Source: Rhizophagus irregularis
Lineage: Eukaryota; Glomeromycota; Glomeromycetes; Glomerales; Glomeraceae
DNA: 64,000 bases
NCBI RefSeq assembly: GCF_026210795.1
Contig: NC_089458.1
Coordinates: forward strand, 1,690,001-1,754,000
Reading direction: 5' to 3'
Made by a program: the position numbers and the translations under genes. A model generated the notes under the pieces. The model had not been told where the DNA came from, did no database searches, and worked only from the letters and a program-made list of their open reading frames with translations. Positions 1 through 64,000 of the stretch are shown piece after piece; position 1 is the stretch's first letter, and every line of letters begins with the position of its first letter.

Positions 1-2830
1 AATCAGGATTCTCAACTTGTTCTTTTAAACGTTAACTCATCTTTTTAATTGGTTTTTGATTCTTGTGTAAAATATTTATTCATTTAATTTTACTTTAAAA
101 GTAAAAAAGAATAAAAATTTTAAATTGATCAAGAATGTTTAGAAGCTCCCTATATATAATATATATGTACTACATATTTTTTAAACTTGATATTTTATAA
201 TGTTAAACCTTATAATTTAATTATTCTATAATAATTTCTTTATCAATAAGAAATCTTTTATGTTTCACATCATATTACTTTTTGAAAATTATTCATTCCA
301 ACATTCCGTATTTATTCTATTTTATAAATATATATGTGTTGTTGTATAACATTTACGTAAATATTCTTCTGATTTCCGACTTATCCCATTATATTATACA
401 TTGTATATTCTTTATTTTATTTTAATTTTATTCAAGTATAAATAATACAATTGAGAAAATAATAATTTTTTTTTTTTATATCACTTTCCATTTGAAAAAA
501 ATTCTTTGTTAAAAAGTTACGATACCCGCAGAATTTTGTTTGATAATCAATAAAGATAAATACTTTGATTTTATTGGTTCCTATTTACCTTACGTTGTTT
601 GTAAAAATTTGATCATCAATCTATTGTCCTCTAATACATTAAAATAATAATTTTTAGTTTTCCGATAATTGAGTTTTCCGTCAAGTTAAAAATTATCTAA
701 CGGCCAATAGAATTTATTAGGTATAATATATAAATATTACATTTATAGAGATTGTATTTTATAATATTTATATTATATAATATTTAGAATTTTTAATTTT
801 ATACCTAATTTCTATACCTAAAATATAAGATAATAATACTATTTATTATGATATACTTAAGTTTTATTCTATTTTATTACTTTTTTTTTTCAACGTTTTT
901 TACTATAACCTTTAATTGCAACTTATACATTTAAATAGTAAGTATAAATTGTAGGTAAATTTATCTGAAAATTCAATATTATTTATTAGAAATATTGGAA
1001 ATTAAAAATTATCTATTGGTTAGAAATTGCATTTAATTTAAATCAAATTACAAGATACAATTAGAAGGAAAAGAAGTCATTTTTGCAGTGAATTCAATAG
1101 TTATATAAGAATAAAGTAGTTATAAAAAGTGTGATTTTTCAATACTTTTTTGTTTTGAAAAATATAAAAAAATAGAAGCAACTTAATATTTATTATGAAA
1201 AAGGTTTTAATATAATTATAAAATTTAAAAAATTTTGTACTTTCATTTTAATGATCATTAGACTACTCTAATAAATAATTTCATTTAACATCAATTCTCC
1301 TTATTTTTGTTATTTTTGCCAAAAAATTGGATTTAAAACAATCACTTTATATTAAATATTATTGATTAATTAACTTTATTAATTATATAATTGGTTTACT
1401 ATATAATGTTGAATAAAACTATTTATTAGAGCAGTTTTAATTATAATTAAATAAAAAATATAATATTTATTATAAAGAACAATTTTTATTATTATAATTT
1501 TTAATATTACCATTTTTACTTTACAAATATATAAAATTTTTAAATAAAATACTTATCATTAACTTCAAAATTTTAAATACATAAAAATGAGAACCAATTT
1601 TTTAATATTATATTATCTTATAATATATTAAATATTAAAAATAAAGAAAACTCTTTTTGATTTCATTTATAACTATTTTTTTTATAAATAATAATTTTTT
1701 TTTTTATTTTTCTTTAAACCTCTTAATATAAACTTTTATTTTATTTTTTTATTGTATTTTCTAAAGGTATTAGTTATTTGATATTAAAAGTAATTATATA
1801 AATTTTTATTTTAAATTTTTATTTTTATTTTTTTTATACAATTTTTCTTATTCTTTAAACAGTAAGCAATTGCAAGTAAATTTGCCCACAATTTTACTGA
1901 AAATTCTACTCTCATCTAATTTTATAAAAAATAAAGTTAATAAAATTTTTTTTTCATAATAGCTTAAATCATATATTATGCAGCAAATATTATCATTTAT
2001 CAATTATATATTAGAAATTTGAAAATTATCCATTGGTCAAAAGTTGCATTTTCAACATAACTACAAAATTTAAAAAATTTTATACTTTAACTTTGGTGAT
2101 TTCATTAATAATTAGTTGCAGCTATATTAAAACTTAATAAAATATGTATAATTTATTATGAGGAACGCTTTTTATTATTATAGTTTTAAATATTTAGAAG
2201 TAAGATTTTGACTTTATATAATATTATATAAATTTAAAAAATAATTTTTTTTATCTTTATCTTATTTATTATAATGTAAAATTTCCATAAAAAAAATAAA
2301 AAGTATATTAAAATATTTCCAATAGTGGAAAAATATTGTGAGAAGAATTTAGATTTATTATATAAAAAATTAGATTCTATACTTTGCAAGTTAATTTTTC
2401 ATCTAATTTTAATGATTAGCTATATATTTGACTATACAAATTTATTGTCAAAATATAGGTCAATTTGGTTGTAAAATTATTGGATAATCTGATTTATATT
2501 AACAAACCTTATATTTAAATATAATTAATTTTTAGAAATTACAGGCAAATTTGTCCGCATTACTGTTAAGAGATACTTTATACAAATAATTTATATAATA
2601 ACTTATTACCAATAAAATCTGTAAAAAATTATAATATTAAAAGAACTTAAAATAATTTACCTTATTAAATATTAAATATAGTAAGTAAACTTTTTATTAA
2701 CAAAAGTTTTATTTAATTTATATAATAAAATTACCTTTATACTAATACATCTATTTTATATAATAAAGTGTAAATATAAATTAGTTCTACTATAATAACA
2801 TCTATATAAAATATATTTAAGAATATACAT
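1..2830. other. AT-rich intergenic DNA, no gene seen
   Basis: Very AT-rich sequence dominated by poly-T, poly-A and TTATAA runs. I see no frame of convincing coding composition, no tRNA-like box pair and no clear terminal inverted repeat. Short phrases recur (for example TTTGCCCACA- or TTTGTCCGCA-like stretches after GCAAGTAAA or GGCAAA near 1875 and 2545), suggesting very old repeats, but I cannot delimit them. Confidence 0.6.
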
Positions 2831-3330
2831 CTTTTTTTTTTTTCCGCAATGCATTTGATAGTTTATTATTAAACAGTAAAAAGAATCGGGACATACATAA
2901 AGTAATAACACCTAATCTAACTATCTAATATTATTAACTACCAAACCACTCATCATGCTATAAAGCACTCCATGTATGCACTGTTAGGTAAAATTTTTAC
3001 TCAGAAAGTATGGTTCATTTTGAAATAGCCATTCTTAGCATAAATGCCCCTCTTTCTTCACAAGGCATTCACAGGATCCACTACATTGCGAATAAAAAAA
3101 AAAGAAAAAAAGATTTGTAGTGTAAGTAAATAAAACTATAATGTAAGAAATCCATCCAGATCATTCCTCCTACAAGCATCCTGAAAAAATTGGAGAGGAG
3201 AGGCATCTACTATTCAAGCAGGATTCCAAACATCACATATATAATTCATAACTGCCTGATCTGCATGAATTTAAGTCTTTTTTGCTTCCTCGCTAAAATA
3301 ACCTAATTATACATGAAACTGAAATTCGAT
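2831..3330 (-). repeat. Degenerate dispersed-repeat remnant, possibly the end of a transposon
   Basis: This stretch is less AT-rich than its surroundings and reads better on the minus strand. A short minus-strand segment near 3150-3240 has coding-like composition but is broken by stops. It resembles the flank of a transposon-derived transcript, but no terminal repeat or domain is visible. The family is unassigned. Confidence 0.25.
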
Positions 3331-3426
3331 TAATTTTCGACCTCTAAAATTGCTTGAAATGGCAAAATGATTTTGACTTGCCCCTTCAAAAGTCAAAATA
3401 GTCGAAATTATGTCATAGTCATATGA

Positions 3427-3786
3427 TTTTATAGTAAACAATAATATTAAAATTCAAAGTTAACGAACTCCACATCCAATAATTCAATTTTTATGATCTT
3501 TACACAGTTGGATTCAGCTCATCGAGAGGATTCTATGTATTTCATATTTGTAGCATCAATATTAACAGAATTATTTACATTTAAAATTTGGTATTAAATA
3601 GTCTTATAATTTTTATAGTAAACAATAATTTTAAAATTCAAAGTTAACGATCTTTCATCCAGTGATTCAATTTTATGATCTTTACGCGGTTGGATTCAGC
3701 TCTTCCAATGATATGTATTTCATATCTGTAGCATCAATATTGACGGAGTTATTCACGTTTAAATTTTATATTAAATTATAATTATA
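3427..3786. repeat. Two tandem copies of a ~184-bp repeat
   Basis: The phrase TTTTATAGTAAACAATAAT starts at 3427 and again at about 3611. Both copies continue with AAAATTCAAAGTTAACGA, a GATCTTTAC / GGATTCAGCTC segment and a TAGCATCAATATT segment. The last segment (CATCAATATTGACGGAGTTA) resembles the opening of the 147-bp palindromic repeats near 8.0-8.4 kb and 36.6-37.0 kb, so this is probably a diverged member of that superfamily. Confidence 0.6.
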
Positions 3787-5232
3787 AAAATCGCATGATA
3801 TAATGTAATTTTGGCCACCATTTGCTTTAATTTTCGATTTTCTTTTGATTCCATCAAAGTTGAAATATTTCTACTTTTGGGCTTTAATTTTGACTTCATG
3901 TATAGACCTAATTTGCTAAAAATCAAATTATCCCATTTCAAATCTATACTAATTTGCTAAAACTCAAAATATGAGTTAATAATCTTTTTTTTTTATTATC
4001 AATAAAAAAATAAATGATTAATATAAATTAAACTGCCAATTTTTATAATTAAAATATGTAGATTATAGATAAAATAATAATTAATAAAAATAATAAATTA
4101 AATAAATAATTATTAAAAAATAAAATGTTCGTTAAACAAACGACAGTTTTTGGCTTGCATTATGCTTAATTTTGGCTGGAATTATACTTAATTTTGACCA
4201 AAATATAACCCAGACCCTGAAACTAATATTTTTAAAAATATTATTTATAAAGTTAAAAAAAAAGGATAAGTTAAATTTAAAAAAAGTCCCAATTTGCTCA
4301 AATATAAAATATGACTTTGTAAAATCAATACAATTTGCTAAAACTCATAATTATGACTATTAATTAATTTTCAATCAATTTGCTTTATCTAAAATTATGA
4401 GTTTAACCTAATTTTGATTGAATTTGCTAAAACTCAAATGTGAGTTATATATGTGATGTCTGGGGTCCTATCCAAGCCATAAGATCCAAGGTACGCATGA
4501 TAAGACCAGGACTGACCAGCTATAGCAAATGCAAAATATTCCCAATTTGTTATACCAACTGGGCCAAATGAAGCCATTTACCAATAGAAAGTAGTTTGTT
4601 GTAAGAAAGAGTAGACTTTAACATCAGATATCCACTGTCACAGCATAGATTCTTGAACACTGTTAGCTGCCATTTTAAATTTATCTCAGTCAACCATTCA
4701 AGGTAAGCTCTATCCAAATTTAAAGTATTTATATGAAAACTAACGCTAATACTAAATTTAAAAAAAATGCTAAATAATATTGATAAATAAATGAAAAAAA
4801 AGAAAAAAATAAAACTAAAGAAAAAATCTGGGCTCTATAATATCGATATTTGTCTTTATCCTTCTTCCTTTGAGGTGTATAGGTACAGTCAAAGATGAAG
4901 TCCAAAGTTTTTATCAAAGGTTGTTTAAAGAGAAACCAAAATCGGTCAGTTTCACAATATCAGAAAAAGGTTGGACTGAGCGTTATATTGAAAAAGCCGT
5001 TGAAATTCTATAAAAGGTTGTCTGTTCTGTAAGTTGTTCCAAAATGGAAGTTATCTTCTGAGTTATAAATTATTTGTTGTTATGCCGGCAAATTGCGGAA
5101 AGTATTCAGAAATGCATTTAGTTTATGACGTGATCTAATCCAAAATTCATTAGATGGTAGCTTAATCAGGAGTCTTATGACTTGTCGAATAGGAAATGCC
5201 AGCGGGTGTGAATAAATAACAGGCGTCGAAGA
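3787..5232. other. Unassigned AT-rich DNA with a candidate transposon end
   Basis: No gene is supported. The phrase AATTTGCTAAAACTCA recurs near 3907, 3952, 4336 and 4425. The segment TGAGTTATATATGTGATG followed by TCTGGGGTCCT, ending at about 4469, resembles the right terminus of the element at 34409-35447. It may be the end of a related, undelimited non-autonomous element. The 63-codon open frame at 4172-4363 has only background AT-rich composition. Confidence 0.4.
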
Positions 5233-5517
5233 AGAATCTGAACATTACTAAAACAACTCAGATTTCGTGTGACTAAAATTTCAAAATGCGATATTTCAGT
5301 CAATATTATACCTAAAAAGACGAATTACATATCAAAATGTTCGCATCGATGAGACGAATCTAACAAGCCAAAGATCATTAAAATCCAATCACTGGATCCC
5401 GAGATAGCAAAATTTGAGGCTAAAATCTACATATAACTTTATACATTTGGAATAGAAATTAATTATAAGGTTTATACAAATTCAGATCCGAGTTTTATTA
5501 GTAATGTTCGAGGTCCT
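5233..5517 (+). mobile_element. Non-autonomous hAT-like element, 285 bp
   Basis: The left end reads AGAATCTGAACATTAC. The right end, read inward on the minus strand, is AGGACCTCGAACATTAC, so the two form a short imperfect inverted repeat. A second copy of nearly the same length (287 bp) lies in inverse orientation at 35856-36142, and the alignment runs end to end. Inside is the palindrome GATTCGTCTC / GAGACGAATC around 5350. Flanking octamers are only partly alike, so a target duplication is not certain here. The hAT assignment rests on the clearer 8-bp duplication at the other copy. Confidence 0.65.
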
Positions 5518-6470
5518 ATTGAAGGAAGTGTAAAAGAAGGTAAAGGTATGTGTTGTTCATATCGTTCAAGTAGACTAGTTAAAGTTTTTCAGAGATAATC
5601 TTGTGTATAATGCTTAAGTTATTGTGAAGCTGTCTCGTGCTTTTTGATAGCCTGTTTGAGTATCTTGAAGAAGGAGGGCCCATTGGTATAGAGAAAGTTG
5701 TTGTGAAAAAATCCACTAAGTCTTTATTGTTTAGGAGTTCGTTGGTCACTCTTTTCATATCCAAGATTTCGTTATTCCGCTTAAAAGAAGAAGCTTAAAA
5801 CTATTCACATCCTGTCGTTATTCTAAGCTTGCTTATTTTGGATGATACGTCTCTCCAGACCGTCTTAAGTCCAGGAACACCACAAAGAAAGAGAAAACGT
5901 GTAAAAAATAAAAATAAAAAAGATAAAAAATTTTTAATACTAAAATAAACCACGTTAGGTTTTTTGCTGTCAAGTCTTTGCTTGAAGTATTTAAAATAAT
6001 AAAAAAGTGTATAAGCTATAAGCGAAAAATAAAAAAATAAAAAAATTTTATTATCAAAAACATATGGTCCAGACATTTAGTAAAAAGAGTTTTCCAAAAT
6101 ATACATCTTTAATAATATTTTAAATATATATTAAATTCTAATTAGCATGATTTAATTTCAATTTGAATTATACTGATACTAAACTGAATTTTTAGTATTG
6201 ATAATTGGTAATTTACTGAATTTTTGATATTAATAAACTGTAGTTAGTAATTACTGATTATTAATACTGATTTACTGAAATTTACTACTTCTTGATGTTT
6301 ATTATAAAAATTATATTAAAAAATAAAACTATATATATATATATATATATGATATATTACCATTTAATAACAAATCTATAAGTAAAACTCTTTCTAATGA
6401 TCATTATCAGTTATGTCTATTTTTTTCGCAGAAAAATAATTTTATTTTTTATCATTTTATAGCTTAAAAT
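5518..6470. other. Unassigned sequence with a TA microsatellite
   Basis: Two minus-strand open frames (5579-5764 and 5801-6076) are present. The second would encode a hydrophobic segment and a KTVWRDVSS-like tail, but neither has a recognisable domain, and the hydrophobicity is what AT-rich DNA gives by chance. An uninterrupted TA run lies at about 6330-6350. A pseudogene begins at 6471. Confidence 0.35.
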
Positions 6471-7795
6471 ATGGCACACTTGGCCAAATATTCTAATATT
6501 ATCAACCTTGAACAGATCACTAAACGTAATATTAATGGAAAGAAATTTTCTTAACATCCTACGTATTGCCCTTCGAAGGTAGAACTCATCAGAACAACCG
6601 ATATTCTAGGATATGTAGAGCGTATTTTACTGACTGAAGAATACAACAATACTAAAAACTTTGTTAAAAACCATAAACCTGTACTTAAGGAACTTGATGT
6701 TAAGAATGAAGTTCAACTCATCTACTTATTATTTACTCTCGCCACTGTTGCTGATGAGTATGAAGTCTCTTTGAAAAATTACATTGAGAAAACAATCCAA
6801 GAACAAGTAGTGCAGTTTAAGCCAACAGAATTAGCCAATGATATACCAGTATCAATAAAAGTACAACTGATGGAAACAGAAATTTTTGAAAATGTCGAAT
6901 ACCAATTAATGGATGTGGAATACAACGATCAAAACACTGAACACCAATTAGAAGACGTGATTGCAGAATCTTCAACAAAGAATTCTAAACAGAGTTCCAC
7001 AAAATTGAATGTCAAAACTATACCCTATACTCCAAAAGGAAAAAGACGTACTGTCACGTTTGCAGAAATGGCCTTCAGGAACTTAGATGTAAGCAGCAAT
7101 CATAATACCTTCCTGACTCCACCTGGTAATAGGCAAAAAGTTAACGTGACCAAGCGATCAGCATCTGATAGCAAGGTTCAGCCAGCTAAGAAAAAATAAC
7201 AACGCACTCCTTCAAAAGAAATACAATCAGTAATGACCGGATATGATCCAGTACTTAAGGACAATGTTCAGAAATTTACTTTATATGATATCCCCTCCAC
7301 TTGAGCTTAACTCGAACTTTTTCAGCATTTTGAGAAATGGGGTCACGTGATCGCTTTCAAGACTAAACATATTTAACGGTCACTGTCTCTATTGACTTTA
7401 ACGAATAGGCTATGAGTCTATAAAATCAAGGAGTCTGAACCACTCCTTTAGAAGGTCTTCCTGTCTGATAGTATCCTGCTAACTGGAATCTTCAATAAAG
7501 AAAGGAAAGAGAACAATTTCAGGCTGTAGTGAAAGATTTACCTGGAACTGTCATCACTTCAATGCTGTATCCTACAGATTCTTCCCAATCACCTATATCC
7601 CATTTGGGATGTAAAGCTTTCAAAATGGTTCACGAGAAAAGTACCCACAAGCTCATCATGTATTATGAAAATTGGACTGATTTGGATAAAATTACGAATA
7701 CCAAGTTGAACTTGCCAGAATATGAAGGTGTTTGGACTAGGTATTTCTTGTCTCAACTATCTAAAGGTTGTAATCGATCACCAAGAAATGGCTGA
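6471..7795 (+). pseudogene. Degenerate retroelement-type ORF (ORF1/RRM-like), broken
   Basis: A reading frame opens with ATG at 6471 and is interrupted by TAA at about 6552. It stays open in the same frame to 7199 (a Lys/Ser/Thr-rich tail near KGKRRTVTFAEMAF), then meets several further stops. Beyond 7240 a segment containing LYDIPST and HFEKWGHVIAF resembles an RRM-like fold of retroelement ORF1 proteins. After a frameshift, 7529-7795 continues with [11 protein letters not shown] and [12 protein letters not shown] and ends in TGA at 7793-7795. At least five stops and one frameshift show it is dead. Calling it a retroelement ORF1 is an inference from the RRM-like phrases; no reverse transcriptase follows. 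Confidence 0.45.
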
Positions 7796-7979
7796 AATTT
7801 ATACTTGTGTCCGAAATTATTTTAGTATTATGAAAATATGTAATTACGTAATTCTGTAATTATTAAGTAATTCATTAGAAAAACTTCGTATTCCATAATT
7901 GATTTCGGACTCCGTAATTAATTTCGTATTACGAAAATATTTGGCCAGAATTAGCCTTAATTTTGGCCGATTTATATAT

Positions 7980-8410
7980 ATAAACTTTAACAAATAATAA
8001 CTCGGCACCCAGTGATCCGTTTTGGATGATCTTACTACCATTTGATTCATCTTGATAAGACGATTCTAATGGTAGTAAGATCATTTAAATCCAATCACTA
8101 GATCGCGATCCGATACCAATAACTTTTAAATATTTATAGCGTAATAGCTACGCCAATTTCAATGCTAGAAAGATGATCTTACTGCCATTAGAATCGTCTC
8201 GTCATGACGAATCGAATGGTGGTAAATTCATTCAAATCTAATCACTAGATCGTGCTCCGACACCAAAATTCATTAAATGTTTATAGTAATTTTACTCCAT
8301 CAATATCGGTGCTATAGAAATGAACACATATCATTAGATTCGCCTCGATGAGATGAATCGAATGGTAGTAAGATCATCGAAATCTGATCACTAGATCCCG
8401 AGATATTCGC
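7980..8410. repeat. Palindromic tandem repeats, about three units of ~147 bp
   Basis: Each unit carries a GATCTTACTACCATT-like start, then a near-perfect palindrome built on GATTCGTCTC and GAGACGAATC, then AATCCAATCACTAGATC. Units start near 8029, 8173 and about 8325. The same unit occurs at 36600-37030 and, as fragments, near 5350, 36000 and 47045. It is non-coding. The palindrome could extrude or fold as a hairpin. Confidence 0.7.
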
Positions 8411-9293
8411 AATTTCGCACTATTATGCAAATTTTGGAATTTTGGAATACGTAATTAATTACGATTTTGTAATTTCAGATTTCGGATTTGCCAATTGAAT
8501 TTTGGAAACAACTATACTGAAATTAAAAGCAGAACTAAGACTCGGCTAACAAAGTTGGAATAAATACTACAGATAACAAGATTAAGATGAGCAAATCTAT
8601 TGGAAAGAAACATGTATTTTCAACTCTAAAGATTATGAAAAAAGGTTTGGATGGTAGTAAATCTGGCAAACTAATATTGTTAGCAGAAATTAGATTATTA
8701 TTAAGAAGGCTTGAGAACTGACGGGATGACTACTTGGTCTTGGTGACTATATGTAGATTTATGGTAAACAGTATAGTTGACTTCGTATCTGTAGAATACT
8801 AATATTTTTTTTAGTTACCCTTTTTTAATTTTTTTTTTTTACCCTGATTTTTCTGTTTTACTCCTTTACTTCATTTTGTTCGAAATGGATTTTGTCTGCA
8901 GTAGCAGTGAGTCCTTGGGAGCACTCATAGTGTAAACCAGAAGGAGGAGATTCCTTTAAGAAAAAATGCTTACAAAGCGGGCTTACTCTTCTTAACCTAA
9001 GTCCTTCGCTGGACGGTCTTATTGCTTGTGGTTGCTTCATTGAAGTTAACGGGTGGTGTAGTTCTTTATTAAATTAGGATTTATATTAGTTTTATGTGTA
9101 TTGTATGAACTTATTTTTTAAAATTTTAATAAAGATCTATATGTGCAAAATAACAAATTTATATAAATTTTATTATAAAATTTTAATTTTTTAATATATA
9201 TTCACATATATAATTTTTCAAAAGCTAAATTTTCACTTATTTTTTAAAAAAAATGTTTATTTATTTATTAATAAAGGTAATAAAAAATGACAA
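8411..9293. other. Unassigned; possible retroposed fragment on the minus strand
   Basis: No gene is supported. Positions 8840-9060 are relatively GC-rich. Read on the minus strand this block is open for 60 codons (8858-9040) and is followed downstream by an A-rich tract (complement of 8810-8845), which is how a retroposed copy would look. No protein family is recognisable. Confidence 0.3.
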
Positions 9294-9886
9294 TTAATTG
9301 CCGATCTGCCTAAAATCGGCACTACGTTACTAATAAAATTCGGAAATAATAGCGATAATAAAAAAAAGCATTTTTTGAATCTTGCGCGCGAAATAAGTTT
9401 CAACCATTTTACAAACAGAAATATCATAAATACAATATTTTCTTTCATTTTATGACAAGTCATATTTGCCAAAAAATTTTATAATTATATTTCTGTAACT
9501 GGTTTTCTTTAACTTTCACTTGTTTTTAATAATAAAAATATTTCAAAAAAGCTTTTAAAAACAACTTTAGAAGCTAAAAATTATAGGTTTTTAATGTAAA
9601 TAATGCAATATAGTAAAATGAAATATTGAAATTTCGTATATTTTAAGGTGTAAATCTGACGCGTGTGCATAGTAAACTCATTATTTTGCATACGAATGTA
9701 TAACTTTTTTTTGCAAATTCGTTTTTTTCAAGTATTTTTTCAGTATATCATATGATTTTTTTTATAGTCAATATGTCATCTATGAGATATCCTTTTTTGA
9801 AGTTTGTGTTCTAGCACAAAATCGGTAAATTTAACCCCGAATTTTATTAGTAACGCAGTGCTGATTTTAGGCGGATCTGCAATTAA
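9294..9886. mobile_element. MITE of 593 bp with ~50-bp terminal inverted repeats
   Basis: The left end (9294-9345) begins TTAATTGCCGATCTGCC and runs to TACTAATAAAATTCGG. The right end (about 9835-9886), read inward on the minus strand, begins TTAATTGCAGATCCGCC and ends with the same TACTAATAAAATTCGG. I count only a few mismatches over ~50 bases. The interior is AT-rich and has no transposase. Flanking duplications are not evident, so the superfamily is open. Confidence 0.8.
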
Positions 9887-10496
9887 GTAAACTGATAAAT
9901 TTATAATTGAATTAATATAGATTATTTAGAACAATTAAAAAGAAATAAAAAATTAAAAAAAAAATTGTGATATAGTAAAAAAAGATTATTAGTTGGCTAA
10001 TAATCAGATTGATATAAAACTGATACTAAAAACTAAAATTACTAAACTAATCAATAAATTACTGAAATATTATATTAGTAATTTTTGATGTAATTACTAA
10101 CTGAAAACTGAAAACTAATTAGTTCAATAACTTCAATTTGATAATCACTAAAATTGATTGAAATTCTAATATATACCATCAAATTCATATTTTGTATTAT
10201 TTTCATATTTTTTTTCAAAATAATAATAAATTATATTTCTAAAAAAATATATATATTATTATGTTACATTTTTCTTATTTTTATTTTTACTATATATTAT
10301 TTTAAAAATTTAAAATTTTAATTTTTCAATATAAAAATTCCATTTGTAATTCTTATTTATTATATTCTATAATTTTAGCCAAATTTTTTTTTTTAAAAAT
10401 ATTTAAATAATATTATATAATCAAACTTTTATATACATCAGGAAATTTTATAGTGCGAAAAGTTACGCAAGTTTATGCATCATAATATTTTATAAG
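9887..10496. other. AT-rich low-complexity DNA
   Basis: Repeated ACTGAAAACTGAAAACTAAT- and ATTACTAAACT-like phrases near 10010-10150 indicate simple-sequence drift. No gene, terminal repeat or RNA gene is seen. Confidence 0.5.
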
Positions 10497-10815
10497 TTTT
10501 CAGACCCCGTCACAACTTTGCATAAACGTAATATTTTGTAACTTTTTAAAATATTTCAAAATATTACGGTACGCAAAACTTCATAATTTTTACGATTTGT
10601 AATATTCTGTAATTTTACGATTCGTATTTTTTGTAATTTTACATAGCATTTTGCAAGTTTTCAGACTCATTGCAAGTTTGCGTAAGTGTAATATTTTGTA
10701 GCTTTTTAAAATATTTTGAAATATTACAATATGCAGAGCTTCGTAATTTTACGGTTCGTAATATTCTGTAATTTTACTGTGTAATACTTCGCAACTTTTA
10801 AAATATTTCAAAATT
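10497..10815. repeat. Two copies of a ~161-bp tandem repeat
   Basis: TTTTCAGAC begins at 10497 and again at 10658. Both copies continue through TAATATTTTGTA, CTTTTTAAAATATTT, and a cluster of CGTAATATTCTGTAATTTTA phrases. Shorter relics of the same motif extend to about 10900. It is non-coding. Confidence 0.6.
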
Positions 10816-10989
10816 CTATGATATGTAATCTCATAATTTAATTTAGGCATTCGTAATATTACGTGATTTTACATAATGTATTATTTCGTAATGTTTCAAA
10901 TATTTCAATAAATAATACTTCATTTTCACTTTATAATAGTGATACATAAATTTTGGTAAATTTATATAATGTATATTTTATTAGATATA

Positions 10990-11300
10990 ATTTTAAAAAA
11001 TTACAAATATTTATTAATATATACAGAATATATAAAAGTAAAAAAAAAAGAATCAGCTATAGTAACATTAGTATTAACATTAGTATTAGTTACAAAGATA
11101 AAAGAAATATTGTTAGTGTTATTAGTATTAAAATAAAAAGAGTTAAATAAAAAGTAAAAGAAACATGGATATTATCGTTAGTATTAGGAATAAATAAAGG
11201 AAATGTTGATAGTATTATTAGTATTACGATATAAAGTAACAAAGAGGTAAAAAACACGTTAGTATTAAAATAATTAGTATTAATAAACAAATATTTCTAT
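10990..11300. repeat. Low-complexity ATTAGT-rich tract
   Basis: ATTAGTATTA / GTTAGTATTA hexamer-like units recur irregularly on the plus strand from about 11060 to 11290. Open frames on both strands here are products of the repeat and show no domain. Confidence 0.6.
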
Positions 11301-11634
11301 ACCTGTAAAGCAATAAATTATAAAATATATGTAAATATTTTGTATGTAATTAAAAAATATTGAACAAAAGAATAAAGAAATAAAAGAAAGAGGAGGCAAA
11401 ATAAAAAAATAAACACATGTTGCTAGTATTACATCAGCAAATTTGAAAAGTGTTGATTCATACCAGTATACACATTGATCAATACCAGCTAGTTGTTCAA
11501 CGTGATTTACAATATTAATCAACACCTGTATACTGAAGTATATCAACGCTTAATGCGTCATTCAACTCTAATGTGTAGTTCAACACATTATGCATTGTTA
11601 TTTAACGCACTGTATATTAATACAACTATATATA

Positions 11635-14355
11635 CAGTCTGACTCCCGTATAGTCACCTAATTGGTTCCACTAAAATTGGTGATTTTATAGAAGTGTGAC
11701 AGTAAAAAGGTAACCTTTATAGAATCACTGCCATATTAAAAATCCCATGTTGTGATTACATAAAGGTTGGTTCGAAGTTTTTCGCAGTTAATTATACTAG
11801 TATTAATTATTAATTTAAAACAAAAATACTGAATGAATTATTAGATTATGTATAAATGCATGTATAAATATATGTACTGTATAATGCTTAAATTTTTAAA
11901 TTTTGTAATAAATGCTTTTATTAAATGTTAATAACACAAAAATGTTCAATATCAACCAAAAACTCATCAAATACTGAAAAAATAATCCATAATTGATGCC
12001 TGCTTTCGGAATTGTTACTCCAACCGTTTGATGATCTTAAAGTACCTTTTAAAAAGCTTTAAATCTTCTGCATGAAATTCATTATCATCTTGCTGCTCGT
12101 AAAATGAAATCCATATCTCTAAAGATTTAGATGTATCACCAGGAGATACTAAAGTATCATCTTTGGAGTCACTACTTTCATCTTCATCACGTGCATCCTC
12201 CTGGACCAACCTTATAATATCGGCATCACTTAAAATATCTTCTGTCTGGATTTCTTCCAATTCTTGGAAGAAATTGTTTAATTCATTTGCCAATAAAGCA
12301 GCAGAAGGGTCATTCATATCAAGCTCTTCGATCATTTGATTGACATCAGCTGTTTCACTATCCATCATTTCTTGTTGGATTCGTGATGCGTCATCTCTGT
12401 CTTCATCAGATAAAGAAGGTAAAATTCCAGTTTTTCCCCAGCAGTTCTAAACTGTTTCTTCAGTTACACAGTCCCATGATTTAGCGACATAGTCAATGGC
12501 TTCCTTTATGTTAATTTTTTCGCTGTTTATATCTTTACCTTCCTCAAAAAGATCCAGCATATGACGGCAAAATTTTCTCTTAAAGTAATTTTTAAAACTT
12601 GCGATTATTCCAGCATCGAGAGGTTGGAGATGGCTTGTAGTATTAGAAGGTAAGAAAACCACCTCAACATGAGTTAGTTGAATCCAGGAGATGTCAAGTT
12701 GATACCCGCCTGATTCATCATGATAACTATCTCCTGAATGACCACTACGACCTCTTGATCCACCAACACGACCATCACAGCCTCTGAATGTTTGATTTTC
12801 TGGTAAAAATCAGAAAAAATTAACAGTTTCAGACGTTATCTCAAATACGTTATCGGAAAAACGTTCTTTTGGAAAAATGTACTGCAACCGTTAATTAGTA
12901 AATTAATAGATCAAACTTACCATTAGATGCATTGTCATCATCATTTTGTTCGATTTCTAAGGCTGGCAAGTAGTGGGAGTCGAAATGTGACAGAGCATTA
13001 TCGATCAAAAGCAAGATCTTTTTGTCTTGAATTTTGAAACGTCTATCCATTTCACAAAGAACCTTTTCGAAAACCAACGAGTTCATCCATGCCTTAGGAT
13101 TACCTCGATAATAGACAGGAAGACGTTCCAAGTTAACCTTTGAAAGAGGTCTTAGACGCTTCAAATTTCCAATTACCCACGGCTTTAACTTGTCAGTTCC
13201 TGTCGCATTAACACCAAGAATAACAGTAACTCGAGTTTTGTCTTTCTTTTGACTGGGAACTGGCTTTGATGAGAATGTTTCACTTGGTGACATACGGTAA
13301 AAAAGTCTCTAAGGAACAAAAAAAATTAATTTTTGTTCACAAAGTTCATTACACGCGTTCTTAATTTCTAAATTATGCATTATGCACGTATTCCATCGGG
13401 ACTATGCAGATGATCGATATATAGAACGTTCTGCTACATTCCGATTAATGTTTTTTTTAACACCTTTTCAATAAAAAAAGAAGAGAAAACTTACTGTTTT
13501 GTTAATGTTGTAGATACAGTCGAAAGTATCGACCTAATTACTTGCAACACTGCTTCGCTTCTTCGGAAGAGATGCTAATGGTGCACTTCCCGATTCCTAG
13601 TGTATATGGTACTTTCGAATGTTATTACGTTTTTTAAACTTATATAACCAGCCATTAGAAGAAGACAAATCTTTTTCTTGAATATTAAAAGCTTCGCCAA
13701 AGGTTCTTGCTTTTTCTTTTATTAACAAATCTGTTAATATTACGCTACTGGCTGTCACGTTCTCCACCCATAGGCTCATTGCATGTTCAAGATCCAGAAA
13801 CTTGACTTCTTTATGTCTAAATATTTGAATCGAATCTTCAGCGTTTATTGCTTTCTACCTGTCACTTTGTGCCAGAATCTTTGAAATTGTGCTCCTTTCA
13901 ATATTCAAATTAGGGCACTTTTCATTGAAGTGGTTTGCAATATCTTCATGTCTCTTGCTCTTATTTGCTGTTGACCACTCACATATCTGACGTTTAATAT
14001 CATCACTTATAGCTGTGTGACGTTATTTTGGTTGGGGTCTAATAGGAGACATAGTGAAAGTTTTTCGTGTCTTCGTATTAAACGATGATCTATTGCTGCA
14101 GATTTATATGATTTAATGTATTACAAATTGAATGATTAATCACATTATAAAATCAAATTGATGCACCAATAAAAACTATGTGATTACGAGAGGTTTATTG
14201 ATTAATAAAAGTAATATGTCGTTTAAAAAGTTTACGCGATAGTGATTATAGCTGATATGGAGGTAATTTAATAGTACCAAAATCCCGTTCTACAAAAATG
14301 GGTGCTTATAAAGAAGTGTGACTACATAGAATGTGATTATACGGGAATCAGACTG
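11635..14355 (-). mobile_element. Complete Tigger/pogo-type (Tc1-mariner) DNA transposon, 2721 bp, inactive
   Basis: The left end starts CAGTCTGACTCCCGTATAG. The right end, read inward, starts CAGTCTGATTCCCGTATAA. Both are flanked by TA (11633-11634 and 14356-14357), the expected Tc1/mariner target duplication. The only gene inside is a minus-strand Tigger-like transposase with several stops. The terminal sequence is related to the CAGTCAACTC ends of the elements near 36.2, 36.5 and 47.3 kb. Confidence 0.93.
12015..14052 (-). pseudogene. Tigger-like transposase (CENP-B HTH + DDE_1), broken
   Basis: ATG is at 14052. Reading in order, I see an N-terminal helix-turn-helix, a CENP-B-type DNA-binding region (13779-13600), and the DDE core: ILGVNATGTDKLKPWVIG, then LLLIDNALSH, then SNTTSHLQPLDAG (about 12600). 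An acidic tail ends in TAA at 12015. Two introns are placed by frame and signals: 13494-13309 (GTAAGT..TTAG) and 12920-12800 (GTAAGT..CCAG). In-frame stops follow PQPK, AQSDR, KYHIH, SVASN and TEETV. The catalytic NIDETG motif reads NINKTR, so the first catalytic Asp is Asn. The exon after the second intron adds a Gly/Arg/Ser-rich stretch between the second and third catalytic Asp, a region that often varies in this family. The product cannot be active. Confidence 0.9.
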
Positions 14356-14706
14356 TAAATATATTAATTAAATTATATTTATTTTGCACACCTTAGGAAC
14401 TGAACCAATTACTTCAATTACACTATTAATACATCAAATTTCATAATCTAACTATTGTACCATTTAATTTAAGTATATATATACATATATTATAATTAAT
14501 ATTTAAAAAAAAAATTTTATTGCATCATGTGTTTTATGTAATGTAAGCTTAATACACGTTTTTCACTGCCAGTGAACGTGAAGTATAATTATACTATAAT
14601 TATCATATCATTTTAACTTTACTAAACAATATATTAATTATCTCTACTAACTAAATACTTGCAAGTATAATATACTATATTTATTGTTTTACATAATTTA
14701 TCGAAA

Positions 14707-16173
14707 TTAAAACATAAATGTATTAACAAAATATTCATTTTGTTGTTTGGCATGTTGAACTACTTGTACCAATTCTATAATTGATTCTATAGGCACAAAG
14801 TTATACGTGTTTATAATCTTCAACCAAAGACAATCATATTTGTATAATTGTCTTGAATTACAAAAATCGTACCATTGTACAAAAGCAAGATCAAACAACA
14901 AATCTTTTTCAATAATTTTAACGTTAATCAACATAAGAAACCTAAATATAAAATAAGTAAGTTATTGCTTAGATTATCATTTGTTAGTAGTTTAATATTA
15001 AATAAAATTCTGTACCTTGCTAAAATATGCACCACCTTCGGCTGTATTATAATCTTCAGACTCTTCCTCGCTCATGCTGATTGACACATCACTAAATGAC
15101 AGTTCGTTATAATACAAGCTTTTTGCTCTAATGTAATTTCCACTTGAAGAAATATTAGCATAACTATACCAACTAATATTAATCTGTTAACCCTTCACAT
15201 AAATCTAAAAACTCGTTTAACGATTCCAGAAAATATTCTAGAGCTGTTAGAGCTTCACAGGCCAAACTATTGTTTGATTAGTAATTATTAAAAAATGCAT
15301 CAAAATCTTGCAAATTAAATGTGTCTAACAAACTATTCATTAGAGTTTTTTGTTTGCGTCTATTAACATTTATACGCTGAAGTAAGTATTTAATTATTCC
15401 TTTTTGGTAAACCTATATATAATATAACAATATTAATTTGTGATAATGCATTGAATATTGTACTAGCTGTAATATCAACTAATTTAATCATTTGATCTGT
15501 TGGGTCATGCTTATTACTAGACCTATAGGGTATTTTTACAGCATCTTTATGTAAAAATTCATACGTTTCCATCGTAAACCTGTTAATTGCTCCATATTCT
15601 CTAATTGTCTTAATGATATGATAGCACCAATTATGCAGCTTTGGTAATTGAAGTTCTGATAGAGAATATTCTTTAAATAGTTTTATGAAGCTTTTTGCCC
15701 ATTGTTTAATTAGATTCTTTAAACAAAATAAAATATAATCATGTTAATTGCAATATTTATAAAAAACTAATCATCATATTTTCTCGCAATCATACATCAA
15801 AAATCACCAGCTTTGATTCCTTAAAATACTCACATCAGCTGTATAAATACATCTTATTCCAATAATAATACATGTTAACCAATGCTTCATCAGATTGTTT
15901 GGCTCGGAATGTACTTATCGATGATTTGTGGTGGTTTATGACTATTCCTTCTATGACGAAAACAAATACCTTTATCATATTCCGAAATTCATTGGCAATA
16001 AACCGCTTAATATTTTCCAGGCTATTTTTGAATATCTTAAGGCCAGGAAATCGTAGGATTTTAGCTAAATGATTATCAAGTTCGTCAACCGCTATTTGAC
16101 CACACAATTTTTTTAACAACACCCTTGTATAGGTCACTTGATAATTAAATAATCCTAAATCGAGATGATGCAT
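14707..16173 (-). pseudogene. Plavaka/KDZ-like transposase C-terminal relic
   Basis: Minus-strand segments in order: 16173-15835 (MHHLDLGLFNYQVTYT, then GLKIFKNSLENIKRF); about 15720-15390 (LSELQLPKLHNWCYHI, TIREYGAINRFTMETYEFLH, DAVKIPYRSSNK); and, beyond a probable intron, 14934-14707 (DLAFVQWYDF, YNFVPIESIIELV). The pattern 'P-K-x-H-x-hydrophobic, then G-x-x-x-x-F-x-x-E-x-x-E' matches how Plavaka-type (CMC superfamily) transposases end, including an LVQWYDF-VIPIESI-like tail. Stops and frameshifts separate the blocks, and the N-terminal catalytic part is missing. The family call is inference from these motifs; a KDZ-type relative is possible. Confidence 0.55.
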
Positions 16174-17217
16174 TCAGTCAGATATTGTTGACAAATAAAT
16201 ATTTAAATGACTATTGTTTATTTTTAAATAAATCTATATATTAAAAAACACTGCAATCACGTAGACGTTATGTTTAGATTAACCATATAAATAAGTCATT
16301 TGAATTGTGTAACTCTACTTCTATTCGTCACCAATGTTATACAAGACCAAAAAGGAAATTTTATTTCTGGTGAAAAACTGAAATTTTTGGTTACACATAA
16401 TTCCATAAAAGGAAATTGTCAGTTATGCAAATTTTTAAAAAAGAAAATTTTGTCTTCTGTTACTTTTCAGAGAAATTAAAAAAATTGTATTGCTCAAATT
16501 TCCAAAAAAGGAAATTCTTTGCAGATCTTTTAATTCTGGTCGGAATTACATATTAACTGTTGTCGTAGATAACGGGTGAAGTGGTGAACACTAGTATATT
16601 AGAAAATAATTGGCAAAATAAATACACTTTCTTTAAAAATTACGTGATATATACAGATAATTCCAAAAGATATTTTTCATATCATGTAAAAAATATTGTT
16701 GTGCAGAATTTTGTTCAACAAGACATCTCATATTTTCTGGTATTCTTAAGCATAATTTGATTGTTTGTTAACTTCCACATTATTTAGGCTTCTTATCTTT
16801 CCACATGAAAACGTTATGACAAGTTGGTGACAATTAACAGAGTTAAATGTTAAAGTTATCGCAACATTTCTGGTAAATCTTCTAACATTACGAAAATAAA
16901 CGGAAAACACCACTTTATACTATTATCAGATGAAAATGCTTAAAGAAAGTTGTTTATAAGGTATGGAGATACTTGTATTTAATTTTTATTAATTTTTATA
17001 AAGTTATGAATTTTTTTTTATATAAATACTAAAACGCGTTTTTTTTACTTTCAAGTCATAATTTAACATTTTAAATCAAAAGAAACAAGTGAAATAATCT
17101 TTAAATAATATTTTCTGTGAATATTGTGGATATTGAAGTTTATGTGTATTGATTTTTATAGGTCACTTAAATATTTATGAAGTTATTTTTTTTGTATACT
17201 AAGACGTGCTTTTTATA
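16174..17217. other. Unassigned intergenic DNA with GGAAATTT motifs
   Basis: No gene is seen. The motif GGAAATT recurs at about 16349, 16401 and 16512 with similar flanks, suggesting a decayed repeat between 16340 and 16560. The rest is AT-rich. Confidence 0.4.
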
Positions 17218-17655
17218 AGGTTGCTTGCCGAAATTAAGTAATTTAGGCCAAAGCCAAAACTTTTTTGTAGCCAAAAGTTTAGGCAATTAAAAATAAATTT
17301 GCCAAAATTTATAATGCCGAAATTATTGCCGAAAGTCCGAAATTTGACCGAAATTATTGGTATAATTCTGGCCATTTTTAGAATGTAATTCTGGCCAGAA
17401 ACGATCAACATTATAAATTTCCTTTTTTGAAATTTGTGTAACCTTTGTGAAACTGATTCTGCCAATTTTACTGGGAAACAAAATTTTTTTTTGTAAATTA
17501 TTGTAACATTACGTGACACAATGTCATAATTTCGGTTGAATTTTAATTTTGGCCAAAATTAAGACCAAGTTTTGGCCTAATTTTGGCATTTTCAGCATTT
17601 GATTTGATTGGCCGAAACCTTTTGGAATTTCCTTTTTAGTTTCAGCAAGCAACCT
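17218..17655. mobile_element. MITE with AGGTTGCTTG ends and TA duplication, 438 bp
   Basis: The left end is AGGTTGCTTGCCGAAA; the right end is TTTCAGCAAGCAACCT. TA flanks both sides (17216-17217, 17656-17657). The interior is built from repeated GCCGAAA / GGCCAAAA phrases. It has the same ends as the 240-241-bp elements at 31206, 33432 and 34255 but is longer, so it is a different subfamily. It is non-coding. Confidence 0.85.
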
Positions 17656-19160
17656 TAGCTTTTTAATAAAACTTCATAATTTCATGTAATATAATATTTA
17701 ATAAAATGGATTATTTAATAAAATTGTGCAAAAAAATTACACTTTAATATTTAAAAATACGCAAAATACATATTCTTTACTTTAATATTTTTAAAAGGTG
17801 CAAAAAATTTTTTAATTTTTTTCTAAGATAAACATTACATAACAGAAATGTGAAGTTAAATTTATGACAGTCAAACAAATTGATGTTTATAGTTATACTC
17901 TAAAACAATATATTTAGCGTAACCTGTCACACATTTAGGTCGTGCTTTTTTTTGTAGATCGGTACATATGAAAAATTCAGTAAAATTTGTTGGTTTGTTT
18001 TTAAATTACTTCTTTAATGAAACAAATATTCACGTTTCATTTTTTTCTTTAACTTTTTTTTTGTAGGAATTCAGCTAAAGAAGCTATAAGTTTTCACTTT
18101 GCAATCTTATTTATTTTTTTAAAAAAAAGATTATTTCTATGTACTAGATTTTTTTTCTGAACTTCAAATAAAATATAGAACCCTAACGCTTCAGTTTTCT
18201 TTTTTTAGACATGCTTGTTCTACATATGGTGAGCATGTGGGGCAGGACCAGAAAATCTCTATTGAAATAATTAGGCACCCCAGTTTTGTGGGCATGGTTG
18301 TATCATGGGGGTGACAAATAGATTTTTGACACTAAAAAAAACTAAGTTTTTCAGATATTTAATGTTTTTGAACTTGTGGCTGCACGTGATCAGGTGACAC
18401 TTAAATGTTACTTGTTCCTTATATGGCGAAGATTGACACAAACTGCGCCCATAAAACTGAAATGCAATAATTAGCAGATTGTTTTGGTTTTTGGTCGCAA
18501 AATCCGTTAGCCAATCCGAACATATGATTAAAATCAAAATTGAGTACACTGATCGTTGGTCGCAAAAAAATTTCAAATAACCAATCAGCCCATTTGTTTT
18601 GTTGTGCTTTGCCTATTTTAAAATATGATCAAAAAAATTCCACCTTTTTTTAGTTCAGGAAAATCGGGTCACTGATCGAATTACCTTGGTCCTATTACTA
18701 TATTTGGAGTAGATACACAAGAATAATAGTATTAGTTAGTTGCATTAATAAAAAAAACAATATTGCTATACGCATTTTTAATATCTATATTGTTTTACAC
18801 ATAAAATGCGCTGTATTACTGCATTTTTTACTGTAACATTCACTTCGGACTTCACAACGGTTACCGTTTCCCTAGTATAATTTAATAATTGTAATAACTT
18901 TCTCAAAACTTGATAGTTTATTTTTATACCCCAAGGTTGCAAAAATTTTCAATAAACTTTAAATTTAATATATAAAAAACGCGTTTTTATTTTTGCAACA
19001 AAATAAAAATACAATAAAAATAAGAAATATAATAGAATAAACTATAATAATTACATTTCAAAGCAAGATTACAGGAAAAAACAAGTCAGGTACCGAAAAT
19101 TTTTTGGTAGTGGTCTTGGGTAGTTTGTAAATCGATAATAACAATATCCATTTGCTAATT
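17656..19160. other. Intergenic DNA containing a probable dispersed repeat (18225-18700)
   Basis: No gene is seen. Between 18225 and 18700 base composition rises. GGTCGCAAAA occurs twice (about 18493 and 18554), and the block is bounded by AGGACCAGAAAATC on the left and CCTTGGTCCT on the right. That looks like a decayed element with AGGACC-type ends, but I cannot confirm a target duplication. The remainder up to the 3' end of the channel gene is AT-rich. Confidence 0.35.
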
Positions 19161-19380
19161 TTATATATCCATTTGTTGATTTTGCTGATTTTGTAAATCC
19201 ACTTGCTGATTCATTTGCTGATTTTGTAAATTCATTTGCGGATTCATTTGCTGATTTTGCGGGTTCATTTGCGGGTTCATTTGCGGGTTCATTTGCGGGT
19301 TCATTTGCGGGTTCATTTGCGGGTTTATTTGCGGGTTTATTTGCGGGTTTATTTGCGAATTCATTTGCTTAAATAGTAAA
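19161..19380 (-). repeat. Coding minisatellite of 12-bp NPQM/NPQI units
   Basis: Inside the last exon of the channel gene, GGGTTCATTTGC (plus strand) repeats about eight times between 19259 and 19355, with diverged units on both sides. Each 12-bp unit encodes Asn-Pro-Gln-Met or Asn-Pro-Gln-Ile, so changes in copy number keep the frame. It is expected to be length-polymorphic. Confidence 0.85.
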
Positions 19381-22300
19381 TCTATTTGCTTCATTTGCTG
19401 ATCTAATTTGTTCAGTTCCAGAAAAAATAGACGCATTCGCACATTCGTTTGCTGATCTTGTGCGTCCGTTTGCTGATTTTGTGTATATATTAATAGCTGT
19501 CTCAGTGCATCCAGTTCCTGACTTATTTGTGCACAAACTTGCTGATCTTGTAAACTTATTTGCAGGTTTTCTATTCTCGTTTGCAAGAACTGTATTTTCT
19601 GATTTATCTGAAGTTCATTTATAAGTTGTTTGATAAATTTGTTTTTTTGTTCTTCCTTAATTTCATCAACAAGTGCTACCAAATTTCTTAAGTCTGTACT
19701 GATAACTGGAAGATAATAATTAAATACGGTTTTATCATTATCAATTGCATTAATTAATTTACGAACTTCCGTAACAGGCATATCATAATAACTAAAATAA
19801 TTAAAAAAATATAAATGTATAAAAAAGTAAATATTAACTGATTAATAATACTAACATCCATTCCGGAAACCATTCTTTGTCATGTTTCCACCATGGAAAC
19901 ATGTAAAATAATTCAATAATCTTTAAAAAAACAAATTGTAGTTAATTTAAAAATACAATTAACAATATAACTAATACAAAAAAAAAAATACCTGTGCTTT
20001 TTGAAGTAAAAATTCCTCTTCTTTATTATAATCTCCAATCGCTATATTGAGCAATCCGATAAATAAATTCAAAAGATAAATTACTGTGAAAAATGTAAAG
20101 GTAAATAGTAAAAAAGTCATTAAGGGATTATCTTGAAAAGCCCATGGTGATAAAGATCCAGAATCACCTATAATTTTATAAATAAAATATTATTATTATT
20201 ATTTTTTTTTAAAAAAAAAAAAATGGTTTAAATGAAAAGTAAATTACTTACCAGTGATAATTTTATATACGGCAAACAGTGAAGTAGGGAACCAATTAAA
20301 CAAATTTGTATTTGAATTAGGGAGTTGAACTAATGTTGTTGTATTATTTATAATTTCATTTGAATTAGCAAAATAATATCTAGTTACAAGATTCCACGGA
20401 TCATTAGCATCATTAACATTGGTTGATCTTAGAATAAAAAGAAATGCTTGAGCGTATCCGAGTATTATAAAAGCTAAGACCACTAAGAATGGATAAACTG
20501 TTTTGGCAACACCCAATATTATGGCAAAATAAATTCCACACGATTTAAATACTCTAAAAAATAATAAAAATCTAAAATTTGATAATATAATAGATATTGC
20601 TACAAGCCAAGGGGATTGACTTTTATTAATAATCCAACAAATGGATGCAGCAATTGGTAAAGAATATGCCCCGACATCTATTAATATTTAAATCAAGTTA
20701 AAAATTTATTAAAATATAAAACAATTAAATGAATATTTACTTACCAAAATAATTCCAAGGATCTTTAAAATAAATTTTATAATCCCATAGACATTGTAAA
20801 ATTTCAAAAATTAAAAATATGGAGCCAAATATAATTGAAATTATAAAAAGCGATTTACGTTGAACATCGGTGATAAAATTTGGTTCTAATATAGAAGCTA
20901 ATGTATAACAAATATAATAAACTATATAGAGAAACCAAATCAAAAAATAATAAATCCGTCCAAAAGTTCTCCATTTAAAATCTATAATTGCGGCAAAATT
21001 CCACCAATTATAAAAATGGTTACTATCAATATTACAAAAGAGAAGAGATTTTGGATTATATAAAAACTCATTCCAAATATTAAATGGATGATCGTCATGA
21101 GGAACATTATTTTCAGTCTCGTGATTAATTTTTTCGATATTTTCAGTTTTTTCAGTCTCATGATGATTATTATTTCGATCATTTTTTTTGCTACCATTAT
21201 TTTTTTGATTTTTATATACACAAATTCGAGGAAAAGGAACAATAAAACTGATTGTTTGGACTACTTCTTGCTGGCTGGTTGATGACTGATCGGTCTTGGA
21301 TCTGGTCCATAACGATGATATCGGCTTAAAATAATTATTAACCGGATTTGATTTTTTGATGTAAACATTCGAATATGAATGAAGTGAAGTATTTGTTGAA
21401 TTTCTAATGAAATCACAATAAGGAGATAATATAATGGATGTGTATGAGATATATTTGATTGCGAAATCAGGATATTTCTTAGATAATTCTAGAAAATTTG
21501 AACTAATAAAAGGTAACAATGTCATCATATAACTGCAATTAGTTTGAGAAGGGTTCGCCAATTCCATGTAACCACGATTTTCTGAATTAACTTGAATTGA
21601 TTCAATAATTTTGTCAATAACTTTTTTAACAATATCATTATAATTATTTTCAATTGCCATCTTTAAAATTTCTGACCCAAATTTTGAAAATAATTCTTTA
21701 TCATCTACAATACTTGTAGTTATTGCCTTCATTTGTTGATAATTAATTTTGTTATCTAACATATCCTTTCTAAATTTTGACAATGCTTCCGTATCATTTT
21801 TAATATTCTCAACTAATGGATTGTTATTAAGTATTTCATGTACTTCAGAAGAAAATTTTGGTAATGGTATTGAAGAATTTGAATCATTAAATTCATTCTT
21901 TAAAATTTTGTTAATAAGTTTTCTATAGTGCTCATTAATAAAATTTTTATCGTAACGACGATTTTTACTTCTGAATTTTTTATAAGTATTTTTCCATTCA
22001 TCATTGTTCCATTGGTATTGACAAGTAATTCCATTAATCGATCTTGTAAAAATTTCGATTTGTTCCACATTAATTAGTACCAAATCCTGTTTATTATTTA
22101 TTAATTTATATGAAAATGTATAAGGTTTGACAAAAGGTACTATATTATTAGGTACTATAGGGGTGTTCATCACAAAGTGAATTGAATCACACTCATCCTC
22201 TTTTTTAAAAATAATATGCCCATCTTCAAATTCTATATCAGCTGGTGCAACCCTATTAATCTCCATTTTTTCCATTTTTTCAACGGTTTCATTAAGCATA

Positions 22301-23774
22301 CTTTGTATTTCTTTAAAAGTAGATGAATTATAAATCTTATGATAAGTAGTATTGTTTGAAATTTGTTGGAATTCACTTTCATCTAACCCATTTTTGATGC
22401 AAACATTACCATCGTCATCAATGGAAAGTTTTCTGTTTAATTTAGTTATCACATTATTATCATCAATGGTACCATTGATAATATTATTTTTTCCAGGATC
22501 TCCAAAATTTCTATAAGGGTGATAAGGATCTATAAATACATATTGACTAAGCATACCATAATATACACTATGAACAATTAATCCTTCAAAACCATTTTTT
22601 AAAGTTACGAATTCTATTGGAGTACTACCGACACTAAAAAGACCTATAAATAAATAATAATTATTAAAATATACCCCATCAAAAATGTATTGTAAAAGTT
22701 AATACTGACCGCCTTGAGAATATTTTGTAATCAATCTTCCATTTTTCATTGAAAATATGTAAGTACTATATGAAATTTCTGTCGCTAATAATGTCTTGTC
22801 TTTATTCATTATTACTGTTGTAAATTCATAACGAGAATCTGAACTGTATTGACTATCCAAATCTAAAGGTGAATTGTATTGTCTATCTAAATTCATTGTC
22901 AATAGATCAAATTGAAGTATTGATGTTTTATGATATTGAAAAAATAGAAATAACTTTTTTTGATATATAGAACAAAATTTATATTTAAACTGATCATTTA
23001 AACTTTCGGGAATCTTTATATCATAAATTTCCGAATATTTCAAAGTTGTTGCATTTTTTGGCATATCTTTTAGACAGTACTTGTAAATTTTGTGATCATA
23101 TAATGATACTAGAATTAAATGACCATGAGTCTCCTTCTTACACTTCGGACAATCATCATCATCATCATCATGAAGGAATCCTATACTATATTGTCCATGA
23201 ACATCAATGGAATAGGAATGCTCTAGTTCGTAAAATTGTTTACTTTTTAAATCTATAAGACCTATAATTACAATATAAATCATTAATTAAACATAAACCT
23301 ATATTATTATTTTGCGTATTTTGCGTCAAAAAAATTAAATTACCTACATTGCTTATAACTTCCATCTTCTTCACGATAACACAATGACAATTTTTTCTTA
23401 TAAAGTGAAAATGACTTTATTTCGTATGATGGCTCGTTAAGTTTATTAAGCTTAAGTTCATCAAGCTTATAAAATTCATCGGGTTGCGGTTGTCCCTTAA
23501 TCGACCATCCAACAATTGAATTATCTTTTTTACTATAAGTAACAATATAATCATTCGTGTATTGAGAAACAAAAATACGATCAATTTTTGATTCCTTATG
23601 ATTTTGTATATTAACTTCCGTTTCATGATCATTATCTTTTTCACCGTTCGTGTATTGAGAAACAAAATTACGATCAATTTTTGATTCCGCATGTTTTTCT
23701 TTCATTTCACGATCATTTGATTTACTATTTTTTTCATTATCATCCGAAACAACAATAGTAACTTCGTTAACCAT
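19161..23774 (-). CDS. Large TRP-like ion-channel protein with N-terminal propeller-like region
   Basis: Seven exons: 23774-23348, 23261-22710, 22643-20745, 20677-20252, 20167-19992, 19920-19856 and 19791-19161. All use GT..AG and join in frame to 1391 residues. The ATG at 23774 begins MVNEVTIVV. Residues 1-360 have blade-like phrases (YIVTYSKKDNSIVGWS; TLLATEISYSTYIFS), as in WD40-type propellers, and an Asp run followed by CPKC. The middle (about 360-860) is hydrophilic. From about 880 there are six hydrophobic segments; the last (LLNLFIGLLNIAIGDYN) resembles the S6/TRP region of TRP-type channels. The tail (about 1182-1391) is a Gln-rich coiled coil ending in NPQM/NPQI repeats. Likely a membrane cation channel; ion and gating are unknown. 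It is the only intact host gene in the repeat-rich part. Confidence 0.88.
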
Positions 23775-26295
23775 ATTATGAAAATGAATTTTATTTATAA
23801 AATTCACAAAAAAAATAATGATATTTTGAGCGTGCCTTTTATAAAAAAAAATTGATAAATCTATAAATTTTACTTATTTACCGTTTATATTAAGCACAAT
23901 AGGATCAGTATACACAAAAGTCCGATGGAAGTTATTGAGTAGGCTAAAAATGGATCAATCAAACCCTTGTTTTAAAATCACGTGAAATAGATAATAGTAT
24001 TCGTAATCGGATGTTTATTTTTGATTTTATAGTAAGCATCTTGCATTTGTAGCTGAGAATGCAATAAGCAAAAAAGCAATGCTGCATATTAACAAAGGGT
24101 ATTGCAAGTCCAATATTATCATTAACAATTACAGAGAATGAACTTAAAATATTAAACACTGATGAAAAGTGCGTAAGTAATAATATTTTAAAAAATACAT
24201 GCTATAATAATGGGTATTAATAAGAGTAAGTAGTAGATTTTTTAAGACTTAACCCATCAAAAGCTTCAAATAATTTTTTCGGAATAAAAATTATTATACA
24301 TATGATTGATTACTTTTGTGCTGCCAAACTTTTGTAAATGGTTTCACAAAATGTGGAATGGCTATCTATTATTCCTACAATCAACTTATATTTCTCAGAA
24401 TAGAAAGGTTGTCAATTGGCAAAAAAAATATATATATGGATTAAATAACAAGTTTATAACTAAAAGATTTCAGATATATTACCCTTGATAAAAAGCATTG
24501 GGGTATATTTAGGTTATAGCTTGTACCAGAAATAAGTTTTGTAAACTAAATTTCAAAGAATATATGGAAATAAAACAGCTGATTCTATTGGACAATAGTG
24601 TTATAATTCAAATCATATCAATCCATCAATCTGATCAATCTGGCAGATCTGAAACATTCAAATGATTCGTTAGAAATTAGAACTCAGGCAGATGATGGAT
24701 AAAAAAGCAGATATATTCAAATGATCAATTAAAATCATAATTCAGGCCAAATTTTTAAATGTTAGTATATTTAGCTGGCAAAAATTTTTTTATGAAGTAG
24801 CTAAATATTTATCTAAGATCACGTAATATTATAATTTGGGCTGGAATTACAAATTACAAATTTAATAGATGATCTAAATGAAATTTGTAGTGAATCATCA
24901 AATCCATAATAGTTAATTCAAATCGATTAAATCAATCTAAATTAAACAGAATGGATTACAGATTTATCTGAATTGTAATACTATTGAATAAGTAGATGGA
25001 ATTTCATCCATATAATTTGCAAATGAGAAATCAATTGGTAAGTTCCAACATAAAGAACCTTATAACTGATAATGATTTATTAAAAATAAATTTGATATCC
25101 TTGCAAAAAGCAAACTATATCAGTCATCGGAAATGTCATTTCTTATATTAATCATTAATTAAAATAATTTTATGTAACTATAGTTGAATATTTTATCATA
25201 TAGCTAACACAGGTCAAAATCGAGGCTATCGGTTGCATATCGGGTACCAGATATATGTAGGATATGTATATGATATGTATACGATATGCAACAATTACAC
25301 ACATATCGAATTTTCGATATCTGTAATGTTTATGCAGAAGTTCGGTGATATATATTATAGATATCGTGCACATATTACACATATATCGGGTAGTATAATA
25401 TCGGGCACATATCTTATACATGTCGTATAAATATCATATAAAGATATTGGTCAGTATAATATCGGACACATGTTATATAGATATCGGGTAAATATAGGAT
25501 ACATATCGTACATTTATCTGACAATACGATAGATAATTTTTTCATATAATATTATAATTTAATCTGGGCAAAATTATAATTTCAGATTAATTTTTAATTT
25601 TAATTCGGGCTAAAGTAAAATTTTATTACACAAATTTTATTATTTTCAATTAAACTAAAAGTTTTATTGTTTTTTAATTAATAATAAAAAAGATTACAAA
25701 AAAATATATTATTCTATATAGCTATATAAATAATTAGATATCTGTTATCTACAAATAGCGCTTATTTTTATCTGTTTAATATTTAAAAGAAAGAAATAGT
25801 ATTTTAGTAATAAAGATATTAGTATGAATAATGTATTCGTAAAAGAAAAAGAATAGTATTAAAAAAATGTTAGTAAAAAATGGTTAGTAATAGAAAATGT
25901 TATTAGTATGTTTAGTAGTAAAATATATTAGTAAAAACAAACGTTAGTAGGTTAGAAAAAAAGAAAAGAAGTGTATAATATAAATAAAAATTAGTAAAAA
26001 ATATACCTTTGTATTTATTTCACCTCTTTTGAAGTTTGCTGTTTAAAGAGAAAATAGATCTTGTTAATTATTTTTCTTTAATAAATAAAAAAAATAAATA
26101 TTTAAATTACCTTGATGTGCGTTACTCACTATTCTTCTGAAGATATATGATTAGATCTTCTTTTCTTGAGTTTACTATATATAAACCAAATTAATTTTTG
26201 ATTAAATTTTTTTAAAAAGAATGCTTAGATTACGCTTGATATGTGTTGCTTTCAAATTCTTTTGATTTAGAGTTTTTTTCTTGAATTCGCAGATA
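23775..26295. other. Intergenic DNA with GATATC-rich and TTAGTA-rich tracts
   Basis: The first few hundred bases are upstream of the channel gene. No other gene is supported. From about 25215 to 25520, ATATCGGGTA / GATATGTATA phrases recur irregularly, making chance open frames on both strands. From about 25780 to 26000, TTAGTAAAAA-like units recur. Confidence 0.5.
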
Positions 26296-26560
26296 TAGGA
26301 TTACCATCTTGACGCGCAGTATCAAAAAATGTCCGCCTTCAGTGGAAGATACTTACAACCACCCTCGTCTCCCGATTAATGACCCTCTAAGTCGGAGGAG
26401 GCTAGCCTATCGGCATACGTACCCCTACAACTTCATCCCTAGGTAGTCAAAAATCTCGGGTGGTTCCAGACGCGCGTACTACATGATTAGTCTTTGGACA
26501 TGTTGGGATTTGATAAGTGAGAGAAAAAATAACTCCAGCGCCAGCGTTTTGTAAAGAATA
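26296..26560. other. GC-rich non-coding island of unknown origin
   Basis: Within DNA that is otherwise very AT-rich, this ~260-bp block is markedly GC-richer, with phrases such as GACGCGCAGTATC, CCCTCGTCTCCCG and CCAGACGCGCGTACTAC. I see no long reading frame, no A-box/B-box pair and no rRNA motif that I recognise. It could be part of a retroelement end or an ncRNA-derived repeat. Confidence 0.4.
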
Positions 26561-26778
26561 ATAAAATAATATTTTTAAGTTAGTTCTTTCTTTATTAAAT
26601 TTTTGAAAAAGTTTTGTTTCTTAAAATCGTAAAAAAATGCTGGTTGCTACAACTGACGGACAACGACAAATTGTCAGGCTCTTCTTGACAGTAATTGGAA
26701 GGCAGAAAATGTCATAAAATATCCAGCCCTATTTTATAACATTTTCCTCCAGCTAAAGCAAATATTACAAAAGAAATT

Positions 26779-26921
26779 GCAAATATATTTAACAAGCAAT
26801 AGATACATGGCAGTTGAAAAATATATTCACACTTCATATTGTAATACCACAGTCTAACAAAGAAAGCAAATATATTTAACAAGCAATAGATACATGGCAG
26901 TTGAAAAATATATTCACACTT
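26779..26921. repeat. 56-bp direct duplication
   Basis: The 56 bases at 26779-26834 (starting GCAAATATATTTAACAAGC) recur at 26866-26921 with no difference I can see, at a spacing of 87 bp. The near-perfect identity indicates a recent local duplication. Confidence 0.85.
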
Positions 26922-27794
26922 TCTCTCAAAGAAAACTCAAACCACTATTGTAAAGAAAAATATGAAAAATACGCGTATATCCTATTTTCATACCTTGCTT
27001 AACAGTTCCACTATTTATTTAAAAGAGACTTTTCTCTTTTTTGTATGCGTAGAGGGGTACATTTTTTCCTTTTTTTATTCTTTTCTTTTGTATATGGTAG
27101 ATGAGTACGTCTTACTATATTAAATATATAAACTAAAGTGCCAAAGTATTGTTAATATTGTAAAAGATAAGTAAAGTATACTTGGATAAAAGAGAAAAGA
27201 AGAGACGAACCGTAAAGTGTTAATAAAAGATAAGTAAGAAGAGAAAAGTGTATTTTTGAAAATAAACAAAAAAAATCGTGCATTAATTTTAGATATCACA
27301 TGTATGTAATCAAAGCGATTTTAATTGGTTATTAATATACATGCATAAATGTCATGTGATTTTAGTGACCTATACAAAAGATAAAAATTATTTTACAAAA
27401 AATATGTTTCCAACCTTCCAACCAGTGTATAAAATCTGGAAAAAAAAATGTGCTCACGTGCACATAAGAATAATTTTTTTTTTTGTGCACGTCACGAACT
27501 CAATTTTTAAAAATTTTTGTACACAAAAATGTGCACTATATTAATTTATAATATAAAACGTCCTAACTTTTAAATCCTAAATTCCTAATTATATTATAGA
27601 TTTTATTTATAAAATATAATTAATTACACTAAAATGTTCCAAAAAAATGAAAAATAAATCACTATAATTATTAAATTGCCCGATCTTTAAGCCCAATGAT
27701 TGTAAGCTGCTAAATAATTGAAATTTTCAAAATTTTGAGGGCCATTTAAAGAAACATGTAAATGCATATTAAGAGTATCAATATGCACTCTGTT
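26922..27794. other. AT-rich intergenic DNA
   Basis: No gene is supported. A GTGCAC-rich stretch at about 27450-27540 is partly copied at 30105-30160 (see findings). The open frame at 27341-27544 has only background composition. Confidence 0.45.
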
Positions 27795-30029
27795 TCAAAT
27801 GTCAGTTTGTTTTGATTAAATTTTGCCTAGAAAATACGCTCCACCTAGCAGTGTTAGAAAAAGGTATAATTAATGACAAATCAATAAGAATAATAAGATT
27901 AGGGAATTGGTTTCGGAAATGAGTAGTATTAAAGATCTTATACCAACATTCAGTAAATTTACATCCTTTGGCAAATCTATATGACGCAATTAGATTTTTA
28001 GCCAAATCCCATTCTTTCTTAACTTCTTCGTCATCAATTAATGAATGCTCATCATTATTAATTCTTTTTTTCTTTCCATAAAAATGTATAAGATCCGAAA
28101 GCTCTTCTTCACAGTTTTGTAAAGCATTTTTATGCATTTTTATCAAGCGGCACTTCATGAGGATCAAAAATTCGTAAAGAATAATATAAATTTTCATTAG
28201 GAAATCTTTTTCACAAATTTGTAATAACTTTTTCAGCATAATGTTTAATAAAATCTAATTAACAAACATAATTGAGCAAAAATTTATTAGTAATTAATTT
28301 AATAAATAAGTTAAAAATAAACTAGCCTGGCAAATCTTCAGGGTGTAATTCTAACTCATCTATTAACTTTCGCAAATGGGTACCATACTTCAGTAAGAGC
28401 ATCTGCAGATCCAATAAAATTTGCGGTTATAGATTCATATGCCATTTCGAGTTGTGATCATAAAGAAATATAATCAAATTGAAAAACCAATATAATTTTT
28501 TTTAAAATAAAAAAAAATATCAGCAAAAAATTTTGTAATAATAAGAAATTCGGTATCCACATTGCGTTAAATAAGAATTTAGCCGTATTAGATGAATTAA
28601 CATCACGTTGTAATGCTTTTTGAATGGGTTCAATTATTTGGTGAAAATTGTTAATTACATTAGACCATCGATAGCCATCGCGTATCACATACATTAAGAA
28701 TTGTTAAATCAGAAACTTCCATATCTTCTTTGATTTTTTTTAATTCATACATTTGCTTATATGAATTAGAAAAATAAGAATAAATTCCTTTAATTATAGT
28801 TTTATAATGTGCGAAATATGGTGTTTCATTTGCAGCTTCTTCTGAAGTCTAAGTGTAAGCGATGTGCAACACAATGTGTTGATGTAATAAAATTATTAAG
28901 TTTTTTTAGTTGAGTTGCAACACCATTACGAATGCCTAAGTAAAATGATAAAATATATATATATATATATATTATTAAATTATATATTTTCGATTAATTA
29001 ATTATTATTTAATAATTACCTGTCACGTTGCAGCGTCACTACCAAAATGTCTTAATTTCGTTATATCCAGTTCTTTTGAGCTTATAAAAAGGTTTATTAC
29101 ATTCATAATTCTATCAGCCGACGCATCTGTTATTGCATAACAATCCAAGAAAATGAAAATAGGTCCACCATTTACTAAATGTTTCGAAACTAATGCAATA
29201 GTTTTTTCAGATATAACATTTGTATTGCTTTCATCAATAAGTAAACTCTAACATGGTGATTCTTTAACCTCAGCAACAACGCTTTCTTCAACAATAGTAA
29301 ATATAGAAAAAAGTAATTCTTTTTCTAACTGCATTTTTATAAAGTGCATAATTATTAGTCAAGATTTGACGAAGTTGTAATTTCAGAATGATTTTAAGTT
29401 AAGAGTGGATGAAGATTTTGGATAAAATTTTCATCCCCAGTTTGATATTGATAATTAATTTGATATGTAATTAAATCGCGAAGAGTCCATGAAATTATTT
29501 AGTGCTATATTACGTTATGTTAAATAATATACATTACGCATACAACAAATAATTAATGCTTGATTATGGTTCATTTGTTGCATAAAGCCTTCTTTAATTG
29601 TCAACTGATCTGAATTTTTTGCATTAATTGCTTTTATATGCCTTTCAATACAATCTTCCTTTAACCACTCCAAACCAGTAGTTGTCCACACACTAGAACT
29701 ATTTGCATTTTTGCATATTTTACAAAACATAACTTCTTTTCCATTTCTTTTTTCGCAATATAACCATGGATATTTGAAAGGCCAAGATGGATTCTATTTG
29801 GAAGGTTATTTTTCTTTTTAAACGTGAATATTTATTTTTTTATTTTTATTTTTCGCTTAAATAATCTCATTTAATTATCCTTGCACTATTAATTTCATTA
29901 TCTTCAACATCACTAATTTGAATAACCTCTGTATTTTTATCATTTCGACTTCTTTTTTTTGTTGGTTTGTCAGTTAATTTTTTTCTCTTGAGGAGTATAA
30001 TTATTTAGATATTTTGTGATATCTTCCAT
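27795..30029 (-). pseudogene. hAT-superfamily transposase (ZNF862/DUF4371-like), broken
   Basis: A possible ATG is at 30029 (MEDITKYLNNYTP). A zinc-finger-like segment MFCKICKNANSSSVW..WLKEDCIERH lies at 29730-29640. A catalytic-domain segment with SLLIDES, then DITKLRHFGSDAA, lies near 29250-29030. DGYRWSNVINNF is near 28690, and the C-terminal hAT dimerisation segment FPNLIILIDLSLIIPFSNTA, then FSRQNLIKT, is at about 27885-27805. The order and spacing match ZNF862/KIAA1586-type hAT relatives. Many stops and frame changes separate the blocks; some gaps may be introns. It is dead as a transposase. Confidence 0.8.
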
Positions 30030-30700
30030 TCTTATTACGCTTAAAAAAAAAGAAAAATTAGATTATCATATCGTTTATCTAATACGAATATATATACGAT
30101 GCATATCAAATTTTTTTGTGCACGGAATAAAATTTTTTGTGCACGAAAATGTGCACTATTATTTATGCAACATGGATAAACCACGTGTGAAAAAAAATTG
30201 GTGTATGGCGGTATCGCAGATGATCGTAGTGAAAGGGACCAATAAATTAATTAGCACCAACGAAAACAATTTTTAAGAGCATTGGATATCATTTAAGGAT
30301 GCTTATAGAAAAGGCTTTAATTTTTAGCGGCGCTGAAAATTTTGATGATAGTCGTGTATCAATTATTAAGTATTATTTGATTCTTGCATCGAAATCATTA
30401 AGTTTAGCATTATTTGAAGACTTTTTTATTTAATATAATAATTACAAACATCTTTATTATTTTATGTATTTATTATAGCTTTGAAGGATATCGGAATGTG
30501 AATTATTATTCCGTGAATGAAAATAAAAAACTCATTCATCGTTGTCGATTAAAAAGGAAAGAAATTAATAAATTTTGTATTTACGACTAAAAAAGAAAAA
30601 AAAATTAATAAATTTTATGCTTACCGATTTCGATCTTACTGTATTTAGAGTATTCGTATTTTGAGTATTAAATTCACGTGCTATAAAATAATTAAGAAAA

Positions 30701-30900
30701 NNNNNNNNNNNNNNNNNNNNNNNNNNNNNNNNNNNNNNNNNNNNNNNNNNNNNNNNNNNNNNNNNNNNNNNNNNNNNNNNNNNNNNNNNNNNNNNNNNNN
30801 NNNNNNNNNNNNNNNNNNNNNNNNNNNNNNNNNNNNNNNNNNNNNNNNNNNNNNNNNNNNNNNNNNNNNNNNNNNNNNNNNNNNNNNNNNNNNNNNNNNN
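30701..30900. other. Assembly gap (200 N)
   Basis: Exactly 200 undetermined bases. A round 200 suggests a placeholder scaffold gap rather than a measured length. It truncates the 3' part of the transposase relic on its right. Confidence 0.98.
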
Positions 30901-31123
30901 GATTTATTTATTGACTTTGATATTTCTGCATACATTATAACACTTGAAATGTTTCAGCATTTTGTAAAATCATAATCAGCGACAGCAAATGTTATTTTTT
31001 AGCAACAATTACAGATTTTTCTCATTTTACAGCAGCTATAGGATGATTTGGTTCACCAACTTTACAACAATGTTTATCATTCAAGAAAATTAAGTTTGAA
31101 TATTCTTTATATTTAACTGCCAT

Positions 31124-31605
31124 CAAGATCCTGCTTACTTATTATAAGATAGGTTACCTCCAAATCTAAGGTAAAAATCATATATAAAATTCTTTGCAGA
31201 TTCTAAGGTTGCTTGTCTAAACCTCTTCAAAATCCTACGATTAGTTTCGTCAAAATTTTACTATAGATTTATTATAGTTTCGGCAGAGTTTCAGCAGTTT
31301 CGGCATTTATAATAAGTTTCGGCAGTTTCGCCTTTCTCCAAAGTTTCGCTAGTTTTTTAATATAACTTTAATATAGTTTTGGCAGAATTTCGCTTTTTGG
31401 TGAAACGCCATCTTGCCTAAACCCCTAGATTTCGGCAAGCAACCTTAGCAGATCCTACTATAAAAGGAAATTTTATGTTACATTGTTATGATTTTTTTCT
31501 TTTTTAGCTAATTAACCAATAGAATTTAAGAAAAAAGTAAGATAAAAACTATTAGTAAAGGGCCAATTTTCTACGGTGACCTTTATTATAAGTAAGCAGG
31601 GTTCT
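31124..31605. mobile_element. 482-bp MITE inserted in the transposase relic
   Basis: The left end is CAAGATCCTGCTTACTTATT. The right end, read inward, is AGAACCCTGCTTACTTATAA. The inverted repeat continues to GGTTACC / GGTCACC, about 31-35 bp. It is flanked by a 7-base direct repeat CTGCCAT (31117-31123 and 31606-31612). Removing it rejoins the interrupted transposase reading. A second element sits inside it at 31206-31445. Confidence 0.85.
31206..31445. mobile_element. 240-bp AGGTTGCTTG MITE, TA-flanked, nested
   Basis: The ends are AGGTTGCTTGTCTAAACC and TTTCGGCAAGCAACCT, with TA at 31204-31205 and 31446-31447. It is nearly identical over its length to the copy at 33432-33672. It is non-coding. 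TA duplication suggests mobilisation by a Tc1/mariner-class transposase. Confidence 0.92.
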
Positions 31606-32520
31606 CTGCCATTTCTTTTTCATATTAGAATAATGCTGACGCATAATGAAAATTAGGATGATCAATACATAATTGACGAGTTTGAACCATATATTTAATA
31701 CCTAATTTTTCAGTATAATATTCTGATACCTTTATAGCTTCATTGTTAGGAGAAAATCGCATTTTCAACTATTATTTTGACGGAATTAAGGTATTAGGTG
31801 GACAAATTTTTTCAACTTAAGCAATTAAATCTCATACTGTATAGCATGTGCTAAATGTACAACTGTACCATGTCATTTATCATTAACTGCTGCATATTCT
31901 TTAAGATATTGTTTAATGTACTTCCAAAATTCAGAAAATTGTTCAGGTCTACTTTTATTAACATTATGTAAATCAACTACTATTTTATCATCACCATTAA
32001 TAAGTAGCTGTTTTGTATATAATATAACTTGCTTTTCTGTCATATTACCAGTTGTACTAGAATCACCAGTTAACTCTTGATATATTAAAGGTACAGATTT
32101 GGTGATTTTTTGTTGGCATACCTAATATTAAATCAGCTTTATTTTTGAATTGTATACGCATAAATCGAGTGTAGTAAATTGGCATGTCACTCTTTAAATG
32201 ATTATAAATCACATAAGATTTATTTGTTATTTTTTCATTACTTAGATTATTTTCATCAACACGTCACAGAAAACATGCATAAAATGCATTATTGCCAGAT
32301 GAATAACAAAAAATCCCAAATTTGCAGTAAATATTATCAGGTATATTCTGAATAAATCCATATTTTTTGCTAAATAATAAATAAATTATTAATACCAAAT
32401 ATTAATATTTTATTTAATTTTTAAATTAATAGTGTTCTTTATTAACTTACCTTGATTTTAAAAGCATAAATAGTTCAGTATTTAATGTTTTCCAGTAAGG
32501 CAATGCAGATACACTAGTCG

Positions 32521-33431
32521 AAATAAGAAAAATCGGCAATCAACCATGCCGGCCAAATTTCGGTAATGCAGGCCGAAGTTTCGATAAAGTTCTGGCCTGC
32601 ATTAAAAACTGGGTGAAAATCGACCAAAATTAGGTTTGCCGATTTATCACCTATTTCTGGTCTTAAGAACCGTTTAAAATTCACCAATCACCTAATTGTT
32701 AAAAAAAAATTGCGGAACACTGGTAATTATTAAAAATCGGCCATTATATCGGAAAATTTTTTTAAGGGATAAATATCGACATCATACCAAATATAAAATT
32801 ATGTATTACGTGTATCAGCTGTATCACACGTCAGTCGCATCACGTATTCATGTATTTTAACTTTTTTAAACTTTTTTTTAATGAAACTTCCCTTTTCTCT
32901 TTCGTTTTTCCCTTTTTTCATTTTTTCGTTCTTCCCCTTTCTCTCCCTCTCTTTCGTTTCCCTCTTTCCCTCTCTCTTTCGTTTCCTCCTCTTTTTAAAT
33001 CTTCCCTTCACCTAAATTAAATGTTTTCTAGAAGTGAAAAAACTATAAATTTATCTTTTAGGTTACGTTTTCGTTTCAGCGGATCTCTTGTGAAAATGTA
33101 ATTCATTTCGGTAGTTTCGACGCTTGGAAATTCGGGTTTCTTTTTGGACAGCCAAAAACAATGTTGAAATTCAGTTTTCTCTGAATATTTCTTTGACGAA
33201 ACGTATATTAACGTTTCGTTTTCTATCTTTTTTTCAGACGATTTCTCAAAAAATTCTCTTTTAACGGAATCTCACACTTTTGTTTTTAACAAAAATTCAT
33301 GATAATCTTTATTAATAAAATTTTCAGGCAAAACTTACTTAATGGCTAATGAATAAAAAAATTCGCATAATGAAAGATTTCCAATAATAGAATGTATTTG
33401 CCATTTAAGTAATTCTTTTCTATCACTTATA
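32521..33431. other. Unassigned, with GGCCGAA-rich repeat relic and a pyrimidine tract
   Basis: Positions 32520-32760 contain repeated CGGCCAAATTTCGG / GGCCGAAGTTTCG phrases like the interior of the MITE at 17218. Positions 32885-33000 form a long CTTTC/CCCTT pyrimidine tract that gives a false Lys/Arg/Glu-rich open frame on the minus strand. No gene is seen. Confidence 0.5.
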
Positions 33432-33672
33432 AGGTTGCTTGTCTAAACCTCCTCAAAATCCTACGATTAGTTTTGTCAAAATTTTACTATAGATTTATTA
33501 TAGTTTCGGCAGAGTTTTGGCAGTTTCGGCATTTATAATAAGTTTTGGCAGTTTCACCTTTCTCCAAAGTTTCGCCAGTTTTTTAATATAACTTTAATAT
33601 ATTTTCGGCAGAATTTCGCTTTTCAGCAAAACGCCATCTTGCTTAAACCCAGTTTCTTCAAGCAAGCAACCT
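33432..33672. mobile_element. 241-bp AGGTTGCTTG MITE, TA-flanked
   Basis: The ends are AGGTTGCTTGTCTAAACC and CAAGCAAGCAACCT, with TA at 33430-33431 and 33673-33674. It is the closest relative of 31206-31445 and lies in the same orientation. It serves as the full-length reference for the interrupted copy at 34255-35542. Confidence 0.92.
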
Positions 33673-34254
33673 TAATCACTTAATATAATCATTATACTTA
33701 CAGAAGGCATTTTTTGAAATATATAAAGAAAAAACTATAAATTTTTATTAAAAAAACCTTTTATTTAATAAAAAGAACTATAAAATTTTTGTTAAAAAAA
33801 AAAGAACATTGAAAAAAAAATTTTAAGTTCACATTTTGTCTAATCGTAGTTTAAGGGGCAAAAAAAAAATTATAAATTTTTTGCCTAGATCGCTGGGTGG
33901 AAAAAAAATTTATCAAAAGTAATATAAATTTTTCATCCAGGTCACTGGATGGAAAAAAATTTTATTTTTTTAATTGGCCAATCAACATTTAAAAATTTGC
34001 TAAATTTTTTTTTAAAATAATTTTTTTTACTGGACGGCCGGGTGAGATTTGAGAATTATTTTTCATGAGAAATGAAAAATTTTATTTACTTAGCCTAATA
34101 TAAGATCCTGGATATTACATATACAACTCAGTGACAACTTTTTTGCAGATTGACCTAAATTTCACAAAAAAAAAATCAGTTTTTTGCAATTATCTTGACA
34201 TCCAGTAGTCCAATTTGTACAAATTTTTTTTGTTTTGTAGCTCTCATCAAGCTA
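33673..34254. other. A/T homopolymer-rich spacer
   Basis: Runs of A and T of 8-10 bases dominate. The phrase CACTGGATGG / CGCTGGGTGG near 33890-33960 occurs twice, a small local duplication. No gene is seen. Confidence 0.5.
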
Positions 34255-34408
34255 AGGTTGCTGGAGAAACTAGGGGGTTTTGGCAAGTTGGCGAAATGCC
34301 AAAATAGTGAAACTTTGCTGAAACTATATGAAAGTCTTATTAAAAAGTTGGCAAAACTCTAAAGAAAAGCGATTCCTGATGAAACTTATTATAAATGCCA
34401 AAACTGCC

Positions 34409-35447
34409 AGGATCCAAATAATACTAATATAACTCACAAATAATCGGCATGCATTTACTATTAATTCTACGCAACTTTTTTTTATAGTAACGCTACGCAA
34501 ATCCAAATCTTAGTTCAAAAAAATTTTTTATTACTAATATAATTCGTTTTACATTTTTTCTATTAAAATATTAATAAAATCATGCAAAAATCACCATTTT
34601 ATATTAAAATAGTGTGTTTCACACTTTTTTCTATTAAAATATTAATAAAATGGTGCGAAAATCACCATTTATTTATTAAAAATGGTGTATTTCGCACTTT
34701 TTCTATTAAAATATTAATAAAATCATGCAAAAATCACTATTTATTTGTTAAAAATGGTGTGTTTCCCACTTTTTCTATTAAAATATTAATAAAATCATGC
34801 AAAACCCTCCATTTATTTGTTAAAATAGTGCAGTTCACACTTTTTTATATTAAAATATTAATAAAATGGTGTGAAACTCTCTATTTATTTGTTAAAATGG
34901 TGTGTTTCGCACTTTTTTATATTAAAATATTAATAAAATGGTGCAAAACTTTCCATTTATTTGTTAAAATGTTGCGCTTCACACTTTTCCTATTAAAATA
35001 TTAATAAAATGCACTTTTTTATATTAAAATATTAATTAAATGATGTAAAATTCACCAATTATTTATTAAAATTGTGTATTTCGCACTTTTTTCTATTAAA
35101 ATGTTAATAAAATGGTGCAAAATTCACCATTTTTTGTTAAAGTAGTATTTTTTTCTATTAAAAAATATTAAAATAATGTGAAATGCATTACTTTTATTAC
35201 TATATATACAGTATAATTAATTACCAAAATCCGTAATATTGCAAATTTCAGAAATATATTATAAACCTATCCTTAATGGTATTGCACAACTTAATTTTTA
35301 TTATCAATATTATACGCAAATGTAATATGTGAGTTATCCCAAAATTAACCAATTTACGCAAACTCAATTTATGAGTTTAAACAAGTAATTTCAAATAAAC
35401 TCTACGTAAACCCATTTGTAAGTTATATCAGTATTATTCAGGGTCCT
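34409..35447. mobile_element. hAT-like non-autonomous element, 1039 bp, carrying a minisatellite
   Basis: The left end is AGGATCCAAATAATACTAAT. The right end, read inward, is AGGACCCTGAATAATACTGA; the match continues to about 33 bp. It is flanked by an 8-bp direct repeat AAACTGCC (34401-34408 and 35448-35455), typical of hAT elements. It has no transposase. The interior is mostly a ~72-bp tandem repeat. Related right ends lie near 4469 and about 35690. Confidence 0.85.
34545..35180. repeat. ~71-72-bp minisatellite, about eight or nine units
   Basis: Units begin CTATTAAAATATTAATAAAA at about 34560, 34631, 34703, 34775, 34846, 34918 and onwards. They continue with ATGGTGCAAAAATCACC and a GTGTGTTTCGCAC segment. 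Because most units are close to a multiple of three, a 140-codon frame stays open across them (34582-35004); I regard that as an artefact. Confidence 0.9.
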
Positions 35448-35722
35448 AAACTGCCAAAATCTTGCCAAAACTATAATAAAACTATAGTAAAATCTTGGAG
35501 AAACTAATCGTAAAATTTTGGAGAGGTTTAGGCAGGCAACCTTACATTAAACTTTATAAAATAAAAAAAATCTGCATAAATCGGATCATTGGATACTGAG
35601 ATAATCGCAAAAAACGAAAAATAAAAAAAGAGCAAATTGGGTCTTTTTTGGCAAAAAGTCAGTTGTGAGTTCTATAAGAGATATCTGGGATTCTCCTAAT
35701 ATTGTTCATTTTGTAAAATTTT

Positions 35723-35784
35723 CAAAGATAAAATACAAATAAAAGATAAAGTCATAAAACTGTTTGCACAGTAAAAGGATAAAT
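35723..35784 (+). mobile_element. 5'-truncated LINE 3' end
   Basis: AAATAAAAGATAAAGTCATA, then CTGTTTGCACAG and AAAAGGATAAA, matches the 3' end of the LINE at 44990-45046 almost base for base. This looks like a short 5'-truncated insertion of the same LINE family, and it supports GGATAAA as the element's 3' tail. Confidence 0.8.
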
Positions 35785-36253
35785 TATAAATGGTTCTTTT
35801 AATATAAGATTTTTCAAGATAGATGCGATACCGACTATGCATAGATTGCGATATTTAATTCCCGAATATTACTAAAAAAACTCAGATCTGAATTTGTATA
35901 AACCTTATAATTAATTTCTGCTCCAAATGTATAAAGTTATATGTAGATTTTAGACTCAAAATTTTCTATCTCGGGATCCAGTGATTAGATTTTAATGATC
36001 TTTGGCTTGTTAGATTCGTCTCAACGAGACGAACATTTTAATATATAAATCATCTTTTTAGGTATAATATTGACAGAGATATCGCATTTTGAAATTTTAG
36101 GTACACGGAATCTGGGTTGTTTTAGTAATATTCGGGATCCTATTGTGACTATATAGAATAGATTTTAATAATAAAGTGTTTTGAACATTTAACTGGTGTG
36201 ACTATATAGTAAAATGTGATTATAACAGGAGTGACTATAGAAAAAGTTGACTG
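35785..36253. mobile_element. Right part of a Tigger-type non-autonomous element, split by a hAT-like insert
   Basis: The sequence ends GTTGACTG followed by TA (36254-36255). With the 287-bp insert at 35856-36142 removed, it aligns closely to 47137-47316, including TTTTAATAATAAAGTGTTTT. Repeated GTGACTATA motifs lie near the end. No left terminus remains; its left edge coincides with the LINE 3' remnant. Confidence 0.75.
35856..36142 (-). mobile_element. Inverse copy of the 285-bp hAT-like element, 287 bp
   Basis: The ends are TAATTCCCGAATATTAC on the left and, read inward on the minus strand, AGGATCCCGAATATTAC. It aligns end to end with the reverse complement of 5233-5517. The right flank ATTGTGAC (36143-36150) matches the left flank ATTGCGAT (35845-35852) at six of eight positions. 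The uninterrupted relative near 47205 has ATTGTGAC once, so this is a target-site duplication with later mutations. Confidence 0.8.
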
Positions 36254-36599
36254 TAGTTTTAAAATTTTTAATAAATAAATAACAATTTTAAACCTTTTAA
36301 TAATATATAAAAAATGAAGAAAAATTTAGGATTCCAAATAATATATAAATAAGTAATAGTAAAATTTGCTTAATTATTATATAAAATTTTTTATAAACCA
36401 TCTATTATTTTGCTTAATAAAAAGTAGAATTTTAAAGTAATCATATTTATATTATACCTTTTAAAATTAATGATATACAGTCAACTCTCTTTATAGTCAC
36501 ACATTTGATATTTGGTGATTATAAAGAGATGTGACTATATAAAAAATTTCTTATATTTGTATATCATAATTCCGGCCAAAAATTAACATAATTTTAGCC

Positions 36600-37030
36600 A
36601 GAATTATACTTAAAACTTTATTGTATCGTAACTTCGCCAATATTAATCGTAGAGAGATGATCTTACCGCCATTCGATTCGTCTTGATGAGACGGTTCTAA
36701 TGGTATAAAATACGTCGAAATCCAATCACTAGATTAATTTCCGAAATTAAAAAAATATTAATGGTTTTTGTGTAATAACTCTGCCAATATTGATCCTAGA
36801 AAGACGATCTTACTACCATTCGATTCGTCTTGATGAGACGAATCTAATGGTATAAAATACATCGAAATCCAATCACTAGATCAATTTCCGAAATTAAAAA
36901 ATATTAAATGGTTTTTAAGTAATAACTCCGTTAATATTGATCACAGAGAGATGAGCTTACCACCATTCGATTCGTCTCGATGAGGCGATTCCAACGAGCT
37001 ATAAATCGTCTTTTTACAATCACTAGGTAC
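36600..37030. repeat. Palindromic ~147-bp tandem repeats, about 2.8 units
   Basis: GCCAATATT starts at about 36636 and 36783, and the related GTTAATATT at 36930. Each unit contains CTTACTACCATTCGATTCG, the palindrome around TCTTGATGAGA, and AATCCAATCACTAGAT. It is the same family as 7980-8410. It forms the left interior of the outer Tigger-type element; a further half-unit follows at 47036-47110. Confidence 0.85.
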
Positions 37031-37291
37031 CGAGAAATCTAGCAAAATGTTAAATGGCGCAGTAAACGTAAATCAAGAAATATTATAATGCCGATGTTTA
37101 ACATTTTGTTGAATAACTCGTCAGCCAGTGATCGGAAAAGGATAAAACTAAAAACTAAAAAAAAAACTAAACTCTCTCCCGTTCTGCTCACTTGACAATA
37201 TTTACGAAAAAATAAAAAATTTTTTCGGAGTTTTTTATTACTTTTTCTTTATAATTTCTTTATTTTAGATAACTACTACGACACTTTACAA

Positions 37292-39347
37292 ATGGGTAAA
37301 GATAACAAAAAGAAAAATAACCAGTCTAACAAAGATACTACATCTAAACGTCCTGCCTCTAGCTCTCCAACTGGCAACATTTCTGGTCAAGGTTCCTCTA
37401 TGTCTGGCCCTTCGAACACTCCACCTTCGACCACCTCTACTAATAAATGTACCAGAGTCAGTGCTGAAGACTCTGTCATGGATGTTGATAAACCTCTCAC
37501 GCCTCCTGGCCCTGTTGAGACAACTTCCGCTGAGATACCTTCTCAACCCGATACCTCCTCTCTCGCTTCGCAACACGCCCCAGCTAACAACAACGATAAA
37601 GGCAAAAGCCCTGAAATTACTCCCGCAGTCTCCTTCCCTGAACGTGCTGCCTCTCCGGACACGTCCCAAGCTGCAGTACAATCTCAACCTACACTTTTCT
37701 ACGCCTCGGCCGCTCCTAATGACGTTGATGGCTTTTGGAATCACTTCGCTTCGAACTGCGACGCGTGCGACGCGGTTGATTGACAACTTTCCTTGTTCTC
37801 CTCTTATGGTAGTCGTGCCACGTGTAGTGGATCCAACGATTTGAAGAGGATCATCGTCCACTTCCGAAAAAAGGAAGATCTTGACAACGCCACAGCCTCC
37901 CCTATGGATTCTTTGTTTGGCTTGCATTTCCATGCATATGACACCCCCAGGCTATTGGCTGATCGACGAACACGCAGTATGTGGTTACCGATATCCCCCT
38001 TTTTCTTACTGACGCTCTTTTGCGTGGTACCTTTTCTCGTTACGGCAATATTATTCGTTGCCATACCCGTTTATCTAAACTTTATCGTACTGCATACATT
38101 ACCTTTCAATCTACTGGGCGCTTTACGTAACTCGACTCTTACCTCCCCGGGGCGTCCTTTGTGGAGACATTGTTTGCGTATCTGCCCCACTACTTTCTCA
38201 CCCTGAACAACGTGCCGAAAGACGCGCTTATGTTGCTTTACTTGCCGGTCTCCCGCGTGGCACTATAGCGGTCCGATCTTGCTGAAATTGCCAATGAAAT
38301 TTCCGCTAAATCTATCAACGTTCCCTTCTCTACGAATTCTTACAATCCCAAACCTTACGCCTATTGCCATTTTGCCTCTGAAACGGCTATGGAAAATGCT
38401 AAATCTATTTCATGTGCACCTCCAAGAAAGTTGGCCTTACCTGGCATTATTCTCCGGATGAAGTCACTATAACTTTGTCATCGATGTGTGGTCGCGCAAT
38501 TGTAAGCCTGATCGAGCGGTTCTTCATCTAGACCTAGCAATCTCCCCTTATTCGCCCTTGGCAATCTAACGATAAATTACATGCTTTATATAATAAAGCA
38601 TCTACCTCCTTCCTTCATCCTGCTAAACGGACAGCAACCGTTTTGCCCGCCCTGATAACAATAATGATGGACAAAAGCGTCACAAATGCTTTTCGCCATA
38701 GTTACGAAGTCCAGGCACCAATAACCGACCAAACAATCTCGTTCTCGTTCTCAACATCGACCATGGAATCGCGACAATCGTTAATAACAACAATAATAGC
38801 CAAGCGTCGCCATGTATTCCGATGGCAATGAAGCTTGATTACTATATTGATGGCGTGGATGTTACAAAATAACCCCCATAACAACCTATACTGCGCTTAC
38901 TGATTGGAAATCTATTGGTGCTGCTCTTGAAAAAGTAGTTGAAGAATTAGCCCTTCTTACACACAATTTGCTATGAACAGCCGCATCACTAATTTGGAAT
39001 CTGCTATGGCTGCTCGTACTCCTATTCCAGGACCTTTTGTCGCTAAACCTCCTTCCTACATCCCTTCCCTCTCATGCAAGGATGGGATGATACAGTGAAT
39101 CGAACTGATAATAATATCCTCGTTGATGTTAATTCTCCCCTTTGCAATCAACAAGTGGTTTTTTCCCGATTCCTCATTTTGCTCCCATTCCACCTTCCAA
39201 CGTCGCTCCTTCCTCCCCTATTGATATGGAACAGCGTCTCTCCTCTCTTTCCGATACTGTTGCCTCTTTGGCTGGATCTCGATTAAAGAAGGAATCCAAC
39301 AAAACAACCTCATCTTAGCTCGGCAACAAGGCCAAGCTAATCAATAA
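37292..39347 (+). pseudogene. LINE ORF1 (RRM-like RNA-binding protein), frameshifted
   Basis: Starts MGKDNKKKN at 37292. The first 150 residues are Ser/Pro/Thr-rich and disordered-looking, with a short Lys-rich start. After a shift near 37785, an RRM-like segment is read in pieces: TDIPLFLTDALLRG, TFSRYGNIIRCHTRL, YRTAYITFQ at about 37995-38115. A second segment INVPFSTNSYNPKPYAYCHF lies near 38310-38380, followed by LCHRCGR (about 38475), a zinc-knuckle-like motif. The C-terminus has a short predicted coiled coil (MEQRLSSLSDTVASLAG) and ends about 39347. Its likely role was binding the LINE RNA. At least four frame changes are needed. Confidence 0.8.
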
Positions 39348-39436
39348 TTGTTCTCTTTTCCCCTTCTTTATTACCGATTCATCAGTGTGTAATAATGATG
39401 GACAACAATAAACATAATTTTTCCCCCTCACCCCTC

Positions 39437-42400
39437 TCCCCTTATTAAATTTGGTCAATTAAATGTTAATGGTTTATGTTCCCCAGTTCGACAACAACAT
39501 TTACTTAATTTTTTTCTCCACTCCTCTTTTGGTGCTTTATCTATTAATGATACGCGTCTTTCCCCTTCAAATGCAAAATTTATCTTCAAAAACGAACACT
39601 CCCAACATCACTTTAAATCCTATTGGGCTTGTTCATCTTCTTTTCGCCCTCATGATGGTGTTGGTATTTTGTTACGAAATCCCCTTCATAAACATGTTCA
39701 AACAATTGATCCTTCGGAACGGTCGACTTCTTAAATTAGACTTGTTCTTTCATCAAACTAAAATTTCTATTATTTCTATATATTATCCCCCTTCTGGTTC
39801 TGTTCATCAATCTATTTGCAATGATCTTATTGCCAAACTTCTTTCTTGGCTCGATTATGCCCGAGCTAATAATTATTTTGTAGTTATTCTTGGCGACTTC
39901 AATGCTGATGTAATCGCTCATTCTAATTATTCACCTAATCATTTTAAGCTTCTTCACTTGCTTTCTTCTCGGTTTTTTACCGATCATCAAGCTCACTCCT
40001 CTACAAATGGTCCTGATCCCACTTTTTTTCATGATAATGGATCTTCAAGACTGGATTATATTTGGTCTTCACCTGGTTTTCCTGCCCCTGGTCTTTTTTC
40101 GCAAGTGGTTACTTGCCCGGATCTCCTTGATCGTCCTTTTACAGATCACAAAGTTCTTTCAACTGTTTTTGACTTCAGTTCTTGCCTGGCTATTTTGGCT
40201 AAATCTCGTCTTAAACAAAAACAAGAATTGCGTACTATTTTCTCTTACGCTTCCACTTCAGTTGAACAATGGAATAATTTTACCACTGAAGTAGATGATT
40301 CTCTTGGAGTTTATTTAGATAGACAATATCACCCCAATTTTGATTTCTCCTCTCTTTCTCTTGATCGTATGTGGCATGCATTGAAAGCTGCCATAATTAG
40401 TGCTGCTATTGAAACTTTACCCTTTCAAAAAGTCTCTAACACACACCGACATTCGTACTCTCCTGAATTAACTAAACTTATTGCTATTAACAAGTTTTTA
40501 GATCGATTCTTATATCGGCTTACTACTCGTCGTTCTAATTGGCTTACTCAGATTGCGCAAATGACTGCCGCTTTGCCCTCCCATCTTGAAAATCTTGCAT
40601 CCTTACTCCCTGATTACTCAGTTCCTACCTATTCTACAACCCCTGTATCTGTATTTAAATCGTTTTTACGATCACAGAAGAATTTAGTTTCTGCCTTTTT
40701 ATCTACTAAATTCGCCCAACACCTTACGGACTCAGTGGAATATTATACTGCACTACGTGATGAACACTTTTCGACCTCGCTCGGCACCTTTATCGATTCT
40801 GCCTTATCAGTAGAAAAACGTTCAATTGTTCTTGACCGTGTTCTGGTCGTTTTGGACTCAACTCCTACTTTATTAACGGATCCTTCGGATATTAAACATG
40901 CGGCTGTTTCTCATTTTCAATCAATTGTTTCTCCTCCGTTGGTCCACTATTCTTCCATCGCTTCATTTCCCGCCCGATGGCAACAAGCTTACACTCCTCT
41001 TACAAATGTGTCTGCTTCATTATACGATCCTGTTTTGGCGCCTATTTCCCTACAAGAATGGTCTACTGCGATTTCCTCCATGCCAAATAATAAAGCTTCC
41101 GGCCCTTCAAAAATTTCTTACGAGATGATTAAACACTTGTCCCGGTGAAGCCTTGGATTTTTCTCTTTTACTTGCCAATACTTGCCTTTCTCGTGGTGAT
41201 ATTCCTGCTGACTGGTGTGAAGCCGTGATTTATCCTATTCCTAAACCTCATGACTTTGATGCTCAACTTAAGAACACTCGACCTATTACCCTTCTGGAAA
41301 CAGTTCGAAAATGTGTAGTTAAGGTCGTCACGAATCGTCTTTCCAACATCCTTGCTGATAATAAAATTCTTCAAGGTGGTAATTTTGCTGGTTTACCTGG
41401 TGGTTCTACTGATGTCCCTATCAAAATGCTGGATGCGATTATTCATCAACGTAAACACGACTCTACTGATGATCAGGAACTATGGATCGTTTCTCAAGAT
41501 ATCTCTAAAGCTTTTGATTCTATGGATTTAAATATGCTTAAATTAGCTTTAGATAGGTTACATATCCCTGCACTTTTAGTGCGATTTATTTTAAATCTTT
41601 TTACACGACGAAATAATAAGATAATTACATGTCATGGCGATACAGCTGCTTATAGAGTACGTGTTGGTATCGATCAAGGAGAAATTATTTCCCCTCTTCT
41701 TTGGGTTATTTATTTGGATCCCTTACTCACTGTTTTGAATCAAGAAGCACGCGATCCTTTTATTTTAAAATCTTCAGCTCTTTTAAATTACTCTCCACTT
41801 GAATTTGAACAACATTCTTTACCAATTTCACATTTAACGTTTATGGATGATTCTACACTTATTGCTTCTTCAAAATCTGGAATAGAAGACCGTCTTTCTA
41901 TTACTGCTGAATTTTATACTTTAAATAATGTTCAAGCTAATTCAGCTAAATATGTTCTTCTTTCATCTTCTTCCCCTTCTTCAAAGATTATTTTTGATCT
42001 TACACCTTCTTTTTTAGTCTCTGATTTGTCTCTTTCCCTTTCCTCTTTATCTTTGCATGCTTCCTTTTGCTTTTTAGGCGTTTGGTTTTCTTTATCCGCC
42101 TCTTCTGATTTTGTTCTCAAACAAGCGCGTTCCATGGTTAAAGATATGGCAGCTCTCCTGGGACTGAAGAAATTATTAGCACAACATGTGGCCTATCTCT
42201 ATAATGCTGTCCTTCTTCCGCGATTGGAATTTCGTCTTCAAACTACCCTTTTCTCTGAAAGTACTATTCAATCAATTGTCAAGCCCCTGTTTTCAGTACT
42301 TCGAAGAAAAGCTGGTCTTGCTACGACTACTCCGTTACCCTTGTTATTTCTCAAACTTCCCTTTTCGATTCAAAATGCTTTCTATCGCTTTCTTTCTTCC

Positions 42401-44781
42401 CATATGGCCTCTTGGCAAAAAATTTTTACTCATCCTGATTTCAAAGATTTTGCTCTTTATGCTATCTCCTATCTTCAAGGATATTTGGGTGCTGAAAGTT
42501 GCCCGACTACTATTAACTTAGAACCATGGTCGCAGATCGTTTCTTTGCGAACGCACACTTTGTTTAATTCGTTATTGTTTTCTTCGCGTTTGAACATCAC
42601 GTGGTCTCTTTCCTTCCAGCCTCCGAGGCATGATCTACAACCTGCTCTGCCACTCCGATCTATTCTACCTCATTCCATTTTTCAATCGAGTTGGAAACTT
42701 TGGAAAAACCTGAATATATTTGCGCTTGCTCAGCTGGTTTCTCCTTGTGACGTTATCTTATGAATTGGCCCGACTTCGTTATCTTGGCATCGTTGGTCGT
42801 AAAGGACGGATCCCTAATTGGTTTACTTTTATCAATAATAATTTTCTCTTCTTCTTCTTCTACTTTACTTTTATCTTCATACTTTATTAATTCTTCTTTT
42901 ACTTTAGCTTCTCCTTGTTTATTAGATCATACTGTTAAAGATTATTCTTTTTATCCTCAATGGGCTATTACTCTTGACTCTGCTACTCAAACTTTATCTG
43001 TTGGTCGTGTGTATATCACTTATAAGAAACAAAACTCGGCTATTATGTCTCATTGGCTTCCTGTATCTACCTCGGCTGATGAACGATCCTATGACCCTTG
43101 TCCCGGTTGTGCTCTTAACATTCCCGCCTTATCCATGAAATCTGCCATCAGACAACGCTGTAATAGCGAGAAATGCTTTTTTAATGTAACTCTATCGGAT
43201 ACTGTGGGCTATCCTACCAGAAATGCCAAAGTTTTCGCGGTTTATCTTCCCATTACTCTATCTACTTCATGGAGTTATGCGACTTCCTTGGCTCTTGTTC
43301 ATTTTTCGAACGCGTCTCCCGCTCTTTCTCCTCTCTTTAAGGATAGAATCGATAGAATTGAAGACACTATTTTACCACTTTCGGTGCAATCTCTGTACAC
43401 AGATGGTTCGTTCCATCCTGCCAATGATTCTTCGCCTTCTTCCATGACTTCTGCTTGGATTGCTCTTGATGATGTTGGACTTGTTCTGGAATCTTCTTCC
43501 ATGCATCTCCCTTCTTACTTTCCTTCCGCTTTGCGTTCCAAAATTTCTGCTGTTCTATTAGGATTGAACGCCCTTTCCCGTGACTCGTCAATCTCTATTC
43601 ATACTGATTGTAGTTAGTTAATTTCACTATGGACACGGTTTGTTGATGCTCCTTTCTCACCGAAGTTGCTCCGAGAACCTAATCATCTTCTTTGGCTTTC
43701 TATTCGACAACTTATCATGGATCGTAATCTTAATGTCGATTTGATTAAAGTCCCTGCCCATGGCGATGACATCTACAATATACAAGCGGATTCTTTGGCA
43801 AAAGCTGCTCATTCGTCTTTACAACCCAATATTCCACTTTCAACATTTTCGTCATGCTCCACGCTTGTCGACTTTTAACTCCTCGCCTATTCGACGTGAA
43901 TATTCGACATTTTCTCCGCTCTATTGCAGTACGTCGCGCTCTTTTTATCTTTTTGTTCACTAGCGCGTTTTACTGCTCTTGGTTCTCCTTCACTTTTTGA
44001 TTGGGCTGGTATATATTTTGCCTTTCACAAATTAAAGGTTTCGTTTCACATAAGAATGGTCGTCCTGAATTTTGGATCTTCCGTATTAAACTTCTTTTGG
44101 ATATGTTGCCTACCTTAACTACTCTTCAACAACGTAAACCTTACTTATATTCTCCCCGACTGGCTCGTCCGCAGTGTAATTCTCGCTCCTGAAGATTTGA
44201 ATCATCTTTGGACTTGTCCTTATATTTTACCGGATTTAAATCCCTGTTTAACACACCGGTCTCGAAGTCATTAAATTTAGAGATTCTTGTTTATCTTCTT
44301 TCCTATCCTTGAAATCTTTGGATAATTCCTTTCATACCAAGTTCTTTGCTTTGGATTGCTGGAACTATGAAGCTCCTTCTTCATCCTGTCTTTGGCTTAC
44401 TCGAGGATTGTTGCCTGCGCATTTAACGGCATTTTTGAATCAATACTTTCCTCTCTCTGTTATATACAAGATTATTTCTCCCCTTCTTAATGACTTTCAA
44501 GTCGAATTATAGTGAAATTTGGCTGTGTCGGAATGTTCTTTTCCATGCTTCGGGAGGAGTCGCAGGGTATCTCGGCTGCTTCCAAATTACGTGGCCCATC
44601 TACAAATTCTCTCCCTAATACTACTTCTCCACAACAACACAACTCTTCTTTGGCGTCAGTTTCTCAGGATTCCTGGATTTCTTGGATATCCTCTTCTATA
44701 ATTCGGGGTGGATCTTGGATCTCGCACTTGGATTTTCTGCGCCGCTTAACAGTTCAACCTCTTAGGATTTCTTTCTGGTAA
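39437..44781 (+). pseudogene. LINE ORF2 (endonuclease, reverse transcriptase, RNase H), frameshifted
   Basis: The endonuclease begins near 39441 (IKFGQLNVNGL). After a shift near 39722 it shows YYPPSG, GDFNAD (39890), SRLDYIWSS (40045) and DHKVL (40145). The RT segment has AFDSMD (41510), GIDQGEIISPLLWVIYLDPL (about 41670) and FMDD (41840), where most relatives have FADD. RNase H has LYTDGSF (43393) and KVPAHGDDIYNIQADSLAKA (43748). A Cys/His segment DLNHLWTCPYI follows near 44195. Frameshifts lie near 39722, 41148 (one base) and 42758; a TAG stop is at 43616, and more breaks follow after 43880. It cannot make a full product. Confidence 0.9.
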
Positions 44782-45047
44782 CAGACTGGATTTTTGGATG
44801 TTGGATAGTTGACTCACACTGGCCTTCGGGTAAAGTTGGGGTATGCGATTCTGTAATAGTTCAGTTTTTTTTTGCTTTAATTTTATTTTAGTTTAGATTT
44901 CTTTACTTGTATGAGTCGTGAAGCTACTCTTTTTATTTTTTATTAGTTTATTTTCTTATTTTTGTAATATTGTTCGATTACTTTTCGAAGTCAAAGTATA
45001 AATAAAAGATAAAGTCATAAGACTGTTTGCACAGGAAATGGATAAAA

Positions 45048-46038
45048 CTAGGGTTGGTCACCCTATCTTGGCCAAGAGCACCTGAGACCAATCATTAAGT
45101 TCTCAGATTAATGAGTCGTTGCGTTCGATTCCCACGACCTTACAGAAATAAAAAGTTAATTTTACTGCGGACGCTACAACCAATAGCGCGAAGGTGACAG
45201 GGACAGTGTAGCTTGGACTGCATCATGGTGAATTAGTGTGTACGGTTAGGCGCGCATTTCGTTAGGGTAAAGTGCGTATTCGGCCAACGTTACCCTATGA
45301 GGCCATTGGCATGTGCGCAGTCTGCTCGCGGGGTCGCTCTTATCATTGGCGAGGGGGACTTCCTGTCGGGTGGTCGCTCTGCGATACCGCTTGGGGTCAT
45401 AATGGCTAGATGGTCGTCACCAGATGGTAAAGCTGAGGGTGCGAATGTGTCAGTGGTAGTTAGACCTTCTGTTAGGTCTGACCAACCAAGCGTGTTCGTG
45501 CGCAGAACAGGTAGCATGGCTGATGGGGTTCGATTCCCTACTTGGCCTCCCTGGTTCATGATCCCTGCAGTGATACCTCACCATGAGGCAAGGTGATCCC
45601 TGGACAGATGCTGCATCTCGTCTGAGTTGGTCACTATAAAGTATACCACTTGGGGTAAACAACTGTACTATCGGTGCTAGGTAATCGCGGGCTGTAGTGG
45701 CGCTTTGAATGAGGCTACCATAAAATGGTGGTATGGAAGGAATACTTAGATGGTTGATGTTACCTGTCGAAAGTCCTCCATGAAAGTAGATCTTCTCTAA
45801 AGGTCGTTAAATAAATTGAGTATCAGTATCGTACAATGGGTATAGGATGAGTAGGCGGCGTGTACTGAATCAGATCGGCCTAAAAAATGGCCCGATGGGG
45901 ATGTCTTCTATAGTGGTGCTGTTACCTGAGGAATTAAAAGTACTCGGTATAATGGTTGCCCATTGAAGACGATAGGACACAGACCCGAGATTAGTCTCAT
46001 AAGAGGCAATGGGTGGTCTGGCCGTAAACACTGCAAAG
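45048..46038 (+). repeat. tRNA-derived composite unit, copy 1 (991 bp)
   Basis: Begins after GGATAAAA with CTAGGGTTGGTCACCC. A class-II-like tRNA head follows: GGCCAAGAGCACCTGAGAC, then the B-box-like GCGTTCGATTCCC at 45121. A second tRNA-like block at about 45450-45545 has GTGTCAGTGGTAGTTAGACC and GGGGTTCGATTCCC. No protein-coding frame is credible; antisense frames over the B boxes are artefacts. It is either a composite SINE or a LINE-associated non-coding unit. It is flanked by copies of GGAAA-GGATAAAA. Confidence 0.7.
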
Positions 46039-46052
46039 GGAAAAGGATAAAA

Positions 46053-47019
46053 CTACCAGGGTGGTCACCCTATCTCGAGCGGTTAGTGACTGAGACCCTC
46101 ATTGCCCCCGAGACAAGGTGGCGTCGTTGCGTTCGATTCCTTACACCACAGAAATAAAAAGAATTTTACTGCGACGCTACAACCAATAGCGTGAAGGTAC
46201 GGAGTTGACAAATGAATTACTGCATCGTGAATTAGTGCGTGTGCCAGGCCGACATTTCAACATCAAGCAAGGTGCGGTGTTCTTAACGTTCTATGTTACG
46301 GATGATGCAAGTCATTCTTGTTTTTGAGGTACTACTATACCTCGTGGGGGGACTCGTCTGGGTGGTCACTCCACGATACCACTTGGGGTGGGGCCAGTAA
46401 TGGCTAGATGGTCGTCCTAGATGGTAAAGCTGAGGGTGGCAATGTCTTAGTGGTAGTTAGACTTGTTAGATGCTTGATACCAGTATTCGTGCGCGGAACA
46501 GGTAGTATGGTTATGGGGTTCGATTACCCCTTCTTGTCCCCAAGGTTGGTGATCCCTGGTGGTTGATACCCACTATAAGGGGTGATCTATGGACAGAACC
46601 TGCTATTCGTTCCAAAGTGGTCGCTACTAAGTATACCACTTGGGGTAAACAACTGTACTATCGGTGCTAGGTAATCGCGGGCTGTAGTGGCCTTTGGTAG
46701 ACGCCAAATGCCTAAAATGGTGGTATGGAAGGGTGCTTAGATGGTTGATGTTACCTGTCAAAAGTCCTCCATGAAAGTAGGTCTTCTCTAAAGGTCGTAA
46801 AATAAATTGAGTACCAGTATCATACAATGGATTAAGGATGAGTAGGCGGCGTGTACGCTTCAGGATCGGCTAAAATGGCTCGATGGGGGATGTCTTACAT
46901 GGTGCTGCTGTTACGAGGAATTAAGTTCGGTTTAATGGTTGCCTATTGAAGATGATAGGACGCAGCACCGAGATTAGTCATAAGAGGCAATGGGTGGTCT
47001 GGCCGTAAACAATAGCAAA
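46053..47019 (+). repeat. tRNA-derived composite unit, copy 2 (967 bp)
   Basis: Aligns along its whole length with copy 1 with many small indels. The A-box-like TCTCGAGCGGTTAGTGACTG is better kept here than in copy 1, followed by GCGTTCGATTCC at about 46130. The second block has ATGGGGTTCGATTACCCC near 46515, with an extra base in the B box. It ends at the 14-bp repeat GGAAAAGGATAAAA (47020-47033). Confidence 0.7.
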
Positions 47020-47316
47020 GGAAAAGGATAAAAGCTACCACCATTCGATTCGTCTCAGTGAGACGATTCTAACAAGCTATGGTACATCTTTGTACGATTA
47101 TTAGATGCCAAGTTATTTAATATATTCTTTATATAACTGCGATTATAAACGGTTCTTTTTAATATAAGATTTTTGAGGATAGGTGTGATAGTGACTATAG
47201 ATAGATTGTGACTATATAGGATAGATTTTAATAATAAAGTGTTTTGAACATTCAACTGGTATGACTATATAGTAGAATGTGACTATAACGGGAGTGACTA
47301 TAGAGGGAGTTGACTG

Positions 47317-48535
47317 TATAAATATTTTTTTTAGTATTGTAATTTTTAAATATTTTAAAATAAAGTTTAACAGTAATTAAAATTGAAAAAAAAATATTTT
47401 TTTTTTATTTATAGATGATGAATTGGCAAAGTATATTCTACAATAAAATAAAAATATATATTTTTGTATTTTTGTTATATAAGAAATATAAATTTTATAA
47501 TATTTTAAAATAATGTAAAATTTCAAATATTAAGCTAAAAATAAAATGTAAAATTTCAAATATTCAAGCTAAAAATAAAATGTAAAATTTTTATATCATA
47601 AAACTATTTTATATTAACTAAATATTTAGTATTTTATATATAAATTAATAAATTTTTCTAACTATTACTGGTAGTGATGAGTGATGACTGAAATTATAAT
47701 GATCAACTAGTATTAAAAAAATATAGTGCTGGTAAAAATTGATAATTTTGGCCAATAGTAATGATAATCCCCAGTAATTTGAAGTAAAAATCTTTTACAT
47801 ATATAAGAATTTTTAAAATTCTTTATTTAATTTATTGAAAATTTTAATACTTGTTTTTTATTTTTTATTTTTATATGTATGGCTTATAATTATTAAAAAA
47901 AATTCTTTCTTAATTATATCATATAGTATTTGTTTTAAAAGATATTAGAAATTATATAAAAAGTTAACTGTAACATTTTTTCCTTTTTTTAAGTCTTCTA
48001 AATCTTTATAGAATTTTTCTTTAACTTTTTATATCATTGAAATAAATAAAGTCATAATTAATTTATTAATAATTTTAAACTATTAATAAGTTTATATATA
48101 TAATTGTCTTTTTTTAACTGTATAGCTGAAATTTTTGTTGTAATTACCATGGAATTTATATTTGTCAAGATGACAAAATTATGAAAAAAAAAAACAATAA
48201 ATTAACTATCATAATAAAAAAAATTCTCTGCCAAAAAAAAAAAAATTTTTATTAAGAAAGCAAATCAAAAAAAAGCTACCATTAAGAAACTCAAACCTCT
48301 ATTAACTTGTAGATTGAGTTACACGATTTTGAAAAAAAAATTCCCACAGTTTAATGATCACATGCAGAGATTTTAATTACGTTCCTTTATATGGGTTAGT
48401 TAGTGTTAGTTAGGGCATGTGACAAATCAGTAGTTCATATAAATACCAATATTTTCATTTACCCTTTTTTATCATTTTTCATTTTTCAAGTTCGTCTCTC
48501 TGAAAATATAATAAGTAATGAAAATAATGAAAAAT
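47317..48535. other. AT-rich intergenic DNA, boundary of the gene-rich part
   Basis: No gene is seen between the last transposon end and the tetraspanin start. The phrase AATGTAAAATTTCAAATATT-AAGCTAAAAATAAA is duplicated locally at about 47513-47590. The last ~150 bp before 48536 presumably contains the tetraspanin promoter; I see no definite TATA or operator. Confidence 0.5.
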
Positions 48536-49727
48536 ATGGGCAAAGGATATCTTTCATCAACATTTGCTGCAATAAAAAATGTGGTGGTAGTTTTGAATTT
48601 TTTATCACTGGTATGAAAATTAATATTTGTGAGAAAAAAATGTTTCTATTTAATTTAAAAAGATCATTATTAACAAATTCCTTTCAATGATTTTTAAATA
48701 AAAAGCTTTCAGGGTTTATTCTAATTGTCGTAGGTACGCTATCGTGAAAAAAAAGTATACCGTAATACTGTGTCTATGATTTGAACTTTTTATTAATCGA
48801 CATTATAAAATAGGGTATTACCTTACCAGTACAGAAGCAGAAGTGTCTCTTGTAACTTCATCAGCTATTAAATATCGTTTTCCGCATGTTCTTATTTCTT
48901 TGGGTGGATTAATTTCTCTTGTCAGTTTTTTAGGTAAGAAATGGTGTTTTCGTAGATTAGATTGATCATATGTTTTAACGGATTTTTACTTCTAGGATGT
49001 TATGGTGCAGCGAACCAAAAAATTACTTTCTTGAAGGTGTATGTAATTTCATTATTCATATGTATAATCATTCAAATAAGTAAGTATTAATTTGTTAATA
49101 TATTTGTCATTTTTTTACGAGTACATAATTTAGTCATTGTTATTTTATATTATTCAGTTATTGGTAGTGTTGCTTTCGCCTACCATCAGGATGTATGTTA
49201 GAAGCTTTCAAATCAAAATCGTTAAATATTATTTCAAAAACCTAATTATTACCAATCATTTTTTAAGGTTGATTCGATCCTTGATAGATCATGGTCAAAG
49301 GCTTTCCGTGATGATAAACAATTAATAGCTGATGTAGAACAATATTTCCGTTGTTGTGGATTTAATAGTCTTTCAGATCGCGCAGTTCCTCCATGTAGAT
49401 ATTATACTCCATGTTATGCGTCAATGAAAGATTCTTTAACATATAGTTTACAAACAATCGGAATTGTAGGTGTTGTGTTAGGGATATTAGAGGTATTTAA
49501 TTCTTTATTTGACTATTTGATATAAAAATTTATTATTTATTAATAATATTCACTTCCTGTACAAATAGCTTATTTGTCTGCTTTTAGCTGCTGTATTAAT
49601 CATCCATATTATTCGTATTCATCGCGAAGAACCTAATGAAAGGCAAGCTTTGTTGGCAGAGACACGAAGACTTGATGATGCTATTCGTCAAACCTACGAA
49701 CGTCGATGTAGATTACATTCTTCCTAA
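48536..49727 (+). CDS. Tetraspanin-family membrane protein
   Basis: Seven short exons: 48536-48610, 48706-48733, 48814-48933, 48996-49079, 49158-49192, 49268-49492 and 49569-49727. All use GT..AG and join in frame to 241 residues, a usual tetraspanin length. The start MGKGYLSSTF leads into the first membrane segment KNVVVVLNFLSLLSG. The second ends FLGCYGA. The third is VYVISLFICIIIQIS. The large extracellular loop has the diagnostic FRCCGFNS, then CRYYTPC. The fourth segment LLAAVLIIHIIRIH is followed by a charged tail ending RLHSS. Tetraspanins organise membrane microdomains; the specific partners are unknown. It is convergent with the phosphatase gene. Two exons are tiny (28 and 35 nt), so automated callers may miss it. 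Confidence 0.9.
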
Positions 49728-49985
49728 TTCATAATTATTTTAGAGATTTTTTTAAAGCATTATTTATTCCAGCTGGTAAGATTATTAGATCTTTCTTTGT
49801 CTGTTATTATTATTCTTTCTTTAATAGAATTGTAATTTATCTGTATTTATAAGCTAAAAAAACCGAATTTAATAAAACGAAACTTTTACTATAGTATTAT
49901 TATGGGTTAACTTTATTAAATTAAATATCATTAATTAATATTATAATATTCTACACTTTTTCAAAAAGACTGAATCTCTATAATA
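49728..49985. terminator. Shared 3' region between convergent genes
   Basis: 258 bp separates the tetraspanin stop (+) and the phosphatase stop (-). The segment is AT-rich with AATAAA-type hexamers (for example near 49869 on +), so both polyadenylation sites probably lie here. The exact sites cannot be read from sequence. Confidence 0.45.
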
Positions 49986-51351
49986 CTATATTTTGGGATA
50001 CCAATTTGATCTAGAATTTATTGTTCCATTATAAACTATTTCACCAGCAGATTGTTTATTTAATTTAGTAGCATCTATAAATTCAAAATCCATTGTTTCT
50101 TCTTTAATATTAGCATGTACAAAGCCAAATGTCCCTCTTGGCATCCCCCAATCTTTCCCTTCACATCCATAACCAGTTTTACATCCAGCTCCAGAAATAA
50201 AAAAAGCCACAGGTGAAAATTTAGTTGGTGCTTTATATTCTAATACATGATTATGTCCAGCAAAATATGCGCTCACACGATATCTCTCCAATAGTTCGAG
50301 AAGTCTTGGCAAATTACTCACTTGTGAACATATTCCAATTAATGGATGATGCCCTTTATAGGAATAAAATTAGTAAATATATGTATACATACTAATAATT
50401 TCTACGCATTCATTTACTAACCTATAACAAAAATGTAATCTGCATCTTGGTTTTCTATTAATCTTTGCTCTATCCATTTTAATTTATCCTCTATTGCTTG
50501 TTGAGTATGTAACCCAAAATTTAAAAGATTAGTTCTTAATCCTTCCATTTTTGCTTCGATTGTATCAACATTATAATAAAAAACATTAGTATCAATGTGA
50601 ACCCAAACTGCTTTTGTCTTCATTTCTTTGCCAAATAAAGATGAACGAACATAAAATAAAGAAGGAAAGAAAAATCGGGAATTTATAGTTAAACTATATT
50701 CAATTTGAGCAGTAACATTTGTATACCTATAATTAAATAAAAATTAATACTTTTATTGAACTAAAGCAACCAAATTTACTAACTAAACAACCAATTTTAC
50801 TAACCAATCATGATTACCAGCTACTGTATACCAGGGGAGTTTTCTTAATTTTGTGCTATTATACACATTTAACCAGATCTCTTCCCATTTTGAATCATTA
50901 ACACTGAGTATTCCTTGATGATCTTTTGTAGACCTCTTGTAAAAATTATCTATTAAAAAAAAAGAAGTCAAATATCATTTAGTTTACTTTTAAAGTATTT
51001 AAATTTGATCAATTTTTTTACTGTTTTGAAATCATACTTGTACGGACCACCAACGTTCACGATAAATTTACTATCATGTTGATTAGCAATAAATTCCATT
51101 GCTTTAGAAACGTTAGCTTGGGAACCATGCTTAAAATCTCTGCCTTTACCAGCATTTCCCCAATCTCCTATAACCAAAAAGTCTAATGCTTTTGCATCAG
51201 GATATGTCTCTTCGTATATTTTTGTTGAAGTTTCGAAAATTGAAGGCAATAAGCCACCAAATGATAGTGTTATATATAATGAAGATATAAAAAGCAAGAG
51301 GGATACTATATAAAAACAACGAGGTGTTGGTCCTTTTGAAGTACGAAACAT
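49986..51351 (-). CDS. Purple acid phosphatase (ACP5/TRAP-like), membrane-anchored or secreted
   Basis: Four exons: 51351-51048, 50949-50805, 50726-50422 and 50353-49986, joining to 373 residues. All five metal-binding blocks of the purple acid phosphatase fold are present: IGDWG, VGDNFY (created by the first splice), GNHDW, VIGHHP (created by the third splice) and AGHNH. An N-terminal hydrophobic segment (about residues 12-30, CFYIVSLLLFISSLYI) acts as signal peptide or anchor, placing the domain in the secretory lumen, vacuole or outside. It hydrolyses phosphomonoesters with an Fe/metal centre. In a phosphate-delivering symbiont this could serve phosphate scavenging or turnover, but the sequence does not prove the substrate. 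Confidence 0.93.
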
Positions 51352-52985
51352 TTTTATTTTAAATATTAAACTCCAGATAAAATTATGGCTATACTAATAT
51401 TATATAGTAATTAACAGTTACACTAATTTGATGTTTCCTATTTTTGGAGACTGAAACTTATTAGCCAATTTATGCGCCACATTAGCCATTAGCCGTTTCT
51501 TATATTAGTATGCGTCAAAAATAAAGTTTTACTAAATTTAAAATCAAGTATTTTATATGATCTTCATTTTTAAGCCTTACTAACAAAATTCAATACGATC
51601 GACGGTTTAACAGGTCTTTTAACAGCACAATCAAAAAAATTTTCATTGTTTATATTGTTTATTTTAAAAGAGGTGATGATTACGTTAACTGTGATAAAGT
51701 GACAACTTTCGTTAAATATGCGTCTTTCTCACGTGTCCACATACACATGTAATGTAATTGATCGAATTATGGCATATTTCACTTTACTATATATGTAAAT
51801 TCAAAGATATTTGATAATTTTATTCAGTCGCATAATAAAAAAAGTTAATATTTTATTTGCAAAATCAATGTATGATTTACGTGTCAAAATGTCATTATGT
51901 AATTGATTCCACCGCGTTAAGTATACTGAGAACTCCATATACAAGAGAAAACTTGCAATTTTCATTTCGCAAGAAAAAAAAAAGAGAATCCCCAGCTCAC
52001 AAAATAAAGATTAAAGATTGAACCCAGAAAAATTTGTTTAATCACACAAATAAATACCATATCACATAAATTTACTGTATTTATATTTACAAAAAAATTG
52101 TTTTCAGTTGATACACAGAAAAAAACATATTTCAAAAATGAGGAATAAAAGAAAGAGAGAGAGAAAAAAAAATAAAGACAAAAAGGGGGATGTCGGTGGA
52201 ATGGGGATTTGAAAAATTTGAACAAAAAAAGTACAAAAAGAATTAACCCACCAAAGATATGTACGAAGAAAAAGATTGAGACAAAAAAAAAGAAAAAAAC
52301 AAATATGTACTGAAAAGAAACTAATAAAAAAAAATGAAATAAGATGAAATAAAGTAAAAGTGGATGCTCAATGGATGCCGTTCATGTAAAATTTACAGAG
52401 AAACATGAATGATCATCCGAGCAAGTTAAAAAAAGTCTTGAATTTAGTTCATATCGTATATAACTAGAGTTTCCTAAAGTCCATAAATTTCTTTCTATCA
52501 AGCGAAATTGTTCTGGATTTTCGCCCATAAAAAAAAAAAAATCTTACAGAGGCCATTTGCGAGTATAGATTATGGCTATTTACAAAAAGAGGCAAAACCT
52601 CCAAAAGGGTGATAAGAAGATTTACAAGAAAATGAAAGGGAAATCATACTCATAACACATAAATAGTATATATATATAATACAAAGTTATATATATAGTA
52701 AGTTTCCGTATAAAATACGGAAATTTTATATATATACTGCACTCCTCAAAAAATGAAGAGATTGAATATTAAAAAAAAAATAAAATAAAATAAAAAAATA
52801 AAATAAAATAAAATTAAAAATCTTATAAAATGAATTAAGGTATGAAATGAGAAGCAAACAGGAAGTAACGAGAAATTATGGCTCGTGACTATTTTTCAAT
52901 TGCTTACCCAAATTACCTTTTATTTTAAAATTTAATCTCGCTTGGCCTTTTTTCATATAAAATAAAGATTAATAAAAAAAAAAAA
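51352..52985. other. Intergenic: phosphatase promoter and 3' flank of the homeobox gene
   Basis: Positions 51352-51950 are upstream of the phosphatase; 51950-52985 are downstream of the homeobox gene. The latter is A-rich on the plus strand, with a GAGAGAGAGA tract near 52155 and a TATATATA segment near 52665-52735. No additional gene is seen. Confidence 0.5.
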
Positions 52986-54689
52986 TTATCCAACCACTTG
53001 ATCATTCGAGTTACCATACAAATGCATGAAACTCATTTCATCGGTCATAGCCATGGTCATACTGGAATTAACAGAATTAGCATCAATTTCGGAAGGGGTT
53101 AAAGGACTCCAATGAGCAACACCAATAGCACCACCATCGTTGACTTTTAAATCAGTAGTATCGACGATAGGTAATTTGGCGGCCTTGAAATCCATACCAT
53201 AATTCCACATTTGACGCTCTTTCAAAGTGGGCCAAACGGTTGAATCTAAACTATGTCCTCTAAGCAATTCTGGCGCAGAATGAACATTGGTATCATGTGG
53301 TTGATTATTTCCTAACATCGAATGTAAATTGAATGAAAAAGTAGTTTGGTTGGATGTCATATTTGACATGGTTGTTCCTAATGTATGTCCATTTCCAGAA
53401 TGAAAATCCGAAACATTAGACATATTATATCTATTAATAGGTTCAGAAAACCTGCGCTTTGCCTACAAAAAAAAGTAAAAATTTTAATTTATAAAATTCT
53501 AATATTTTCCTTCTAAAATACTTTAATTTAAATAAATAATTACTTGAGTAGGAACGGCTAAGAATTGATGCATATTCGCATCATTATAAAGTGTTTCATC
53601 TTCAATGATTGTAGAAAGAGATCGCTTCTCTTCAGGTCCAAGCTTCATATTTAGGATCGAAGCCATCAATTCAGGACAAGAATTACGACGTGCATGAGCA
53701 AAGGCAGTCGGATTCAGAGGCTCGTTAGTATCAATAGCCTCTTTATCGCTAATTACGGAACTAACTGTAGGACTATAAGTGTACTCGGTGAAATAATCCG
53801 AGATAGTTACGGCAGATTGTGGAGTAGAAAGAGGGATAAGACTATCCATGTGATCATAAACATACTCGGATGCCACGGTAGAAGCAGAAGACACATTCGA
53901 TTGCATCCATTCACCATCGTCTTGAGAACTTGCAGATTTTTGAAGAAGTTGATGTTGTTGAACCATGTGCTCGTATTCTTCTTGAGTTTCCCAGGTAGTC
54001 TTAAGAGGGTCAATATTTGGTTTCGGGCGAGATCTTTTTGGAGTTTGATCATTCTCAGCTTGAACAAGAATTTCATTAACAGATTTCTGTTCTTCAGAAT
54101 AGAAACTTTCATTTTGGTTCGTATCAAATGCACAAAAAGCTTCGCTGCTTTGAGGGCTATTAGGAGCACTTTCTGCCACAACTGGGTCATTAATATTGTC
54201 CATTGATGGATCAGTAGCTTGAGCAGCATGGTCAGTCGAGGCGGTTGCTGTTGAATCTGCGTTAGAAAAAAAAGTTTCTAAAGAGTCGGTAGGACTAGAT
54301 ACAGTTAATCCTTCAGTATTACTTTCGGGTGAAGAATTGTCTTCAACAGTTTTTTGTTTCTTTGCTTTTGCACGTCTGTTTTGAAACCAGACCTGCACAC
54401 CACGAGGGGTCATATTTAACTTAAGAGCCAGCGCTTGACGAACAGCAGCATGGGGTTTTGGATTTTCGTTGAAGGCCTTTTCGAGAACTTTTAACTGTTG
54501 ACGGGAAGTACGACGTCTATGTTTCACTTCAAAAGGATTATAAAAAGTGGGTTTGAATTCTCCATGGGGTGATTGATGAAAAGCATCAAACATTTGCGGA
54601 GCTGGATGAGCTTGTTGTTGCTGAGGACGTTCTTGCGTTGCTGCCGCTGCTCCTATCGCCTCAGATAAATTATTCTCGTTATAGTTCAT
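52986..54689 (-). CDS. Homeobox transcription factor
   Basis: Two exons: 54689-53544 and 53462-52986, intron 53543-53463 (GTAATT..GTAG), giving 540 residues. The ATG begins MNYNENNLSE. The homeodomain spans about residues 55-114: it opens KHRRRTSRQQLKVLEKAF, and helix 3 has VQVWFQNRRAKAKKQ with the invariant Trp, Phe, Asn and Arg. There are 60 residues with no extra loop, so it is a typical, not TALE, homeodomain. The rest is Ser/Asn/Gln-rich and acidic, suitable for activation. Basic patches KRSRPKP and AKRRFSEP may aid nuclear entry. Target genes are unknown. The 5' flank is GC-richer than nearby DNA. Confidence 0.93.
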
Positions 54690-56521
54690 TTTTAAACTGT
54701 TAAGTGTATAAAGTTTCCAAAATTGCTTTTATTTCTAGATAAGCGACTTGTGCTTTAGTAAGGCCAACTTCAAAACGAAGACGTGTCAATCAAAGGAGAC
54801 AGGGCTGTGTCCCAATCTATCGAGTGATGTCAAGCTTATAGTCGCATAAGAACAGTAAAAAAGCGATCGAAAACGAACGCAGAAAAAAAAAGGAGTCCGG
54901 ACAAGCCACACGCAGGGGAGTAAATGATTGGCAGCGGTGCAGAGAAAAAAGCTAAGGGGCGATTGCACAACCTTCCTTATCTTAACAATAAAATCAGATG
55001 ACAATTATAATATTAAAAAAAATATGCGGTTGATGGCGCCATTTTGATTTAAATTCGGCCGGGAATCGAATCTACAGTATCGTACATGAAAAGTATGAAG
55101 CACCTTTGAGTTGCATTAACTGACTCATCGCAGCTGCATCACAACAAGTTCTGGGGCAGTTATAATTTTTAGATAGTTTTTCTGGGGCATCTACAGGTTT
55201 TGTTTGATCAATTGACGTCTAAATTTGTCTTTACTTTCTTGAAGTTCCTCGATAAATCTGTTATAAATCACTCATGCCTTAATGAAAATTCTTTTACTCC
55301 TTACGCTAATTTTTGATGCAAAAAGTAATTCACACAAAAATCTGTGTTACTCTAATGATTGAAATAATGCAGTGAGACAATATGAGAAATGTAACTATTT
55401 TTTGAATTTAGTTTTCCGGTTTTGTGATATTTAAGAATAATAATACAACGATTAATATTATAAACAAACTATAACTTGTCAATCTGAATACAAATTGTTC
55501 AAGTGATTAATTATAAATAGCATTTAATTGTGATAACCTAAATTATGATCTATAATTTAAATTTTTATATTGTCAATAAATGAATTTCAAATTAAATTTT
55601 ATCAGATTTTAGATAAATTATCAGTTATAATTAAAACAAAATTTTTAGTAAAACCTGTAGTTAATATTAAAAATTGGCTAAAAATAAGCTATTCCAATTT
55701 AATTAATATATTATAACATAATACAAATTTTTAATTTTATAATTTTTTATAATTACTTTTAAAGTAATTAAAAAATTACTAAATTACTAATTAAAAGGAA
55801 ATTTGCAATTGATTTTTAACTTCTTAAATTTCATAAATTATAATTAAAAGTCTAATTAACTATACTAGCCAATTGTTTCTATCTCTAATTATTTATTTTA
55901 TACTTGTAATAATTTTAAAAAGGTTTAAAAATACATATATACTATATTTATCTCATTGTATAACAACTAAATTTTAAAGTATAAATTTAAAAATTTAATA
56001 AATTCCAAATTTAAATTATTTAAATTTTAATGTAATTAAAGAAATTAATATAAATATGGCTTATTATTGCTATCAAAATATGGTGTGTGGCTACTTGGCT
56101 ACTTAGTACATATTAATCATACTATATCTAAGATCTAGAATCATAATTTTTGGATCAGCAGTTACTAGCATAATGCAGATGAATCTGGATTGAAAATTTA
56201 GTCACGGGATCTGGTTTTTTTTATCAATATAATTTATTTATAGATACTCAAATATGCACATTTGAATGGAAGTTGCATAGTAAATTCTAAATTCTCAAAA
56301 TTTCGAATCTATCCCAATTTTTACGGATGAGTTGAATAGAGTACCGTATCGGTTATTTATAATATGGTATATTTTAATCGTTACCAACCAAATAAATTAT
56401 ATCCATGGACCAATTTAATTTTTTTTTCTCTTTATTAAGCTTAAAAATAGCGCGTAAAAAATATAAATACCTTTTTTAAATAATCAAATAAATGATAAAT
56501 ATACGACAGCATATAAATAAA
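54690..56521. other. Intergenic: homeobox promoter, then AT-rich DNA
   Basis: Positions 54690-55200 are relatively GC-rich and probably hold the homeobox gene's promoter and 5' UTR. The open frame at 54786-55004 lies in this leader and has no domain. Positions 55300-56500 are AT-rich without genes. Confidence 0.5.
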
Positions 56522-57456
56522 TCAAGTTAATACATTTGATGTTTCAGGTTTTTGTATTGTCGAAGTCTGGAACGGTAATGCATAAAATTTTTTTAAGATA
56601 TGTGGGTCCGATTTTCCAACATGCTTTGACTTTCGTGATTTACTGAAACGAGCGTATATATCAGGGTATGCAACTCTACACCTATTTTAAAATTAATCCG
56701 ATCAATTGTCAACGTCAAAAAGGAACATATAAATACCAAACAAGTTTCTAAATTACCGATCTCTTAAGTCTTGTCCCCTTCGATGCATCAAATTAAACTG
56801 CTGGTCACTCGCAATTTTTGTCCAGGAGTTACCGTACTAATATAATATAATGTAAATTAACACGTCAAAAGAAATCATGTTTATAAATAATATATAATAT
56901 ATATATCAAACCTTTTCAACACCTAATTTCAAAGCATTATCTTCTTCGGGCGTAAATTTGTTTTTTGGACGATGGGGCTTCTTTGCGAATGTTACCATAT
57001 CTGATTTAGATTGGTCATTGTTTGTTATTTTTGTCTTTCTTTTTGCTTTTTTTCCATACAAACTTTCATATTCATTTGGATATAATGTTCGAAATCTATA
57101 AAGGTTAAATAAATATTAGTACTATCAATCATGTAGAATCTAAAAAAAAAAAACATCGGTATATTATACATAACCTATCCTTGAGATCAACGGCTGTTCG
57201 ATCTTCGCGAAAAGGATATTTTGGATCGGTCAAAATTTTCTTCCAATTACCAACACCATGCTACGAAACAAAACATAAATTATTACGAAAAAAAAAACAA
57301 TTTTAGCTCAAACAACTTGACAACCTCATAAAGACCCTCCACAAGCAAGGAAGTTTCAGCTGCACCCCATTTTTGGCGAGCCTTGCGTCTATCTTGTCTT
57401 GTATTATCGGCCTGTTTTCCTGTCGAAATATAAATATTCTGGTCAATTTCTGCCAT
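56522..57456 (-). CDS. Double-Myb telobox DNA-binding protein (Teb1/TRF-like)
   Basis: Five exons: 57456-57325, 57260-57175, 57095-56912, 56836-56757 and 56681-56522, all GT..AG, joining to 213 residues. Two Myb/SANT repeats are visible. The first has QKWGAAETSLLVEGLYE, HGVGNWKKIL, and the recognition helix TAVDLKDRFRTLYP, which matches the telobox consensus VDLKDKWR. The second has KFTPEEDNALKLGVEKYG, NSWTKIASD and RRGQDLRDRCRVAYP. A basic linker (KKAKRKTKIT) lies between them. Telobox proteins bind TTAGGG-type telomeric repeats or related promoter motifs; fission yeast Teb1 is a double-Myb example acting mainly at promoters. Which applies here is not decidable from sequence. All exons are short, so it is easily missed by open-frame scans. 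Confidence 0.85.
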
Positions 57457-57749
57457 TTTGACTCGGTTTATTGACTGAAAGAAGTTATATATTTATTAAT
57501 AAAGCAAAGCACTTCTATTGTATATTTCTATTTTTAGAAGAGTTCATATTAGCGACACGAAAAGTTTAATTTTCCATTGCTTAGTTAACGATTTATAAAA
57601 TTTTTCACCGAAAAGTTTATTAGATAAACAAACACTTGATTTTTACTTGATTTTCAAGAGAATTTCTAGTGATTTTCCAATTTAGGATGATAATTTATAT
57701 TCAAATAACTGATTGGATCAGATAATTACCCATTATTTGAAATTCCAAG
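57457..57749. promoter_or_regulatory. Divergent promoter between the telobox gene and ALG13
   Basis: The two start codons are 293 bp apart and point away from each other, so both promoters must share this space. It is AT-rich, and I see no unambiguous TATA box. The layout suggests, but does not show, coordinated expression. Confidence 0.6.
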
Positions 57750-58414
57750 ATGTCAAGAATTATATTTGTTACGGTTGGGTCAACAGGTTTTGACCAAATT
57801 ATTAGTCTTGTTACATCGACACCATTTCTTCAGTTGTTAATTTCTCAAGGATTTGCAAAATTAGTTGTTCAATATGGAAAAAGTCGGAATTCTTTTATTA
57901 AAATGCAAAATAATTTCATAAACGAAATTGAAATTATTGGTTATGATTATAAACCTTCATTACGTGAAGATATGAAAATTGCGGACCTTATTATTAGTCA
58001 TGCTGGTATTTTATAGTATTTTGTTGTAGTGGTTATTGTATGTTTTATAATAACTTTTTTTTCGGTTTACTGTTGATAAAAAAAGGATCGGGTTCTATCC
58101 TAGAAATACTTCGTTTATATAAACCTTTAATTGTAGTAGCGAATGAAAATTTAATGGATAATCACCAAATAGAACTTGCAATCGAATTACAAAGTAAAGG
58201 TTATCTTGTATATAGCTCGATAAGGTGTGTTAAAATTTTTAGTTAATGAATTGTCGAAGGATGTTTCTAATTTTTATTTTTTCGTTTATAAACATTAAGC
58301 AACTTATTAGAGACTTTGAAGTCTTTTAATTATAAAAATCTGATACCTTTTCCCCAACCAAATGATACACTTTTTGCAAATATCTTAAACGAAGAAATGA
58401 ATGTAGATATTTGA
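57750..58414 (+). CDS. ALG13: UDP-GlcNAc transferase subunit ALG13
   Basis: Three exons: 57750-58005, 58086-58224 and 58300-58414, joining to 169 residues, slightly shorter than yeast Alg13 (about 200). It starts [15 protein letters not shown], the typical VTVG(S/T)T-F-(D/E) opening. The first splice restores the nucleotide-sugar motif [13 protein letters not shown]. The segment [19 protein letters not shown] matches the family's VVVN..L-x-x-HQ-E-L signature. Alg13 is the cytosolic catalytic half that pairs with membrane-bound Alg14 on the ER face to add the second GlcNAc of the dolichol-linked N-glycan precursor. ALG14 is not in this window. No membrane segment is seen, as expected. Confidence 0.94.
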
Positions 58415-59253
58415 GTTTTTGATTATTATTTTTTTTAAAAAAAAAATAAAATTGATTTGCGCAAATTAAAATACAATGTCTTTTGACATTATTTTTAAAA
58501 AATTTATTAAGTGCTAACTAAGCACAATTATTTAAACTATAATTACTCTACTAGTAAAGTACTTTTGTTGTAATGCAATAAAAAAACATATAGAAGAAAA
58601 TGCAGAATTTTGTGTATGCTAATTATTTGACGAAAAAGAAACGATCGGTGGCACCCCGAAATAAAAAACGAGTAAAAACGAAAAATATGGATTATTTTAA
58701 ATGTTCATCTATATAGGGAACAAACAAATGTCGTCAAGATATTTGAAGTCCAATCGTAATCTATATTATAATAGTGTATTCTATATAAAAAGGATTTTTT
58801 TTTTTCGGTTGGTCTTTTTATGAAAGTTCCCGATTTTTTTTTTTAAAAAAAAGAAAAGTATAAATATTAAAAGTTGCAAAAAAATTAAAATAATTCCTAT
58901 CTCATTTGTCAAAAGAGAAATTTCTGTTGACTTCATATTAACCATAATTTACGCTTATAAAGAGATCCGGACCTCCCTTATTATTAATTAAATTGTCTTT
59001 CTATATCATAATTCTTTTAAACATATTTAAAAATTTATATATTATTGATTTTTTTTCTTGAATATTTTTTTTTGTTTTTTTGATATTTTTTCTTAATTTT
59101 TTTTCTATAGATATATATATATATTTTTTTTTTGTGCTGAAAGCCTAAAAAAATAACAGAAATTCATAAATAAAAGAACTAAATATTAATTAATATTAAC
59201 ATATTACACTTACCCTGTCCAGCAAAACTTTCATTCGAATGATAACGTGGTTT
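58415..59253. other. Convergent intergenic region between ALG13 and the C2H2 gene
   Basis: Holds the 3' ends of both genes. Very T-rich on the plus strand toward 59130, with TATATATATA near 59115. No further gene is seen. Confidence 0.5.
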
Positions 59254-62190
59254 TTATGGTAATGCCCATAAATCATTAGGATGGCAACGTTTTACGTGGT
59301 ATATTAGTCCTCCTTTACTACTATATGTCTTTAAACAGCCTCCAAGGTGACATGCCCAAGGCTTTTCACGTGCTCCATTACCACTCTATTAATTTATAAA
59401 AGATTAATCAGAAATAAAAAAAAAATAATTTTTTTTTAAAAAAAAATCGGTTCACAATCCTACCTGCGATGCATGTCCGTGCTCATTATGATATTTTAAT
59501 CCATTGGCATTTTTGTATGCCTTTGGACATCCAGGTATTGCACATTTATAAGGATAGATATCGCCTTCACTTCCATTTTCCACTTCAGATGTCAAGTCAG
59601 TAGGTAAAACATTAACAGAAGATTCAGATATGGGCTCATCAGATGACTAATTATAATTTTAATGGATACAAAGGACACAAAGTAAACTTTTAATAGAAGC
59701 TCATTATTGCATATATATATATATATTTTTTTAATGATTAACTCACCTTAGTTACTCGTCTTTTAGCTGATTTATCGACTGAGGATGTAGAAACTGTTCT
59801 TTTCTTAGAACCTTTGATATCAAGAGCTGGATCAGTATAGACATCTGACATTGCAACTCCTAATCAGACAATAATGTGATGTAAGTAAAAAAAAAAAAAT
59901 TAAATGAAATAGAATATTTTACATGTTTATCACAAATCTAACTTACCAGCTTTTGGTTGAATTGGATGATATTTCGCTGAGAATGCTCCGGAGCTAGTCT
60001 CCCCGGGAGATACATGTCCTACTATCTGATAACCATCTACTGAGTATTGTGTGGTAGTAACAGAGGGCATATACGCACTATAAGCTTGTGCAGTTGGTCG
60101 TGCTGGTGTTAAATTAGATGTAGACGAACGTCTTATATGAGAAACTGGTCTAACATTACTGCCTGAAGATGAAATGTTTCCTTGTCCTAAATTAGACAAA
60201 TTAATAGATCTATATTGTTCAGTCGATTGTGATGAAGTTATAGTAGAAGTTGATGAACGTCTTGGATGAGAAGCAGAATTGCTATCAATATTCGATGCAA
60301 TTGAAGTCTGTAAAAATCCTGGTAAAGATCCATATGAGTGACGATGGTTAGACATTGTTGGGGAAACAGATGTAATCAATTTAGATGTAGGAGAATGAGA
60401 TGCCGCCGATAAATTAATACTAGAAGGACGCCTTTGTTGGGTCGTGACATGAGTATCATTACTTGGTGATGAGATGGGTCTTTGTCTTGAATTATTATTA
60501 TTAACAGAACCATATGAAGTTTTCTGTTGACTAGAATTAGCATCATTGTTTGATGATATTGGTCCTTGTCCAGAATTTGATGTATTAATTGACCCATAAG
60601 ATGTATTTTGAAGAGATAATGTAGAAGTCGAGCGTCTCTGTGAAGTATTATCTTGAATGCTAGTATTAATATTTGGTGAATTAGAAATAGTAGTTCTTTG
60701 ATCATTTGTGACTGGAGAAACGACAACTGAATTATTATCTGAACTAGTAGGAGAAGACACTACAGATTGTAGACAAGCAGATGAATCAACATAATCATTT
60801 GGAGTTTGGGGATACGATGAGAGGGATAATAATGGTGAAAATGGATCTTGATTTAATTGAAGAGCTTTTGAGGGAATGTCAAATAAAGAATTATCGTCAT
60901 CAAGACTTGTTGAGATTGATGATGGGTTTGATGAGAGAGTTTGATCTCCAAATAATGTTGATGAAAAATTAGGATCCCGTAATGGATTCGTAGGATTACT
61001 ATTATAAATTAATTGATATATGTTCATCCAATTGTCACATGCAAATGAATCTTGATTTTGACCATTAATTTGGTCATATCTATCAAATTGTCCGATCCCA
61101 CTTTGATTATATCCATTAAGATGTCCAAGTCCATTATTATTTACGTTACCCTTCTGTTTATTATTTGGATAAGAAATAAGTGAATATAAAGGAGTTGACG
61201 TAGATGTATTAAAATTAATGCTTTTCTGCTCATGTAACAAACTATTTAGAGGCAAAGTTGTCAAGGAAGTTGAAACATTGGGAACAGATATTGGCGACAT
61301 CAAGTCCCATCGATCTATAATATACAAAATTTTACATGTAAATAGGGATGAAATTAATGTAAAACCAGAAAGTTTTTCTGGTCATGAATGCTAAAAAATC
61401 TTGAGTATCATGTGACTTTCACCTTGTGAGTAAACTGAATTATGTTCGAAAGGAATTATGTTATTAGCAATGTCAACGATCAATCCAGGATGAGAGTTAT
61501 CAACATGTTGAAGAAGGTCATGCAAGTTTAGATGATCAGTTCCACAGCAATTATAATCTCGAGGATAGCTTGGTTGTAGATTTCTGGCAACTGAATCAGA
61601 TGTAATTGTAGGAGTATACGTCGAACCTTCATCTGATGAAGCTTGATAGGACTGATCAAAACTAACGTTCATATTATCAGCTGGATTATTAATATAATCC
61701 GAAAGATCACTAAAAACGATAATGATATTAAAAAAAAAAGTCAGTTTAAATATAATAAATTAAATATTAATTAAAATGTCTATAATATATCACAATATAT
61801 AAATAGGTTTATATTCAATAGTTTTTTTAATATTAATGAGGTATAAAGTGAATCACTTTAGAGTTAAGATATAATATAATAAAACCAACCGATGGTGAAA
61901 AAGGATAAGATAACGATCAAAAGTTCAAAACCAATAAAATATTATAAGAATTAAATACTTTGATATCCTTTTTTTTTATTGTATGTGAGCTATGAGAAAA
62001 AATATATATATAAATAAAATAAGATCCGATGGAATACTTACTCTAATGTGTTAGCAGTTGATGTATTATATGAAGAAGAACTACTAGAGCTGCGTCCGTA
62101 ACCAGTCGAACCGGAATTAGGGATTTGGATTGGTGACGATAAGGAAGAAGAGTTAATCAAGTTGGTAGAGCACTCGGTAGCGTGAGGCAT
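59254..62190 (-). CDS. SFP1-like C2H2 zinc-finger transcription factor
   Basis: Six exons: 62190-62042, 61709-61423, 61314-59947, 59859-59747, 59646-59464 and 59385-59254, joining to 743 residues. An atypical N-terminal finger has adjacent cysteines: YNCCGTDHLNLHDLLQH (Cys about 104/105, His about 118/123). A long Ser/Asn/Thr-rich low-complexity middle (about 150-600) follows, then a basic stretch KGSKKRT/KSAKRR, probably nuclear localisation. The C-terminal finger pair is YKCAIPGCPKAYKNANGLKY with its two His, then WACHLGGCLKTYSSKGGLIY with H-x4-H. The YKNxNGLKYHxxHGH phrase is characteristic of the fungal Sfp1 group, which in yeast controls ribosome-biogenesis and growth genes under TOR. 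Function here is by homology only. Ends DLWALP. Confidence 0.87.
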
Positions 62191-63175
62191 ATTGAACGAA
62201 AAGTAAAGAATATATTATCCGATCGATAATACAAAAGATCTAATAAAAAGGTAAAATAGTCCTCCTGACAAGGGATATAATAATTTTGTTTTTTTTTTTA
62301 TTCGACGGTTTTCTAAACTTTAAAAAAGTTTAGAAGTCTCTGCGAAAATAATAGCAGTTTCTGTGTCTTCTAAGAAATTTAGCGACGAAACTTTTATGGA
62401 AAATGAACTGATATCGTACAACGAAGCCCTTTTTATAAATCAACGATGAAGGGCTAATTGATAATTTTGAAATTTTAGAATGAGTAAATCGGTAATGCTA
62501 GTAAGAATAAATGAACGGATTGGATTTGTAAATCAGATGATTTAAGATTTTAAGATCGTGAGAAATTGGTCGTGAAGTTAGCAATTAAAAAAAAAAATGA
62601 ATTTTTTTTGGAGTTTATAACATATATATATGATATATATATATATATATTATTATTTATTTATATATTTATATATATTTATATTTATTATTTATTTATT
62701 TTCTTTTTTTTTTTGTTTTAAAAAAAAAAAACAAATAATTTTTTTTTTTTTAATTAAAAAAAAATACGAACCAAAAATTTTTACGGGTAAGGAAATATAG
62801 ATAATGTCGTAAGGAAAAGGGGAGTAAGGAAAGGTTAAAGATCTAAAATTTATAGCTGATGACAGCAAATATAATAAAATCGTTACGAAGAAAGTCGTTA
62901 AAACTCGTTAATAAGGGAGCAAAGAGAAGATGGTTGATAAATTTCCAAGTGCCATATAAATATATATGATTGAAAAAAAAAAATAAAAATTTTCTGATAT
63001 GAATAAAAAAAGGGAATGGACTGTAATTATACTATTATTAATACAGTAATATATTATAATACTATAATAGAGAAATTGGCTGAAAAGGAGAACGCATAAA
63101 CGTTTTTAAGCAACACAGGCACAGGGCAAAAGAGAAAAAAATTTTGACATTATTGCTTTATTGTATATTTGGCAT

Positions 63176-63215
<40 letters not shown>

Positions 63216-64000
63216 TTTTATATTTTTTTATTTATACTGGTTTATTTCAAATTGAGTTACAATTTACAAAAAAACCAAATAAATGATATGAATTAAAGAA
63301 TAGACTAGCCAAATATTTGATAAAATGCACAATGTAAATTATGACCAAATTTTTCGAATTAACTTCATGAAAATGGCTTATAATATATATATGCAACTAT
63401 TATTTATAATAATAGGCTGGTTTATTTAATAACAAAAAAAAAAAAATTACAGCAACGGTATAAAATATCGGTATGATCCCATAATTAGTATAAATACTAC
63501 GTCATCATAACTATTTGTAACGTGGGCATGAATTAAAATCTAAGAATTTTATACTAAATGATTAAAATGTTTTACAGGATACAACGTGGCATCCCCAGGA
63601 ATTTTAAGGAAAATACAAAAAAAAATGAAATGAAAGTTATTTAATATATATACAGTGTATATATTATTACTAATAATAATAATAATAAACAAATGATTGA
63701 TATAATAATAATAAACATAAATAAATTTGGTAAATAAATAATAAAATTTTTTTTTTCATTTTAACCGTTAATGGTAATAAATTTATTAAATCTCTAGGTT
63801 ATTAAATTTTGACAGTATGATGATATTCCTTTTAATTATATTTCACCTAACAAGTAATCTTGCATTTAATAGATTAAAATATGATAATTAAAAAGACTGA
63901 AAAAATGGCGTAATTTTGATCACGTTTTTTTATAATTATTGGTTGATAATACTGGAACAAAAAGATCAGATAGTATTGTCCTATTTAATGCGAATAAATG
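62191..64000. other. 5' flank of the C2H2 gene and AT-rich DNA with microsatellites
   Basis: The first several hundred bases probably carry the promoter and a long leader. Microsatellites are a TA tract at about 62622-62650 and TAA/ATA repeats at about 63176-63213 and 63666-63690. No coding region or RNA gene is seen up to the window end. Confidence 0.5.
63176..63213. repeat. (TAA)n microsatellite, about 12 units
   Basis: An uninterrupted ATA/TAA trinucleotide run directly readable in the sequence, likely to vary in length between strains. Confidence 0.95.

Follow-up and report, generated by a model that had tools for sequence, protein, structure and literature searches.

The Xenopus LINE Tx1L, an APE-type element of the Tx1 clade, reportedly inserts at a fixed site of the DNA transposon Tx1D. 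The R1 and R2 LINEs are target-specific in rDNA, and UnaL2 and UnaSINE1 of the eel form a stringent-type LINE/SINE pair. PMC4640811 names transposons among LINE targets and presents Keno and Utopia as two target-specific LINE families that share one multicopy target, the U2 snRNA genes. MoTeR1 and MoTeR2 of Magnaporthe oryzae are a target-specific LINE and its non-autonomous partner, which form mixed head-to-tail arrays with target sequence between the members and with 5ʹ truncations (PMC7367193); the SINE 3ʹ tail is thought to recruit the partner LINE in stringent-type pairs (PMC3747384); and HaSE1 and HaSE2 of Helicoverpa have a tRNA-related 5ʹ part and a central domain in common, with 3ʹ parts of different origin (PMC3272025).

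Here we analysed 64,000 nt of Rhizophagus irregularis DNA (contig NC_089458.1, positions 1,690,001 to 1,754,000), hereafter the window. In our reading, which draws on one assembly and deduces mobility from sequence, two target-specific LINE-SINE pairs very probably (about 0.9) parasitise two sites of one DNA transposon, and the site is re-created at each insertion, giving rise to arrays. Like Tx1L in Tx1D, the system combines an APE-type LINE with a fixed site in a DNA transposon; unlike there, it has two LINE families, each with its own SINE and its own site, the two sites lying on opposite strands of a single TIR element, as well as arrays and a C-terminal RNase H in the LINEs. It resembles MoTeR1 and MoTeR2 as a fungal target-specific LINE with a non-autonomous partner, mixed arrays and 5ʹ truncations, and an element of about 3.16 kb is similar to MoTeR2 in that its ends are LINE-like and its middle is foreign; however, the MoTeR target is the telomere repeat, whereas the target here is a DNA transposon site, and the SINEs here are without LINE ends. 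Keno/Utopia and R1/R2 are likewise target-specific LINEs with two families on one multicopy target, but here the target is a transposable element and SINE partners are involved.

The host element measures 965 bp between its TA ends (TACAGTCAACTC... / ...GAGTTGACTGTA), and its TIRs and TA duplication are those of a Tc1/mariner-like MITE. In the window (all coordinates on the + strand), its left part (36,476–37,150; element positions 1-684, which take in the left-hand target site, site A; TIR TACAGTCAACTCTC) is 97% alike to the intact 965-bp copy at locus L177, and its right part (47,020–47,318; 98%; element positions 668-965) starts with the right-hand site A. Between the two parts lie LINE-A and two SINE-like units of about 1 kb, with the site duplicated at each insertion. 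The target site duplication to the left of LINE-A, GGAAAAGGATAAAACT, occupies 37,134–37,149 (element positions 668-684) and is followed by the full-length, 7.9-kb LINE-A (37,150–45,033; 95% to LINE-A in L171), which begins with an A-rich 5ʹ filler (37,150-37,170), the first LINE-A base lying near 37,171. A copy of site A with one substitution, GGAAATGG, marks the border between LINE-A and unit 1 (45,034–45,048), and another the border between units 1 and 2 (46,039–46,053). Both units are divergent SINE-A copies: unit 1 (45,048–46,037) at 87%, the best other scored copy for its head being 84%, and unit 2 (46,053–47,019) at 82%. The four junctions noticed originally were found at their positions (GGAAAAGGATAAAA at 37,134, 46,039 and 47,020; GGAAATGGATAAAA at 45,034), as was the LINE 3ʹ fragment upstream, 65 nt from 35,719 followed by the site-A-like GTAAAAGGATAAA (35,719–35,785; families D8, D11 and D5) and then by sequence resembling the host element's right half. 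The region 35,210-35,790 was considered as a second LINE-tailed family and rejected, as the 40 scored of 1449 candidates match other parts and, among them, only the region itself spans the LINE tail.

The reading frames of the window copy of LINE-A are broken. The list of open reading frames gave an ORF1 fragment (37,292–37,783) without any Pfam match, RRM_1 being present in ORF1 of the sister family LINE-B. ORF2 comprises an APE-type endonuclease part (39,463–41,148; PF03372, E=3.5e-09; PF14529, E=1e-06), a reverse transcriptase (RT) part (41,153–42,763; PF00078, E=6.8e-17), similar by phmmer to R2 and L1 ORF2p in the PDB, and an RNase H region (42,760–43,617); its short frame gave no Pfam match at E<=0.001, and RNase_H (PF00075) is recognised in L171, where the frame is unbroken. 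Long unbroken ORF2 frames exist among the copies, with PF00078 and PF03372/PF14529 in one frame of 1795 aa (L171) or 1951 aa (L172) and RNase_H at the C-terminus. An RT and an apurinic-type endonuclease in one ORF characterise an APE-type non-LTR element, and the label LINE was correct. The QE motif has D (NDTRL) in place of its usual E, and the AlphaFold model of the endonuclease was too poor for use (mean pLDDT 32.7).

LINE-A is best explained as a target-specific non-LTR retrotransposon whose landing pad is GGAAAAGGATAAAACT, positions 668-684 of the multicopy host element, entered in one fixed orientation. LINE-A itself ends in TGTTTGCACA, and the GGAAAAGGATAAAAC(T) that comes after this end matches those same positions. 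The genome (146.7 Mb) contains the 14-mer junction 540 times and its reversed control 10 times, while the 8-mer GGATAAAA alone showed no enrichment in the window, with 9 matches against an expectation of 8.07. Two 14-mer sites (L188, L189) match no element and are probably due to chance. Unoccupied site A was found at 240 places and unoccupied site B, the LINE-B target, at 389, with none for the reversed controls. Empty site A is present in a separate TIR element, intact in L177; both element ends could be read in this one of the four empty copies fetched, L175 carrying another insert and L176 and L178 showing one end each. The target duplication is about 15-20 bp long, and rare variants of site A (e.g., GTAAAAGAATAAACC, GGAAAAGATTAAAAC and ATAAAAGAATAAAAC) are the same at both ends of one copy. 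Of 15 ordinary pairs, 14 had the same variant at the two ends, with six non-consensus variants matched pairwise; permutation gave a mean of 5.2 and a maximum of 11 (0 of 100,000 reached 14). Two pairs whose ends lie about 11 kb apart, L065/L037 and L079/L024, were left out as probably comprising a LINE plus a second element, an arrangement that L118 shows for L079/L024. From the agreement of rare variants between the two ends of a copy, and from the unoccupied sites in a separate TIR element, we take the sequence after LINE-A to be target DNA.

One possibility in the original prediction was that GGATAAAA is a tail repeat at the LINE 3ʹ end, which would be carried on the RNA, and that it is then used again as a target. 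In its favour, the 3ʹ ends sampled for LINE-A and SINE-A continue into the GGATAAAA junction or a variant of it; in a preset test the junction or a variant was present at 40 of 40 sampled LINE 3ʹ flanks, L002 lying at an imperfect inverted version. However, the variants are common to the two flanks of one copy and not to the family, empty sites hold the sequence without any LINE, and the 3ʹ end of LINE-B, although almost the same, runs into a different sequence, all of which makes an RNA-borne tail extremely unlikely. The other part of that proposal, reuse of the junction as target through serial insertion, is supported.

Upstream of LINE-A, the best 40 of 103 candidates were flanked by the host element (35), a SINE (3), a LINE (1) or an inverted host site (1). 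Downstream, the best 40 of 340 candidates were flanked by a SINE (20), the host element (17), a LINE (2) or an inverted host site (1), and some of these 3ʹ ends may be those of the 3.16-kb element, as the last ~440 nt are common to both. A fixed site, a multicopy target and empty copies, as expected of a target-specific LINE, were thus found on the best-scored copies sampled, and target duplications with 5ʹ-truncated LINE and SINE copies are typical of target-primed insertion. One ancestral LINE insertion, spread by the host element with the LINE as passenger, could also place copies at one site in one element, and the element halves flanking insertions are mostly 93-99% alike; in addition, the shortest 5ʹ filler, CTAA, recurs in 5 of 39 LINE copies and three further fillers occur twice each. 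This is nevertheless very unlikely to be the source of the fixed site, since 32 distinct 5ʹ fillers occur in the 39 copies, indicating that the insertions were mostly separate events. Common descent is further opposed by the six pairwise-matched non-consensus variants, by differing truncations and array orders, by the frequency of empty host copies, and by insertions at SINE and LINE borders besides the host element. The filler diversity likewise speaks against transposition of the LINE and units as a single array.

LINE-B is a sister LINE, with an RT about 75% identical to that of LINE-A. Its site B lies at positions 42-58 of the same host element, on the opposite strand, and it has its own SINE, SINE-B. 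All 29 LINE-B 3ʹ ends that were fetched, and 9 of the 10 sequences fetched upstream, lay at TAATCACCAAATA(T) or a close variant of it. The last ~25 nt are mostly common to LINE-A and LINE-B, and a different sequence then follows LINE-B. By tail motif alone, 4 of 94 LINE ends were discordant with their site and two more lay at the inverted site; two of the four were LINE-A by 3ʹ UTR and one LINE-A by body, and L156 was LINE-B by RT. Among the 20 ends typable by body, 14 were A at site A, five were B at site B and one was discordant (a 33-nt fragment, L151), a further 88 ends (duplicates included) being on loci too short for body typing. Insertions at a paralogous imperfect site (L002/L063 and L137) mean that site specificity is not absolute.

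SINE-A and SINE-B have their first ~460 nt in common and differ in their ~250-nt 3ʹ tails. With one copy of each compared, 50-column windows were 88-100% alike over the first ~500 columns, and the tails were 35-48% alike, with one window at 70%. As in HaSE1 and HaSE2, a common 5ʹ part goes with different 3ʹ parts; unlike there, the 3ʹ part here is tied to one of two fixed genomic destinations. Among 174 unique 3ʹ ends, SINE-A lay at site A in 72 of 72 and SINE-B at site B in 8 of 8, counts in which array members are not independent and the SINE-B sample is conditioned on the site, since the SINE-B loci were found beside LINE-B. These flank readings are samples of approximately 340 LINE-A and 459 SINE-A candidates genome-wide.

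The units had been called tRNA-derived. Of 36 full units, 29 carry an exact Pol III B box near the 5ʹ end and 26 an internal one, whereas mononucleotide shuffling of one unit gave a B box anywhere in 8 of 20,000 sequences, which accords with that label. However, Rfam gave no match in 44,900-47,100 at E<=1 or in 36,400-47,400 at the gathering threshold, and no tRNA among five matches in seven loci at E<=5, and ARAGORN found no tRNA in the window or 11 loci; the label is thus partly supported, the B boxes being the sole evidence for a tRNA origin. The two window units contain no frames of at least 150 aa. The 3.16-kb element, with its LINE-A-like ends and foreign middle, is protein-coding; its protein matched no Pfam family above the cut-off and nothing in the PDB.

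A 3ʹ sequence common to LINE and unit, for which the original prediction proposed a check, did not emerge convincingly: over the last 60 nt, the best match in pair A was 8 nt (equalled in 28 of 500 shuffles), and pair B gave nothing beyond chance. Nor was a stable common 3ʹ fold convincing, the SINE tails having small terminal hairpins (z -1.7 and -0.3) and the LINE tails z of -0.5 and -0.3. Recognition of the SINE tail by the LINE protein is therefore inferred from site sharing only. In known stringent-type pairs, the tail sequence is common with the LINE, whereas here the evidence is the common fixed site. The common site and its duplication suggest that the SINEs depend on the LINEs. We somewhat favour the view that the ~250-nt SINE 3ʹ tail acts as an address tag, one body carrying either of two exchangeable tails, with the tail alone picking the LINE machinery and hence the site in the host element.

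In 37 fetched loci, two neighbours being unassignable (L081 right, L115 left), the SINE units sit in arrays, and units outside junction arrays, which would have spoken against the original prediction, were not seen. The main way in which arrays grow might instead be tandem duplication, or unequal crossing-over among copies of the site, which we infer to be good recombination substrates. Two neighbouring truncated SINEs in L095 have the same breakpoint (position 679), indicating that local tandem duplication also contributes. As the main route it is unlikely: five adjacent full-SINE pairs were 85-97.5% alike (mean 0.919) compared to 0.943 for 856 other pairs, a neighbour was the nearest relative in 1 of 10 cases (five pairs, a small sample), and LINE, SINE and 3.16-kb orders are mixed. 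The same 1 of 10, with truncations differing within arrays, leaves movement of the units as one array without support.

Serial insertion could proceed as follows. The APE-like endonuclease of LINE-A would nick the bottom strand between GATC and GG, and, in target-primed reverse transcription, the 3ʹ end freed in this way would prime cDNA synthesis on an RNA that terminates in TGTTTGCACA. Joining of the cDNA end to the upstream side would follow, often with A-rich or target-like filler. SINE-A and the 3.16-kb element may be mobilised in trans by LINE-A, and SINE-B by LINE-B, with the SINE 3ʹ tail deciding the partner. As each insertion would duplicate the site, the next could land on either side, building head-to-tail arrays such as that in the window.

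Fixed-site SINEs paired with LINEs of different target specificity were not found in titles and abstract openings of the open-licence literature. If the address tag is true, R. irregularis would harbour a three-level parasite system (a DNA transposon; two LINEs; the SINEs and the 3.16-kb passenger) that amounts to a natural tail-swap experiment. One exact spot in a cut-and-paste element, with a second spot for the sister pair, is a natural test of landing-site choice. Since a single genome offers occupied and unoccupied sites by the hundred, the SINE RNA feature recognised by the LINE protein would become directly testable, as would the protein determinant of the target and 5ʹ end joining. Further, sister enzymes with RTs this similar, different defined sites and short RNA clients may be a starting point for site-specific RNA-templated insertion tools.

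The genome searched comprised 146.7 Mb in 32 contigs, with the window at 1690001-1754000 of contig C30. The original prediction described four near-identical junctions around a LINE and two units of about 1 kb, and these are present in the window. The exact junction 14-mer occurs 540 times genome-wide, compared with 10 times for the reversed control. On its outer sides, the window array is flanked by two pieces of a single DNA transposon (TE). This 965-bp element has the TIRs TACAGTCAACTC/GAGTTGACTGTA and TA ends, and one copy of it, the intact L177, was read end to end. By comparison with the TE, the left part (TE 1-684) lies at 36476-37150 and the right part (TE 668-965) at 47020-47318. The array has 17 bp of the TE on both sides (TE 668-684, site A), and these constitute the target duplication. 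Empty site A, with its left and right flanks contiguous, was found at 240 places genome-wide compared with 0 for the reversed control (at most 3 mismatches over 34 bases), and site A with its right flank was found at 572 places (at most 3 mismatches over 25 bases). Judged from these matches, very roughly up to 58% of TE right halves may no longer be joined to a recognisable left half, which is an upper bound because divergence is also counted. Separately, the window carries a 72-bp repeat in a tandem array of eight overlapping copies in register (34550-35207).

The junction had alternatively been proposed to be a 3ʹ tail repeat of the LINE. The 3ʹ terminus of LINE-A, the LINE at site A, reads TGTTTGCACA or near it and is followed by [G/A][G/T/C]AAAAGGATAAAAC(T) or a variant. 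Both ends were read in 16 LINE-A copies. Matching was assessed in 15 ordinary pairs, leaving out the inverted-site pair and two pairs whose ends, about 11 kb apart, probably enclose a further element besides the LINE. The 15-mers at the two ends were identical in 14 of the 15 pairs, the exception being the window copy with one substitution, whereas shuffled end pairings (100,000 trials) gave a mean of 5.2 matches and a maximum of 11. Informative target variants include GTAAAAGAATAAACC, GGAAAAGATTAAAAC, ATAAAAGAATAAAAC, and ATAAAAGGATAAAAC. This agreement between the ends of individual copies contradicts the tail repeat; on these sequence comparisons, what follows the LINE-A 3ʹ terminus is duplicated target DNA.

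LINE-A lies at a fixed site. A search with its 3ʹ UTR without the junction (best 40 of 340 first-look candidates scored) gave 41 places, of which 40 downstream flanks were fetched, the 41st being a truncated neighbour inside L003. These 40 ends were followed by a SINE (20), the TE right half (17), a LINE (2; one truncated, one starting nearly at its 5ʹ end), or an inverted TE site (1), although the query lies within about 440 nt common to a 3.16-kb element, to which some of the ends may belong. Sixteen of the 40 were tied to a LINE 5ʹ end at a distance of 7.8-8.1 kb. The 5ʹ search (best 40 of 103 candidates scored) gave 40 places, preceded by the TE left half (35), a SINE (3), a LINE (1), or an inverted TE site (1), and no further category appeared among the 80 flanks. 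The inverted site, an imperfect paralogue of site A within the TE, reads GTAAAAAGA[C/T]GATT... and is occupied by one copy read at both ends (L063/L002) and by L137. These LINE-A-type ends are naturally occurring off-target insertions from which the recognised bases could be defined.

At the LINE-A 5ʹ border, the filler preceding CTCTCTCCC took 32 different forms among 39 copies; the shortest, CTAA, was common to five, and three others were seen twice each. A second match to AAAAGGATAAAA (at most 2 substitutions) was found in 10 of the 39, two of which (L044 and L050) were merely A-rich, while the other eight were obvious by eye. The insertions could be imagined as one TE-LINE composite that spread, but the filler variety and the second target-like matches argue against this, and the insertions were mostly separate events. 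These borders are consistent with template jumping or with slippage as reverse transcription finishes; template jumps are discussed as a proposed step in LINE integration (PMC6895275). Across the borders L041-L080, the filler is A-rich, of (CTAAAA)n type, and the extra target-like AAAAGGATAAAAC copy in 8-10 of 39 is a possible record of such jumping or slippage.

For the units of about 1 kb (SINE-A), the 3ʹ half of unit 1 served as query, and scoring the best 40 of 459 candidates gave 49 places, which outside the window fell in 37 loci, all fetched (L081-L117). In these loci, units stood head to tail and adjoined TE halves, LINE 3ʹ ends, LINE 5ʹ or truncated LINE sequence, other units, or the 3.16-kb element; two neighbours stayed unassigned, one on the right side of L081, in which just 86 nt resemble the 5ʹ part of that element, and one on the left side of L115, which at 61 nt was too short. 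The strict site pattern matched in 32 of these 37 loci, and in the remaining five there were site variants or gaps of fitting length. The idea that the junction is reused as a target is supported. Every insertion restores the full site on both sides, and this most likely accounts for the arrays. Full units differ mostly by a few percent; mean identity was 0.919 for five adjacent pairs versus 0.943 for 856 other pairs (42 unique full units), and the nearest relative was the array neighbour in 1 of 10 cases. As to the proposed tRNA origin, 29 of 36 units have an exact B box (GGTTCGANTCC) close to their 5ʹ end and 26 have one internally, but covariance and tRNA models gave no match to the unit, and the name SINE-A is used with this reservation. 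Both window units (45048-47019) are 82-87% like the main family, compared with 95-98% for the surrounding TE and LINE. Their differences are patchy between perfectly conserved blocks, for example around AGTATACCACTTGGGGTAAACAACTG. Such a pattern points to recombination between subfamilies or to a constrained RNA structure. In L095, two adjacent SINE-A fragments share position 679 as their truncation point, which likely reflects local tandem duplication.

The 3.16-kb element at site A resembles LINE-A over its first ~100 nt (82%) and is LINE-A in its last ~440 nt; its middle is foreign, with its own frame (elsewhere open up to 826 aa). Copies lie on the minus strand of L118 (about 1-2990), L184 (about 3227-6390), and L185 (about 1850-5014). 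Residues ~300-476 of its protein resemble, mostly at 33-40%, a large protein family dispersed through the genome; no Pfam family scored above the cut-off and no PDB entry matched.

A reverse transcriptase (RT) search revealed 20 LINEs at 74-76% identity (LINE-B), and a 3ʹ-end pattern search found LINE ends reading TTTGCTCA. LINE-A and LINE-B both include copies with unbroken frames and both encode an APE-type endonuclease, RT, and RNase H, with an RRM in LINE-B ORF1. Per 100 residues (one copy each), they are 57-77% identical over the first 600 (endonuclease and linker), 71-89% in the RT (601-900), 68-74% over the 200 that follow, and 39-64% in the C-terminal part. In all four aligned endonucleases of L170-L173, Asp (NDTRL) stands where APE-type endonucleases usually have their catalytic Glu. 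After all 29 LINE-B 3ʹ ends examined (15 found by pattern, 14 located from RT positions) came TAATCACCAAATA(T) or a near variant, with one substitution each in L119 and L164 and an extra stretch before the site in L128. Beyond it lay a SINE (13, seven known just by the head common to SINE-A and SINE-B), the TE (10), or LINE-B (6). The 5ʹ border stood at the same sequence in 9 of 10 upstream fetches (TE 6, LINE-B 2, SINE 1), the tenth (L144) having missed the border. This site B corresponds to TE 42-58 on the other strand (from L151/L155), and it is empty at 389 places genome-wide compared with 0 for the reversed control. In L142, L148, and the RT matches C12:2290330 and C12:2298347, LINE-B copies are directly consecutive, head to tail, at site B. 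In the TE copy L175, site A is empty and site B is bordered by eight bases resembling a LINE-B 5ʹ end, indicating that filling of one site does not depend on the other.

Tail and site are paired. One copy each of SINE-B (L155) and SINE-A (L089) were aligned and compared in 50-column windows; their identity was 88-100% for the first ~500 columns, 65-92% for the following ~250, and 35-48% (one window 70%) for the final ~250-300. The loci together held 174 unique 3ʹ ends, among which SINE-A tails stood at site A in 72 of 72 and SINE-B tails at site B in 8 of 8, in samples chosen mostly by tail for SINE-A and by site for SINE-B, with array members non-independent. By tail motif, by which alone most LINE-B ends were classed, 56 LINE ends were of type A at site A and 32 of type B at site B, while 2 lay at the inverted site and 4 were discordant (L027, L038, L179, and L156); body or RT evidence decided for the site in all four. 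Ends with at least 150 nt of body in the locus were 14 A at A and 5 B at B, and a 33-nt fragment at site B in L151 scored slightly better to LINE-A.

We infer that the bottom strand would be nicked at GATC/GG and that the nicked target would prime reverse transcription; SINEs may use the LINE proteins, with their tail as the putative recognition element. Tx1L/Tx1D is a LINE targeting another transposable element. Such targeting is known in principle (PMC4640811, PMC8869645). In a fungus, MoTeR combines a target-specific LINE and its non-autonomous partner in arrays at telomeres (PMC7367193). A curated TE library for R. irregularis contains SINE as well as a number of LINE groups, including L1-Tx1, L1-R1, and I (PMC11075540). 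The titles and abstract openings listed in searches of openly licensed papers described neither target-specific SINEs, nor a pair of LINE families occupying separate sites in a single DNA transposon, nor the present LINE/SINE/TE system.
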